A stretch of 64,000 nt of DNA, from contig NZ_JAQBNR010000021.1 in the NCBI RefSeq assembly GCF_028288465.1, forward strand, positions 1 to 64,000. Direction: 5' to 3'. A model generated the notes under the pieces. That model was not told the origin of the DNA and ran no database searches. It saw nothing but the letters and a program-made list of their open reading frames with translations. Position numbers and translations under genes: made by a program. Shown here one piece after another: positions 1 to 64,000 of this stretch (position 1 is the stretch's first letter; every line of letters begins with the position of its first letter). The stretch is from Ferruginibacter sp. Lineage in GTDB: Bacteria; Bacteroidota; Bacteroidia; Chitinophagales; Chitinophagaceae.

Positions 1-1
1 C

Positions 2-241
2 CCCCGGGTAGGTAAGGGAAAGCCGGGCAGTGTTTTGCGAAAAACTTTGCTTAAGCTCCTGTACCTTTTTATTGTTACGGATGCCCTCTTTCAGTTTTGC
101 GAAACCGGCATCATCATATTCAATACCCGCAACAGCAATGCTCACTTGATTTTTTGTCCCGGTTTGCGCATATACTTTAACAACAGCCGGTAAAAATATG
201 AACGCCGCTACAACCAATGTCCAGTTAAATTGCTGTTTCAT
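2..241 (-). CDS. Partial CDS (N-terminus only, runs off window start), secreted protein with signal peptide
   Basis: Minus strand from ATG at 239-241 reads MKQQFNWTLVVAAFIFLPAVVKVYAQTGTKNQVSIAVAGIEYDDAGFAKLKEGIRNNKKVQELKQSFSQNTARLSLTYPG and stays open to the window edge; absent from ORF track because truncated. Confidence 0.7.
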   Translation of the reverse strand, partial: MKQQFNWTLVVAAFIFLPAVVKVYAQTGTKNQVSIAVAGIEYDDAGFAKLKEGIRNNKKVQELKQSFSQNTARLSLTYPG

Positions 242-342
242 GATAAAGGTTTTGGTAGCATTCAATGCAGCACGGCACTATTTTAATTGGGGCAGGAAGA
301 CGATATTAAAGTTAATAAATTTTTAAAAAAAAGGGTAGCTTA

Positions 343-486
343 TTGACAACTCTCGCTCGGCAGGTAGCGCACCCTGTTACGTTTAAAAACCTGCAGCTGG
401 CTCAACAATACTGGTTGGGGGTTACTGCGGTGGGCAGCTACCAGCTGGAAGCGGTAAGCAATGCCATCAGCAGGGTTATACAATAG
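343..486 (+). pseudogene. Short C-terminal remnant resembling an fn3-like domain tail
   Basis: Open frame reads LTTLARQVAHPVTFKNLQLAQQYWLGVTAVGSYQLEAVSNAISRVIQ*; looks like the end of a larger beta-sandwich protein with no upstream body. Confidence 0.3.
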
Positions 487-820
487 TTTTTCTTCCGGCA
501 TGAAGATGGAAGGAGTCGACTGTAATGGGTGGCTCTTTTTTTATTTGTGGGATGGTTTACAAATTTGTTTGGGTTGATTAATTGTAATTTGTACGAATAA
601 CAACTATGAAAAGATAACGTTGAAGATTGCTGAAATTAATGAGATAGCTGCTATTGTCATGGTAGGGCGTAAAAAAGTTGTAGCTTTTTGCCTGGTATAT
701 GGAATATGCAAATAGAGATTTTCAGCATACCTGCAAAACATATCTGTTAATTGTTGCTATATTTAGATTGAAAATAAAATTAATCAGCATCCCCTTACCT
801 AAAACAACCTTCCCTTGATT

Positions 821-1480
821 ATGCGAAAATATTTTGTACCCACCTTTGCCGTGTTTATTACTTTTGTTTGTATGGGGATGCAATGCAATAAGTCTTATGA
901 TTTTAGTTATACTTATAATTTTGTTGAAAAAGTAAATCTCTTCCCTGCTCAAAAAACATATAAAACCGGAGATACCATTTGGATACAGTATACCAATCCG
1001 GATAAAAAGCTGTTTGATAAAAATACCGGTCAACTAATCGCTGCAGATTCAGTTGCTTTGTCTTTTAACATAGCTTACCAAACACGTTTTGTAAAAACTT
1101 ATAATCCTCCTGAGGGCTATTGTGATTTCATTTCGGCCAGTGGCATTAATGCAGATCGTACTTTATATGATAATAGCAGCAACCTTAACAGGCTTGCTTT
1201 ATGTAATGCGGATAATACCCTTAATTTTAAAGTAGCCATTGTACCAAAGCAAACCGGCATATTCAGTCTATATCTTGCGACAGCAGCTGGAGGCGTAGCT
1301 GCCTGCGCAAACCGTAGTACCATATTTCCTTTTTCATCACTTCTCTATAAATTTAATCTTACAGATTGCAACAAAGATGTCTATCTGAGCATACCCGTAA
1401 ATTCAAGAGGAGAATCACCCGCCGGAGCTACAGAAAGTTTAATAGATAGTAAACAGGTTTTTGTATTTAAGGTAGAATAG
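821..1480 (+). CDS. Hypothetical secreted/lipoprotein
   Basis: Long ORF, ATG at 821 rather than TTG 815; N-terminal signal peptide MRKYFVPTFAVFITFVCMGMQCNKS with a Cys after the hydrophobic stretch. Confidence 0.75.
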   Translation: MRKYFVPTFAVFITFVCMGMQCNKSYDFSYTYNFVEKVNLFPAQKTYKTGDTIWIQYTNPDKKLFDKNTGQLIAADSVALSFNIAYQTRFVKTYNPPEGYCDFISASGINADRTLYDNSSNLNRLALCNADNTLNFKVAIVPKQTGIFSLYLATAAGGVAACANRSTIFPFSSLLYKFNLTDCNKDVYLSIPVNSRGESPAGATESLIDSKQVFVFKVE

Positions 1481-1686
1481 GCGGCTCATCCCGCCTTGTT
1501 GCCCCTGATAAATTTATGCAGTGTTAAACTTAGCCACATTCATTTTGAACCATAAAAATTGTTGCAGGCCTGGGAGCAAAAAGATTAAGCACTTTTCTGC
1601 GTCGGGATTTTGCGGTAACATATTTTGGTTTATTGAGATTAGGCAAATGCCCCGTCATGGCAGAATGCTTCAACGTCCGGCAGCCG

Positions 1687-2319
1687 CTATTCTTTCCCTA
1701 TTTTGGGCGGAGTAAAATTAATATTCTCCATGTTTGGCGGAAAAAGAGTTTTGGTTGAGTCCCATTTTATTTCGTCAGAATGATAATCTTTTTCTTTGCT
1801 TTTTTTATATTGCAGCACAACGTTTTCTTCTTGTGTTGTTCGTCTAAAAGTCCAGCTAATGTGGTTAGCCTTATCACCAAAGACTAAAAATATTTTTGCA
1901 AGTCCGGAAGAAGCGATCGTATCGGTAACTGAAGCAACAGCAAATTGCCTGTCAGAATTATCAAGGTATTGAATATTGAATTTTATGAAGTCTTCTAAAT
2001 TTTCAGCAGGAACTTCAACAATATCCTTTGGTTGTAAATCAATAAATGAGGGCGGTGTATTCCATTCCATTCCTGTCCCACAAAGCCAGCCTGATTTAAT
2101 TCTTTGTTGATAGAAATAAATGTGTCCCCCTGGGTCAATAATAAAATTAGATGGAAAGTAATACTCTTTTACAGGTGGTGGTGGTGGCTGATTGCCTGTC
2201 ATTTTAGGAAGAAGCATTGAGTCTGCCGGAACAATAAACACATTGTCAACTTTGCTCGCCGGCTGGTGGCAACCGAAAATAAGTGTCAGGCAAATTATAG
2301 TTATTGTCTTCAATATCAT
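1687..2319 (-). CDS. Hypothetical lipoprotein
   Basis: Internal start gives MILKTITIICLTLIFGCHQPAS, a typical lipobox signal; ORF continues to 1687. Confidence 0.7.
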   Translation of the reverse strand: MILKTITIICLTLIFGCHQPASKVDNVFIVPADSMLLPKMTGNQPPPPPVKEYYFPSNFIIDPGGHIYFYQQRIKSGWLCGTGMEWNTPPSFIDLQPKDIVEVPAENLEDFIKFNIQYLDNSDRQFAVASVTDTIASSGLAKIFLVFGDKANHISWTFRRTTQEENVVLQYKKSKEKDYHSDEIKWDSTKTLFPPNMENINFTPPKIGKE

Positions 2320-3025
2320 AGCATATATAGATGCTATTGTAGCGTGTTTCCATATAATTGCAGCTTGCTGTCCCGGCGGTGTTTTCACAGCTTAAGCCAA
2401 CAATATGCATATGCTTTCAGGGAAAACCCGACGCCGGAAGCACTACTTTCTAAAAGAGGTAAGTCTCAATAGTTGAAGCGTGACTGCAAACTGTTTGCAC
2501 CTCTTTCAAGGGGCGGGGTTTCACAGTTACAGTCTTATATTTGTTATTACTTCTGTGAAAACCCCGCCAGGACTAAATCATTATCCGAAGTGAACTTAGC
2601 AAAACTAATCTTTGGTGGTCCGGCGAGAAATGCTGTACAAAATCCTAGCACCCCTGTTTGTAGAAATTTTCTACGTGGTTGTTGAATAAGATTCATAATC
2701 GAAGTTTTAAGGTAAACAAGGTAACCAAATAATGCAGCAAATGAGGGTTTAAATTTTTGTGAAGCAGCTTACAATTGTTTGTATGTTTGAAAGTAGTAGG
2801 ATCTCCAAAGCATAGCGCACAACGTCTACGACTTGCTGCTGTGCTGACATTTGAAACACGTTGCGCCAGGCAACTAAAGCCGATAAGTATTACTAAACTT
2901 GAAGATAATACAATTACCAAAAGTATTCGTGTCCCCTCTTACAAATGCTGATAGTGCCTTAATACCCATTGTTATTGCGTCGCGCCAGCATGGCAGCAAA
3001 CCGCTTGTTGGCTGTACCCTTTTAT

Positions 3026-3619
3026 TTACGTGGCGATAAAATCCAATTTGTGATTCCTAATATACTCCACTAGAATTCTTTGGAGGTCTTCATTCTTATT
3101 TAGTTCATAAAATTCGCTGTCAAATCTATTTAATGGATTGTCACTATATGATTTGCTAAATCCTTCTAGAGTGCCATTTTGATGCTCGGTAATTTTTGCA
3201 TTTTCTATCCTATAAACTTCATTAGCTTTTGTTGTCAAATCTGAAAAATTTAAGGCTCCAACAAGATTTAAAGCTAATGGCGTCAAGTCAGCAAATTGCC
3301 CACTTGGGTTGTAATAAAATTGATTATAACCGCCATTATTTATTTCTGCTTCCAAACACCAAATTATATACACTGCTTGTTGAGATTTTGTCCACCCTAA
3401 AACCGTTTCATAATGTTTAGTATGGTCAGTCGGAAATTTTTCAATTAAATTGTCAAAAACAGTTTGTAAAAGATCATCATCCGAGGTCGTGTCAATTATT
3501 TCTGTTGTCAAGACCTTATGAATCGGTCTATTCATAAAATCTTCTATAGATTTATCGATCTCTTTGTAGAGTTTATTTTTCCCACTGCGTCGAAAGAATT
3601 TAAATAACGATTCAGACAT
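3026..3619 (-). CDS. DUF4375/DMP19-like protein
   Basis: Motif SQQAVYIIWCLEAEINNGGYNQFYYNPSGQFADLTPLAL is characteristic of the DMP19/DUF4375 family. Confidence 0.8.
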   Translation of the reverse strand: MSESLFKFFRRSGKNKLYKEIDKSIEDFMNRPIHKVLTTEIIDTTSDDDLLQTVFDNLIEKFPTDHTKHYETVLGWTKSQQAVYIIWCLEAEINNGGYNQFYYNPSGQFADLTPLALNLVGALNFSDLTTKANEVYRIENAKITEHQNGTLEGFSKSYSDNPLNRFDSEFYELNKNEDLQRILVEYIRNHKLDFIAT

Positions 3620-4346
3620 TCTTATGGATATGAAAATTTAGGGAGTCGTCGTATGGTTACAGCCAACACACAAATAGATGATATAACATTTTACCAATTC
3701 AAAAAATCCGAATTATAAATCGATGGATGAATGTTATACATTTTGTATTGTTGTTTGTACAATACGTTTTTATAAATTGTCCGGTTTTGCCCATTCAGAT
3801 TTACGTGGCTGATGCACATAAAAAGAACGTGCAGGCCACAAACGAACAGTAGTATTTATTATCATGGAAAAGTTGTTTAGGGTTAAAAATTGATTGCCGG
3901 GATATAAGAAGTAAGTGGCGAACAATGTACACTAAAAATAAACACCAAAATAAAACTTTACGTAAACGTGCCTTTTATTTTGGTAAACCCACAACCGCTA
4001 AAATAAAAGCTCCTCAACGGTATTCAGTACAAGGGTGCGACGCCAATGAAGCTGCACATGGCAAAGACGTTCGGACAATATTGTATTTAAAACCTCTGGG
4101 TTCGGCAATAATGGGCGTTGTACGTCAGCAAAAGCCATTCGTACGCAGGATTCAGCCATTTGTTTGTATGCATTGGGCTGTTGTTTGTCAGCAAAAGTGA
4201 TTTTTTTGCTTTTGACCATCAATAAAAGTATCACTTTGGGGTATTGACAATGGCAGGCAGTCAGGGTAATTTCGTTAGGTCATATTTTTTGATAACCGGC
4301 CCTGGCCTGCAATTCAAAAAAATCAATTCACAAAAAAACTTTTTTT

Positions 4347-4817
4347 ATGAGCACAACAATTCCAGCCTTTCATGCTTCCGGATTTTCCAGGGCGAAAGGC
4401 AAAGGCGATGTATTTATTGACAGCCGGAAAGATGCGGCATCATCCGGCATTTTTCATATTGAGATGGATGTTCATTTTGATCCTGCCGGTGCAGATAATT
4501 ATCCCGCCGGTTCGCTGTTAATTAAAACGGACATGAGTGATGGTGCAAAGGGTGTTTTTATTGCTTCTTCAATTGAATTAATCAACTCGTACGGCAAACA
4601 TACCCCCACCATTTACCTTACCGGGCAATGTAAATCGGACGCAGCCGCCGCCGTACCCTTACGTGGTTGCAGGTATTGGGTAATGGTAGCCAATAATTCA
4701 AGAGAAAATAAAGGTACGCCTGATATAGTGGGGTTTTGTATACACGACAGGAATGGTAACCGTGTTGCTTATGGCACCGGGCCCTTAAAAGGTGACATTG
4801 TTGTTGCGCCTAATTAA
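4347..4817 (+). CDS. Hypothetical protein (156 aa)
   Basis: Clean ORF with plausible composition (GIFHIEMDVHFDPAGADNYPAGSLLIKTDMSDGAKGVFIASSIELIN). Confidence 0.65.
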   Translation: MSTTIPAFHASGFSRAKGKGDVFIDSRKDAASSGIFHIEMDVHFDPAGADNYPAGSLLIKTDMSDGAKGVFIASSIELINSYGKHTPTIYLTGQCKSDAAAAVPLRGCRYWVMVANNSRENKGTPDIVGFCIHDRNGNRVAYGTGPLKGDIVVAPN

Positions 4818-4947
4818 GACAGCTGTTTTCATTTATTTGTAAGGTAGTCCATTTTGTTACACGGATGTGCCAGTCGGACCCCGGGTGGAAGCGTTTACAC
4901 CCACCACGGAAGCAGCAATCGGATAATTCATGTACGATACCATGAGA

Positions 4948-7379
4948 TTATTGTACGACAGCAGCGTAATGTAATAGTTTTCCTTTGTCATCTATTCCTT
5001 CTATTGTTATCCTGAAATTTTTTGCGCTGGAAAAGTTGGAGAAAGAAAAATGTAAGTTGCCATTGGTATCAGTACCGATATCCGGGTTCCAGTACAACGT
5101 TCTTGCGGTGTTTTTGATATTGTTTGATGTGTTGCCGTGACCGGGTGCATAAAATTCGCGGGTGATGGAATAGCCATTATAAATAAAAGCCGTTTTTCCT
5201 TTTGTAGAGAAGCTCCTATAACGTATAGCCTTACCCTTTTTTAAATACACGGCAATTGTACCCAAACGTCCCCCGTTGTTTGGGGCCATTGCAAAAGGCG
5301 GAGGTATGTATCTAACCAGGGCAATACTTTCCAACGGAATTTTCTTAAAGCTTCGTAAGAAACAAGCACTTCATTTATATAAAAAAAGGGCCCGGCCTGC
5401 TGTTCATCCGGCGTGGCAGAAATAGCTGTTTCGGTGTTTACCGAACGGGAAAAGAACCGGGGATTTTTTTCGTTTCCACCAACACCTACTGACGGCATAT
5501 ATTTTTTTAGAAAACTATAAAACCCGGGAATGGTTGGAAAAGAATCGTTGATCATATCAACAGTATAGGTATTTGTTGTTTTAAAATATCCGCTGGTATA
5601 CTTTTTTATAAGATCGCTTGTTGAGGTCGTATCAACCGGGTTATGGTTGCGTGCTGTTTGTTTTACAGGTTGCCTGTGCTCATTTTGTTCTTTTTTGAAC
5701 CGGCTCTTCCATTCGTTTGAAGTAAGCAATTCCTGGTTGTGCAGTGGCAAATTTAAAGTTGCAACCTGTATTATACTGTCAATTGAAGACGTTGTAAAAT
5801 TTCACCCTGATTCCTGAAGTGTCAATACTTTTATCTGCCAATGCCCAATTAAAATATACAGAAGACTTTCCGGAAAAATTGTAATTCTCTAATACAAATT
5901 TTCCGGTACTGTCTGGCCTTACATAGCCTGCATAACTTGATGAATCTGGTGTTTCAACAAGTATGTTTAAAGCAAAAAGGTTCTTATCTTTTATTTTTGA
6001 ATAGTTTGTTATTTCTCCTGCTGCATACAAATCCTGCTCTGCTTTATAACGCAATGCAACAGGCTCATGATTCAGTACCTGTTGCCATTTAAAACGCCTC
6101 CATCCATTTGTTTGCATAATAAGATCAAGTGCTTTTAACGTGCTGTCACTGGTATTATTAAAATAGTAACCGGGATTGTGTATATACCCCTTGAGTTCTG
6201 AACTAAGAAAAAAGTTGGAGTAAATATTTCCCTGCAAATCATCCTGCGCATCTTTGTCTGCATCGGTAACGGCGACAGCATAGCTGCCTTTTTTTACCTG
6301 CCCTCCATCTGCGGCTAAAAGTTTTACAGTATAGCATAATTTGTTTTTTGCATTTACAGCAACGCTATCCTTTTGTACATTGCACTTAGCACATCTTTAT
6401 TATTGTTGAAAAAAAGCCGTTCCACCAACGGCTTTTTTTCGCTGCTGTCAAAAATTGTTAGGCGAAGAATACCGGTACCAAAACCTGTCTTAGGGATGGT
6501 GAACACATTCTTTCTGCGATGGATCTCTAACGGAAAAGTTGCCACCCTGCCATTATTCTGGCAGACAGCAAGCATAAGTTTTTTATAATTGGCAAACTCA
6601 CTTCCTTTATAGTTTACGGACAAATCAAAAGAATCTGCCTGGTTACTTACATGTATTGAAATGCCTTCTTTGCCGGATGCGGGCAATTCCAAACGCTTCA
6701 TGCTGCTGTCAGGGAAATGTACATAGGCGCTGTAATGCAAACCAGGGAATGCTGTTATATCAAACTCTCCCATTCCATCATGAAATGTTTTAAGCAACGC
6801 AACTACTTTTTGATTATCATCTTTTATTTCTCCGTAAACTGCAGCAGGCATACCAAACTGGTCTGTTGTTTTAAAAGCGATATGGCATACATTACTGTCA
6901 ACAATAGTACCTCCTTCCGGAAAAAATTGGATGTTATATTCCGGCGATTGCTTCTTGTATTTTACTTGTTCCTCCGCATCATTCATATTTTTTATGAAGA
7001 TGGTTTTTTCAAAAAGGGGCGCTTCAAAGTTCAGCATCCATGCAGTAAATGCCCGTAAGGTATAATTGGCGGTTTCAAGAGAATCCGGCAATTGGATATC
7101 CCCTTTACCATTGCTAAACAGCAGTGGCAATTTATTCAGCAACACAATATGGCCTTTGTCATTTACAAGTTGTACATAGGCAATCTTGCTAATGCCGGAA
7201 GGCATATCATATGCCGTACAAAACACTTTATACCAAATGGTTTCGCCTGTTGCATAAACAGCGCCATCTGTTTGCAGGTAAATTTTTTCGCCGGGATATT
7301 TATTGTAATAATCAAGTACTGCAGATTGAAGATCACCAGGATAATGGTCGCTTATAAATGAGCAAAAAACCAGGGACAT
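4948..7379 (-). pseudogene. Secreted MG2/carboxypeptidase-regulatory-like protein with TonB-plug-like C-terminus, broken by three frameshifts
   Basis: ORFs 6354-7379, 5779-6237, 5241-5750 and 4948-5334 join into one continuous protein if single-base indels in homopolymers at 6371-6374, 5796-5799 and 5340-5343 are corrected. Confidence 0.8.
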
Positions 7380-7569
7380 AACAATGATGTAGCGGTTATA
7401 ACAGATTATATGAATACTGAAAATAAAGGGAATTTATATATTTACATCATCTGATTTGATTGACCCAATACATATTCTTTAATAAGCTTCCATCAATCAG
7501 CATACCCCGGATATGTCCTCCTTAAGGCAGGAATGTTAGTAACCCGTAACCTCACCGGCTAATAAAAAC

Positions 7570-7962
7570 TCAGGGAGTTGGAATGTTTTCTTTCAGCATT
7601 GTACTGTTTAATTTATCGTAGTAGGTACAAGTCATCAGGCTCATATCAACCGTCCATTTTTCCACGCCGGTTGCTGCTGCGTTATTGCAGAAGGTTGGGT
7701 AATCGGTTTGTCCTCTCTGGTGGCTTTTTAAAAAATGTTTGAACCTTTCTTTATCGCTGATATTTGCGATGGTTAGTGTAGCATATTTGCGTTCAGATTT
7801 GATTTCGTACTTGTCATTTCCGAAATATACAGTACGACCATTGCTGACGTAGGTGTTATATTTTTTAACACCGAGCTTAATCAGCTCCTGTATATACTTT
7901 GGAAAATCTGCACCGGTTTTAACTTTCGCATGCGCCTCTTTAATTTCTTTCAAATCAAACAT
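7570..7962 (-). CDS. DUF1398 family protein (YbcV-like)
   Basis: MFDLKEIKEAHAKVKTGADFPKYIQELIKLGVKKYNTYVSNGRTVYFG is typical of DUF1398. Confidence 0.75.
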   Translation of the reverse strand: MFDLKEIKEAHAKVKTGADFPKYIQELIKLGVKKYNTYVSNGRTVYFGNDKYEIKSERKYATLTIANISDKERFKHFLKSHQRGQTDYPTFCNNAAATGVEKWTVDMSLMTCTYYDKLNSTMLKENIPTP

Positions 7963-8076
7963 TCTTTATTCTTTTTGTTTGGACAAATTTAAGCAAGTAT
8001 TGCAGAGCAGATAAGAACAGCCCTTCAAAAGCTTTGCATCAGGAAAGCTCCAAAAGCACAGGCCCAACGCAAAACT

Positions 8077-8105
8077 ATTGTGGCCGGCGCAGGGCCGGCC
8101 ACAAT
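8077..8105 (-). terminator. Strong hairpin downstream of alcohol dehydrogenase
   Basis: Perfect 12-bp inverted repeat ATTGTGGCCGGC-GCAGG-GCCGGCCACAAT; no strong poly-U tract. Confidence 0.55.
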
Positions 8106-8126
8106 AAGTAACAGCTTTTTTGAATG

Positions 8127-9170
8127 TTATAAGGTTGCCATGTCAATTACGAAGCGATATTTCACATCTCCTTTTAGCATACGTTCATAGGCTCCAGTGA
8201 TGTCTTTTATATCAATCATTTCTATGTCGGAAACGATGTTGTGTTCAGCGCAATAATCAAGCATCTCCTGAGTTTCGGGCAAACCACCAATACCCGACCC
8301 TGCCAGGCTTTTTCTGCCGCCAATAATAGCGAAAGCCGAAATGGGGGAAGGCTCGGAAGGTGCACCCACGCAGATCATCACGCCGTTGGTCCTTAACAAT
8401 CCGAGATAATCATTGATATTGTGTTTGGCAGAAGCGGTATCCAGGATAAAATCAAAACTACCCATTGCAGCCTTAAATTGTTGCTCATCTTTTGTTACCA
8501 CAAACTTATGCGCCCCCAATTTTTTTGCATCCTGTTCTTTTTCTGGTGAAGTACTCAACACCGTTACTTCAGCACCAAAAGCTACCCCAAATTTTACGGC
8601 CATGTGTCCCAGTCCGCCGAGACCTACTACAGCCAGCTTATGCCCCTTGCCTACCTTCCAGTATTTCAAGGGAGAGTACGTGGTAATGCCTGCACATAAT
8701 AAAGGAGCTACGGCGGCAAGGTGTAATTTATCGCTGATGCTTAGTACAAAATCTTCGTGCACCACGATAGTATTGGAATAGCCGCCATAAGTAGGTGTTT
8801 TCTTATCCTGCTCAAGGCCATTGTAGGTTTGGGAGTTGCCATTTAAGCAGTATTGTTCAAGACCTTCCTGGCAATTTTCGCAGGTACGGCAGCTGTCAAC
8901 AAGACAACCTACGCCTACCAGGTCGCCCACTTTGTATTTTTTTACATGGGCTCCCACTGCTGCCACCTTACCCACTATTTCATGCCCCGGAACCATCGGA
9001 AAAATACCGGGAAACCAGTCATTCTTAATTTGATGCAGATCGCTGTGGCAAACTCCGCAGTACATAATATCAAACTGAACATCATGTTCACCTACATCAC
9101 GACGCTCAAAACTCCATGGCGCCAGGTCTGTTTCCGGTGATTGTGCTGCATATCCTTTTGTTGTAATCAT
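8127..9170 (-). CDS. NAD(P)-dependent zinc alcohol dehydrogenase (YahK/cinnamyl-ADH type)
   Basis: CGVCHSDLHQIKNDWFPGIFPMVPGHEIVG, structural Zn Cys cluster CRTCENCQEGLEQYC, VVGLGGLGHMAVKF. Confidence 0.93.
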   Translation of the reverse strand: MITTKGYAAQSPETDLAPWSFERRDVGEHDVQFDIMYCGVCHSDLHQIKNDWFPGIFPMVPGHEIVGKVAAVGAHVKKYKVGDLVGVGCLVDSCRTCENCQEGLEQYCLNGNSQTYNGLEQDKKTPTYGGYSNTIVVHEDFVLSISDKLHLAAVAPLLCAGITTYSPLKYWKVGKGHKLAVVGLGGLGHMAVKFGVAFGAEVTVLSTSPEKEQDAKKLGAHKFVVTKDEQQFKAAMGSFDFILDTASAKHNINDYLGLLRTNGVMICVGAPSEPSPISAFAIIGGRKSLAGSGIGGLPETQEMLDYCAEHNIVSDIEMIDIKDITGAYERMLKGDVKYRFVIDMATL

Positions 9171-9851
9171 AAATAAAAAGTTTGTTTCGTTTTAAGTGAA
9201 CGCATATTACAACAGTAAAGTGAAATAGTTGCGTTTTTTATTGGATTCTGCAGGCGTGGAGCCAGGAGTATTATTTATTGAAAACAATTAAAAATGTCAC
9301 AACAATGCTATTTTAAAACTATATCTATACATAGTGGCTAAGGGGTTATGATAGCTGTTTTCCTGGCATTCTTAAATCAGCAGTTTTTGTACGAAGTACG
9401 AACCCGCAGGTCCAAAAAAGACTTTAATTTTCCAGTCCTGTCACGGTAATCCTGAAACTTACAAACAAACAAATTTATATATCATTTCCGGTTTCCGGCG
9501 CTTATTGAGAGAAATTGATTGTTTTACAATGAATTACAAAGAATAGAGCCAAATTTTACATCATTTGTCCATTTTACTGACAATTTTTCGGTGTGGAAAA
9601 GTTAATAAGCTGAAAGCAATGTATTTATATATTAATTAAATCCTTACCAGCCCATTTATGCCTGTTTTCGCACAAACTAGCCCTATTTTTGCCTTGCATC
9701 AGCCGTACAAAAATGCTTACAAAACTGCCATATTCATAATGGCACTGATTAACCCGAACACCAATATTTAATATCCTCCAACACTTTACCGAAAAACTGT
9801 TTAAAGAGAAACCCGGTTTCCTATGAGTATTTCTTTACTAAAAACAGTACA

Positions 9852-10697
9852 ATGAAGACAACGACAATACGCAGAGAAATTGGTCTGCTGAGTATGCTGG
9901 TGCTTTTGTTATTCCAGGCTCATACTCAACCGCAAACTGAATTGCTGTTAGCTTATTTGCCGCACGATTCTGTAACAATTAAAACGACCGTAAACAATCA
10001 GCTTGCAGCTATTCCTTTGCAACCTGCGGTACGAAAATCTGTTGATCAGTATCTTGATGAAAATGCGGAGATGCTCGACATCGTTAAGAAGCAGAACACT
10101 GCCAATTTTAAAACCATTCGCAAGGTCTTGCTTAAAAGCGGCCTGCCTGCTGGTTTATTATACCTTGCAATCGTAGAATCTGAATTAAAAAACAGTGCTA
10201 CTTCCAACGCCGGTGCTGCGGGCATCTGGCAATTGATGCCTGAAACTGCCCGGACATTTGGTTTAAAAGTGAATGGCAAAACAGACCAGCGCAGGGACGT
10301 ATATAAAAGTTCTGTAGCGGTAACTGGCTACTTTAATGAGTTATACAAACAATTTGATGACTGGTTATTGGTAGTGGCGGCATACAACTGCGGTGCAGGA
10401 AAGGTATACAAGGCAATCAAACAATCGGGCAGCCGTGAGTTTTGGAAAATGCAACGTTTTTTGCCAGCTGAAACAAGCGCCCATGTAAAACATTTTATAG
10501 CTACGCATTTTTATTACGAACAAAATGGAAGTGAGGTGACGTTAACAAAAAAAGAACGAAATAAGTACCTGGCTTCGTTGAATGATGTAGCGGTTAAAAC
10601 GACTGCAGCTCCATCTCCCGCAACAGTTGACCAACCTGCGGATCGTATTACAACTGACAAACCAGCAGTTGAATTGATAGCAGAGTTGAAAAAATAA
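9852..10697 (+). CDS. Lytic transglycosylase (SLT domain, MltD-like)
   Basis: Catalytic ESELKNSATSNAGAAGIWQLMPETARTFGLKVNGKTDQRRDVYKSS...AAYNCGAGKV. Confidence 0.92.
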   Translation: MKTTTIRREIGLLSMLVLLLFQAHTQPQTELLLAYLPHDSVTIKTTVNNQLAAIPLQPAVRKSVDQYLDENAEMLDIVKKQNTANFKTIRKVLLKSGLPAGLLYLAIVESELKNSATSNAGAAGIWQLMPETARTFGLKVNGKTDQRRDVYKSSVAVTGYFNELYKQFDDWLLVVAAYNCGAGKVYKAIKQSGSREFWKMQRFLPAETSAHVKHFIATHFYYEQNGSEVTLTKKERNKYLASLNDVAVKTTAAPSPATVDQPADRITTDKPAVELIAELKK

Positions 10698-10721
10698 AAT
10701 TAGCTCCGATATAATAATTTG

Positions 10722-10753
10722 AAAGAGCAATTGCGTTGATGCAGTTGCTCTTT
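10722..10753 (+). terminator. Rho-independent terminator after transglycosylase gene
   Basis: AAAGAGCAA ... TTGCTCTTT followed by TTTT. Confidence 0.75.
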
Positions 10754-10848
10754 TTTTATTTTGTTCAATTCATTAACTGCTGAATGCAAAATGTACATGG
10801 ATATGTGTTGAAATAAGTCTTTAGTAAAACTGATGATTCAACCCAATT

Positions 10849-11088
10849 CTATTGCCGCGGGATCAATCCCAGTTGTTGCATAAATGCTAAGTTATCAAGA
10901 AAGTCTCTTTCTTCTGCAATCTTTCCACCAGCCATGCGAACAAGGGTTACCCCATCTATATCAACTTTTTTAAGTGTTGCCGGAATGCCGAAGAACAGGC
11001 CGGTACGTGTTCCCTGGAAGTTCCAGTGCTTTACCAGTTTGTTGCCCATTCCAAATACATCTTTAAGGATGATTGTTAGTAAGAACAA
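10849..11088 (-). pseudogene. C-terminal fragment of a SnoaL-like/ester cyclase protein
   Basis: NKLVKHWNFQGTRTGLFFGIPATLKKVDIDGVTLVRMAGGKIAEERDFLDNLAFMQQLGLIP matches the second half of the SnoaL-like fold; no N-terminal half found in frame. Confidence 0.55.
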
Positions 11089-11363
11089 TTGCGATGGGTG
11101 AAATGGTTGTCTAATCGAATGTTGGTTTGAGTAATAAAATAATTTGCAGGAATCGGTTGAACACCGTGCGGAAGATAATTAGAAAATTGCGAATAAATGT
11201 GTAAGCTGTTGCGTTAGCTGCACCGGGTGTTGAGGGCAGAAACTATTGCAAAACGGTTTGCCTAAAGACCATATCCCTGCTTCTGGTGCTATAAAAGAAA
11301 TGAGGTTATTGTAAAAAAATCACGTGCAATATTATTATCTTCCGTTAACTAAAATCATACTGC

Positions 11364-12770
11364 ATGCAATCATCCGACCAGTTAAAGCGCTCGCTTGGAT
11401 TACCCTTTGTTATTGTACTGGTAGCGGGGAATATAATAGGTTCAGGTGTATATAAAAAAGTGGCTCCCATGGCAGCTGAATTACATTCACCGGGCTGGGT
11501 GCTTATTTGCTGGGTATTAGGTGGCATCATCAGTTTAATGGGTGCATTGAGCAATGCGGAAGTGGCAGGTTTACTGGCCGGCACCGGCGGCGAATATGTG
11601 TACTATAAAAAAATCTACAACAAGTTTTTCGCCTTCCTTTTTGGCTGGTCCTTGTTTACCATCATTCAAACAGCGGCTATCTCCTCGCTGGCTTATGTGT
11701 TCGCAGAATCATTAAACAGTATTATTGCGTTGCCGGATGTGTTGCCGCAATGGGCTAGTGTTAGTATTGGTGGCGTGTTTCATCCGTTTACCGATTTGAA
11801 TGTAAAGCTGACCGCCATTGTGCTGATTGTTTTATTAACCTGGATCAACAGCGCGGGTATTAAGGCCGGTGCCGGATTTAGCACAGCTTTAATTATCCTG
11901 ATACTGGCGGGTATACTCCTGATAATCGTCTTTGGGTTTGCCAGTCCGCACTCCAGCATCAGCAGTGTGTTTGATTTAAAAACGACCGATGGTTCTACGG
12001 TAACTTTCAGCGCCGTGTTTACGGCTATGCTGGCAGCATTCTGGGCATACCAGGGCTGGGCTTCCACGGGATTTGTAGGTGGCGAAATAAAAAATGTAAA
12101 CCGTAACCTGCCGCTCGGCATTGCCATTGGTGTTTTAATTGTGATTGTTATTTATCTGCTGGTAAACACAGCGTATCTATCCTTGCTTCCTGTTCAAAGC
12201 CTGGAGCAAATTCATGATGCAGGCAATAAAATTGCAGCCGTTGAAGCGGTACGTGTATTCGGTGGTAATACCGGGGTACTGCTGATTTCCCTGCTGATTT
12301 GTGTTACTACGCTGGGCTGTACTAATGCAACCATTTTGGTAAGTTGCCGCCCCTATTTTGCCATGGCCCGGGAAGGTGTATTTTTTAAATCGGTTGCCAA
12401 ACTGAACAAAGCACAGGTGCCCGGCAATTCTTTAATGTACCAATGTGTATGGGCCATCCTGTTGATTTTTTCCGGCACCTTTGACCAGCTGACAGATATG
12501 ATTATTTTTGCCGTTTTTATTTATTATGGCGCTACTACGCTCGGCGTTTTTATCTTAAGAAAAAAGATGCCAAACGCCCACCGTCCTTATAAAGTATGGG
12601 GCTACCCGGTTGTGCCGGGCATTGTTATATTGTTTTGCGCTGCCCTGTTTATCAATACCATTATTGCCCGCCCGAGAGAAGCCGTAATCGGGATGGTACT
12701 GATGTTAACTGGTGTTCCATTGTACTGGTGGTTTCAGCAAAAAAGAAAAGGTGAAGGTGAGATTGAATAA
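11364..12770 (+). CDS. APC family amino acid permease
   Basis: LGLPFVIVLVAGNIIGSGVYKKVAPMAAE, multi-TM; C-terminal HRPYKVWGYPVVP motif. Confidence 0.92.
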   Translation: MQSSDQLKRSLGLPFVIVLVAGNIIGSGVYKKVAPMAAELHSPGWVLICWVLGGIISLMGALSNAEVAGLLAGTGGEYVYYKKIYNKFFAFLFGWSLFTIIQTAAISSLAYVFAESLNSIIALPDVLPQWASVSIGGVFHPFTDLNVKLTAIVLIVLLTWINSAGIKAGAGFSTALIILILAGILLIIVFGFASPHSSISSVFDLKTTDGSTVTFSAVFTAMLAAFWAYQGWASTGFVGGEIKNVNRNLPLGIAIGVLIVIVIYLLVNTAYLSLLPVQSLEQIHDAGNKIAAVEAVRVFGGNTGVLLISLLICVTTLGCTNATILVSCRPYFAMAREGVFFKSVAKLNKAQVPGNSLMYQCVWAILLIFSGTFDQLTDMIIFAVFIYYGATTLGVFILRKKMPNAHRPYKVWGYPVVPGIVILFCAALFINTIIARPREAVIGMVLMLTGVPLYWWFQQKRKGEGEIE

Positions 12771-12812
12771 ACGAAACGTCACTTTTTTATGCTATAAAAA
12801 TATCTTACATGA

Positions 12813-14273
12813 TCAGTTACTCACTTTTACAACCCATACATAATCTGTAACGGACTTTAACGAAGCAGGTAAATTAATCTCCACTCCATTTTGTTGTTGC
12901 TTCCATGACAACCTGGATTTACTTCCCAGCAGTTGCAGCCTGGCTTTTTTAGAAAACTGAATTTTAGTAAGCAGCTGCTTTGTTTCCGGGAAATTAAAAA
13001 AGAAGATGTATTGCGTTGTGCCATCCTTGGATTGTGTATACCGGATAGATTCTCCTTCGCTAAAACTGGAAAAGATGCGGCTGCCATAAATGGCTTCCCC
13101 GTTTACCTTCATCCAGGCACCAATTTCTTTTAATCGCTGGTAGGCATTGGGATCTAATTCACCATCCGGACCGGGGCCGATATTCAATAAATAGTTGCCG
13201 CCCTTGCTTACAATATCTACGAGCTTTTCAATGATTTCATTGGCAGTTTTATAGGTGTCGTTGGGTACATAACTCCAGCTGTTGCCCATCGTCATGCAGG
13301 TTTCCCATGGATAAGGCAGGCCGTTTTCCGGTATGTGCTGTTCGGGTGTAAGATAGTTTTGTTGTTCGCCCGGTACGGCCCTGTCTACCACAATTAACTT
13401 TGGTTGTTTGGCCCTTGCCTCCTTTACCAGGCGTACCATATCAATATCCTGGCTCTGCGGATTGCGCGCCCACCTGGAGCCTTCAGATGTATCAGAGAGG
13501 TAGCGTTTAATTTCTTCATCTGATGTTTTTCTCACCTGCCCGCCATCCAGCCAAAGAATATCCACCTTACCATAATCACTCATCAGTTCATTGATTTGGT
13601 TGTGCGTAAAGTCAGTAAACTTTTTCCATTGTTCAGGATATTTTTTGACTGAATAATTCGGGTTACGATCCGCTGCCGGAAATTTTTTCCACCAGTAAAA
13701 GTCGCTGTGCCAGTCAGGCTTGGAGAAATAGGCGCCGATCCAGAAATGCTCTTTCCTGAAAGCCGAAAATATTTCTTTGGTAACATTGCTCCTCGGGTTG
13801 GCAGCAAACGGTGTTTTAGGATCGGTGATTTTATAATCGGTGTACTTCGTATCAAACATCGAAAAACCATCATGGTGTTTGGTGGTGAATACCATGTATT
13901 TCATACCGGCATCTTTGGCAGCAGCAGCCCATTTTTCGGGGTTAAATTTTATCGGATTAAAAGTAGTTTGCAAATTTTCATATGCCTTAACATAGTCGTT
14001 GTAATTGTCCGCTATGCCCGGTTTTCTGCCACCCGTTGCCCAGCTTAAATCTTCCGGGCAAATGCTCCAGCTTTCCACCACACCCCACTGACTGTAAGGC
14101 CCCCAATGCATCAACAGTCCAAACTTTAAATCTTTCCATTCTTCCAGGCGGTGCTGTATAGCCGTATCCGTATCGGGATAATATTCCTGGTGCTGAGCCT
14201 GCGCACATTGAATACCGATTATGCTTGCTGCTAAAATAAAAACGACTAAAAATAGCTGGCGGGTGAGTTTCAT
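12813..14273 (-). CDS. Alpha-L-fucosidase (GH29)
   Basis: WKDLKFGLLMHWGPYSQWGVVESW, AKDAGMKYMVFTTKHHDGFSMFDTKYTDY, VDILWLDGGQVR; signal peptide. Confidence 0.93.
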   Translation of the reverse strand: MKLTRQLFLVVFILAASIIGIQCAQAQHQEYYPDTDTAIQHRLEEWKDLKFGLLMHWGPYSQWGVVESWSICPEDLSWATGGRKPGIADNYNDYVKAYENLQTTFNPIKFNPEKWAAAAKDAGMKYMVFTTKHHDGFSMFDTKYTDYKITDPKTPFAANPRSNVTKEIFSAFRKEHFWIGAYFSKPDWHSDFYWWKKFPAADRNPNYSVKKYPEQWKKFTDFTHNQINELMSDYGKVDILWLDGGQVRKTSDEEIKRYLSDTSEGSRWARNPQSQDIDMVRLVKEARAKQPKLIVVDRAVPGEQQNYLTPEQHIPENGLPYPWETCMTMGNSWSYVPNDTYKTANEIIEKLVDIVSKGGNYLLNIGPGPDGELDPNAYQRLKEIGAWMKVNGEAIYGSRIFSSFSEGESIRYTQSKDGTTQYIFFFNFPETKQLLTKIQFSKKARLQLLGSKSRLSWKQQQNGVEINLPASLKSVTDYVWVVKVSN

Positions 14274-14395
14274 AAAATAAATGAAATAGATAATGATTGA
14301 TTGAAATTGCCTGCTGTAAATGTATTGATAATTTGAATTGCCGGGCCCGCAATCATGAGCAAGCTAAATTTGCGCTGCAATAAATTGGACAGAAT

Positions 14396-14539
14396 TTATT
14401 TAACCTTCTTAAGTTCTTTTTTAACGCCCCACGCAAAATGCCAGGCATGCAAAATGCTTCCATCGTTCTTCGTTTCAAATTCTATTTGTTGGTCGGTGCC
14501 ATTGGCAAAAAAGAACCTTTTATCTAACTCCGGGTCAGA
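14396..14539 (-). pseudogene. C-terminal gene remnant
   Basis: Minus strand reads SDPELDKRFFFANGTDQQIEFETKNDGSILHAWHFAWGVKKELKKVK*, protein-like but with an in-frame stop immediately upstream and no start. Confidence 0.5.
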
Positions 14540-14666
14540 TTAAACTATTACTGTGACATCATCGTCTGTATAACGTACATGCATGCTGACAAGCCTGGGA
14601 AATAACCTATCACAGCCCGACTGAATGAATATTTTTAACCGAGAATTTTTATTGGTGCAAGGCTGA

Positions 14667-16862
14667 TTAGTTTTTACTCCCCAGCAATTGCTCTTTGGCA
14701 ATGTGATGATGGATGCCCTCAAGCACGCCGGTGCCCATTGGGTTTTTTGTAAAATAAATGGAATGGTATTTTTTAAGGTCTTCCATCTCTGCACTGTAAT
14801 TAGAGACCACTATGCCTTTGGCTTTTCCCTTCAGCATGTCTTTATCGTTGCCGCTGTTACCGGCGGTTATAAAATGTTCCAGCGGCATTTTCCATTTGTA
14901 ACTAAGATAGCGTACGGCGCTGCCTTTACTGGCACGAAATGGCAGCAGGTCGAGGTATTTATTATCGGTGAGCAACACCCTGGCACGCAGCTTATGATCA
15001 TCTAAAAATTTATACAGGTCGGCCATCGCATCTTCGTCAAAATGAGCGTCTACATAATAGCTTAATTTAAACCGCCATTGCGCCGCTTCTTCCTGCAAAT
15101 AAATACCGGGGAATTTTTCCAGCGCCGCTTGCAGTTCTTTTCTTTTCCACTGGTAATTGATATGGCTTTCCCAACCCTTGTCGGGAATAAATTTATCGGT
15201 ATAAAAAATTTCAGAGCCGGCTGAGCAGATCAAGATATCGGGTTTTGGCAAGTCGTATTGCGCAAAGGCCTGTTCCGTGATATACCTGTTTCTTCCGCTG
15301 GCGATGCCGAATACTACCTTTCCTTTATTGTCGGCAATCCATTGTGTAAATTCTTTCAGCCCTTTGGAATCGTCCCCTTCTACCAATGTTCCGTCCAGGT
15401 CAGAAATGATGAACAGTTCTGCATTGGCCAACTTTTTTCCATAGGCCGTTTTGTGGGACAGGCTGCCTTCTTCTGTATTTTTTTTCTGAAAGAGTTCGTT
15501 GAGCAGTTCGATGTATTTATTGGCATAGGACGTCCATGAATACAACTGGTTGGCACCAACAATTCCGTTTGTAGAATACTTTTCCCATACCTGGCTGTCC
15601 GAAATAATTTTTTTGAGCGCCTCTGCAATCGCCTTTGGGTCTTCAACATCTACCAGCAATCCATTATCACATTGTTCAAGTATTTCTTTCGGGCCGCCGG
15701 TGGGCGAAGCGATAATGGGCAAACCGCAAGCGGCGGCTTCCACGATGGTAAGTCCGAAATTTTCGCCAGGTGTTGCGTTCACAAATACGCCCTTTTTGCG
15801 GGCAGCCACCCGGTATATTTCGGGTACTTCCAGCTTGGGATCGTTCTTTTTTGGAATGGCCATTTTGCCGTACAGGTCGTACTTATCCAGCAGCAATAAA
15901 AGGTTGGTAAGAATATCTTTTTCATCATCCGGCATCTGTGAAATGTCTTTTCGTACACCCGCAAAAATAGCGAGGTTCGCCATTGCCTGCAACTCCTTAT
16001 CCTGGCCATAGGATTGTATAATGGCTTCGAAATTTTTACGCTTGTCTGCACGGCCGATAGACAATATCAAGGGCTTGGCGGGATTAAATAAAAACCGTTC
16101 AATATCAGAATTGATGCGGTACAAAGCCTGCTCCTGCTCCATCGACATTTTAAATGAAGGCATATCCAGCCGGTAAAATGGATAGAACAATTCATCATTC
16201 ACTCCCGGGGCAATTACCTTAAATTCAGCGGTATTCACATTATCGTATAAAGCATACTGCGTATCGATGATATGCTGTGTACTTACTACCATAACATCCG
16301 CTGCTTTAAGCAGGTTTTCCTCCACAGCAATGCGCCTCGCCATGTTAAACTTTTCCTCAATTTTTTCTTCCGTCATACCTTCCTGCAACAGGATATTTTT
16401 TTTGTTGCGCCCCAGTGAATGACCGGTTGCCAAAAAGGGGATACCGAATATTTCGCTTATTTGCCCGGCGAGGTAATTACCATCCGCATAGTGCCCATGT
16501 ACGATATCAGGAAAGTCTGCTTCTTCATCAATAAAGCGGATTGTTTTATCAATAAATTCATCCAGGTAATCCCACAGCGTTTCCTTTGGCCTGTACATGT
16601 TGCCACCACAGGCCATTCTGATGATACGGGCTTTTTCATTCACCACCTCCACCTCTTTTTCATAGGAGGAAGACACCCGCTTATCAATGATTTTGCGGGT
16701 GAATAAATCTACCTTTCGTACCTGCGGATGAAGCGAAAGATGCTCAAGCATTTCGAGCACATATTTCACCTGGCCACCTGTATCTTTATCTCTACCGATC
16801 TCCGGGTCGTTGAAACGGATGAGCCCATGAGGGCTGTATAACTGTATATAATATTCTTTCAT
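14667..16862 (-). CDS. Sucrose-phosphate synthase-like glycosyltransferase fused to HAD sucrose-phosphatase-like domain
   Basis: N-terminal QLYSPHGLIRFNDPEIGRDKDTGGQVKYVLEML and GHYADGNYLAGQIS..TGHSLGRNK (SPS); C-terminal SDLDGTLVEGDDSKGL...FITAGNSGNDKDML (HAD/SPP). Confidence 0.85.
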   Translation of the reverse strand: MKEYYIQLYSPHGLIRFNDPEIGRDKDTGGQVKYVLEMLEHLSLHPQVRKVDLFTRKIIDKRVSSSYEKEVEVVNEKARIIRMACGGNMYRPKETLWDYLDEFIDKTIRFIDEEADFPDIVHGHYADGNYLAGQISEIFGIPFLATGHSLGRNKKNILLQEGMTEEKIEEKFNMARRIAVEENLLKAADVMVVSTQHIIDTQYALYDNVNTAEFKVIAPGVNDELFYPFYRLDMPSFKMSMEQEQALYRINSDIERFLFNPAKPLILSIGRADKRKNFEAIIQSYGQDKELQAMANLAIFAGVRKDISQMPDDEKDILTNLLLLLDKYDLYGKMAIPKKNDPKLEVPEIYRVAARKKGVFVNATPGENFGLTIVEAAACGLPIIASPTGGPKEILEQCDNGLLVDVEDPKAIAEALKKIISDSQVWEKYSTNGIVGANQLYSWTSYANKYIELLNELFQKKNTEEGSLSHKTAYGKKLANAELFIISDLDGTLVEGDDSKGLKEFTQWIADNKGKVVFGIASGRNRYITEQAFAQYDLPKPDILICSAGSEIFYTDKFIPDKGWESHINYQWKRKELQAALEKFPGIYLQEEAAQWRFKLSYYVDAHFDEDAMADLYKFLDDHKLRARVLLTDNKYLDLLPFRASKGSAVRYLSYKWKMPLEHFITAGNSGNDKDMLKGKAKGIVVSNYSAEMEDLKKYHSIYFTKNPMGTGVLEGIHHHIAKEQLLGSKN

Positions 16863-16960
16863 AATTATAGGCGGTTAACATTGGCTTAACAATTGTTTCT
16901 ACTCACCAAAATCAGTCCAAAGGAGGATTTTTACATTTTTTTTAAACGTAAAAAAGGGTT

Positions 16961-18439
16961 ATGTATTCAGGCTCAGGTTTTAGTGATTGGGAAATTGGGG
17001 ATATCACAGTGATACTTAATAAAGGGATATATCATTTATTTCACCTCATTATCCCCAATCACGATTATATTGCCCATGCGGTATCAACAGATGGTATATC
17101 CTGGAGAAGGGTAAACAACGCCTTGTTTGTGGGACATCCCGGTGAATGGGATGACGATATGTTGTGGACCATGCACGTAGTGGAAGTGAATGATACATTT
17201 GAGATGTATTATACAGGCCTGCAACGAAAAGACCGTGGGGTAGTTTCAAGAATTGGCTTTGCAGAATCCAATGACCTTATCAACTGGACAAAGAATCGTA
17301 AAAGCATTTTCCCCATAGAACCCAAAGGTATTTTTTATGAAACCAGTAAGACCAATCCCCGCACATGGCTAAGTTTCCGTGATCCTTTCCGGTTTGAATA
17401 TAAGGGAGAAGTTTACCTGCTGGTTGCAACGCGGACCATTGCCGGGCCTGTGTCAAGAAGAGGTTGTGTAGGGATGGTAAAAATTACGAACGATGTTTTT
17501 GAACTGATGCCGCCATTGTTATACCCCATGATGTATGATGATATTGAATGCCCCTGTGTTTTTGAATTGAACGGACGATTTTATTTACTGGGATCTATCC
17601 GCGAAGATATAAAAGTGCGCTATTGGTTTGCCCCGGATTTTTTTGGAGAGTACCATTCTTTTAACGCCGATGTAATACTGCCGCAGGGAAACTATGCTGC
17701 CCGTACGGTGCAGGATGGAACGCATTTACTGGTATTCAATTTCTTTTATGCCTATGGCAAGATCAATGCATTGCGGGTGTTGCCCCCACCCAAGGAATTA
17801 GGCACGGATGCAGAGGGACGGCTGCTGTTAAAAAGTTATTACCGCTGGCAAGAAATGGTACAACAAACAATTGCTCAGCCCTACTTTACAACGGTTAAAA
17901 AAATACTGGGCAACCCCACCGCCTCCTGCATTATTGAAGCGGACAAATGGCTTTGTGGTGCCCGCAGCGGGTATGAAATCTTCTGCTTTGAAAAGCCGGT
18001 TGAAAATTTTATCTGGGAAGGGATATTGACTGTGGAAGGGATGGGTAAGTTTGGACTGGTAAGTGACATTGATGCCGATGGCAACGGTTATTTTATTTCG
18101 TTTGATATGATGAACGGCCTGGTTAAAATACGTACGTGGGGATTCAATCCGCTGAATACAAGAGAAAATTTTATTTTTCACGATATACAGTCGGGCGTTT
18201 TTAAAACCAATGAAAAAAAGTCCTTCCATTTCGTCCTCATCCGCTATGGCAATTATATCGAATTGTCGATAGATGGTGTCGTAAAACTTACGTTAATGGA
18301 CTATACATTCTCTGGTAATCTGATCGGCTTGTACTCGGCTTCGTCCTTTATTTGTCTGCAGGGGTCAACAGTAAAGACATTGCCCAAAACCGAAGGTGAA
18401 TACGCCAGCCAGGAAGAAACACAAAAGCTTACAGACTGA
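16961..18439 (+). CDS. GH32/GH43-type five-bladed beta-propeller glycosidase (beta-fructosidase-like)
   Basis: IYHLFHLIIPNHDYIAHAVSTDGISW, SFRDPFRFEYKGEVYLLVATR, DIECPCVFELNGRFYLLGS; C-terminal lectin-like sandwich. Confidence 0.75.
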   Translation: MYSGSGFSDWEIGDITVILNKGIYHLFHLIIPNHDYIAHAVSTDGISWRRVNNALFVGHPGEWDDDMLWTMHVVEVNDTFEMYYTGLQRKDRGVVSRIGFAESNDLINWTKNRKSIFPIEPKGIFYETSKTNPRTWLSFRDPFRFEYKGEVYLLVATRTIAGPVSRRGCVGMVKITNDVFELMPPLLYPMMYDDIECPCVFELNGRFYLLGSIREDIKVRYWFAPDFFGEYHSFNADVILPQGNYAARTVQDGTHLLVFNFFYAYGKINALRVLPPPKELGTDAEGRLLLKSYYRWQEMVQQTIAQPYFTTVKKILGNPTASCIIEADKWLCGARSGYEIFCFEKPVENFIWEGILTVEGMGKFGLVSDIDADGNGYFISFDMMNGLVKIRTWGFNPLNTRENFIFHDIQSGVFKTNEKKSFHFVLIRYGNYIELSIDGVVKLTLMDYTFSGNLIGLYSASSFICLQGSTVKTLPKTEGEYASQEETQKLTD

Positions 18440-18442
18440 AAC

Positions 18443-18515
18443 TGGTGAGTGGTCAGTGGTGAATGGTGAATAGTCAATGGTGAATTGTTAATGGTGAATT
18501 GTCAATGGTTCACTA
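18443..18515. repeat. Intergenic degenerate tandem repeat (GGTGAAT-NGT-NAAT units)
   Basis: ggtgagtggtcagtggtgaatggtgaatagtcaatggtgaattgttaatggtgaattgtcaatgg. Confidence 0.8.
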
Positions 18516-18667
18516 TCCAGGAATCAATCTTCACCGTACGGTTAACATAACTTAGGTTGTTCCACTGGGTAATAATAACAAATAGTGCAGGCATGCTAAA
18601 CGATGCAGAGGCAAAGAACTATCGGAACAGGATTGCCGGATTTATTTTTAACATAGTATCGGATACT

Positions 18668-19057
18668 TCAAACGACGGGCTTTTTTACAAACATGGGTTT
18701 ATAATATTTCCAGTAGGCAAATCCCAAAAACACGTTGGGCACTATCAGAAAAACACCCATCAGCCATCCGGATGGCACGAGAATGGTATGAAACAACAAT
18801 ACATTTAAACTGATTGGAAACAATGCTACCGCAGAAAAAGCGGCATAGCGGTTAATGAGCAACGAAATGCCTCCCGCTATCTGTATTGATTTAATCATCG
18901 GGTAAAAATAACCTACACCTTTTAGCCCTTCTTTAAAAGCCTCTACCCTGCCCGTATGCATGGGCTGATAAGGAATAAAGTGCAGGAAATAATCCAGTCC
19001 GAAAACCAGGTAAATAAATCCCAGCAGGATGCGTAAAATCATTGTCGCATTTTTCAT
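18668..19057 (-). CDS. DoxX-like membrane protein
   Basis: LRILLGFIYLVFGLDYFLHFIP, four-TM pattern. Confidence 0.75.
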   Translation of the reverse strand: MKNATMILRILLGFIYLVFGLDYFLHFIPYQPMHTGRVEAFKEGLKGVGYFYPMIKSIQIAGGISLLINRYAAFSAVALFPISLNVLLFHTILVPSGWLMGVFLIVPNVFLGFAYWKYYKPMFVKKPVV

Positions 19058-19355
19058 AACAGTATATTATTGATGTCTATTTTATTTGGCGTACATCAGT
19101 AAGCAATATAATTCTTGCAGGCGGCCTGAAAAATATTTTTTTTAAGATTCAGTTCTCTAATTAAAACGATCAGTGTTGATTGAAGTAGTAAAACGAGTTA
19201 AAACAACTGCAGGTGCAGCATGCACTTTGGGTGCGTTCAGTCCAGCCTGCAAATCGATCACAAGCACATTTTGCGGTATACCATGCAAATCAAGACACTT
19301 AAATTATCTTGCACCTTTATTTGCATTTTCAAGAGCGTTCATTTGAACAGTATGT

Positions 19356-20330
19356 ATGAAGGGTAAACTGGTTGACAATTTTATAATAGCATTATTTACG
19401 GTTGTATTGATGGCTTATGTTTTGCCTTACCCCGGTACCAAAGAAAGTCATTTGCACCTGGATACGATTGCCGATATCGGGGTATCCGTGATCTTTTTAT
19501 TTTACGGCCTTCAATTGGGGCCTGAAAAGTTAAGAGCGGGCCTGGTGAATACCCGCCTGCACCTGGTGATTCATATTGCTACGTTTATACTTTTCCCCTT
19601 AATCATTCTTCTTTGCAAGCCGTTATTTGCTACGGCATTTTTAGCACAGGTATGGTTGCCATTTTTCTTTCTGGCTGCATTACCTTCCACGGTTTCCTCT
19701 TCGGTGGTGATGGTATCAATTGCAGGCGGCAATATTCCCGCAGCTATTTTCAATGCCAGTATTTCAAGTTTACTGGGCATATTTGTTACACCCATCTGGA
19801 TGAGCTTTTTTATCAATCATCAAACAGGTGATGTGGGGCTTGGCCATGTGATTGGAAAATTATTGCTACAGGTATTGCTGCCTGTTGTGGCAGGTTTACT
19901 GCTGCATAAAAGATTGGGCACATGGGCCGCACAGCACAAAAAACGATTGAAGTTATTTGACCAGTCGGTGATATTGCTGATTGTATATTGTTCGTTCAGT
20001 GAATCGTTTTATACAGGCGCCTTTAAAAATTTTTCCATGTACGCTTTGGCATTGCTGTTGCTGATGGTGACTGTTTTATTTTTTCTTGTGTATGGCATTA
20101 TAACGATCGTTTCAAACGGTCTGCATTTTAGCCGGCAGGATCGTATCACAGCTACTTTTTGTGGTTCTAAAAAATCACTTGTGCATGGTTCTGTTATGGC
20201 TAAAGTATTGTTTGCCAGTTCAGCCAATCTAGGGTTGATATTGCTTCCTCTGATGTTGTTTCATGCGGTGCAGTTGTTTATTGTAAGTATAATAGCAGGA
20301 AGGATGAGCAGGACGGGCAGCAATATTTAA
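19356..20330 (+). CDS. Bile acid:sodium symporter family protein (SBF-like)
   Basis: IADIGVSVIFLFYGLQLGPEKLRAGL; LPSTVSSSVVMVSIAGGNIPAAIFNASISSLLGIFVTP. Confidence 0.85.
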   Translation: MKGKLVDNFIIALFTVVLMAYVLPYPGTKESHLHLDTIADIGVSVIFLFYGLQLGPEKLRAGLVNTRLHLVIHIATFILFPLIILLCKPLFATAFLAQVWLPFFFLAALPSTVSSSVVMVSIAGGNIPAAIFNASISSLLGIFVTPIWMSFFINHQTGDVGLGHVIGKLLLQVLLPVVAGLLLHKRLGTWAAQHKKRLKLFDQSVILLIVYCSFSESFYTGAFKNFSMYALALLLLMVTVLFFLVYGIITIVSNGLHFSRQDRITATFCGSKKSLVHGSVMAKVLFASSANLGLILLPLMLFHAVQLFIVSIIAGRMSRTGSNI

Positions 20331-20394
20331 TACGTTTTTCTTTTCGCGGTTATTGAGCTTTATTAACAGTTATATTGCAGAGCCAGCTTTGTGA

Positions 20395-21396
20395 TTAAGG
20401 AATGAAAGGCTTGCCTACAATTAATTTATCACCTGATAAATCCACTTCAAATAAATGCGGTACCCGTACAGTACGATCACCGATTTTTTTATGGCTGTGT
20501 AAAGACATTAACAACTTGCCATCCAGTGAACGGAACAACATACCGTGACCATAATTGGGTGGCGTAACCGGATCTTTTTCCTGCGCCCAGGGACCATCCA
20601 ATGTGCCGCTTGCTGAATAAGCAACACCCTGTGCATATACATCATAAATCCAGCTGGTCCATATCATTCCCAGCCGGCCGGTTGCCGTTCGAAACAGATA
20701 CGGACCATCGGTTACCTTATTGGGACGATCATTACCCTGCTCATCTTTTTCCCGGCTCCAGGGCGCATCACTTGCACGGAATAGAACTTTTCCTTCACCA
20801 ATGCTTCCACTTAAATCTGGCTTCAGTTCTATTTTTTCAATTGTACCGTTCAGGTTCTGCAGCCATTCGTAACAATACACCATATAAGGTTTTCCATCGG
20901 TGTCAATCCAAAAAGTTCCATCCAGTGTTGGTTTATTGGCCGGCAAATAAATGGAGTCTTTCATAGGCACATAGGGCCCGTCCGGCTGATCGCTTACCAG
21001 TAAATGGGAAGCACGGCGTTCTATTATATTTCCTTTTACCGTATCTATTTTTACTGCCCTGTTTGTAAAAGTAGCAAAATAATAATACTTGTTTTTATAA
21101 GGATGAAGTTCGGCAGCCCATATCATCGGATGAGGTCCCATCCAGGAAGTGGAATCTGTTTTTACTACCGTGTAAGGACCGTCCCAGAAATGCAGGTTCT
21201 TACTTTTCCATAACATGCCACCTGTTCCTGTCATGTAGTACAACTTCGCTTTGGCATCTGCCAGTATAAAGGGATCGCTTAACAAAATTGAATCCATTGG
21301 TACGTTTTTTCTGATTGCAGGCGCCGGCCTGTTTTGCGCCATGAGCCCGGATGAAATGAACAGGCAACAAACTATAAACAATGAGTATTTTTTCAT
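20395..21396 (-). CDS. Family 43-type glycoside hydrolase, secreted
   Basis: LSDPFILADAKAKLYYMTGTGG, WAAELHPYKNKYYYFATF, LDGTFWIDTDGKPYMVYCYEW; signal peptide. Confidence 0.85.
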   Translation of the reverse strand: MKKYSLFIVCCLFISSGLMAQNRPAPAIRKNVPMDSILLSDPFILADAKAKLYYMTGTGGMLWKSKNLHFWDGPYTVVKTDSTSWMGPHPMIWAAELHPYKNKYYYFATFTNRAVKIDTVKGNIIERRASHLLVSDQPDGPYVPMKDSIYLPANKPTLDGTFWIDTDGKPYMVYCYEWLQNLNGTIEKIELKPDLSGSIGEGKVLFRASDAPWSREKDEQGNDRPNKVTDGPYLFRTATGRLGMIWTSWIYDVYAQGVAYSASGTLDGPWAQEKDPVTPPNYGHGMLFRSLDGKLLMSLHSHKKIGDRTVRVPHLFEVDLSGDKLIVGKPFIP

Positions 21397-21587
21397 ACAA
21401 TTAATTTAAGCGCACAGCAATAATTTACAGGCCGTTAAAAATAGGGAAATTAACGGCAACATATTTCCATAAAAACGGTCTTCTCTTTAACCATATTTGT
21501 GACACAGCAATTTATTTTACTTAAAGCCAAGAGGCATGCTTCCACTTATATAACATATAACAATAAGAAGTAAACAGGTATGTAACC

Positions 21588-21625
21588 AAAATAAAAAGAG
21601 AGCATTGCTGCTCTCTTTTTATTTT
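21588..21625 (-). terminator. Perfect 17-bp stem bidirectional terminator
   Basis: AAAATAAAAAGAGAGCA-TTGC-TGCTCTCTTTTTATTTT. Confidence 0.9.
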
Positions 21626-21654
21626 AGTGTTTGTTTGGGGAACTTTCAATTGTA

Positions 21655-21843
21655 TTATCCAAGGTCTCTCAACCATTTAATAAGGTCATCTTTCGCCTTA
21701 CCTGTTTTCTGTTGAACCCTTCCCCAAAATTCGTCATCCTTTCCTTCTTCGTACTGCAAATCATCGTCTGATAATTCGGCGTACTGTTGTTTGAGTTTAC
21801 CTTTCCACTCATTCCATTTACCTTTTAATTCCATCTTATCCAT
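21655..21843 (-). CDS. CsbD family stress-response protein
   Basis: [58 protein letters not shown]. Confidence 0.92.
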
Positions 21844-21964
21844 ACCTTAAAATTTAGATTGTTATTTAAAGAGATTTACTAAAAAAATTCAGGTAACTTT
21901 TATTTTCGGACCAGGCAATAACACTGGATGGGGATTTTTTTTCGCAGTATCGAAAATTACGGTA

Positions 21965-22807
21965 TCAGTTTTCCTTGAAGGTATCGCCCTGGCTGATATC
22001 TCCTGTATCGTACCCCTTCTTAAACCAATACATTCTTTGCTGTGAAGTTCCATGTGTAAATGCGTCCGGCACAACGGTACCGGTTGCCTGCTTTTGCAGC
22101 CGGTCATCACCAATTGCATTAGCGGCATTTAATGCTTCATCAATGTCACCAGCATCCAGTACGTTTTTCATTTTCTGATCGTAATGCGCCCATACACCGG
22201 CATAAAAATCGGCCTGTAATTCCAGCATCACGGAATATTTATTGGCTTCTGCTTCTGAAGCCTGCTGACGGATCCGTGCAATTTTTTGTGTGACGCCATT
22301 TAACTTTTGTATGTGGTGCCCTACTTCATGCGCCACTACATACGCCATAGCAAAATCGCCGGGTGCATGCAGCTTGTCCTGCATTTCCTGGTAAAAAGAA
22401 AGATCAATGTATAATTTACTGTCTTCCGGACAATAGAACGGGCCCGATGCTGAGCTGGTATTACCACAAGCAGACGCTACCGCATCCCTGTATAATACCA
22501 GGGTGGGTTCTGTATATTTTTTCCCATTGTCTGCAAATATTTTGTTCCAAACATCTTCCGTGTCGGCCAATACTACTTTTACAAAATCGGCTCTCTGGTC
22601 ATCCGCCTTTTTTTCTTCCGTCGTCATCGGTGCCTGTTGCGCACCTGGTGAAACGGGCATTTGCGAAGGATCTGCTTCGCCTCCAAGCAAAGTGTAAAGC
22701 ACATAAATGATTACACCAATTATACCACCACCAGCAGCTATCCCGCCACCGGATAAACCGCGGCGGTCTTCAACATTGGTACTGCCTCTTCTTCCGAGCC
22801 ATTGCAT
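21965..22807 (-). CDS. Neutral zinc metallopeptidase (YpfJ-like)
   Basis: MQWLGRRGSTNVEDRRG, GPFYCPEDSKLYIDLSFY, VAHEVGHHIQ; classic family. Confidence 0.95.
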   Translation of the reverse strand: MQWLGRRGSTNVEDRRGLSGGGIAAGGGIIGVIIYVLYTLLGGEADPSQMPVSPGAQQAPMTTEEKKADDQRADFVKVVLADTEDVWNKIFADNGKKYTEPTLVLYRDAVASACGNTSSASGPFYCPEDSKLYIDLSFYQEMQDKLHAPGDFAMAYVVAHEVGHHIQKLNGVTQKIARIRQQASEAEANKYSVMLELQADFYAGVWAHYDQKMKNVLDAGDIDEALNAANAIGDDRLQKQATGTVVPDAFTHGTSQQRMYWFKKGYDTGDISQGDTFKEN

Positions 22808-23044
22808 ACATAAATATTTAAAAGTGAAGGATCAATTTAATACTGTATTCAAGATCGAGATATACATATTGCGTACCAGATTATTGCAGCGGCAGGAACG
22901 TAGAATTTTTAAAGTCCATAAAGTATAGTTCAGTGAGGTTGATACAGCGGGCAAGACAACATGTTACCCGGGCAAAAAGGCAAGGCCTGGCACATACAAA
23001 TACCAAAAGTAAAGTAGCAGAAAGATGCAATAATAAAAATACAA

Positions 23045-24085
23045 TCAATCAAATTGTATCACCGTAACACCGGTATTCCTAAAGCTGTTTAAATCAGTTA
23101 GTTCAAGACAACTTTCTTCCAGTGTAATGATCTTACCTAATAATTTTTCAGGCTGCATTTTCCCCGAGCCGATCCATTGCAGCATGGCGGGATACTGGTG
23201 CGCCTGCATACCATGACTGCCGATGAGCTGCAGCTCCCTGGCTATTACTTCACCCATTGGTATCGGAGGATTTGCTTCGGAGCCAGCCATTAACCCCAGC
23301 TGGATATGTTTGCCCTGTTTGCGAAGGCAACGTATCGAATTGCCGCATGTTTCCCGGCTGCCCAGGGCATCTGCAGAAACATGGGCGCCGCCTTTGGTGA
23401 ATGCTAAAATTTCATCAGGTACTGACTCTGTTTCCCTTGCATTGATTGCAAATACGGCACCAATACTTTTTGCAAATGCAAGCTTGGTATCATCGATATC
23501 AACTGCGATGGGAACAGCTCCCACAGCAGCGGCAATCATAATGGCGGAAAGTCCTACACCGCCACAGCCGTGAATGGCAATAAAATCGCCTGCTTTTAAT
23601 GCACCTTGTGCCGTTACGCCGCGCCATGCAGTTATAAAACGGCAACCGAGTACAGCTGCCGTTACAAAATTCATTGTGTCAGGCAGACGTACCAGGTTAT
23701 CATCGGCAAAAGGTATGCGCACGAATTCAGCAAATGATCCCCAGCCTGTAAAGCCAGGCTGGTAGTAATGATCACAGATCTGCTGTTGTCCGTTACTGCA
23801 TTGAACGCAGGTGCCACAGCCAATGCAGAAAGGTACCGTAACGCGGTCGCCTGCTTTCCAGTTGCGTATAGCACTGCCTGTTGCAACGATGATACCTGCG
23901 AGCTCGTGACCGGGTACATGTGGCAGATGAATGTCTGAGTCATGCCCTTGCCAGCCATGCCAGTCGCTGCGGCAAAGTCCGCTTGCTTTTACACGAATGA
24001 TTACCTCATTGGCAGCCGGTGAAGGATCTGGAAGTTGAACGATTGTAACAGGCCCTTTAAAAGACTCATAGTAAGCCGCTTTCAT
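23045..24085 (-). CDS. Zinc-dependent alcohol dehydrogenase family protein
   Basis: GLCRSDWHGWQGHDSDIHLPHVPGHELAG; CIGCGTCVQCSNGQQQICD. Confidence 0.92.
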   Translation of the reverse strand: MKAAYYESFKGPVTIVQLPDPSPAANEVIIRVKASGLCRSDWHGWQGHDSDIHLPHVPGHELAGIIVATGSAIRNWKAGDRVTVPFCIGCGTCVQCSNGQQQICDHYYQPGFTGWGSFAEFVRIPFADDNLVRLPDTMNFVTAAVLGCRFITAWRGVTAQGALKAGDFIAIHGCGGVGLSAIMIAAAVGAVPIAVDIDDTKLAFAKSIGAVFAINARETESVPDEILAFTKGGAHVSADALGSRETCGNSIRCLRKQGKHIQLGLMAGSEANPPIPMGEVIARELQLIGSHGMQAHQYPAMLQWIGSGKMQPEKLLGKIITLEESCLELTDLNSFRNTGVTVIQFD

Positions 24086-24315
24086 GCAGTAATTTTACTT
24101 AAATGTAGCTTAATTCGGCTGTTGCGACACAACCAGACTTACATTATTTCTATCAGAGTAAAAAATAACTCAACGTGTTTTTTGTGTTCGCTAACCTGAT
24201 CAAAGTATAAAACAATATTCTTAGCCATAGCATAAAGGCAATCCAATAAAATCATTTGACGAAACAAAAAATAAAGTAATTTCAGCCGGTTAATTTTCAT
24301 TAAAAAACAATACAC

Positions 24316-24789
24316 ATGAACGAAGCAGCTCCATTAAACCAGGTAGCCGAATTTCACCGCACATTCAAACACCCGGTAGTAAACGCTCCGGCCATACCAT
24401 CCAAACAGCGATGTGATTTACGCGTATCCCTGCTGCTGGAAGAAATGAAAGAACTGCAGCAGGCCATTCAGGATAATGACCTGGTGGAAGTTGCGGATGC
24501 TTTATGCGATATACAATATGTGCTGGCGGGCGCTATTTTGGAATTTGGGTTGGGAGACAAGTTCAAAGCATTGTTTGATGAGGTGCACCGTTCCAATATG
24601 AGCAAGGCCTGTACTTCGCTGGAGGAAGCGCATCAAACCATTGCCCATTATAAAACAAAAGAACAAAGTGAAGCTTACTGGAGGGAAGAAGCATCATTAT
24701 ACCTGGTGTTCAGGGAAAATGATCATAAAACATTGAAGTCTGTTAACTATTCACCGGCTGACCTGGGAAGTATTTTGAACAGCAGGTAA
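24316..24789 (+). CDS. MazG/PRA-PH-like nucleotide pyrophosphohydrolase
   Basis: RVSLLLEEMKELQQAIQDNDLVEVADALCDIQYVLAGAILEFG, EExxE...ExxD motif. Confidence 0.85.
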   Translation: MNEAAPLNQVAEFHRTFKHPVVNAPAIPSKQRCDLRVSLLLEEMKELQQAIQDNDLVEVADALCDIQYVLAGAILEFGLGDKFKALFDEVHRSNMSKACTSLEEAHQTIAHYKTKEQSEAYWREEASLYLVFRENDHKTLKSVNYSPADLGSILNSR

Positions 24790-24819
24790 AAGCCGTGGCA
24801 ATAAAAAACAGCCACTCGG

Positions 24820-26307
24820 TCAAGAGGCAGGCTGCTGTTGTTGCTGGAATGTGATTTCAATAAATTCTGCCGGCCGTACAATGGCGACCAATACTGTTAC
24901 CCGTAAAATGCCGGCCTGGATATCGGTGGCCGTCATCGTTGTTTCTAATCCAATCATCACATTAAATGCCTGCTCCGGCTTTATTCCGGAAAGTGCACCC
25001 TGCTTCCATAAGTTAATCAGGAAGTTTTCCATCATGCTTTTTATCGCTAGCCAGGTGGCCGGTTCATTCGGTTCAAAAACATACGCCTTCAAAGCAAGCT
25101 TTAACGATTGTTCGATCATGATCATCGTTCTCCGCACGTTGATATATCTCCAGTCCTGGCTATTGCCGTCGAGGGTTCTTGCTCCCCATACCAGCGTGCC
25201 GATGCCCGGAAATGGACGGATAGCATTGACTGATTTACCTGTAACCGCGTCAACGTTCAAGGTCTCCTGTTCCTCGTGAGAAAGGTTCACAGCCGGGGTT
25301 ATTACACCAGACAGCGAGATATTGGTGGGTGCTTTCCAGACTCCACGGGACTGATCCACCATTGTATACACACCGGCCATTGCAGCAGATGGTGGCAAGA
25401 GGTTTAACCTTATTTTTATTTCATTTATTATCTGAACATACACCGGACTGGCGGCGAGCAAATTTTTATGCAGCAGTAAAAGCTTACTTTGTTTTTGATC
25501 CGCAGTATCATTATCAGTAACTGCATTCCAATGAGCAAAAACATTCCCTGCTGCAGGCTCCGGCAATTGTGTTTTTAACTGATCCGGCGGACAATCCAAA
25601 TTGGCCAACGTTATATCATCAGCGGCTACTACTGCCGTATTCAGCCAGGGATAATAAGCGGCTCCGTAACTCAGATAATCAGTTCCGATGTGTTCCCTGA
25701 AATTACTCACATCTGTTTGCGGGTCATCATAATTGACGTCCAGTATAGCAAACCGGCATTGCGTATCATGACAGTGTTTTAATAGCCTGTCATACACTTC
25801 ATAACAGCCTGCAGGGTCATGCTTACATGCGGAAATAATATCAGGCAAAACAACAATTGAAGGTTCAGGTTCATTTACAAGAACAGCAAATACATCATCT
25901 GAAAAATTGGCTGATTTAATTTCAGTTATGACCGGTCCATCATCTTCACCGCCGTATGTTCCGACACTCATGATATAGCAAATGTTGCCGCCATTTTGGT
26001 AAAAAAGACGGATAGAATTATAAAAATAAAATTGCTGAATTGGATCAATGATCAGGGAAGCATTAAAAGGTGTTAACGAGCCGGACGCCAACTTAAATTG
26101 ATGCGGATAACCTTCTCCGAAAAATTCCATGTACTCCTGGACAGAGCTAATACGCATCGGTTTTCCTTTTAATGATTTGCCATCACGAACAGCTTTTTCA
26201 GTATACCCGATGAATACAGGCACAGCAGTTTCAACAGCCACCACTGAGTTAGGGAAAGCGTTTTGTTCCTGAACATAAACGCCGGGTATTACATTAATGG
26301 ATGCCAT
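24820..26307 (-). CDS. Phage-type contractile tail sheath protein
   Basis: N-term INVIPGVYVQEQNAFPNSVVAVETAVPVFIGYTEKA; C-term GIGTLVWGARTLDGNSQDWRYINVRRTMIMIEQSLK...VRPAEFIEITF. Confidence 0.93.
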   Translation of the reverse strand: MASINVIPGVYVQEQNAFPNSVVAVETAVPVFIGYTEKAVRDGKSLKGKPMRISSVQEYMEFFGEGYPHQFKLASGSLTPFNASLIIDPIQQFYFYNSIRLFYQNGGNICYIMSVGTYGGEDDGPVITEIKSANFSDDVFAVLVNEPEPSIVVLPDIISACKHDPAGCYEVYDRLLKHCHDTQCRFAILDVNYDDPQTDVSNFREHIGTDYLSYGAAYYPWLNTAVVAADDITLANLDCPPDQLKTQLPEPAAGNVFAHWNAVTDNDTADQKQSKLLLLHKNLLAASPVYVQIINEIKIRLNLLPPSAAMAGVYTMVDQSRGVWKAPTNISLSGVITPAVNLSHEEQETLNVDAVTGKSVNAIRPFPGIGTLVWGARTLDGNSQDWRYINVRRTMIMIEQSLKLALKAYVFEPNEPATWLAIKSMMENFLINLWKQGALSGIKPEQAFNVMIGLETTMTATDIQAGILRVTVLVAIVRPAEFIEITFQQQQQPAS

Positions 26308-26430
26308 AATAATTCTATTAAAAGGAATGGAAGTTGCAAAGCCATCTTAAAAAAATGTCCGTTATAAATATAACATTTATTTGCTGGCGGCCTTTGCAAT
26401 AAATGCGTAGCGCACGTTGACTACCGGGCA

Positions 26431-27018
26431 TTAATCCATTGCAATGCTGTTCAGCAATGCGACAATTTTAGCCACATTCAGTACATCGGCGTGTTGGCAT
26501 AACAGAATGGCCTGTTCGGGCATGTAACTTACAGCTGCCTCTTCAGGATCCTGCACGATGTTTCTGCCACCGAACCGACTAATAGCCTGCATTCCAAGAG
26601 CGCCGTCTGCATTGGCGCCGGATAACAACACGCCGGTCAGCCCCTCTTTATAAACCGGTGCGGCACTGATAAAACTTACGTCGATACTTGGCCGGGAATA
26701 GTTTACCTTTTGGGAGGCATCGAGCGAAACCGAACCATCCTCTTCCAGTAATAAATGATAATCGGGCGGTGCCAGGTAAATCCAGCCGGGCTGGAGCAGA
26801 TCTTTTTCATCGGCTTCCTTTAACTGCAGGTACGTTTTTGCCGCCAGCAATTCTGTAAGGCCGTTATCAGCCTGGCCGCTCCTGTGCAATACGACAATAA
26901 TGGGGATGGCAAATTTTTTATGCAGTTTAGGCAACAGTTTCAGCAAGGCTTCCAGGCTGCCCGAAGAGCCCCCTATGATAATAAGCCGCCTTGTTTTAGT
27001 TACCTGCTTTTCCGCCAT
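26431..27018 (-). CDS. Chemotaxis protein-glutamate methylesterase domain (CheB-type, no receiver)
   Basis: IIGGSSGSLEALLKLLPKL...VLHRSGQ...LSGANADGALGMQAISRFGGRNIVQDPEEAAVSYMP. Confidence 0.93.
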   Translation of the reverse strand: MAEKQVTKTRRLIIIGGSSGSLEALLKLLPKLHKKFAIPIIVVLHRSGQADNGLTELLAAKTYLQLKEADEKDLLQPGWIYLAPPDYHLLLEEDGSVSLDASQKVNYSRPSIDVSFISAAPVYKEGLTGVLLSGANADGALGMQAISRFGGRNIVQDPEEAAVSYMPEQAILLCQHADVLNVAKIVALLNSIAMD

Positions 27019-27812
27019 ATTTTTTCTTTATTTTCAATTTGCTGATAATGACTGGCAATAGAAGAAAATCGCAGCGATTCCTTACTGCCCATTGCCAAAA
27101 AGCCCAATGAATCCAGACTTTGATCAAACAATTCCAGTACCCTCTTCTGCAGATCCCGCTCAAAATAGATCAATACGTTTCGGCATAAAATCAACTGAAA
27201 CAGATTGAAGGAAGAATCGCTCACCAAATTGTGTGTAGAGAAAATCATTTTCTCCGCCAGTCCTTCGTCAAACTTTGCAAGATTATAATTTGCATGATAG
27301 TATCCCGAAAAATCTTCCTTTCCGCCACTCCTTATATAATTTACAGAGTTCTGCTGCATAGTGTTGATTGGATAAATTCCGGTCTTTGCTTTTTCAATTA
27401 CGGCCTGGTTAAGGTCAGTTGCATATAAAATCGACTTATGCAACAGGTTGGCTTCTTTTAATAGAATGGCCATCGAATATACTTCTTCCCCGGTTGAACA
27501 GCCTGCATGCCAGATGCGGATAAAAGGATAGGTAGCAAGCACCGGCAATATCTTTTCCCGCAGGGTTTGATAAAAAGCCGGGTCCCGGAACATCTCGGTT
27601 ACATTCACCGTTACCTCCTCAACAAAGTACATAAAATAAGCAGTGCTATCCATTAGCCTGCGCTGCATATCTGCAAAGGAAGTAAAGCGACCTTTGACGT
27701 AAAAGCCATCAATTCTGCGCTTTAAAGATGCCCTGGAATACCCGGTAAAATCATATCCATACCGGCTCAGTATATTCTCCAGCAATTCTTCCAGTTGCCC
27801 GGTTGCAATCAT
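27000..27812 (-). CDS. CheR-type protein-glutamate methyltransferase
   Basis: SRYGYDFTGYSRASLKRRI, VTEMFRDPAFYQTLR, IWHAGCSTGEEVYSMAILL. Confidence 0.93.
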   Translation of the reverse strand: MIATGQLEELLENILSRYGYDFTGYSRASLKRRIDGFYVKGRFTSFADMQRRLMDSTAYFMYFVEEVTVNVTEMFRDPAFYQTLREKILPVLATYPFIRIWHAGCSTGEEVYSMAILLKEANLLHKSILYATDLNQAVIEKAKTGIYPINTMQQNSVNYIRSGGKEDFSGYYHANYNLAKFDEGLAEKMIFSTHNLVSDSSFNLFQLILCRNVLIYFERDLQKRVLELFDQSLDSLGFLAMGSKESLRFSSIASHYQQIENKEKIWRKSR

Positions 27813-28189
27813 GGTTGTTGTTTTACCTGACCATTTAAAATTTCCAGCAGCAGATCAACATCCACAGGTTTCACTATATAATCATCCGCCCCCGCAGCCA
27901 GGCATTTTTGCTTGTCTCCAGCCATCGCCTGTGCTGTAACAGCTATCAGCCGTACATGGTTTAAGGAAGGTATTTTTTTTACTATTCCTATCAGTTCATA
28001 ACCATCCATATCGGGCATCATCATATCTATCAACGCAATTGTAACTTCCAAATCCTGTTTTAGCAGCTGCAATGCCTGCAAGCCACCGGAAGCAACAACG
28101 CAACGAAACCGTCTTGACGTTAAAACAGCTTTTAATGCAAAAATGTTGCGATCATCATCATCAACAATCAATATTTTTTGTTCGTCCAT
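27809..28189 (-). CDS. Single-domain response regulator
   Basis: KILIVDDDDRNIFALKAVL...IALIDMMMPDMDGYELI...DDYIVKPVD. Confidence 0.93.
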   Translation of the reverse strand: MDEQKILIVDDDDRNIFALKAVLTSRRFRCVVASGGLQALQLLKQDLEVTIALIDMMMPDMDGYELIGIVKKIPSLNHVRLIAVTAQAMAGDKQKCLAAGADDYIVKPVDVDLLLEILNGQVKQQP

Positions 28190-28202
28190 AATCTATATTA
28201 TA

Positions 28203-31200
28203 TCAATACCCTTTTTCGTATAACCATATCCGTAGCAGGGATACCAGCTGATCTGTATCTACCGGTTTAGATATATAATCGGAAGCGCCTGCCGCTATAC
28301 ATTTTTCACGGTCGCCACCCATGGCTTTGGCAGTAACCGCAATAATGGGTGTATTCTTATACACCGGGTTTTTCCGAATGGCCCTGATGCTATCATAACC
28401 ATCCATTTCCGGCATCATCATATCCATCAGTATTACATCCACTTCGTTTATTTTTGACAATTGTAATGCCTCTTTACCATCCATGGCCGGTATCACATTC
28501 ATCTGGTATTTTTCCAGCGCCTTCGTCATAGAATAAATATTACGTACATCATCGTCGGCCAGCAATACTTTTTTTCCTTTCAGTACATTTTCTTTCAGCA
28601 CAGATCGCTCAAAATTGGCGGTTGCCGGTTTGTTTTGCTGTTCCTGCACCTGATGAAGAAACAACGTTACCTCATCCAGTATGCGCTGGTAGGAATTGGC
28701 TGTTTTCAGCACAATGGCATCCGCGTATTTTTTTATTTTAAACTCTTCCGGCTGCGAAAGGCTTTTTCCCGTAAACAATATAATCGGCAAATCCCCCAAC
28801 CCGTCATTTTCCCTGATCTTCTCCAGCAGGGCATCTGTGTTATTATCTGTAATGCTCATGTCAAGGATCACGCAATCCACTTCTTTTTTATGAAGCGAAA
28901 CAATACTTTCATTTACCGATTGGTTGATTGTGGTGTTAACATTGTAAGTACCCAGATAATATGCCAGCGCTTTCGCATGCTTGTTGTTTTCTTCAATAAT
29001 TAATACTTTGTTTTCCTTTTTACTTAAAATAAATTCAATTTTTTCAAATATGGTATTCAGTTGTTCAAATGCCACCGGCTTATTGATAAAATTAACGGCT
29101 CCTTTGAGCAGGCTTTCTTTTCTTACTTCGTAAGAAGACATAATGTGCACCGGGATATGGCGGGTGTGTATGTTATGTTTTAATGTGTCCATCACTTCCC
29201 AGCCATTTTTTACAGGTAACTGGATGTCCAGTAATATACCGGACGGCAGATATTGCTCAGCCATTACTATTCCAACGTCTCCCCTTACCGCCACCAATCC
29301 TTTGTATCCTTTTTTTCTTGCATAATCCAGCAACGCCTCCGCAAATGTTACGTCATCTTCAATAATCAGAATAACCTTATCCGACGATGTAATATTGTTT
29401 CTGTCATCAGGAATTTCTTCGGGAATAACATTGGTGTTGTATCTGTCATCTGCCGCATTTTTTTTATCCAATGCAAAGGGTTGAATCTCCGTCCGGATTA
29501 CGACGGGTTGTTCTGCGTTTATGATATCTGTAAATTTTTTGCCCTGTTCCACAGGTATACAGCAAACAAATTCGCTGCCTGATCCGGGTGTACTGCTGAC
29601 GGTGATTTCGCCACCCAGCAACCTGGAAAGTTCCCTGCTGATAGAAAGGCCCAGTCCTGTTCCACCATATTTGCGGCGGGTAGACCCATCTTCCTGCTGA
29701 AAGGCTTCAAAAATAAGTTCCTGTTTTTCCGGGCTGATGCCGATGCCCGTATCTTTTACAATAAAGCAGATAAAACCCGGCCGGTGCGTATCCAAACTTA
29801 CATTCAAATAAACAGCGCCTTTGGAAGTAAATTTAAATGCATTGGAAAGCAGATTCTTTAATACCTGCTCCAACCGCATTTTATCAGTTTCGATGATGGC
29901 CGGTACTTCTGCACCGACTTTAATTTCCCACTCCAGCTGGTGCTCTTTTGCAAGTGGTGCAAACAAGGCATTTAAACCATCGGTTACCTCGTTTATTTTT
30001 ACAGGCAGGTATTCAATGGTCATTTTGCCCGATTCTATTTTGGACAAATCCAGTATTTCGTCTATCAGCTGCAACAAGCCTTTTCCGGAACTTTCAATTA
30101 CATGAGCGTATTGCACCTGATCTTTAGTAAGATTTTGTTCATTGTTTTCAGACATCAGCCTGGATAATAATAAAATTGAATTCAATGGTGTACGCAACTC
30201 GTGCGACATGTTGGCCAGGAATTCTGATTTGTATTTTGTAGACAATGCGAGATCAGCAGCTTTCTTTTCAATCTCTGCATTCTTTTGCATGATCAGCTGG
30301 TTGCGTTGTTCCAGTGCGGCTGATCTTTCTTCAAGTAAGGTATTGGTTTCAATCAGTTCTTCCGATTGAACTTTCAGTTCTTCTTCTGAAGTCTGCAGCT
30401 GCTGCGTTTGCAGTTCCAGTTCGCTGTTAATCTGTTCCAATTCCGATTGCTGAGACATCAGTTCTTCTGACTGTGATTGTGTTTCTTCCAGCAACTCCTG
30501 CAGGCGCTGACGGTTTTGCACGGTGTTAATTGCAATGCCAATATTCCCGCTTATCTGTTTAAAAAAATCGAGTTCCCTGCTTGTATAGGTATGCAGTGCT
30601 CCCAATTCAATTACGGCATTGACATTGTTTTCAAACAGTGCAGGAAATACAACCAGGCTAACCGGCTTCACTTTTGCCGCGGCAAAAGAAATATGAAAAT
30701 TATCGTCAGCGATATTGGTTACCATCAACTGCTTTTTAGATAAAGCACACTGGCCTGCCAATCCTTCTCCTGTTTTAATTTTTTGTTTTGCAGCGTTTTC
30801 CTGCAATGCATAACTATTTTCAAGGCTAAGCTGCTGCTCGCTTTCACGGATATAGAATGCACCTACCTGGCTGTTGGTATATTCGGCTATGCAAGCCATT
30901 ATTTTCTGTGCAACACTCTGCATGTTGTCGTCTCCAATAACAGCCTCATTTAACGATGCGATACCGGTCTGTAACCATTCTTTATCTGCCAGTTCATTAA
31001 AAGACCTTTCAAGTGATGCAGCCATTTTATTTAATGCGCCGGAAAGATTTCCCAGCCCGTCTACCTCCACGTCATTTACCCGTATGCTGTAATCCCCGCC
31101 CGATATTTTTTCCGACACACGCTGTATCATATTAATCCGGTGGCTGATAGCTGCATCTTTTTTAACCAGCTCATCCTGCAGTTTAGTCCGGATGGTAATA

Positions 31201-31811
31201 TCCTTGTTTGTTTTTAAATAAAAAAGTATAGTAATGATAATCGCCAGCAATGCGGCGACCGTAATCATTATGGGGGTATTGGAAGAAAATTTGACGAGAT
31301 TCTCTGTTCTTGACTTTAGCAAGATATTCTCTTCAGTAGTCATATTTTTTATCATGCCTCTTACACTATCCATAAAAAATCTACCAGCTTGCAAATCGTC
31401 TAACGCTAATGGTTTGTTTGCTTTTTTTTCATCAATGAGCGCCTGCAATCTGTAGAACCGCTTTTTAATTATCTGGTCCAGCACACTAATTTTTTCCTGC
31501 TGGGCAGCATTGTCAGCAGTAAGGCCTTTAATATCCTTTATCAATTCCAGTACCTTTTCATAAGAGCCGCTGTAAGGCTGCAGGAATTCATCTTTGCCAG
31601 TGAGTAAAAAACCCCGCTGTCCCGTTTCCGCATCTTTCATTACAGATATGGTCTGCTCCAGTTTTGCAACTACGGTATTGGTATGATTAACCATGTCAGC
31701 GCTTTTAAGCAGGTTGGTGATGCTTATGTAAGAGGCCACAGAACTACCAATAAGTATCAATAATGAAATACCAAAACCAATCATAAGATTTCGCTTCAAC
31801 GAAAGTTGCAT
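28203..31811 (-). CDS. Hybrid histidine kinase: CHASE3-HAMP-GAF-HisKA-HATPase-multiple REC
   Basis: Start more likely MQLSLKRNLMIGFG; MKDAETGQRGFLLTGKDEFLQPY (CHASE3), MSHELRTPLNSILLLS, three receiver-like domains at C-terminus. Confidence 0.92.
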   Translation of the reverse strand: MQLSLKRNLMIGFGISLLILIGSSVASYISITNLLKSADMVNHTNTVVAKLEQTISVMKDAETGQRGFLLTGKDEFLQPYSGSYEKVLELIKDIKGLTADNAAQQEKISVLDQIIKKRFYRLQALIDEKKANKPLALDDLQAGRFFMDSVRGMIKNMTTEENILLKSRTENLVKFSSNTPIMITVAALLAIIITILFYLKTNKDITIRTKLQDELVKKDAAISHRINMIQRVSEKISGGDYSIRVNDVEVDGLGNLSGALNKMAASLERSFNELADKEWLQTGIASLNEAVIGDDNMQSVAQKIMACIAEYTNSQVGAFYIRESEQQLSLENSYALQENAAKQKIKTGEGLAGQCALSKKQLMVTNIADDNFHISFAAAKVKPVSLVVFPALFENNVNAVIELGALHTYTSRELDFFKQISGNIGIAINTVQNRQRLQELLEETQSQSEELMSQQSELEQINSELELQTQQLQTSEEELKVQSEELIETNTLLEERSAALEQRNQLIMQKNAEIEKKAADLALSTKYKSEFLANMSHELRTPLNSILLLSRLMSENNEQNLTKDQVQYAHVIESSGKGLLQLIDEILDLSKIESGKMTIEYLPVKINEVTDGLNALFAPLAKEHQLEWEIKVGAEVPAIIETDKMRLEQVLKNLLSNAFKFTSKGAVYLNVSLDTHRPGFICFIVKDTGIGISPEKQELIFEAFQQEDGSTRRKYGGTGLGLSISRELSRLLGGEITVSSTPGSGSEFVCCIPVEQGKKFTDIINAEQPVVIRTEIQPFALDKKNAADDRYNTNVIPEEIPDDRNNITSSDKVILIIEDDVTFAEALLDYARKKGYKGLVAVRGDVGIVMAEQYLPSGILLDIQLPVKNGWEVMDTLKHNIHTRHIPVHIMSSYEVRKESLLKGAVNFINKPVAFEQLNTIFEKIEFILSKKENKVLIIEENNKHAKALAYYLGTYNVNTTINQSVNESIVSLHKKEVDCVILDMSITDNNTDALLEKIRENDGLGDLPIILFTGKSLSQPEEFKIKKYADAIVLKTANSYQRILDEVTLFLHQVQEQQNKPATANFERSVLKENVLKGKKVLLADDDVRNIYSMTKALEKYQMNVIPAMDGKEALQLSKINEVDVILMDMMMPEMDGYDSIRAIRKNPVYKNTPIIAVTAKAMGGDREKCIAAGASDYISKPVDTDQLVSLLRIWLYEKGY

Positions 31812-31842
31812 ACTATAATACCGTTTAAAAAAAAATGAATAA

Positions 31843-33306
31843 TTATACTTTATTGATGGCGGGCACATTGAAGTAAAAAAGAGCGCCGTCACCAGGTTCA
31901 CTTATCACACCAAAATCAGCCCCGTGCCTTTTTAATATTTCGGCACAAATGTAAAGCCCAATACCCAAACCCTGCGCACAGGTCGCTGCTTCAGAAACCC
32001 GGTAAAATTTACTGAAAATATTTTTTTGATTTTCTGGTGAAATCCCAATTCCCCAATCCTTTACAGCAAAGTATAAATGATTGGCCGGGGTAAGCTCTGA
32101 TGTTACCTCGATGTATTTGCTTTGCGGCGAGTACTTTATCGCATTACTTATAAAATTGATAATGACCTGCTCCAGCCGGATATCATTTGCCATGATTGTT
32201 GCTGCGGCGTTTCCTTTATGAATGATTTTTATCTCTGGATGTATGTGCCGTAGCATCTCCAGTGTCGAAAAAAGTAATTTCTCAAAATCAACTGGCGCCA
32301 GTTCAAATTTAAGTTCCCCATTATCAATTTTTGAAATATCCAGCAAGTCGTTGATCAGCCCTTCGAGTTTATGTACCTGGGTGATTGTACGTTTTAAAAA
32401 TATAGTTGTGCTTTCGTCGTGCTGCATACTCTCCAATAACTGTACATAACCCTTGATACTCGTTAACGGTGTTTTTAATTCATGGCTGGCCATGGATAAA
32501 AAATCATCCTTTGTTTTAAGCGCCTGCTTTTGTTCTTCTATATCTGTGAATGTGCCCACCCACTTAACAATCATACCATTTTCTACAACAGGCACAACGC
32601 TTAGCAGGTGATACTTGTATTCTTTGGATTGCAGCTTAGCAATGCGTATTTCAAGCTGCTTCGGTTGTTTTGACTGAAGAATTTTGCGCCATTCTGCGAT
32701 AATGCAGGGATCATCCGAATGAACCTCCGGAAAAGTATCAACAGATGACGAATAGTTATACCAGTGCTCATTCACAAAATCAATGTTGCCATCGGCTGTC
32801 GCCGTAAACGCTACCTGCGGGATGGAAGCAAGGATACCATTGAGTTCATTGGCTTTTTCCTGTGCCTGCTGCTGCGCTTTCTTACGTACTTCTATTTCTG
32901 ACTGCAGTTGCTGTTTTGCAAGTGTTAATTCCCTGTTTTGCTCATACAAACGGTGGAATGTTTTTACCTTCAGCAACAGTATATCCTGATCGATCGGTTT
33001 GGTGATATAATCAATAGCGCCAGAAGAATATCCTTTGGTGATAAATTTTTTCTCTGTATTTACTGCAGATAAAAATATCAGCGGAATATCCATTGTGTTT
33101 TTATTACCAGCCAAAAAATCAGCCACTTCAAAACCATCCATGCCCGGCATTTGCACATCCAGTATAATCAATGAATAATGATTTTTGAGCGACTTTCTCA
33201 ACGCTTCTTCACCGCTCAATGCAGTATCTACAGGAAAGGAATGCAGTTCAAGGATGGATTTCAGCGCAAATATATTTTCCGGCCTGTCATCAACAATAAG
33301 AATCAT
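31843..33306 (-). CDS. Response regulator-PAS-histidine kinase fusion
   Basis: MILIVDDRPENIFALKSILE (REC), MASHELKTPLTSIKGYVQLLESM (HisKA), GIGLYICAEILKRHGADFGV. Confidence 0.92.
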   Translation of the reverse strand: MILIVDDRPENIFALKSILELHSFPVDTALSGEEALRKSLKNHYSLIILDVQMPGMDGFEVADFLAGNKNTMDIPLIFLSAVNTEKKFITKGYSSGAIDYITKPIDQDILLLKVKTFHRLYEQNRELTLAKQQLQSEIEVRKKAQQQAQEKANELNGILASIPQVAFTATADGNIDFVNEHWYNYSSSVDTFPEVHSDDPCIIAEWRKILQSKQPKQLEIRIAKLQSKEYKYHLLSVVPVVENGMIVKWVGTFTDIEEQKQALKTKDDFLSMASHELKTPLTSIKGYVQLLESMQHDESTTIFLKRTITQVHKLEGLINDLLDISKIDNGELKFELAPVDFEKLLFSTLEMLRHIHPEIKIIHKGNAAATIMANDIRLEQVIINFISNAIKYSPQSKYIEVTSELTPANHLYFAVKDWGIGISPENQKNIFSKFYRVSEAATCAQGLGIGLYICAEILKRHGADFGVISEPGDGALFYFNVPAINKV

Positions 33307-33719
33307 ATTGGATTTTCTAATTTGTGCTTTTAATTTGTACCCTCTTGTGGTCAGTGTCTTTTTAAAAGATAACGGTAAATTTCAACCTGCATCAATAATA
33401 GTGCCTGCAAAAAGTAGATGGCACACCGGGCCTCGAAATTACCAGTAATTATCTTTATATGGACGTCCTGACATTCCGGGACTAGATTATTTTAAGAGAA
33501 AATTTACCGCGTATAAAATGAAAATATTTTTCAATAATTAAATAACAGCATTCGTTAAATGCGGACACAGGGAAAAAATTCCCCGTTTATTTTTTAAAAA
33601 TCTTCATGTAATGTGTTTGACACGCAATTCCGCCCACGGGGTCTTCACAGGGTTTAAACCCGAATGCATGAGCCGTAATATCTTTCATTAGCAATGAATT
33701 TTTATGTGAAACACAAAAA

Positions 33720-34163
33720 CTAAAACCGTATATCAAAACTAAAATCTTCGGTGCCTGACAGTCTTATTAATTTAAATCCGGGATGCTGGGGATTAATCAG
33801 ATAATTATATTCCTTTTTTATAATTGCGGAAGGAACTTTCAAAACAGCCGTGGTGGCGCCATTAAACCAGTCTGCAGCCATTGACTGGCAATAGGAAAAG
33901 TTGCTAACCTGCTCCCAGCTTTTTTTAATTTTTCCTGGTTCAATGGTATCCATCTGTATTTTATCAGGAATGTCAATCAACATCACTTTATACATTTTAT
34001 CCTGCCACTCACCACTTCTGTGGACCAGGTTTTCAAGGCATGCCAGCGACCGGCTGCCTGCTGTATAAATTACAAATCGTCCCTTCGCGTTCCATCTTGC
34101 AGGATAGCCACTGGCTTGCAAAGATCTGCTCCATTGTTCTGTAGTAATGCGGTATACTGTCAT
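33720..34163 (-). CDS. RES domain toxin (NAD-consuming type II TA toxin)
   Basis: MTVYRITTEQWSRSLQASGYPARWNAKGRFVIYTAGSRSLACLENLVH; start overlaps upstream gene stop (ATGA). Confidence 0.9.
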   Translation of the reverse strand: MTVYRITTEQWSRSLQASGYPARWNAKGRFVIYTAGSRSLACLENLVHRSGEWQDKMYKVMLIDIPDKIQMDTIEPGKIKKSWEQVSNFSYCQSMAADWFNGATTAVLKVPSAIIKKEYNYLINPQHPGFKLIRLSGTEDFSFDIRF

Positions 34164-34597
34164 GCAAGATCTCCGTGCTCAATGCGGTTTAATTCATCCA
34201 GTACAAAATTAATCCCGGTAACGTTTGTAATAATATTGCGTGGAATAAGGTTACCAAGACCGTAAGCAGGTTTATCCAGCCAACGATTGAAGCTATCCGC
34301 AGTGCCAAACACTTTCGCTCCCTTGTGAAATAATACAATCGTTTTTAAAACATACTCGCTTTGTAACGGACTGAATTTTTTATTTTCCTTTTGATAACGG
34401 GTTACTGTTTTGTAAGAAACATCTAGAAGTCCGGCGGCAAAATCTTTATCATAGTTGGCTACAGCAATCATATCATTGAATGCCGAAGCATAAATAGTTT
34501 CCGGCTCAGAAAGCGTATTTTGTTCTTCGTGCTGAATATAACCTGCGTATTGTTTATAAATTTTTTTTAATGCTGAATTTTCGCTGAGTGAATTATT
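34160..34597 (-). CDS. Xre/MbcA/ParS-like antitoxin (DUF2384)
   Basis: AAGLLDVSYKTVTRYQKENKKFSPLQSEYVLKTIVLFHKGAKVFGTADSFNRWLDKPAYGLGNLIP; likely start MNNSLSEN. Confidence 0.9.
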   Translation of the reverse strand, partial: NNSLSENSALKKIYKQYAGYIQHEEQNTLSEPETIYASAFNDMIAVANYDKDFAAGLLDVSYKTVTRYQKENKKFSPLQSEYVLKTIVLFHKGAKVFGTADSFNRWLDKPAYGLGNLIPRNIITNVTGINFVLDELNRIEHGDLA

Positions 34598-34657
34598 CAT
34601 ATAATTTCTTTGCACAAATTTAGACATTTGTCCAACAAATTGAAAATTTTGTCTCAC

Positions 34658-36289
34658 CTATTTTTTAATGTCCGTTCTTCGCAATTCCAGTAAATTTAAA
34701 CCGGTTGGCTCAAAATTAATAATGTTGGTGTGCACTAAATGGATGGCCATATCGTACCATAAAGGCACCACCGGCGCATCATTCACAATAAACTGGTCCA
34801 TTTGCTGGTACAGTTTATACCGGGCGGCATCATTTTTTTCCGCCATTGCTTTTTCATAAAGCGCATCATACAAAGGATTTTTATACCGGGTATAATTTGG
34901 CGGTGCCGGATTTTTTCCATAAAAAACACTTAGATAATTTTCTGCATCGGGATAATCTGCGATCCAACTCGCCCTAAAAAACAATGCCTGCGATTTGGAT
35001 GTTTGCTCCAGTAGTAAACTTTTTTGAATGGCTTCTACCTGTACCCTGATACCTGTTTGCTGCAATTCATTTGCAATGTAAGCGGCCAGGTCGGCATACA
35101 CAGGTATAGTCAGTAATTTTATAACGGGAAGGCCCTTGCCGTCGGGGAAGCCCGCTTCAGACAATAATTGTTTGGCCTTGTTTACATCATAATGATAGCC
35201 CTTCACTTTTACTGAATCAAAAGACGGTAAGCCTGCAGGCACAAACCCGCTTTCAGCAGCCGTACCGATTGAGTTACGCAGGTACAGCATCATCTTCCGC
35301 CGGTCGAAGCCGTAGTTGATGGCCTGCCGTATTTTTTGTAACCGAAGTGGCGAACTTTTCACCAGGTCATTGCTGCTGTCAACCAAAATTCCCAGGTATT
35401 CTGTGTTGAGGTAAGGATGTTTTTGCAACAATAATTTGCCCTGCCATTCTTTTTTCAGGTTACCGGTTTTGGTTAATACCTCATCTTTAAAAGAGGCTTC
35501 AATGTCATTTATAAAATCTAGCCGGTGTTGCTGAAACTCCAGGAATTCAGTGGCCTTGCTATCGTAAAACGACACCTTGATTCCATCAAGGTACGGCAAG
35601 GCAATTCCGTTACTATCCTTTTCAAAATAGTGACTATTTTTTTTCAGTACCATTGCCTGTCCTTCTTCCCAGGCCACCATGGCAAAAGGCCCGCTGCCAA
35701 CAGGATGCCTGCGAAATTCATTACCATATTTTGCAACAGCTTCGGCGGCAACAACTGAACAATATTGCATACTGAGAATGCCGAGTATCGGCTGAAATGG
35801 CCTGGCCAGTTTTAATTGAAATGTAGAATCATTGATAGCGGTAAAAGGAGTCGCTGTATCAACCCGGCTGTTAAATATCCATGCACCTGGACTGGCCACG
35901 TTTTTATCAACGATGCGACTAAAACTATATACCACATCTCCGGCTGTTAACAGTCGCCCGTTACCATTGACAAAAGCGTCATCGTCATTGAAATACACAT
36001 CGGTACGCAGATGAAAAGTAAAGGTTATGTTATCCTCAGAGATATCCCAACTCTTCGCCAGCGAAGGTTTCAGGTGCATGTCAGCATCTACTTCTACCAG
36101 CGTATTATACAGTTGATGGATTGCCCACATGATGGACTGGTTCTTTGCAAAAGCCGGATCCAGCGAAGCGATACCCGTTTGTTCGTTGTAATGAAATATT
36201 TTTTTATCAGGATGCAGATGAGATTTACAGGAGACGAAGAAAAGAATGGATAATGATATAATTGATAATGGATAATTTTTTAACGGCAT
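34658..36289 (-). CDS. ABC transporter substrate-binding lipoprotein (SBP_bac_5 peptide-binding)
   Basis: LDPAFAKNQSIMWAIHQLYNTLVEVD; GSGPFAMVAWEEGQAMVLKKNSHYF; lipobox FFVSC. Confidence 0.92.
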   Translation of the reverse strand: MPLKNYPLSIISLSILFFVSCKSHLHPDKKIFHYNEQTGIASLDPAFAKNQSIMWAIHQLYNTLVEVDADMHLKPSLAKSWDISEDNITFTFHLRTDVYFNDDDAFVNGNGRLLTAGDVVYSFSRIVDKNVASPGAWIFNSRVDTATPFTAINDSTFQLKLARPFQPILGILSMQYCSVVAAEAVAKYGNEFRRHPVGSGPFAMVAWEEGQAMVLKKNSHYFEKDSNGIALPYLDGIKVSFYDSKATEFLEFQQHRLDFINDIEASFKDEVLTKTGNLKKEWQGKLLLQKHPYLNTEYLGILVDSSNDLVKSSPLRLQKIRQAINYGFDRRKMMLYLRNSIGTAAESGFVPAGLPSFDSVKVKGYHYDVNKAKQLLSEAGFPDGKGLPVIKLLTIPVYADLAAYIANELQQTGIRVQVEAIQKSLLLEQTSKSQALFFRASWIADYPDAENYLSVFYGKNPAPPNYTRYKNPLYDALYEKAMAEKNDAARYKLYQQMDQFIVNDAPVVPLWYDMAIHLVHTNIINFEPTGLNLLELRRTDIKK

Positions 36290-36319
36290 TGATTTATAAT
36301 ATTCGCATAAATTTATGCA

Positions 36320-37987
36320 ATGAAACTGAAAACCACCTGTTCTGTATTTATATGTTTAGTATTGCTCAGCTTTAACCAGTTGCTGGCACAACCGTTAAGC
36401 AAAAAAACTATCTTCACCCACGCTGATACCTTGCGTGGCAGCAATGGCCCGGGCAGGAACTGGTGGGATGTTACCAAGTATGATCTGCATGTAAAATTTA
36501 ATATTGCCGACAGTACGATTAAAGGGTACAATAACATTTCGTTTATGGTCTTGAGGAAAGGAAGCATCATGCAGATTGATTTGCAGGAACCGTTAATTAT
36601 GGACAGTATTATTCTAAGTGGTCCGGACTATAAAATCTCAAGTAAAATTGCTGATTTCAAAAAAGATGGCAACGCTTATTTTATTACCAATAAAAACAAT
36701 TCATCAATACAACAATTAACCATTTACTACCACGGCAAACCAACAATAGCCCGACGTCCACCATGGGACGGTGGTTTGATTTGGTCAAAAGATAAAAGTA
36801 AAAGTCCATGGGTTAGTATTGCCTGCCAGGGCCTTGGTGCCAGCGTATGGTATCCCTGTAAAGATATTCAAAGCGATGAACCAGATAGCGCAGAAATGCA
36901 CATCACCATTCCCGATACTTTGGTCTGCGTAGGCAACGGGCATCTTCGTGAACAGGTAAAAAATGACGATGGTACAGCGACCTATGATTGGGCCGTAGTA
37001 AACCCCATCAATAACTATTGTCTTATTCCCTATATTGGCAAGTATGTCCATTTTGGCGAAATTTATAAAGGCGAAAAAGGTGATCTTACAATGGATTATT
37101 GGGTGCTGGATTCCAACCTGGAAAAAGCAAAAAAACAATTTAAAGATGCGCCGCGTATGATGAAAGCTTTTGAATACTGGTTTGGACCCTACCCTTTTTA
37201 TGAGGATGGTTACAAGCTGGTAGATGCACCACATTTAGGAATGGAACATCAAAGCGCCACGGCATACGGCAATGGCTATATCAACGGCTATCACGGCTCC
37301 GATTTAAGCGGCAGTGGCTGGGGATTGAAATGGGATTTTATCATTGTACATGAAAGCGGCCATGAATGGTTTGCCAATAACATTACCAGCAAAGACATTG
37401 CCGATATGTGGGTACATGAAAGCTTCACCAACTACAGCGAAACCCTGTTTACAGAATATTATTATGGCAAAGAAGCTGCTACCGCTTATGTTACCGGCAC
37501 CAGGAAAAAAATTGTCAACGACATTCCTATAATTGGCCCTTACGGTGTAAATAAAGAAGGCAGCGGCGACATGTATTACAAAGGTGGCAACATGCTGCAT
37601 ACCATCCGCCAGGTGATTAACAACGACAGTTTATTCAGACAAATCTTACGCGGTTTAAACAACACTTTTTACCATCAAACGGTCACCGGTAAACAGGTTG
37701 AAAATTATATCAGCGCTCAATCTAACATAGATTTCAGTAAAGTATTCGATCAATATTTAAGAACTACACAGGTTCCGGTACTGGAATATAAACAGAACGG
37801 GTATACGCTGCAATACCGTTATACCAACAGCCTTCCAGGATTTAAAATGCCGCTCAAAATCAACTTCAAGGGGCAGCGATGGATAAAGCCAACTGCCAAC
37901 TGGCAAACTCTAAGGCTTTATCCTGAGGGTGACAACCAGTTTTCTGTTGATCCAAATTTTTATATCAATACAAAAAAGGTAGATTAA
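36320..37987 (+). CDS. M1 family aminopeptidase
   Basis: HLGMEHQSATAYGNGY (GxMEN-like) and HESGHEWFANNIT...WVHESFTNYSE zinc motif. Confidence 0.93.
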   Translation: MKLKTTCSVFICLVLLSFNQLLAQPLSKKTIFTHADTLRGSNGPGRNWWDVTKYDLHVKFNIADSTIKGYNNISFMVLRKGSIMQIDLQEPLIMDSIILSGPDYKISSKIADFKKDGNAYFITNKNNSSIQQLTIYYHGKPTIARRPPWDGGLIWSKDKSKSPWVSIACQGLGASVWYPCKDIQSDEPDSAEMHITIPDTLVCVGNGHLREQVKNDDGTATYDWAVVNPINNYCLIPYIGKYVHFGEIYKGEKGDLTMDYWVLDSNLEKAKKQFKDAPRMMKAFEYWFGPYPFYEDGYKLVDAPHLGMEHQSATAYGNGYINGYHGSDLSGSGWGLKWDFIIVHESGHEWFANNITSKDIADMWVHESFTNYSETLFTEYYYGKEAATAYVTGTRKKIVNDIPIIGPYGVNKEGSGDMYYKGGNMLHTIRQVINNDSLFRQILRGLNNTFYHQTVTGKQVENYISAQSNIDFSKVFDQYLRTTQVPVLEYKQNGYTLQYRYTNSLPGFKMPLKINFKGQRWIKPTANWQTLRLYPEGDNQFSVDPNFYINTKKVD

Positions 37988-38007
37988 TTTAGCACACAAA
38001 TAGTTGT

Positions 38008-39522
38008 ATGAGTCAGATAAGGAGGCAAAGTATTATTTCGTCATTGATGGTTTACTTTGGCTTTTCACTTGGCTTTTTAAATACTTATTTGTTTACAAGA
38101 GATGGCGGTTTCACCAAAGAGCAGTATGGCCTCACCGGAATTTTTATTGCCATCGCCACACTGATGTATTCCTTCGCCAACCTGGGCATGCCCTCTTATA
38201 TCGCCAAATTTTATCCGTATTATAATGCCAACCTGGATAAAAAAAGAAATGATATTCTTACCTGGGCCCTGTTAATTTCTTTAGCTGGTTTTTGCCTTGT
38301 TGCCATCAGCGGTGTATATTTTAAAGACACCATTATCCGGAAATTTGGTCAAAATTCTCCTGAACTCGTTGCATATTATTACTGGATTTTTCCGTTCGGT
38401 TTAGGTCTCACATTATATTCCATTTTAGAAAGCTATGCCTGGCAATTGAAAAAATCTGTGCTTACCAATTTTCTACGCGAAGTGCAGTTCCGCTTATTTA
38501 CAACCATCCTGATTATACTCACTTTTGCAGGCCTGCTGGCAAAATTTGATATGTTCATCAAGGTATATTCCTTCACTTACCTGGGTATCGCACTGATCCT
38601 GTTGATCTACCTGATAGCAAAGGGATACATTCATTTAACCTTTACCGTAAGTATCATTTCTAAAAAATTTTTTAAAAAGATTCTCACGCTTGTTTCCTTC
38701 GTATTTGGCGGTTCGCTTGTATTTGCCATCGCCTCCGTATTTGACTCTATCCTGATTGCATCGGTGGTTAAAAATGGTCTTGCAGAAGTAGCCGTGTATA
38801 CGCTGGCACAGAATATTGCCAGCTTAATCCAGGCACCACAACGAGGTATTATTTCTTCTTCAATCGGGGCTTTATCTGAGGCATGGAAGGATAAAGACAT
38901 GGTGAGAATTAACCGCATATACAAACAATCTTCCATCAACCAGCTAATATTTGCAGTCGGCATGTTTTCTCTAATCTGGTTAAATTTCACTGACGCTGTT
39001 TTTACATTTCACATGCAGAAAGGATATATCGACGCCCAATGGGTTTTCTTTTTTATAGGCTTAATGCGCATAGTGGATATGGGAACTGGGGTTAACAGCC
39101 AGATTATCGCTACGTCGACCCGTTGGCGTTTTGAATTTTTTACCGGCATCATTTTGTTATTGGTAACACTACCGCTCAACTATATCTTAACAAAGTATTA
39201 TTTCGGTATAATTGGCCCAGCCATTGCCAATCTTTTTTCTTTCACCCTGTACAATACCATCCGGTATTGTTTTTTACAAAAAAAGTTTAACCTGCAACCC
39301 TTTACAAAACAAACCTTGTATACTATCCTGCTAGGTTTGGGTTCTTTTTACATCTGCCATTTGTTATTTAATTCTATCCATGGTTTTGCAGGTCTGTTTG
39401 CCCGCAGCATTGCGTTCATTGCATTGTATGCGGCAGGGACTGTAAGTCTTAAGCTATCCTCCGATGTGCTGCCCATCTGGAATACATTAGTCAAAAAAGT
39501 GGGCATAAAAAAAGGAGCATAA
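38008..39522 (+). CDS. MOP-superfamily oligosaccharide flippase/polysaccharide biosynthesis protein
   Basis: Multi-TM ORF, typical N-terminus and TM spacing of flippases. Confidence 0.85.
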   Translation: MSQIRRQSIISSLMVYFGFSLGFLNTYLFTRDGGFTKEQYGLTGIFIAIATLMYSFANLGMPSYIAKFYPYYNANLDKKRNDILTWALLISLAGFCLVAISGVYFKDTIIRKFGQNSPELVAYYYWIFPFGLGLTLYSILESYAWQLKKSVLTNFLREVQFRLFTTILIILTFAGLLAKFDMFIKVYSFTYLGIALILLIYLIAKGYIHLTFTVSIISKKFFKKILTLVSFVFGGSLVFAIASVFDSILIASVVKNGLAEVAVYTLAQNIASLIQAPQRGIISSSIGALSEAWKDKDMVRINRIYKQSSINQLIFAVGMFSLIWLNFTDAVFTFHMQKGYIDAQWVFFFIGLMRIVDMGTGVNSQIIATSTRWRFEFFTGIILLLVTLPLNYILTKYYFGIIGPAIANLFSFTLYNTIRYCFLQKKFNLQPFTKQTLYTILLGLGSFYICHLLFNSIHGFAGLFARSIAFIALYAAGTVSLKLSSDVLPIWNTLVKKVGIKKGA

Positions 39523-39604
39523 ATGCTCCCGAATAATTTATATGTATGCCCGAAAAAGAGGCCCTTAAAATTGTCATTATCAATTAAAAACTATCAATTA
39601 TCCA

Positions 39605-40294
39605 TTACTTGCTAAGCCTTCCACCACTGATAAATTTCTTGTTGTAATATCCATCAGTCAAGCTGCTGATGGTTACACCATAATTAACGCTGCTGTGGAC
39701 AAAATAACCATTGCCCAGGTATAAGCCTGCATGGCTAACACCACCTCTTGTATTAAAAAAAACAAGATCCCCCTCTGCTAAATCGGCCATGCTTACCCGC
39801 TGCGTTTCCTTATATTGATCTGCTGCCGTTCTTGGCAAAGTAATACCATATATGTTGGATACCAGTTTGCCGGTAAAAGCACTGCAGTCAATACCATTTT
39901 TATCGCTGCCGCCGTAATGATAGCGGGTAGCCCACCATTCATCTATAAAGTTATACAACGCAGTATTGGAGATATTTTCCACTTCTGTGTTCATCATCGT
40001 GGCATATTTAAACTGCATCTTCGTGCAGTCTTCAATATTGCTGCCGGATGTACTATTCCTGTTTACAGATACTACTTCAACAGGAGCTTCCCTGCGTTCA
40101 ACTAATTCATCCGCAGGCATATTATCCGAAACTTTTTCCGGTGTAATTTCAATGCTCTCAATAAAATGGGGTGAAGATTTAAGACTTGTCTTAGTAGCCA
40201 CACTCTCCAGGTTAACACTGGTCTGGGCTGTAACTGAGGTAGATGTTCCTGAAACTATGCCAATGGCAACAGCAACAAAAAATAAGTTTTTCAT
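39605..40294 (-). CDS. Secreted C40 (NlpC/P60) peptidase
   Basis: YHYGGSDKNGIDCSAFTGKLVSNIYGITLPRTAADQY...GDLVFFNTRGGVSHAGLYLGNGYFVHSS. Confidence 0.95.
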   Translation of the reverse strand: MKNLFFVAVAIGIVSGTSTSVTAQTSVNLESVATKTSLKSSPHFIESIEITPEKVSDNMPADELVERREAPVEVVSVNRNSTSGSNIEDCTKMQFKYATMMNTEVENISNTALYNFIDEWWATRYHYGGSDKNGIDCSAFTGKLVSNIYGITLPRTAADQYKETQRVSMADLAEGDLVFFNTRGGVSHAGLYLGNGYFVHSSVNYGVTISSLTDGYYNKKFISGGRLSK

Positions 40295-40709
40295 ACGTAA
40301 ACTTTTGGTTTGGCGTATGCACGACTTAATCTTGTGTTATTTAATCCTCTGTTGTTTCTTTTAAATACGCTGCTTAGCTTTACTTTTCTATGAGTCCTGT
40401 CCTACAAACTGATTATTAATAATTTTTCACTGGATTGCAAATATAAAGCCAAAATACTGTAAATGCAAGCTTTATACCCAATCCTGCAAGCGAACTGTTA
40501 GTTCTGTGGAAAAACGAATTAGAACCACGTTTTATTGTGACCGATATTTGTGACCACGTTATCAAACTTTTTATTGTCCGGGCTGTTGATTTACAGGCAG
40601 CATTGTTGCGTCGCACACTTGTACGTCATACCATTGCTGAACCCTTTATAATTTCAACCGTCTGCTGATTTTTGAAGTTTATTTTGTACAATCATTCTTA
40701 AGTTCCAAC

Positions 40710-43700
40710 ATGCAGTTTTCTCACTTACACGTACATACCCAGTTTTCATTACTCGACGGAGCCGCCTCTATCAAGAATTTATATAAAAAAGCCATTGCCA
40801 ATAACATGCCCGCCCTTGCCATCAGCGATCATGGCAACATGTTTGGCGCTTTTGAATTTGTAAAGGAAGCATACAACCATAAAAATGCCGACGGCAGTTT
40901 AAAAGTAAAACCCATTGTGGGCTGCGAGTTTTACATTACTACCGACCGCACCCGCAAAACCTTCAGCAAGGACGAAAAAGATCCACGCCATCACCAGATA
41001 TTACTGGCAAAAAACGAACTCGGCTATAAAAACCTGGTAAAACTTACATCGCTGGGTTATATCGAAGGGATGTACTCCAAATATCCGAGAATAGACAAGC
41101 AACTCATTCATAAATACCATGAGGGATTGATTGCAACTACTTGTTGCCTCGGTGCACTGGTACCGCAAACTATTCTGAGAAAAGGAGAAGCAGAAGGTGA
41201 AAATGAATTTAAATGGTGGCTTAATATTTTCCAGGAAGATTATTATGTAGAGTTACAACGCCACGGTATACCGGACCAGGACAAAGTAAACCTGGTGTTA
41301 TTAAAGTTTGCAAAAAAGTACAATGTAAAGGTAATCGCCAGTAACGATTCGCATTATGTAGATCAGCAGGATTTTAATGCACATGATATTTTGCTTTGTA
41401 TCAATACCGGCGAAAAGCAGTCCACCCCCGCCCTGCGTGAGTTTAGTGATGATGATGTAATGACCAAGAACAAACGCTTTGCCTTTCCGAACGATCAGTT
41501 TTATTTAAAGACAGGCGAAGAAATGGCAAAGGTTTTTGAAGATATCCCTGAAGCCATTGACAACACCAATGAAATTGTAAGCAAGATCGATCTGCTGAAT
41601 TTAAAACGGGATATTTTATTACCATTTTTTGAAGTACCCGCTAATTTTAAAAGCCAGGACGAATACCTGGAACATTTAACCTGGAGCGGCGCAAAGGAAC
41701 GTTACAAAATCATCACTCCCCTCCAGGAAGAACGCCTGCAGTTTGAACTGGGCATCATCCGTAAAATGGGCTTCGCCGGTTACTTTTTAATTGTAAGTGA
41801 TTTTATTAAAGCTGGTCGCGACCTCGGTGTGTTCATTGGCCCCGGCCGTGGCTCCGCCGCAGGTAGCGCTGTGGCCTATTGCATAGGAATTACCAATATT
41901 GATCCCATAAAATACAATTTACTGTTTGAAAGGTTTCTGAATCCCGAACGCAAATCCATGCCGGATATTGATACGGATTTTGACGATGAAGGAAGGCAGA
42001 AGGTGTTGAATTACGTAGTACAGAAATATGGAAAAAACCAGGTAGCGCAAATTATCACGTATGGTACCATGGCAGCCAAGTCTAGCATTGCCGATGTGGC
42101 AAGGGTAATGGATTTGCCCATAGCCGAAAGCAGGGCCATTTCCAAGCTGGTGCCGGAGCGTCCGGGTATTAATTTAAAACGGTTGCTGCATGCGCCGTTC
42201 ACCGCCAAAGAAGCCAAAAACGGTGAAAAATCCCTGGAAGAGAAAGAGTCGTTGCAGGGCGATGACATTGAAAATGTAAAAAAATTGAGAGAGCTGTATG
42301 CTGGAAATGATCTACCCAGCAAGATATTACACGAAGCCGAGATTTTGGAAGGCTCAGTAAGAAACACCGGTATTCATGCTTCGGCCATCATCATTGCGCC
42401 GAAAGATTTAACAGATCTGTTACCTGTTGCCACTTCCAAAGAATCCGAGCTGTGGCTGACGCAGATTGAAGGTGGCTCTATCGAAGAAGCAGGCGTAATT
42501 AAAATGGATTTTCTTGGCTTAAAAACCCTGAGTATTTTAAAAACCGCCCTTGGCCTGATAAAACAAAACCATGGTATTCATATAGAGATTGATGATATTC
42601 CGCTGGATGATGAGCTGGCTTACAAGCTTTACCAGCAGGGCGATACCAACGGAACGTTCCAGTTTGAAAGTCCGGGTATGCAAAAACATTTACGGGAATT
42701 AAAACCTGATAAATTTGATGATCTCATCGCCATGAACGCTCTCTATCGTCCGGGCCCCATGGCATATATCCCCGATTATATTGATCGTAAACATGGTAAA
42801 AAACAGGTAGAGTATGATTTGCCTGATATGGAAGAACACCTTAAAGAAACTTATGGTATCACGGTGTACCAGGAACAGGTGATGTTGCTGTCGCAAAAGT
42901 TGGCAGGCTTTAGTAAAGGAGATGCGGATGTGCTGCGTAAAGCCATGGGTAAAAAGCAAAAGGCGGTACTGGATAAAATGAAAGTGCAGTTTGTAGATGG
43001 CGCTACAGCCAAAGGACATCCGAAAGATAAACTGGAAAAAATTTGGACCGACTGGGAAGCATTTGCACAATATGCATTTAACAAATCGCACTCTACGTGC
43101 TACGCATTTGTTGCCTATCAAACCGCCTATTTAAAAGCCCATTATCCCAGCGAATACATGGCTGCAGTGCTGAACCATGCAGGCAGCATTGAAAAAATAA
43201 CCTTCTTTATGGAAGAGTGTAAGCGCATGGGTTTAACGGTGCTTGGGCCAGATATCAATGAGTCGCAGAATGGCTTTGCTGTCAATCAAAAAGGCGAAAT
43301 ACGCTTCGGTTTCAGCGGACTGAAAGGTGTTGGCGAAAATGCCATTGAACAAATTATTGAAGAACGCACCAAACATGGTTTTTATACATCGATTTATGAC
43401 CTGGCAAAAAGGGTGAATCCAAGAGCCGCCAACAAAAAATCACTGGAAAGTTTAATTTACTCAGGTGCGTTTGATTGCTTTAAAGATATCACCAGGGCCC
43501 AATATTTTCACCAAGCGCCCGGCGATGTACAGGGACTGGAAAAGATCATCAAGTTTGGTAGCATTTATCAATCGCAAAATGCCAGCGCAAGCAATACCCT
43601 GTTTGGCGATTTGCAAATGCCGGATATTGTACCTCCCAAATTGTCTCCCTGTGAACCATGGCCACTGGCTACGCAACTGGACTTTGAAAAAGAAGTTACG

Positions 43701-44330
43701 GGTATGTATATGAGTGGCCACCCATTGGATAATTTCAAATTCGAGATGCGGCATTATAATATTACGCCCCTTGCCGATTACAATGAGTTTAAACTGGCTG
43801 TAAATACACACGCCAACCCTGGCAGGCAGTTTCGTGTTGCCGGCCTCGTGGTAGATTCCCAGCACAGGTTAACCAAAACGGGCAAAAACTTTGGTATCCT
43901 TACCATAGAAGATTACAGTGGCAAAACTGAATTTATGCTATGGAGTGAAGATTATGTGAAGTACACCGCTTACCTGGAAAAAGGGTTGATCATTTTGGTG
44001 GAAGGTGGATTTAAAACCAGGTACAACAGCGAGCAGTATGAATTTAAGATAAACAAAATCCACCTGCTGGAAACGGTTAAACCGGTATTGACCAAACAAG
44101 TGGTAGTCGAGATACAACCTCAGTTTGTAAACCAACATTTTATTGACTTTGTAGAAAATAATGTCAAGACAAACCCGGGTAAGGCGTCCATTAAATTTAA
44201 CATTGCAGATGTTAGAAATAATTACAAAGTGGGCATGTATTCTTTAGATAAGGGCTTTACCATGAATGATGATATGGCGGTATTTTTATTGGAAAACAAA
44301 GATGTGGAAGTGACTGTGGTAACGGGTTAG
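40710..44330 (+). CDS. dnaE: DNA polymerase III subunit alpha
   Basis: FSHLHVHTQFSLLDGAASI PHP domain, PDIDTDFDDEGRQKVLNYV catalytic motif, full length 1206 aa. Confidence 0.98.
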   Translation: MQFSHLHVHTQFSLLDGAASIKNLYKKAIANNMPALAISDHGNMFGAFEFVKEAYNHKNADGSLKVKPIVGCEFYITTDRTRKTFSKDEKDPRHHQILLAKNELGYKNLVKLTSLGYIEGMYSKYPRIDKQLIHKYHEGLIATTCCLGALVPQTILRKGEAEGENEFKWWLNIFQEDYYVELQRHGIPDQDKVNLVLLKFAKKYNVKVIASNDSHYVDQQDFNAHDILLCINTGEKQSTPALREFSDDDVMTKNKRFAFPNDQFYLKTGEEMAKVFEDIPEAIDNTNEIVSKIDLLNLKRDILLPFFEVPANFKSQDEYLEHLTWSGAKERYKIITPLQEERLQFELGIIRKMGFAGYFLIVSDFIKAGRDLGVFIGPGRGSAAGSAVAYCIGITNIDPIKYNLLFERFLNPERKSMPDIDTDFDDEGRQKVLNYVVQKYGKNQVAQIITYGTMAAKSSIADVARVMDLPIAESRAISKLVPERPGINLKRLLHAPFTAKEAKNGEKSLEEKESLQGDDIENVKKLRELYAGNDLPSKILHEAEILEGSVRNTGIHASAIIIAPKDLTDLLPVATSKESELWLTQIEGGSIEEAGVIKMDFLGLKTLSILKTALGLIKQNHGIHIEIDDIPLDDELAYKLYQQGDTNGTFQFESPGMQKHLRELKPDKFDDLIAMNALYRPGPMAYIPDYIDRKHGKKQVEYDLPDMEEHLKETYGITVYQEQVMLLSQKLAGFSKGDADVLRKAMGKKQKAVLDKMKVQFVDGATAKGHPKDKLEKIWTDWEAFAQYAFNKSHSTCYAFVAYQTAYLKAHYPSEYMAAVLNHAGSIEKITFFMEECKRMGLTVLGPDINESQNGFAVNQKGEIRFGFSGLKGVGENAIEQIIEERTKHGFYTSIYDLAKRVNPRAANKKSLESLIYSGAFDCFKDITRAQYFHQAPGDVQGLEKIIKFGSIYQSQNASASNTLFGDLQMPDIVPPKLSPCEPWPLATQLDFEKEVTGMYMSGHPLDNFKFEMRHYNITPLADYNEFKLAVNTHANPGRQFRVAGLVVDSQHRLTKTGKNFGILTIEDYSGKTEFMLWSEDYVKYTAYLEKGLIILVEGGFKTRYNSEQYEFKINKIHLLETVKPVLTKQVVVEIQPQFVNQHFIDFVENNVKTNPGKASIKFNIADVRNNYKVGMYSLDKGFTMNDDMAVFLLENKDVEVTVVTG

Positions 44331-44338
44331 CTGCTTCA

Positions 44339-44355
44339 ATCCCCTAAAAGGGGAT
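44339..44355 (+). terminator. Small GC hairpin after dnaE
   Basis: ATCCCC-TAAAA-GGGGAT followed by AAAAA. Confidence 0.4.
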
Positions 44356-44525
44356 AAAAACTGTTGCATAGTTTGATGTTAATATTTATGAATAAAGTGT
44401 CTTTGTGGCAACAAAATAATATCAACACTGCCAATTGGATTGTGAATATGTCATAACAACACATTTAAATTTTTGGATGTAAATTTGACTTCTTAAACAA
44501 CAATAATCAAAAAAATATATACATT

Positions 44526-44843
44526 ATGGCACATGAATTCACAGACGCAAACTTTCAGACAGAAGTTTTAGATTCAGATAAATTATCCGTGATAGATTTT
44601 TGGGCAGAATGGTGCGGTCCATGCCGTGCAATAGGTCCGGTAATTGAAGAACTTTCAAAGGAATATGATGGTAAGGTAAACGTAGGAAAAGTAAATGTTG
44701 ATCACAACCCACAGATTTCTATGAACTATGGCATTACCAGTATCCCTGCAATTCTTTTTGTAAAAGGCGGACAGGTTGTTGACAAATTAGTAGGCGCTCA
44801 ACCAAAAGCAAATTTTGTAAAAAAGATAGATCAGCATAAATAA
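44526..44843 (+). CDS. trxA: Thioredoxin
   Basis: [45 protein letters not shown]. Confidence 0.97.
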
Positions 44844-44884
44844 TTGCTGTTAAAATACCATGAATCAGCTAATACTGGCTCAAT

Positions 44885-44917
44885 AAAAAATCCCTGGTTA
44901 TACCGGGGATTTTTTTA
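44885..44917. terminator. Bidirectional rho-independent terminator
   Basis: AAAAAATCCCTGG-TTATA-CCGGGGATTTTTTT. Confidence 0.9.
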
Positions 44918-44939
44918 TTGAAAGACGCCCTGGAATTAT

Positions 44940-46259
44940 TTATTCAGTCGCCAGTAACGGCTCCTTGTGTATATTTTTAATAGTATCGGGATCGTGTTTG
45001 TGTTTAAAAACAAACAGGAATAAAGTGGCAATTACCAATGCATAACCTGCAAAAGCAATCCATATACCAAACCAGTTTTTTTCTCCGTCTTCATAAGTAA
45101 AATATTTTTGTATCACTAAACCACTTACCAAGCTTCCGATAACTGCGCCAAAGCCATTGGTCATCATCATAAAAAGTCCCTGGGCACTGGCTCTTATCGC
45201 GGGATCACTTTGCGTTTCAACAAACAGGGAACCTGAAATATTAAAAAAATCAAATGCCATTCCATACACAATGCACGACAGTATGATCATCCATAATCCA
45301 TCACCCGGGTTACCATAGGCGAACAATCCAAAACGCAATACCCAGGCTACCATGCTAAAAAACATCACGTATTTGATACCGAACCTCCTCAAAAAAAATG
45401 GGATTGCTAAAATAAAAAGTGTTTCAGAAATTTGAGAAATGGACATAATGATTGCCGGATATTTTACGGCTGTGAGATGCTGGTATTTTTCAACCTTTCC
45501 AAAATCATGCAAAAAAGTGTCCCCATATGCATTGGTCAGTTGCAGGGCAGCTCCCAGCAACAAACAGAAAATAAAAAACACGGCCATTTTTCTGTCTTTG
45601 AATAATGAAAAAGAAGTCAGGCCCAATGCATCCATCAGGGACTTGTTCTGTTTAAGACTTAGCAGCGGCGGGCATTTAGGCAAAGTAAAAGCATATAATC
45701 CTAAAAATAATGAAGCCGCTGACGCCACATAAAACTGGCCTGCTGAAGTCTCAATTCCCAATAAACTTACCGTCCACAAAGCAACAATAAAACCTACAGT
45801 ACCAAATACTCTTATCGGCGGATAATCAATTACCACGTTGGCGCCCCTGTTTTTTAAAGCGGTATAAGCCACCGTAATAGACAGAGATAATGTTGGCATA
45901 TAAAAAATCATATTCAGCAATAAAACCCAAAACATTACTGTTGGATCCTTCACCATGGGCAAGGCAAAAAGTACAGCACCTCCTAAAATGTGACAAATGC
46001 CATAAAGTTTTTCTGCATTGATCCACCTGTCCGCAATGATACCCAGCAATGAAGGTGCAAAAAGCGACGCGATACCCATGGTAGAAAAAAGCGCACCAAA
46101 AGCCGAATTGGTCCATACACTTGCATGTGTTACCGGATCCGTAGCGGGATAAATTACTGGTAGCGTTTGGAACCAGTAAGCGCCAATAGTGAGCAGCCAC
46201 GACCCCCAAATAAAAAACTGAAAAAAAATCATCACAATAAGTCGCAGCTTGATATTCAT
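44940..46259 (-). CDS. MFS nucleoside permease (NupG-like)
   Basis: MNIKLRLIVMIFFQFFIWGSWLLTIGAYWF...GIASLFAPSLLGIIADRWINAEKLYGICHILGG. Confidence 0.9.
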   Translation of the reverse strand: MNIKLRLIVMIFFQFFIWGSWLLTIGAYWFQTLPVIYPATDPVTHASVWTNSAFGALFSTMGIASLFAPSLLGIIADRWINAEKLYGICHILGGAVLFALPMVKDPTVMFWVLLLNMIFYMPTLSLSITVAYTALKNRGANVVIDYPPIRVFGTVGFIVALWTVSLLGIETSAGQFYVASAASLFLGLYAFTLPKCPPLLSLKQNKSLMDALGLTSFSLFKDRKMAVFFIFCLLLGAALQLTNAYGDTFLHDFGKVEKYQHLTAVKYPAIIMSISQISETLFILAIPFFLRRFGIKYVMFFSMVAWVLRFGLFAYGNPGDGLWMIILSCIVYGMAFDFFNISGSLFVETQSDPAIRASAQGLFMMMTNGFGAVIGSLVSGLVIQKYFTYEDGEKNWFGIWIAFAGYALVIATLFLFVFKHKHDPDTIKNIHKEPLLATE

Positions 46260-46622
46260 AAATTATTTGTTTAAAATATAACCGTACAATACCTGCCAGG
46301 TATACAAACAGTTTCGATAAAATAGCTATTTTATCAATCAATTTTTATAATGTGGAAGATATACAATTATTGCTAAATCAGCCGCTTTGCGGGTAATTTA
46401 AAAACTGCTTAAACAGGTGAAAAACTGCCCTTAAAAATAAGGCTCGTCCTCTTTTCACATTCCATTTTGCCTCCTTAATAATACTGTGGGTAATTAATAG
46501 AAATTGTACATCATAAAACCGGCATGCCGTCGTTTAATAGCATTAAATCAGCTGATTGCACAGCCTAAAACAAATATCTTTTATATTTGACCATCCAAAA
46601 CTTTTCCATTTTGAAAAAAAAC

Positions 46623-49600
46623 ATGCTGCTGGTTGTAGCAATTTGTGTTTGCTTTATTGCAACAGCACAAAAAAAACAGGCGGATGAGGCAACAGCCCGG
46701 TGTTTTACTATGGAAAGGGTGCAGCGATATTTTGAAGAAAATCCCACTGCAAAGTCAGCACTGGAGCAGCATACATTCAAAACAAAGAAATCAACCCTAC
46801 CCAGCGCTCCCACATTTCGGCCCACGGGTATTAATGGCGCTATCAATATTCCCGTGATTTTCCATGTGGTGTTGCCAGATCCTTACCTGGTTACAGATGG
46901 TGTTATCCAATCTCAAATAGCAGAATTAAACAGAGACTATGCAGGCATAAATGCCGACAGTTCCAATGCCGCCAATTTTTATCCCGTGCGTGGGCATTCC
47001 TCCATCATACGGTTTGTATTGGCCAGGCAAACTCCCAACGGGGGACTGAGCAATGGTATAGACAGAGTTAAAAGTAATACTGCGTCCAACGCGACCCTTT
47101 TGACCGATCCAATTAAAAGAAGCGCACTTGGAGGAGCAGATGCCTGGGATGCTGCCAGCTACCTGAACATCTGGATTGGCAGTGATGTTAGTGGAAAAAA
47201 TATTTTGGGATACGCCCAGTTTCCCGAATCCGGCAGTGCCCAGGATGATGGTGTTTTTTGCAATGCCAGGAGCTTTGGCGTGAGTAGCTGCAATATTAAT
47301 GTATACAACAAGGGACGAACGTTGTGTCATGAAATTGGACATTACCTCGGGCTTTTTCATATCTGGGGCGACGAAAACGGGTGCAGTGGCGATGATTTCA
47401 GATCGCTGGAAACAGCCGGTTCCGTAACGGTATTGCCCGCAGATTTATTTAATACAACAGAACAGGCCAATGCCACCAATGATATTGGCGATACGCCTAA
47501 CCAAGGTACAAGTACATCGGGTTGTTTAACGGGCATCCAGGCTGATATATGTACCAGCGCCACAACCGGCAAAATGTATCAGAATTACATGGACTACACG
47601 TATGATAACTGTTACAGTATGTTTACCCAAAAACAGGTAGAACGGATGGAGTGGGTATTACTGAATGCCCGCGGGGGTTTAACAACGTCTTCAGGTGGCA
47701 TTGCGCCAACCGGGATTAATAAACGCGATGCTATGCCAACAGAAACGGTGAACCCTGGCGTTGAAACTTCAGGCTGTAGTACCATTGTCAATCCATCCTT
47801 TTTAAATTGCCCTGGGTCTATTATCCCTAAAGTAAGAATTATCAATAACGGCAGTGATTCAATTACATCCTTAAAAGTCGGCCTGCTGGTAAATGGTGTT
47901 GCAAAACCATCCGTCACAGTTACAATACCTTCACCAGGACTTGCTTTTGGCGCCACTACCATTGTAACCTTTCCTTCTCTTGCCGTAACCACAGGAAATT
48001 ATGTATTGAAATTTTACACTTTTAATGTTAACGGACTTGCAGCTGACCAGGTGCCTTCCAATGATACAGTTACCACCGCCTTGCAGGTATCAAATGGTAT
48101 TACATTACCGGCTTCAGAAGACTTTGAGGTATTGCCTTTTCCGGCCGCAACCTGGTCGTTGTATAATCCGGATGGCGATGCCAGCTGGACCCGGTTCTCG
48201 CCCGGGAACAACAGTACCGGCGCCATGTTCATTGATAATTTCAGCAAAAATAATATTGGTTTAAAAGACGAATTGCGTACGCCGAAATTTTTAGTATCAA
48301 CGGCGGATTCTGTGATTATTTCTTTTGACCTGGCGCATAAAAATTACCCTGGTACAAAAGATCAGTTAAGCGTACTGGTTTCCAATAATTGCGGAACCAG
48401 CTGGACAACGGTATATTCAAAATCCGGCGATAATTTGTCGACCGCGGGATCAACTACGTTGCGTTACAGCACACCGATTGCATCCGACTGGAAAGCACAA
48501 AAGATTACCATCGGCGGAGCACTTTTATCCACGGGTAATATTATCATTGCTTTTCAAAATAAAGGGGATTATGGCAATAATATTTTTATTGACAATATAT
48601 TGATTTACAAACAAAAGAAACTGGATATTACAGCCTCCGCCATCCTCTCCCCTGCAGACCCTGAATGTTCTTTCACAGTAGCATCCCCGCAGGCAGAAGT
48701 AAGTAACAATGGTGTTCAGGCTGTAACGGGATTTAAAGTAGGCTACAGTTTAAATAATGCAGCACCTGTTTACCAAAGCTTTACTCAAACAATTTTGCCT
48801 GGCACTTCTGCAACAGTTACTCTAAATCCATTGACGGCAGCAATTGGATTGAATAACATTAAAGTATTTACTGCAAACCCAATAAGTGCAAGTGCCGCAG
48901 GAGATGAAAATACCCTGAACGATACCATCAGTAAAAAATTTACCATCAATGCAATTGTAGCTTCTCCACTGGCTGAAGATTTTGAAAAAAAAGCGTTTGC
49001 GCCGTTGAACTGGCAAGTGATTAATCCGGACAGCGCCGCGACCTGGTCAAGAAAATCGCCCGGTTATAAAAGCGGTTTTTCTGCATTTATGGATAATTTT
49101 TCTAATAACCTTACGGGTGCAACAGATATTCTGCAAAGCCCGACGATCAATGTAACTGGTGCAGATTCCGTCATTATTTCTTTTGACCTGGCTCATAAAA
49201 ATTACGACGGCGCAAACGACCAACTAAAAGTGAAAGTATCAAGAGATTGCGGCAGCAGCTTCGTCACTGTATTTGATAAAAGTGGCTCTGGTTTGGCTAC
49301 CGCAGGCTCATCTGCCAGCGCTTATATCAACCCTGTTGAAGATGACTGGAAAACACAGCGGATAGTGCTGGACAACTCATTTGCAACTTCAAATATTATT
49401 GTTGCTTTTGAAAACACCTCAGATTACGGCAATAATATTTTTATTGATAATATACGTATATCCGCATTGTATAAAAGAAACCTGGCAATTACAAAAATCA
49501 ATGCGCCTCTTGCGGCCGCCTGCGTTACAGGTCCTATTACCCCTGATATTACTGTTACCAATACAGGCATCGACACCATCACAAGTTTTACATTGATGTA

Positions 49601-50636
49601 TGCAGTTGACAATGAAGCACCGGTTGCAAAGTCTGTTACGGGAATCTCCCTGCCGGCAGGGCAACAAATGAATGTACAGCCGGATGCATTTACCACGACT
49701 ATTGGCGAACATCTGTTTACTGCCTATTGCGTGAACCCTGTTACTTCAACCGGCACCGGAGATTATGACCACTTAGACGATACATTAAAACGAACCTTTG
49801 TAATCATCGGCACACAACCAACGCTGCCAGTTACCGAGAGTTTTGAAAGTGCGATTTTTCCACCGGTCAACTGGGGTATAGTCAACAGTAATGACACTAC
49901 CAGGTGGATACAAACTATCACTGCGGCTAACTCGGGCAATTCTGCCATTGTAATCAACAATTTTAAAGATTCCGCAAACAAAACTGAGAGCAGGCTGATA
50001 TCTCCGGTTATATTCAACGGTAACAATAATGATTCTGTATTTTTATCTTTTGCCCTTGCTTATGAACAGGGCGCTAATTATCCCGGCTCTACGCTCCTGC
50101 CGCTCGATACCCTGGAAGTAAAATTATCGACCGATTGCGGAACTACTTCAAAAACTGTTTGGAAAAAATGGGGCGGTGATTTACAAACTACAGGTAATCC
50201 CAATTACCCATCTTTCCATGCTTTTGTACCAACAAAAACAAATTGGAAAAATATTACTTGTTACCTGACACCGTTTGCAGGCAGCAATAATTTTCAACTC
50301 TATTTTATCGCGAGGGGCAACAAACAAAATAATATGTGGTTAGATGATGTAAATATTTATGCAAAACAATTGCCGCAAAAATTAAAATCGCAGGGCTATC
50401 TTATTTACCCCAATCCTTTCGACAACAGCTTTTTAATTCACCACTTTGGAGCTCCGGTCAATTTAAAATCAATACAGGTACTGAGTTCCTCCGGGCAGCT
50501 GGTGTATGATAAATGGTACAATGGCAACGCCAACACAGAAATAACGGTTAACCTGCCTGGCAGTGCGGCAGGCGTATATATCCTTAAACTGGTGTATAGC
50601 AATAAAACAGTTGTGCAAAAAATTGTTAAGCGATGA
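46623..50636 (+). CDS. M43-type zinc metalloprotease with three choice-of-anchor-J-like repeats and T9SS C-terminal sorting domain
   Basis: HEIGHYLGLFHIWGDENGCSGDDF metal site; repeated DFE...W...DNF...FIDNI blocks; C-terminal YPNPFDNSFLIH...AAGVYILKLVYSNKTVVQKIVKR. Confidence 0.92.
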   Translation: MLLVVAICVCFIATAQKKQADEATARCFTMERVQRYFEENPTAKSALEQHTFKTKKSTLPSAPTFRPTGINGAINIPVIFHVVLPDPYLVTDGVIQSQIAELNRDYAGINADSSNAANFYPVRGHSSIIRFVLARQTPNGGLSNGIDRVKSNTASNATLLTDPIKRSALGGADAWDAASYLNIWIGSDVSGKNILGYAQFPESGSAQDDGVFCNARSFGVSSCNINVYNKGRTLCHEIGHYLGLFHIWGDENGCSGDDFRSLETAGSVTVLPADLFNTTEQANATNDIGDTPNQGTSTSGCLTGIQADICTSATTGKMYQNYMDYTYDNCYSMFTQKQVERMEWVLLNARGGLTTSSGGIAPTGINKRDAMPTETVNPGVETSGCSTIVNPSFLNCPGSIIPKVRIINNGSDSITSLKVGLLVNGVAKPSVTVTIPSPGLAFGATTIVTFPSLAVTTGNYVLKFYTFNVNGLAADQVPSNDTVTTALQVSNGITLPASEDFEVLPFPAATWSLYNPDGDASWTRFSPGNNSTGAMFIDNFSKNNIGLKDELRTPKFLVSTADSVIISFDLAHKNYPGTKDQLSVLVSNNCGTSWTTVYSKSGDNLSTAGSTTLRYSTPIASDWKAQKITIGGALLSTGNIIIAFQNKGDYGNNIFIDNILIYKQKKLDITASAILSPADPECSFTVASPQAEVSNNGVQAVTGFKVGYSLNNAAPVYQSFTQTILPGTSATVTLNPLTAAIGLNNIKVFTANPISASAAGDENTLNDTISKKFTINAIVASPLAEDFEKKAFAPLNWQVINPDSAATWSRKSPGYKSGFSAFMDNFSNNLTGATDILQSPTINVTGADSVIISFDLAHKNYDGANDQLKVKVSRDCGSSFVTVFDKSGSGLATAGSSASAYINPVEDDWKTQRIVLDNSFATSNIIVAFENTSDYGNNIFIDNIRISALYKRNLAITKINAPLAAACVTGPITPDITVTNTGIDTITSFTLMYAVDNEAPVAKSVTGISLPAGQQMNVQPDAFTTTIGEHLFTAYCVNPVTSTGTGDYDHLDDTLKRTFVIIGTQPTLPVTESFESAIFPPVNWGIVNSNDTTRWIQTITAANSGNSAIVINNFKDSANKTESRLISPVIFNGNNNDSVFLSFALAYEQGANYPGSTLLPLDTLEVKLSTDCGTTSKTVWKKWGGDLQTTGNPNYPSFHAFVPTKTNWKNITCYLTPFAGSNNFQLYFIARGNKQNNMWLDDVNIYAKQLPQKLKSQGYLIYPNPFDNSFLIHHFGAPVNLKSIQVLSSSGQLVYDKWYNGNANTEITVNLPGSAAGVYILKLVYSNKTVVQKIVKR

Positions 50637-50750
50637 CGGGTCAATAACCGCTCCTTGAAATAACAGCCTATATTATGACGGGTGCCAACAAAAGGCATCC
50701 TCTTTTGTTTTAAAGCCATGCCTCCAGTAACTTTGCACAAAACAGCACAC

Positions 50751-51917
50751 ATGAGCACTTCTATTGACACCTTAATTACCTCAACCAGCGATACTGCCCT
50801 GAAAACAATAGCCGAAAAAGTAAAACAACAAATCAGGATAACAGACGAAGAAGGCATCATTTTATTTGAAAGAGCCAGCCTGCCTTTTGCCGGCGCATTG
50901 GCCAATTTCATCCGGGAAAGATTGCATGGTGACACAACCTACTTCAACCGGAATTTTCATATTGAGCCTACGAATGTTTGCGTGTTTAGCTGTAAGTTTT
51001 GCTCCTATTCCCGTTTATATGCTAAAAAAGAAGAAGGATGGGAACTGAGTATTGACCAGATGCTGGACATTGTAAAAACCTACGATGGCAAACCAATAAC
51101 GGAAGTACATATAGTCGGCGGCGTGCATCCGAAAATGAATATGGATTATTTTATTGAACTGATGCAGAAAATCAAAGCGCATAGACCTGATCTGCACGTT
51201 AAAGCATTCACTGCAGTAGAACTGGATTATATGTTCCGCAAGGCAAAACTTTCTGTTGAGGAAGGAATGAAACGGTTGCATGATGCAGGCCTGGATAGTT
51301 TGCCCGGTGGCGGCGCAGAAATTTTTGCACCGGAAATAAGGGAACAAATTTGTGCTGATAAAGTGGATGGTGAAGGTTGGCTGAAGATACACGAAACGGC
51401 GCACCAGTTAGGTATGCATACCAACGCCACTATGTTGTATGGCCACATTGAAAAATATGAACATCGTATTGATCATATGCGCAGACTGCGGGAACTGCAG
51501 GATAAAACCGGCGGCTTTAATACCTTCATTCCTTTAAAATTCCGTAACCAGGATAACGACATGAGTTATGTTACAGAATCAACCATTACAGAAGATATGC
51601 GGCTGTATGCCATTGCCAGAATTTACCTGGACAACTTCCCCCACCTGAAAGCATACTGGCCAATGCTGGGCAGAGAAAATGCACAGCTCAGTTTGTCGTT
51701 CGGTGTAAATGATATTGACGGAACCATTGATGACTCTACCAAAATATATTCCATGGCAGGTAGCGAAGAACAAACCCCTGCGATGAGCACGGCCCAGCTG
51801 GTGACACTGATAAAACAGGTAAAAAGAAAACCTGTTGAAAGAGATACTTTATACAATGTAGTAAAAGATTATTCGCTGGAAACAGCAGCTTCAATACCAG
51901 ATGCCCAACTCAATTGA
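50751..51917 (+). CDS. mqnE: Aminofutalosine synthase (radical SAM, futalosine menaquinone pathway)
   Basis: NRNFHIEPTNVCVFSCKFCSYSR radical SAM Cys cluster; EVHIVGGVHPKMNMDYF; GGGAEIFAPEIREQIC; FIPLKFRNQDNDM. Confidence 0.93.
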   Translation: MSTSIDTLITSTSDTALKTIAEKVKQQIRITDEEGIILFERASLPFAGALANFIRERLHGDTTYFNRNFHIEPTNVCVFSCKFCSYSRLYAKKEEGWELSIDQMLDIVKTYDGKPITEVHIVGGVHPKMNMDYFIELMQKIKAHRPDLHVKAFTAVELDYMFRKAKLSVEEGMKRLHDAGLDSLPGGGAEIFAPEIREQICADKVDGEGWLKIHETAHQLGMHTNATMLYGHIEKYEHRIDHMRRLRELQDKTGGFNTFIPLKFRNQDNDMSYVTESTITEDMRLYAIARIYLDNFPHLKAYWPMLGRENAQLSLSFGVNDIDGTIDDSTKIYSMAGSEEQTPAMSTAQLVTLIKQVKRKPVERDTLYNVVKDYSLETAASIPDAQLN

Positions 51918-52900
51918 TGATACCTATGAACCCTGTAATGGATGTTATAATTATTGGCGGAGGACCTATAGGCCTGGCATGTGCGCTGGAAGCAAAGCGC
52001 AACAAACTGCATTACCTGGTTATTGAAAAAGGCCCACTGGTTAATTCCCTTTATAATTACCCGGATAATATGACTTTTTTTTCTACCTCTGAAAAACTGG
52101 AAATTGGTGGTGTACCTTTTGTGAGTAACAACATAAAACCTACCCGCAATGAATCACTGGAATACTACCGTCGTGTCACCGTTGCAAACGAATTAAAACT
52201 CCATCTTTTTGAAGAAGTAAAAACGCTTGTTAAAGAAAATGGCCAATTTACTATTCAAACCACCAAGACAAATTATACTGCCCGCAACGTTATAATGGCC
52301 ACCGGATTTTATGATCTGCCTTTTTTACTGAATGTGCCTGGTGAAGATTTACCCAAAGTAACTCACTATTATAAAGACCCGCACTTTTATGCTTTTCAGA
52401 AAGTACTTGTTGTTGGAGCCAGCAATTCTGCCGTAGATGCGGCCTTGGAGACTTTCCGGAAAGGTGCAGACGTTACGATAGTGGTAAGAGAAAAAGAAAT
52501 TGGTGAAAGGGTAAAATACTGGGTAAGGCCCGATATTGTCAACCGTATCAGCGAGGGATCAATTAAAGCCTTCTTCAATTCAACAGTGGCTTCTATACAC
52601 GAAAAAACAGTGGACATTAGTACACCGGAAGGATTGATAACCATTGACAATGACTGGGTGATTGCCATGACCGGCTACCAGCCGAACCTTGCTTTTCTTG
52701 AGCGAATAGGTGTTGAATTATCCGATGATACAATAAGAAAACCCAACTATAATGCCGATACGCATGAAAGCAATATTAAAGGAATTTACCTGGCAGGTGT
52801 AATATGCGGTGGTATGAATACGCATAGCTTGTTTATCGAAAATTCAAGGGAACACGCTGTTAAAATTATTGATAATATAGTAAGCAATCAAGGCTGCTAA
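51917..52900 (+). CDS. ypdA: YpdA-family putative bacillithiol disulfide reductase (FAD/NADPH)
   Basis: DVIIIGGGPIGLACALEAKRNKLHYLVIEKGPLVNSLYNYPDNMTFFSTSEKLEIGGVPF; TGATG overlap with mqnE. Confidence 0.88.
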   Translation: MIPMNPVMDVIIIGGGPIGLACALEAKRNKLHYLVIEKGPLVNSLYNYPDNMTFFSTSEKLEIGGVPFVSNNIKPTRNESLEYYRRVTVANELKLHLFEEVKTLVKENGQFTIQTTKTNYTARNVIMATGFYDLPFLLNVPGEDLPKVTHYYKDPHFYAFQKVLVVGASNSAVDAALETFRKGADVTIVVREKEIGERVKYWVRPDIVNRISEGSIKAFFNSTVASIHEKTVDISTPEGLITIDNDWVIAMTGYQPNLAFLERIGVELSDDTIRKPNYNADTHESNIKGIYLAGVICGGMNTHSLFIENSREHAVKIIDNIVSNQGC

Positions 52901-52945
52901 CACAGATGTGCCAAGGCAATAACGCAGTATAGTTTGTAAATGCAA

Positions 52946-52992
52946 AAGGTTGAACACAGAAAGACATATTTTGTCATCCTGTGTTCAACCTT
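52946..52992. terminator. Strong bidirectional terminator between ypdA and microprotein cluster
   Basis: Perfect 14-bp arms AAGGTTGAACACAG ... CTGTGTTCAACCTT, followed on + by a T-rich tract. Confidence 0.85.
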
Positions 52993-53042
52993 ACTTTTTT
53001 TGTTTAATATTTTTTATTCTTGTCGTCTGCAAACAGTTTTAA

Positions 53043-53159
53043 TTAGTTTGCAAATAGGATGTATAAAACCAAATACACAGAAGAAATAGCGGTAAGAGTT
53101 AATCCAAATTTTCTTATGTTAGCTTCCTGATGTGTAGTAGCATTGTAAATATGTTCCAT
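53043..53159 (-). CDS. Microprotein paralog 1 (38 aa, single TM)
   Basis: Minus strand reads MEHIYNATTHQEANIRKFGLTLTAISSVYLVLYILFAN*; conserved with two adjacent copies; not in supplied ORF track (too short). Confidence 0.85.
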   Translation of the reverse strand: MEHIYNATTHQEANIRKFGLTLTAISSVYLVLYILFAN

Positions 53160-53246
53160 TTTAATGAGTTTTAATGCTATGTTATTGAAATGCTTAGTTA
53201 AGGTCATCAATTGATTTCCGGACCTTAATTTATAGTCACCCCAGTA

Positions 53247-53363
53247 TTAGTTTGCCAACATGATATATAAAGCAAAGTACACTGATGCTGCTGTGGTAAG
53301 TGCTAATCCAAATCTTCTGATTGCAACTTCCTGTTTTGTGATAGCATTGTAAATCTGTTCCAT
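53247..53363 (-). CDS. Microprotein paralog 2 (38 aa, single TM)
   Basis: Minus strand reads MEQIYNAITKQEVAIRRFGLALTTAASVYFALYIMLAN*; 33/38 identical to paralog 3. Confidence 0.88.
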   Translation of the reverse strand: MEQIYNAITKQEVAIRRFGLALTTAASVYFALYIMLAN

Positions 53364-53473
53364 TTTCCTGAGTTTTAAAAGATGAGTTGAGTTTTTGTTG
53401 TTGTGGTATTAAATCCTGTTGTGTTAAAAGCTTTTTGGAGTCTTAAAATTTTATCGTTGCTGAGCAGATATTT

Positions 53474-53590
53474 TTAATTGGCCAGCATAAGGTATAAAGC
53501 AAAATATACTGAAGATGCGGCTGTAAGCGCTAATCCAAATCTTCTGATTGCAGCTTCTTGTTTTGTGACGGCGTTGTAAATTTGTTCCAT
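53474..53590 (-). CDS. Microprotein paralog 3 (38 aa, single TM)
   Basis: Minus strand reads MEQIYNAVTKQEAAIRRFGLALTAASSVYFALYLMLAN*; same length and start context as paralogs 1 and 2. Confidence 0.88.
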   Translation of the reverse strand: MEQIYNAVTKQEAAIRRFGLALTAASSVYFALYLMLAN

Positions 53591-53782
53591 TTTCTTAGGT
53601 TTTAGTTGTTTAAAGTTGTGTGTGTTGTTAGTATTAAAATCGATACAATTGTTATTATAACTTGTTCTGCTTTTAAATTTTTTAAGGGCAATAGTTTGCC
53701 ACGCTGCAGTTGCAGATAGAAAAATAGCTACAAAAAAATTAGATTTTTAACTCCTTAAGTATTGATTTATCCCGGTAATCAA

Positions 53783-54169
53783 TTAAAAAATCACCACATT
53801 CTGACCAAGTGCATTGATAGCAGAACTGTTGTCCATTGTTACAATGCGGTAGTTAACTACGCCTGAAGTTGTTTTAATGTTATCTGAAAAGTGGTAAGCG
53901 TCATTGCTTTCACCCATTAAAATTGCTACTGTTTTAAATTCGCCGCCATTGATGCTTTTTTCAATCAGGTAAGAAGTACCTGTAGTTTCATAACCTGCAT
54001 TCCAGCCTAGACTAATTTTACCCGCATTTTTTAAGGTAACCTTCAAGGCGTTACTGCTTTTAAAAGAGATAACCGCTTTAGAAGCTGATACCAATTTCAC
54101 AGGTTTTAGTGTAGCAAAAGACGAATGGCTAATTACGATGGCAATGAGGAGAGTAATAATCTGTTTCAT
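53783..54169 (-). CDS. Small secreted protein (128 aa)
   Basis: Signal peptide MKQIITLLIAIVISHSSFA; fn3-like tail (SLGWNAGYETTGTSYLIEKSINGGEFKTVAIL...YHFSDNIKTTSGVVNYRIVTMDNSS). Confidence 0.8.
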   Translation of the reverse strand: MKQIITLLIAIVISHSSFATLKPVKLVSASKAVISFKSSNALKVTLKNAGKISLGWNAGYETTGTSYLIEKSINGGEFKTVAILMGESNDAYHFSDNIKTTSGVVNYRIVTMDNSSAINALGQNVVIF

Positions 54170-54824
54170 GTTTTCTTGAGTTAGGGTTAAAATCGTTTTA
54201 ATCAGGGGTAATGATTGCTACGATTGCGATACAAACATACTGCGGGTATTTATACTACCAAAACTTTTCGTCGAAAAGGTTAGTAGAAGTACGAAAATTG
54301 ATATAGTAGTTTCGCTACAGCATAAATTAAACGATTATAATAGTTCTAAAGAACTACTATTTTACCTATTAATTATCAACGGGTTACAGTTACATTTTCT
54401 ATTGAGATATGTACGTGGATTCTGCAATCCGGAATTTGCCAAAAAAAATATTTTTTTTTAAAACAGTAAAAAAGCTGCGAAAAGCTGCGGTATTTTACCC
54501 GGTAAATTTACTACCTGGTCGAATTTTCTTTTGCTTTTTTGTAAAAAATTGCCCTTTCAGGAACACTTTGATGGTAAAACTACCTGGCTATAAGTACAAC
54601 AAAAAAGACATGTTAGGCGTGATTGGTGAATATTATCTAAGGAGCTGGTGAAATTAACTACAGCAAATACTGCAATTATTTCCTTTTACTAAATAATGCT
54701 CACAGAATTATGTGAAGGCTTCGTGATTACAGTTTCCGATTCGATATAAAATGAATCGAATTTCTATAATGTACCAAGGGCGCTAACCCACACCAGGGAT
54801 TGGGGCCTTGCAAAAACCGATCAT

Positions 54825-55808
54825 GTGCAACTGCATTACAAGCGGACAGCAAATTCGTTGTCCGTTTTTTCGATTCATATGCAACCTCCAGTTGATTTGT
54901 ATTATGTTATTCTAAACGGGCCACAGTTTGTCGCTAAAAAGCCGTATTATGCAGCCATGGGGCCTGTTTACTTTCCGAATGCAGATTTAGCGTATTTAAC
55001 CGTATACAGTATTGCAGCTATTCAGCAAGCATTCGACAGCATTACCAAAGATTTTGAAATAGAATTTAATTATCCGCAGGGTGGTTGCCAGCAACGGGCA
55101 CAAATTATGTCCATGCTTTTGTCTAAGAAATTCAACACAGATCATTGTAAAGTCTGGCTGTTTCCGCCAGTTGCTTTGTACATAGGAGACTATAGAACGT
55201 TGTATATAGAAGACATCAATCACCTTACTCCTGACAACAGGATTGAATGGAACTACCATGTTGCGCCTGCGGTGCAAGTACAAATAGATGACCGTATTGA
55301 GACCATGGTACTGGATCCTTCTATCAACAACCACCGGCCGATGTTGTTGCACGAGTGGTTCGCCGCCATTGGAAACAGCGATCAAAGCAAATACAGTTTT
55401 TTACTGCCAGATAAATATTTTTTTTATTGCTGTTACAACAGCAGTAATACGCTTTCTACAATTTTCGACGGAACTTTTTCCAACTTTGAGAATAATATCA
55501 AAGACGATTTGACCATGGAAAAGGGATTGGCCATTAACGATATCGCCATCAAAATTTTCCATAAGCATATTGAACCATTGAAATCATCGAATGAAGAAAG
55601 TGATAAAATAAGACTACAGGATCTGAAAGATATCTTCGGCAACACTTCCGCATTGGATCTGCTCTTTTCGCAAAATATCAGCGGAACAACGAATAATACT
55701 ACTCACCGGTATGTGATCAGTAACTACAGCGATATTATCAATGAAGCAAGGATATTATTTAACGAAAGACTGACTTACTGGACAAAAATTACCAATACGT
55801 TACTTTAA
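54825..55808 (+). CDS. Putative protein-glutamine glutaminase-like (deamidase) domain protein
   Basis: GGCQQRAQIMSMLL (Cys), WNYHVAPAVQV (His), MVLDPSINNHRPMLLHEWF (Asp) in the order of protein-glutaminase catalytic residues; start GTG 54825 or ATG 54879. Confidence 0.7.
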   Translation: MQLHYKRTANSLSVFSIHMQPPVDLYYVILNGPQFVAKKPYYAAMGPVYFPNADLAYLTVYSIAAIQQAFDSITKDFEIEFNYPQGGCQQRAQIMSMLLSKKFNTDHCKVWLFPPVALYIGDYRTLYIEDINHLTPDNRIEWNYHVAPAVQVQIDDRIETMVLDPSINNHRPMLLHEWFAAIGNSDQSKYSFLLPDKYFFYCCYNSSNTLSTIFDGTFSNFENNIKDDLTMEKGLAINDIAIKIFHKHIEPLKSSNEESDKIRLQDLKDIFGNTSALDLLFSQNISGTTNNTTHRYVISNYSDIINEARILFNERLTYWTKITNTLL

Positions 55809-55840
55809 TTGAACGCCACCCGGCTAAACTGGCAGAATAC

Positions 55841-55872
55841 AAAAAGAGCGCTCATTACTGAACGCTCTTTTT
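55841..55872. terminator. Bidirectional terminator
   Basis: AAAAAGAGCG-CTCATTACTGAA-CGCTCTTTTT. Confidence 0.9.
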
Positions 55873-55893
55873 AATGATATGCTGATTATAATA

Positions 55894-56244
55894 TTACCAT
55901 CTGCTACCACCACCACCGCTGTTACGGCTGTTTGAATATCCACCACCGCCACCGCGGTTGTTTGAATATCCACCACGGCTTCCACCGCCACCTGTTCTTT
56001 CTTCTCTTTCCTTTGCTACAGAAACAGACATTGCACGACCTTCAACTTCTTTGTTGTTAAGGCCTAACATTGCATCTTTTCCTTCATCGTCGTTAGACAT
56101 TTCTACGAAACCGAAACCACGTGAGCGGCCGCTTTCTCTGTCCATAATTACTTTGGCAGAAGTTACATTACCAAATTGTGCAAAAAGTTCGTTCAATTCA
56201 ACATCTGTTGTGTTGAAGCTTAAGTTTGAAACGTAAATGTTCAT
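55894..56244 (-). CDS. RRM RNA-binding protein with Gly/Arg/Ser-rich tail
   Basis: MNIYVSNLSFNTTDVELNELFAQFGNVTSAKVIMDRESGRSRGFGFVEM (RNP motifs), tail GGGGSRGGYSNNRGGGGGYSNSRNSGGGGSRW. Confidence 0.95.
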   Translation of the reverse strand: MNIYVSNLSFNTTDVELNELFAQFGNVTSAKVIMDRESGRSRGFGFVEMSNDDEGKDAMLGLNNKEVEGRAMSVSVAKEREERTGGGGSRGGYSNNRGGGGGYSNSRNSGGGGSRW

Positions 56245-56459
56245 TTTCTTAAAAATTAAAAATAAATAAATTAAAATACCTGTGACGGTAACTGATACTA
56301 AAGACAAAATTTTTAAGAAGAATAACTAATACGTTGGAGAAGTAAAAAATTGAATCTAACTAAAACATTGTGCTCATAGAGCTATTATCACACTGCAAAT
56401 ATATGAGTATTGATTGATTAATACGATTTTATTTTTTTTATGCAGCACCGTGGACAATG

Positions 56460-56717
56460 TTATGCCTTTAATTTTTCAACAAGAGCGGTGTATTCTTGCA
56501 TAGCACTGTCCTTTGTTTTGCCCTTCATTTCATTCCAGGCTTCATATTTAGCCCTTGCAACAAAATCAAATACGTTGGCAGGCGGCTCTACGTTAATGTC
56601 GCCTTCAGTCGCTTGTTTATATAAAGCGTATAACTGAAGCAATATATCATTGGATGGCGCTTTGGGCAACGCTTTGCTATCTACTACGGCCTGGTCAAAT
56701 TCTTCTCTCTTGGTCAT
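56460..56717 (-). CDS. Acyl-CoA-binding protein
   Basis: FDQAVVDSKALPKAPSNDILLQLYALYKQATEGDIN...RAKYEAWNEMKGKTKDSAMQEYTALVEKL. Confidence 0.95.
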   Translation of the reverse strand: MTKREEFDQAVVDSKALPKAPSNDILLQLYALYKQATEGDINVEPPANVFDFVARAKYEAWNEMKGKTKDSAMQEYTALVEKLKA

Positions 56718-56876
56718 AAAATAATTTTTATCTTCTTACATTACAAAACAGTCATTAAATGGTTTATATAGTTGTAAAATTATGTAACTGATGTATTGAA
56801 AATTCTTTTTGCTAATTTTAACAAGTCAACAAAACCGGGCGCATTTTTGTAACGTTATTGTATATAAACAATTTAC

Positions 56877-57524
56877 ATGAAATTATTTCTTACACTAATC
56901 ATTGCAGGTACCGCTATTTGCTCCTGCGCACAAACCAACCAAAAATCATTAAAAATACCTTTGGCAGAAAAGAAATCTGCCAGCGCAAACGAGGCCGTGG
57001 CTACATTCGCCGAAGGTTGTTTCTGGCACGCGGAAATAGTGTTTCAAAGCCTTGCCGGGGTGAGAGATGCGGTAAGTGGTTATGCCGGCGGCACTACTAC
57101 TGACCCTGATTACGAAAAGGTAGCTTCCGGCCAAACTGGTCATGCTGAATCTGTGCAGGTGCATTATGATCCAGCTGTAATAAGCTACGAAACATTGGTG
57201 AAAGCATTTTTTGCCAGCCAGGATCCAACGACAATGAACAGGCAGGGCAATGATGCCGGAACTGAATACAGGTCCATTGCCTTTTATAACAATGAAAAAG
57301 AAAAGGCAATAATTGACGCCACCATAAAAAATTTGACTGCTGCTAAAGTGTACAGTAATAAGATTGTAACACAGGTTGTACCACTAACAAAGTTTTATCC
57401 TGCAGAAGATTATCACCAGGAATATATCAGCCATAATACAGACAATCCTTATGTGGCCAATGTTTCTGTACCAGAATTTTTACATTTCAAGGCAACTTTT
57501 AAGGAAGGAAGATTTAAGCCCTAG
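56877..57524 (+). CDS. msrA: Peptide-methionine (S)-S-oxide reductase
   Basis: ATFAEGCFWHAEIVFQSLAGVRDAVSGYAGGTTTDPDYEKVASGQTGHAESVQV; lipoprotein-like signal. Confidence 0.96.
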   Translation: MKLFLTLIIAGTAICSCAQTNQKSLKIPLAEKKSASANEAVATFAEGCFWHAEIVFQSLAGVRDAVSGYAGGTTTDPDYEKVASGQTGHAESVQVHYDPAVISYETLVKAFFASQDPTTMNRQGNDAGTEYRSIAFYNNEKEKAIIDATIKNLTAAKVYSNKIVTQVVPLTKFYPAEDYHQEYISHNTDNPYVANVSVPEFLHFKATFKEGRFKP

Positions 57525-57530
57525 CCCATA

Positions 57531-58007
57531 TTATATGTATAATTTTTCAAGCTCTTTTAAATAATCATATTGAAGATCTTCATGTAAAGTGGCTATTATT
57601 TTGGCCACTTTTTTTATTTGTGACCGGTATAGGTTTATCAGTACCTGGCTATTTTGTATTGGAATTGACGAATGCCTCAGCGTGTGGCAAAAGTGCAGCA
57701 ACAATTCTACTTCGGCCTGTTTTGATGCTGTATAACGGATGTGCTTAGCTGTATTCCGTAAAATTTTACGCAGGCTTTTCTTGGCAAAATATAAATTGCT
57801 TGTATTGATGGCTTTAAAGTCTGTTTCAATTTCGCTTTTTACATTGCTGATGTAGGCCTGTTCATCATTGGCCTCAAACAACAGGTAGTTCAGCAATTCT
57901 TTATTGTCTTTTTTATACTTGGCCAGCCTTACGCACAATTCAAGCAACTTCGCCGGCGGAATATTGGTCAACTCTTGTTTAATATAATTGATGCTCGCAG
58001 CTTTCAT
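57531..58007 (-). CDS. Conserved hypothetical protein (158 aa)
   Basis: Clean Lys/Leu-rich helical ORF, convergent with msrA. Confidence 0.75.
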   Translation of the reverse strand: MKAASINYIKQELTNIPPAKLLELCVRLAKYKKDNKELLNYLLFEANDEQAYISNVKSEIETDFKAINTSNLYFAKKSLRKILRNTAKHIRYTASKQAEVELLLHFCHTLRHSSIPIQNSQVLINLYRSQIKKVAKIIATLHEDLQYDYLKELEKLYI

Positions 58008-58103
58008 CCGGCTAAATTAATTAACTTCTGTTGTGCGCAGCAATTCCAAAATAATAACGGTAAAGTAATGACCCAATAACGTCCCAGGTGTTTTGATAAT
58101 ACA

Positions 58104-58898
58104 ATGGTTAAGCGAGGTATGTTGGTTACAATCTCTTTGTATGTTTTCAACTTTGTTTACATATTCTTGTTATGTTGCAGCATGCTCGTTACTTTAACTA
58201 TTATACGATATCCGAAGCGGTACACCTGGTTTGCGTTGGTAGCTATGGCCATACACCGGTTTCCGCTGTGGTTAAATGAAAATATTTCTTTTTATAAATT
58301 ACTGGGCTGCGGCAAAAGCGGCAGCTTTGACAAACACCCCGACTGGCAGCAATGGGGCATATTAACGGTGCAGAATAAAGAAGCAAATAGTATTCATCAG
58401 CAACCAGTAATTGCTCTTTTGTATGGGGCGTTCATCAATAAATGGTTCCGCTTTTTTAAATGTGAAACCTGGACCATCTTGCTCCAACCGCTGGAAGGAC
58501 ATGGCAAATGGGACAATAAAGAACCTTTCGGTCAGCCTGTAAAACAACCGGAATACAATGGACTTATTGCAGTGCTCACGCGGGCAACAATACGTTTATC
58601 CAAATTAAAAGCCTTCTGGCAAAATGTAGCGGCTGCCGCTAATGATATGGCATCCGCACCTGGCTTTATTACATCGGTCGGTATTGGCGAACTGCCCTAT
58701 GTAAAGCAGGCTACCTTTAGTATCTGGAATAACACGGCCGATATGAAAGCCTTCGCCTACAACACGCATAACCACAAAAAAATCATACAGAAAACACGAA
58801 AAGAAAAATGGTACAGCGAAGACATGTTTGTTCGCTTTAAGCCAGTTAAAACATTTGGTACGCTCAACGGAAGCGATCCTTTGGAAGGAAAGTTATAA
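58104..58898 (+). CDS. Spheroidene monooxygenase-like (CrtA-like) protein
   Basis: FYKLLGCGKSGSFDKHPDWQQWGIL, TRATIRLSKLKAFWQNV, PGFITSVGIGELPYVKQATFSIWNN, MKAFAYNTHNHKKIIQKTRKEKWYSEDMFVRFKP. Confidence 0.82.
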   Translation: MVKRGMLVTISLYVFNFVYIFLLCCSMLVTLTIIRYPKRYTWFALVAMAIHRFPLWLNENISFYKLLGCGKSGSFDKHPDWQQWGILTVQNKEANSIHQQPVIALLYGAFINKWFRFFKCETWTILLQPLEGHGKWDNKEPFGQPVKQPEYNGLIAVLTRATIRLSKLKAFWQNVAAAANDMASAPGFITSVGIGELPYVKQATFSIWNNTADMKAFAYNTHNHKKIIQKTRKEKWYSEDMFVRFKPVKTFGTLNGSDPLEGKL

Positions 58899-58983
58899 AT
58901 TTGTTATGCACCCGTTGCAGCGCCATTAATCATTTTCAGCATCATCATTACCTGATCTGTTTAATTGTCTAAATAAAAATTGT

Positions 58984-59931
58984 ATGAAGAATATTAAACT
59001 GATTGAAGTTCCAAGCGAAATAGGCGCCGGTACACGTGGCGCAAGCCTGGGTGTGGCTGCTATTAAAATTGCCGCCCTGGATTTTATGAGCAATTTCTTT
59101 GTGCACTTTCCTTCGGAGAAAATAGAGGAAGAAAATAACCTTCTGTTTGAACCGATACAATCTCCCTACGCTAAAAGAATTCATGGCGTACTGAACATCT
59201 ATGAAAAGCTAAGCCAGGCAGTAAGCGAATCTATCAAAGGTCATTTTTTCCCTGTTGTATTAAGTGGCGATCACAGTAGTGCCGGTGGTACTATTACCGG
59301 TATTAAAATTGCCAAACCAAAAAGTAAACTGGGTGTTATCTGGATAGATGCTCATGCTGACCTTCATACGCCCTATACCACGCCAACCGGCAATATGCAT
59401 GGTATGCCGCTGGCCGTTGCTATTGGGGAAGACAACGAAGAATGTAAAACACATCCGCTGGATGATAAGACCAAAAAATTCTGGGAACAATTAAAAAACC
59501 TTGGCGGTATTTTTCCAAAAGTATTACCGGAAGATGTAGTATTCATTTCGCTTCGTGACTTTGAGAAAGAAGAAAAGGCATTGATAGAAAAGCATGCTAT
59601 CAAAGTAATTACCACCAGTGAAGTAAGACGAAACGGAGCTGAAAGCGTGAGCAGGAAAGTGCTGCGTTATCTTTCGGATTGTACCGACATTTACGTAAGT
59701 TTTGATGTAGACAGCCTAGACTCTTCGATCTCAAGAGGAACAGGAACACCTGTGAGCAATGGTTTAAGGGAAAGAGAAGCGGAAGACCTGATCAGCAAAT
59801 TTATGCAGAACAGAAAGATCTGTTGCTTTGAAATAACTGAAGTAAACCCTACCCTTGATAAAGAAAACCTGATGGCTGAAATCGCCTTTAATATTTTACA
59901 GCGCAGCGTCAATGTGCTGATGATGAATTAG
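58984..59931 (+). CDS. Arginase/ureohydrolase
   Basis: SGDHSSAGGTITG, WIDAHADLHTP, GNMHGMPLA, SFDVDSLDSSISRGTGTP manganese-binding motifs. Confidence 0.93.
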   Translation: MKNIKLIEVPSEIGAGTRGASLGVAAIKIAALDFMSNFFVHFPSEKIEEENNLLFEPIQSPYAKRIHGVLNIYEKLSQAVSESIKGHFFPVVLSGDHSSAGGTITGIKIAKPKSKLGVIWIDAHADLHTPYTTPTGNMHGMPLAVAIGEDNEECKTHPLDDKTKKFWEQLKNLGGIFPKVLPEDVVFISLRDFEKEEKALIEKHAIKVITTSEVRRNGAESVSRKVLRYLSDCTDIYVSFDVDSLDSSISRGTGTPVSNGLREREAEDLISKFMQNRKICCFEITEVNPTLDKENLMAEIAFNILQRSVNVLMMN

Positions 59932-60065
59932 ACTCCTTATGTCTGAAGTCTGATTTTTTTTGATATCTGATTTCTTTCGAATCGAAAACTATTCCAAAAT
60001 TCGTTTACTGATTTCTTGGTTAAAAGTTTATACACTACAAATAACTCTCCTTCAGGGAATGGGGG

Positions 60066-60668
60066 TTAAGACTTGGCCGCATGTCTCCCTTTCAACACAT
60101 CAACAACATCCTCTAAACAAAATCCTTTTGCCTGTAATAAAATAAGGTAATGAAATAACAGGTCTGCGGCTTCTTCCTTAAACAAATGCGCATTGTCATC
60201 TTTAGCCTCAATCACCAACTCCACCGCTTCTTCACCCACTTTTTGGGCCACCTTATTAATTCCTTTTTTAAACAGAGAAGCTGTATAGGATTGATCTGTA
60301 GGATTATTTTTTCTGTCTTTAATAACCTCTTCCAGTTCTGACAAAAAATGAATGCCTTTATTTTTTTCATTGAAACAGGTATCTGCACCGGTATGACATA
60401 CAGGCCCGACAGGATTGGCTTTTATAAGCAGGGTATCATTGTCGCAATCAATGCTGATCGATTTTACCAACAAAAAATTGCCACTCTCCTCTCCCTTTGT
60501 CCATAGCCTGCTTTTAGTTCTGCTGTAAAAAGTTACCTTCTGTAACTCATTAGTTTTTGCAAGAGCTTCCGCATTCATAAAGCCCAGCATCAGTACTTTA
60601 GCCGTTGCTGCATCCTGGATAATTGCGGGTACAAGGCCATCTGCGTATTTGGAGAAATCGATCGTCAT
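60066..60668 (-). CDS. hisIE: Bifunctional phosphoribosyl-AMP cyclohydrolase/phosphoribosyl-ATP diphosphatase
   Basis: GLVPAIIQDAATAKVLMLGFMNAEAL, TFYSRTKSRLWTKGEESGNFL, VGEEAVELVIEAKD. Confidence 0.97.
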   Translation of the reverse strand: MTIDFSKYADGLVPAIIQDAATAKVLMLGFMNAEALAKTNELQKVTFYSRTKSRLWTKGEESGNFLLVKSISIDCDNDTLLIKANPVGPVCHTGADTCFNEKNKGIHFLSELEEVIKDRKNNPTDQSYTASLFKKGINKVAQKVGEEAVELVIEAKDDNAHLFKEEAADLLFHYLILLQAKGFCLEDVVDVLKGRHAAKS

Positions 60669-60682
60669 CTGTAAATATTATT

Positions 60683-60847
60683 TTATAAAGAGTTATGCTG
60701 TTGTAAATGTTGAATTATTTCTGCTGTCTTTTCTTCCAATCGTTGCCTTTTGTAATCGTTACGTTGAGCGAGCCTGTTGCGCATGTAAGCAAAACTGATT
60801 ATCGTCCCGATAGAATTCAATGCAATGAGGAAGAAAAATATTTTCAT
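60683..60847 (-). CDS. Small membrane-anchored ORF (54 aa) inside his operon
   Basis: Minus strand reads [57 protein letters not shown] overlaps hisF TGA (ATGA), stop 14 nt before hisIE ATG. Confidence 0.75.
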
Positions 60848-61602
60848 AACCTGATGCTTATATCTTGCGCAGACAGGTATTGCTTTAATTCCGGAATGCC
60901 TATTTCCTTGTAATGAAAAATACTGGCTGCCAATGCAGCGTCTGCACTTCCTTCCAAAAAGATTTCTTTAAAGTGTTCCATTGTTCCGGCGCCTCCTGAA
61001 GCTATTACAGGCACAGATAATGCTGTTGACAATAGCAAGGTTATGTCAACCGCAAAGCCTGCTTTGGTACCATCATTATTCATTGAAGTCAGCAATATTT
61101 CTCCCGCTCCCAGAGCTACAGCCTGCCTCGCCCAATCAATTGTTTTTGTATCCGTTTTTGTACGGCCCCCATTTAAATAAACGTACCATTCGCCATCGGC
61201 TTCTTTTTTTGTATCAATGGCCAACACTACACACTGGCTCCCGAAACGATTACTCAAATCTGCAATCAACGCTGGATTTTTAAACGCTGCTGTGTTAACG
61301 GAAACCTTGTCCGCACCATGTTGCAGCAATATTGCCACATCTTCCACTGTGCTTATACCGCCTCCAACTGTAAATGGAATATTGATATTGGCCGCAATCC
61401 TTTTTACCAGTTCCACCAACGTTTTCCTTTTTTCTACTGTTGCCGTAATATCTAAAAAAACCAACTCATCCGCACCCTGCCGGGAATATAATAAAGCCAA
61501 CTCAACAGGATCTCCTGCATCACGGATATTCTCAAAATTCACACCCTTTACAGTGCGGCCATCTCTGATATCCAAACAGGGTATAATTCTTTTTGTAAGC
61601 AT
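60844..61602 (-). CDS. hisF: Imidazole glycerol phosphate synthase subunit
   Basis: [36 protein letters not shown]. Confidence 0.98.
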
Positions 61603-62318
61603 TAATTAAATTCTAGTAATTGTTGTAAAGTAATGTTGCCCTCATAAATTGCTTTGCCGATGATGGCGCCACTGCAGCCAATTGCTTTCAGTTCTGTTAC
61701 ATCATCCATGGTGGTAACCCCGCCACTTGCTATCAGGTTAATTTCCGGATGCTGTTCCATGATTTGTTTGTATAGTTGCACAGATGGGCCTTCCATGGCG
61801 CCGTCTTTAGATATGTCTGTGCAAAAAATATTGGTTACCCCCAGGCCAATCATCTTACCAATAAAACTAAAAATATCAATGCCGCCATCTTCCAGCCAGC
61901 CGCTTATTTTTATCTTTCCATCCAGGACATCTGCACCAATTAAAAATCTGCCTGCGCCGAATTCCATCAACCACTCTTCCAGCAACTCAGGATGTTTTAC
62001 TGCAAGGCTTCCAATCGTAGCCATGGAAGCGCCCGCATTAAAAATACTGGCAACATCATTGATGTTTTTTATACCACCGCCAAAATCAATCACCAGTCCT
62101 GTAGCCGATGCAATAGCTTCCAGTACTGACAAGTTAATGATCTTGCCAGCTTTGGCGCCATCCAGGTCAACTATGTGCAGCCGTTCCAAACCGGTATCAG
62201 CAAACTGTTTGGCTACTTCTACCGGGTTTTCATTGTATATTTTTTGTTGGGCGTAATCGCCTTTTGTGAGTCGCACACATTTACCGTCAATGATATCAAT
62301 GGCAGGAATAATGGTCAT
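61602..62318 (-). CDS. hisA: 1-(5-phosphoribosyl)-5-[(5-phosphoribosylamino)methylideneamino]imidazole-4-carboxamide isomerase
   Basis: [49 protein letters not shown]. Confidence 0.98.
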
Positions 62319-62899
62319 GGTATCTGTATAAAATTTTTCAAAATTGTTTCGCCTGCGGTGCCTGATTTTTCCGGGTGAAACTGCACTGCGTAAAAATTAT
62401 CCTTTTGTAATGCCGCACTAAACGGCACTATATAATCAGTCGTGGCAACTGTTTCGTTACAAAGTGCTGCATAATAACTGTGCACGGTATACATAAAGGC
62501 TTGTTCGGACAAACCGTTAAACAATACAGATTTATAACCATAGATATTGTTCCAGCCAATCTGCGGCACTTTTAACTCAGCTGAAGAAAACAATTTCACA
62601 TCTGTATCAAAAATACCAAGGCAATCTGTGTTGCCTTCTTCTGAATGTTTACACATCAGCTGCAGACCAAGGCAGATACCCAGCACGGGCTGCTGTAAAG
62701 AAAGCAACAACTGATCTAGCCCTTTTTCCCTGAGATATTGCATGGCCGATTGCGCATGACCAACTCCCGGAAAAATAACTTTATCCGCCTTTCTGATAAT
62801 ATCAAAATCATCGGTAACTACTGCCGTGGCGCCAATCCGATGCAACGCATATTGCACACTCTGCACATTGCCCGCATTGTATTTTATTATTGCTATCAT
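62315..62899 (-). CDS. hisH: Imidazole glycerol phosphate synthase glutaminase subunit
   Basis: MIAIIKYNAGNVQSVQYALHRIG, PVLGICLGLQLM, FYAVQFHPEKSG. Confidence 0.97.
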   Translation of the reverse strand: MIAIIKYNAGNVQSVQYALHRIGATAVVTDDFDIIRKADKVIFPGVGHAQSAMQYLREKGLDQLLLSLQQPVLGICLGLQLMCKHSEEGNTDCLGIFDTDVKLFSSAELKVPQIGWNNIYGYKSVLFNGLSEQAFMYTVHSYYAALCNETVATTDYIVPFSAALQKDNFYAVQFHPEKSGTAGETILKNFIQIP

Positions 62900-62939
62900 A
62901 CCCACCCCAAAGAGGTAATAATTTTTTGAATGAATGATT

Positions 62940-64000
62940 TTACAACAATCCTTTTGTTGTTGGAAGCGCATTATTATTAATGTCTCTTTTTACCGCCATT
63001 TTGATTGCTTTTGCAAAACCTTTAAATATGGCTTCAATTTTATGGTGTTCATTTTCCCCTTCTGCCTTTATATTCAAATTGCATTTTGCCGCATCGCTGA
63101 ATGATTTGAAGAAATGAAAAAACATTTCCGTTGGCATCTCGCCTATCTTCTCTCTTTTAAATTCAGCCTCCCAAACTATCCAGTTGCGACCGCCAAAATC
63201 AATGGCTACCTGCGCCAGGCAATCATCCATTGGTAATAAAAACCCGTATCTTTCAATACCCCGCTTATTTCCCAAAGCCATAGCCATGGCTTCTCCTAAC
63301 GCAATACCCGTGTCTTCAATGCTATGGTGTTCATCAATGTGTATATCGCCATTGCATGTAACAGACAAATCCATATTGCCATGTCTTGCCAACTGATCCA
63401 GCATGTGATCAAAAAAAGCAAGACCTGTATTGTTAGCCGCTTTCCCCGTTCCGTCAAGGTTTATTTCAATTGAAATTTTTGTTTCATTGGTATTGCGCTG
63501 ATGCAATACTTTGCGTGGCGGCAATTTTAAATAATCATATATCAGCGCCCAGTCCGGTGTTTCCAAAACGATCGTTTCCTTTTTCAAATCATCAATGGTA
63601 TCATTAATTTCAGCGGCACCCAGGCTGGCATCAATGTTTAACCAAATGCCTTTGCACTGCAGGTTTTTAGCCAGCTGCATATCTGTAATTCTATCCCCGA
63701 TAACAAATGAATTGGTAAGGTCGTATGCAGGATTATTGAGGTATTTTGTCAGCATGCCTGTACCGGGTTTTCGCGTAGGTGCGTTTTCGGAAGGATAAGT
63801 CTTGTCGATGAATACCTCCGAAAAAAGAATGGCTTCATTCGCAAGATTTGTCATCACAAAATTTTGTACAGGCCAAAAAGTATCCTCCGGAAAAGACGCC
63901 GTACCGAGGCCATCCTGGTTGGTAACCATCACCAGCTCATAATCCAGTTCTGCCGCAATTTTGCGCATATAATAAAACATATCCGGGTAAAATTCCAACT
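62940..64000 (-). CDS. hisB: Bifunctional histidinol-phosphatase/imidazoleglycerol-phosphate dehydratase (5' end beyond window)
   Basis: [38 protein letters not shown], then [46 protein letters not shown]. Confidence 0.97.

What the first reader, a model, noticed from the sequence alone, without database searches (positions are those of the whole stretch)
53043..53590. Tandem triplicated family of 38-aa single-TM microproteins missed by the ORF track
Three minus-strand ORFs, all exactly 117 nt, encode MEHIYNATTHQEANIRKFGLTLTAISSVYLVLYILFAN, MEQIYNAITKQEVAIRRFGLALTTAASVYFALYIMLAN and MEQIYNAVTKQEAAIRRFGLALTAASSVYFALYLMLAN. Copies 2 and 3 are 33/38 identical and copy 1 is 26/38 identical to copy 3. 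Many differences fall at silent or conservative positions, which suggests selection on the protein. Each start has a similar leader (TAAAACTCATTAAAATGGAA, TAAAACTCAGGAAAATGGAA, TAAAACCTAAGAAAATGGAA). Intergenic spacers (87 and 110 bp) look unrelated, so these are genes rather than a plain DNA repeat. Predicted layout: a short polar N-terminus with RR/RK just before a hydrophobic helix of about 20 residues that ends at the C-terminus with AN. A strong terminator (52946-52992) lies downstream. I recognise no named family. Possible roles (inference): small membrane regulator, type I-like toxin, bacteriocin-like or signalling peptide, or subunit of a membrane complex.
Basis: partly seen in the sequence, partly recalled or inferred. 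Interest (0 to 1): 0.87.

Follow-up and report, generated by a model that had tools for sequence, protein, structure and literature searches.

The report
Genus-restricted tiny membrane protein family
Three neighbouring stretches encode near-copies of a 38-residue membrane protein; they are real genes of a small, previously undescribed protein family found only in a few Ferruginibacter-type species, probably acting by packing one helix against another membrane protein, though the job is not yet known.

Summary
Three minus-strand ORFs (A 53474-53590, B 53247-53363, C 53043-53159) encode 38-aa single-helix proteins. Sequence shared between copies ends at the CDS plus a 14-nt leader. A and B differ mostly at silent sites (dN 0.06, dS 1.1; permutation P<5e-5), so the protein is selected. 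Two corrections: copy C is frameshifted in the only close relative (F. paludis), and the "downstream terminator" has its T-run on the other strand, serving the convergent mqnE-ypdA operon. The family is larger than the window. A fourth, 41-aa paralogue lies elsewhere in this genome and in F. paludis. Three more 41-aa members occur in three further species of the genus, each a free-standing gene with its own hairpin-T terminator. In all, 5 of 93 genus genomes have it; none was found outside the genus in several hundred family and order genomes. Pfam, NCBIfam, PHROGs and PADLOC have no family for it. Members share N-in topology (predicted), a Bacteroidota-type initiation leader and one conserved helix face (I, G, small, Y, Y). 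Best reading: a stand-alone bitopic microprotein acting by helix packing on a partner (AcrZ-like in mode). Function is inferred, not shown. A type I toxin is a weaker rival.

The parts
53474..53590 (-). copy A, 38 aa MEQIYNAVTKQEAAIRRFGLALTAASSVYFALYLMLAN
   Evidence: intact orthologue at L005:6001-6117; purifying selection against B
53247..53363 (-). copy B, 38 aa MEQIYNAITKQEVAIRRFGLALTTAASVYFALYIMLAN
   Evidence: intact orthologue at L005:6228-6344
53043..53159 (-). copy C, 38 aa MEHIYNATTHQEANIRKFGLTLTAISSVYLVLYILFAN; intact here, frameshifted in F. paludis
53591..53604 (-). 14-nt initiation leader of A, TAAAACCTAAGAAA (A at -13, -12, -6, -3)
   Evidence: positions match the positive determinants in F. 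johnsoniae (PMC6847099)
53364..53377 (-). 14-nt initiation leader of B, TAAAACTCAGGAAA
53160..53173 (-). 14-nt initiation leader of C, TAAAACTCATTAAA
53783..54169 (-). 128-aa protein with signal-peptide-like N-terminus, same strand, 192 bp upstream of A; possible first gene of the transcript
   Evidence: orthologues L100 and L101 have no small ORF of this family behind them
54232..54262 (-). Bacteroidota-type promoter TTTG-N19-TATGTTTG before the 128-aa gene; nearest consensus promoter upstream of A-B-C
   Evidence: identical in F. paludis; TTG-N20-TATATTTG-like site at the same place in L100 and L101
52946..52992 (+). hairpin terminator of the convergent mqnE-ypdA operon; at most a weak terminator for the small genes
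   Evidence: T-run on the + strand only

Best explanation
A-B-C are real genes of a small, genus-restricted family of bitopic inner-membrane microproteins of 38-41 aa. SHOWN: protein-level selection on A and B, homologues in five species, stand-alone gene layout with dedicated terminators at three of the other loci, a strong initiation context, and one conserved helix face. INFERRED: the polar, mostly cationic N-terminus stays in the cytoplasm and the last ~20 residues cross the membrane, ending flush with the periplasmic side. The conserved face (I15, G19, L22, S/A26, Y29, F/L30, Y33 in window numbering) packs against the transmembrane helix of a partner protein, or against a second copy, and so changes the activity or stability of a membrane protein, in the manner of AcrZ with AcrB. 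Duplication into A, B and C probably raises dose or lets copies diverge; C is becoming dispensable. The partner is unknown.
For: Silent-site bias between A and B and between other members (G751-G354: 12 amino-acid changes against 18.0 expected, P 0.0016). A fourth paralogue (G000:C14:40192-40314) is conserved in F. paludis with 3 silent and 2 conservative changes. Three further free-standing 41-aa members are each followed within 25 nt of the stop by a hairpin-T terminator. Scores separate cleanly: intact members at E<=3.1e-19 (3.8e-13 for the frameshifted copy), everything else at E>=0.0039. All members have A at -12 and -3, positions that promote initiation in Bacteroidota (PMC6847099). AlphaFold gives one helix over residues 2-37, mean pLDDT 89. 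In all seven distinct sequences the hydrophobic segment is C-terminal, with net charge 0 to +4 before it and almost no charge after its start. Identity has a 100-degree periodicity along the TM helix (P 1e-4; 0.002 on the first four sequences). Precedent for the mode: AcrZ-AcrB (PMC7267776; PMC11539335).
Against: No partner is indicated: the loci share no common neighbour (ABC exporter and sugar-type transporter beside the fourth paralogue; a YihY-like gene upstream of G751 and G354; the 128-aa gene and mqnE-ypdA here). The family is patchy (5 of 93 genus genomes), so it is not essential to the genus. The conserved face would also suit self-association, including a toxin oligomer. No expression data. 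The periodicity test uses only seven related sequences and a segment chosen by eye.
Confidence: 0.5

Rival explanations
1. Type I toxin: a tandem family of small hydrophobic toxins (Ldr, Ibs, Zor in layout), each silenced by an antisense RNA, that depolarises the membrane when released.
For: Size, hydrophobicity and tandem duplication are the very features used to find ZorO (PMC8309996). Patchy distribution and short stand-alone genes.
Against: Similarity between copies stops 14 nt before the start and at the stop, so no antitoxin gene was duplicated with each copy; the spacers are unrelated and drift faster (6-9% between species against 3% in the genes). The start regions of A, B and X are less structured than shuffles (z +1.4, +2.2, +0.8), the reverse of the occluded start of ZorO. 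No Rfam match, no family match. The charge sits before the helix, not after it as in most type I toxins.
Confidence: 0.15
2. Constitutive accessory subunit of a large membrane complex (as CydX, KdpF or CcoQ are), with several isoforms.
For: Tail-like single TM with a conserved packing face; the initiation context suggests good output.
Against: Such subunits usually sit in the operon of their complex and are widespread (general knowledge); these are stand-alone and absent from most of the genus.
Confidence: 0.17
3. General membrane-stress microprotein acting on the bilayer rather than on one partner, as proposed for the 27-aa YohP.
For: Small membrane proteins are often stress-induced, and YohP changes lipid composition, fluidity and membrane potential (PMC12719787).
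Against: Conservation of individual residues on one helix face argues for specific helix contacts.
Confidence: 0.13
4. Chance ORFs or young non-functional ORFs born from AT-rich intergenic DNA.
For: Very short, restricted to one genus, one copy frameshifted in a relative.
Against: dN/dS of 0.05 for A-B with dS above 1; members in five species; dedicated terminators at three other loci.
Confidence: 0.05

Closest known systems
AcrZ and similar stand-alone bitopic regulators (MgtS, MgrB, SafA as a loose class)
   Same: Around 50 aa or less, one TM helix, stand-alone gene, helix suited to pack on a partner
   Different: No sequence match in Pfam, NCBIfam or PDB sequences; no partner known; tandem triplication
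Type I toxins Ldr, Ibs, ZorO
   Same: Small hydrophobic proteins, tandem copies, chromosomal
   Different: No duplicated antitoxin region, open start region, cationic end before rather than after the helix
YohP (27 aa, E. coli)
   Same: Small single-helix membrane protein
   Different: Shorter, no 15-20-residue polar N-terminal arm; no similarity known (not tested directly)

Membership tests
Type I toxin-antitoxin | small hydrophobic single-TM protein | tested here: met
   38-41 aa, best 19-residue hydropathy 1.7-2.1, one helix
Type I toxin-antitoxin | antisense or divergent antitoxin RNA kept with each copy | tested here: inconclusive
   repeat unit is CDS plus 14 nt only; no consensus Bacteroidota promoter inside 52900-53800 on either strand; no RNA data
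Type I toxin-antitoxin | structured leader that hides the start | tested here: not met
   z +1.4 (A), +2.2 (B), +0.8 (X); only C is slightly structured, z -0.9; true transcript starts unknown
Type I toxin-antitoxin | match to a described toxin family | tested here: not met
Type I toxin-antitoxin | overexpression is toxic and the RNA rescues | not testable with these tools
   needs experiment
Stand-alone bitopic membrane regulator (a mode, not a sequence family) | translated as a free-standing single-TM protein | tested here: inconclusive
   selection, leader and dedicated terminators point to it; no Ribo-seq
Stand-alone bitopic membrane regulator (a mode, not a sequence family) | conserved packing face on the TM helix | tested here: met
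   100-degree moment, P 1e-4, face I G L/I S Y L/F Y
Stand-alone bitopic membrane regulator (a mode, not a sequence family) | binds and modulates a membrane protein | not testable with these tools
   no partner known
Ferruginibacter MEQIYNA-type family defined here | 38-41 aa; I4, acidic residue at 12/15, I15/18, G19/22, Y29/32, Y33/36 | tested here: met
   alignment A5; one exception at the acidic position is D instead of E

The most novel reading that the evidence does not exclude
A genus-born membrane microprotein family that controls a membrane protein through a G/S/Y helix face, in which tandem copies have diverged to address different partners or conditions.
Probability: 0.2. Interest if true: 0.5.

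Novelty: new member of a known kind. Interest (0 to 1): 0.33.

Why it matters
It adds a defined family, with seven distinct sequences to align, to the poorly known small membrane proteome of Bacteroidota, and shows that such families can be recognised by silent-site bias, Bacteroidota-type initiation leaders and dedicated terminators even when restricted to a few species. The conserved helix face gives named residues to test.

Tried and rejected
Single-sequence searches of 299 family genomes found nothing outside the own genome; only the complete genus survey with a profile brought out three more members, so absence in sampled searches is weak evidence. Weak profile hits elsewhere (E 0.0006-0.1): those I translated lie inside long ORFs or in frames without an aligned start and stop and were taken as chance; the best, E 5.6e-4, is a TM stretch inside a 663-aa frame. 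In one search and part I read loci with minus-strand matches in the wrong orientation; redid them. Viral contigs, plasmids and phages: none. Position next to mqnE-ypdA was tested as a clue: 13 other genus genomes with the ypdA-like gene show no small ORF of this family beside it, as far as their contigs reach. Two orthologues of the 128-aa gene likewise. An antisense ORF that looks conserved was rejected: its third codon positions coincide with those of the sense frame, it has fewer silent changes, and a stop appears in copy C. A shared upstream 12-mer was no better than in shuffles (58 against 55-59). PDB profile search: only a chance hit. One search failed on a script error and was rerun.

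Full report
WHAT IS THERE. The three ORFs exist exactly as described: A 53474-53590, B 53247-53363, C 53043-53159, all on the minus strand, in the order A, B, C in the direction of transcription. The repeated unit is the 117-nt gene and the 14 nt before it; the spacers are unrelated. A 128-aa gene with a signal-peptide-like start lies 192 bp upstream on the same strand (53783-54169).

SELECTION. Between A and B, 12 codons differ silently and 5 change the residue; random placement of the same changes gives 12.9 residue changes on average and never as few as 5 in 20,000 trials. NG86 dN/dS is 0.059/1.13 (A-B) and 0.22/1.31 (A-C). The frame used is the only one of the six that is open throughout all three copies with such a bias. 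Divergence between the window genome and F. paludis is 3.4% in A and in B, 6.4% in spacer A-B and 9.3% plus indels in spacer B-C. Since dS between A and B is about ten times that between the species' orthologues, the duplication is older than the species split, unless gene conversion has blurred the picture.

COPY C. In F. paludis A and B are intact, but C has lost one base at about codon 9 and is out of frame. One assembly was seen, so a sequencing error is possible. C is also the most divergent copy and shows the weakest selection against B.

A FAMILY BEYOND THE WINDOW. A weak hit in the same genome proved to be a free-standing 41-aa ORF in an intergenic region, MKKIYEKIYSSSKKELGIKAYGMLITTLSAAYLLAYIFIVH, here called X. 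It aligns end to end with A-C (scores above all of 5,000 shuffles that keep each half's composition), has the same TAAAAC starting at -14, and is conserved in F. paludis. A profile search of all 93 genus genomes held gave three more 41-aa members: G465 MKKIIDNIYTPATTESFIKAFGLFMTTISALYFIAYIVLAH, G751 MEKIITKIKGSSKRELLIASFGVMLFSASTVYLCAYMATAG, G354 MEKIITKIHGTSKRDLLIASFGLMLFCFSTAYLLTYMVKVG. With these in the profile (A5) all intact members score E<=3.1e-19 and nothing else in 287 relatives scores below 0.0039. So 41 aa is likely the older form, and A-C carry a 3-residue deletion. The sampled searches of 399 family and 399 order genomes used earlier, narrower profiles and found no member outside the genus.

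GENE STRUCTURE. G465, G751 and G354 have an intrinsic terminator within 25 nt of the stop codon: each is the last, and probably the only, gene of a short transcript. G751 and G354 share an upstream gene (YihY/BrkB-like, recognised by eye) and about 100 nt of well conserved upstream DNA. In the window I found no consensus Bacteroidota promoter or intrinsic terminator between the 128-aa gene and C. The nearest consensus promoter, TTTG-N19-TATGTTTG, precedes the 128-aa gene and is identical in F. paludis; three strict matches occur in the whole window with 1.2 expected, so its place and conservation, not its mere presence, are the argument. Whether A-C are read from it is open. Orthologues of the 128-aa gene in two other species lack the small genes. 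The hairpin at 52946-52992 belongs to the convergent operon of mqnE (TIGR03700) and a ypdA-like gene (TIGR04018).

TRANSLATION. A, B, C and X have A at -13, -12 and -3, and A-C also at -6; the other three members have A at -12 and -3. These are the positions that promote initiation in Flavobacterium johnsoniae (PMC6847099). The start regions of A, B and X are unstructured.

PROTEIN. AlphaFold gives one helix, residues 2-37, mean pLDDT 89. The hydrophobic stretch is C-terminal and the cationic residues precede it, which by the positive-inside rule (general knowledge) places the N-terminus in the cytoplasm. Invariant or near-invariant residues in the family are M1, I4, an acidic residue at 12, I15, G19, S/A26, Y29 and Y33 (window numbering). 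Along the TM helix, identity has a 100-degree moment (P 1e-4) with one face made of I, G, L/I, S, Y, L/F, Y.

MECHANISM. The pattern fits a bitopic protein whose helix packs on another helix. I prefer a stand-alone regulator acting on a partner membrane protein (as AcrZ acts on AcrB, PMC7267776), at about 0.5. Accessory subunit, type I toxin and lipid-acting stress protein follow. The toxin reading suffers from the lack of a duplicated antitoxin region and from open start sites, but tandem small hydrophobic genes are a known search signature for such toxins (PMC8309996), so it keeps 0.15. No step beyond 'selected, very probably translated, membrane-spanning helix' is shown.

NOVELTY. No family in Pfam, NCBIfam, PHROGs or PADLOC, none in Rfam, no PDB relative by sequence. 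It is a new family of a known kind, the small bitopic membrane protein. Literature searches turned up no description of it, but only open-licence papers were searched.

Noticed in passing
54825-55808 (+): Protein matching Gln_deamidase_2 (protein-glutamine glutaminase fold), Pfam E 3.7e-22; NCBIfam equivalog matched below its cut-off.
   Followed up: no
54232-54262 (-): Perfect Bacteroidota promoter TTTG-N19-TATGTTTG; the 131 nt compared upstream of the 128-aa gene are identical in F. paludis, while the small-gene spacers diverge by 5-9%.
   Followed up: partly
50682-52900 (+): mqnE (aminofutalosine synthase) directly followed by a YpdA-type bacillithiol disulfide reductase-like gene and a strong terminator.
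   Followed up: partly
window upstream of A and B; L025 upstream of the fourth paralogue: TTTAATAC occurs about 50 nt before A and B and about 114 nt before X, but only 9 times in the whole window on both strands; seen post hoc, and a general 12-mer test was not significant.
   Followed up: partly
L118 and L119, about 1390-1500: About 100 nt before the small gene are nearly identical in two species, better kept than the second half of the gene: probable promoter and 5' leader.
   Followed up: no
53260-53352 and 53478-53579 (+): Antisense ORFs look conserved between copies only because their third codon positions coincide with those of the sense frame.
   Followed up: yes
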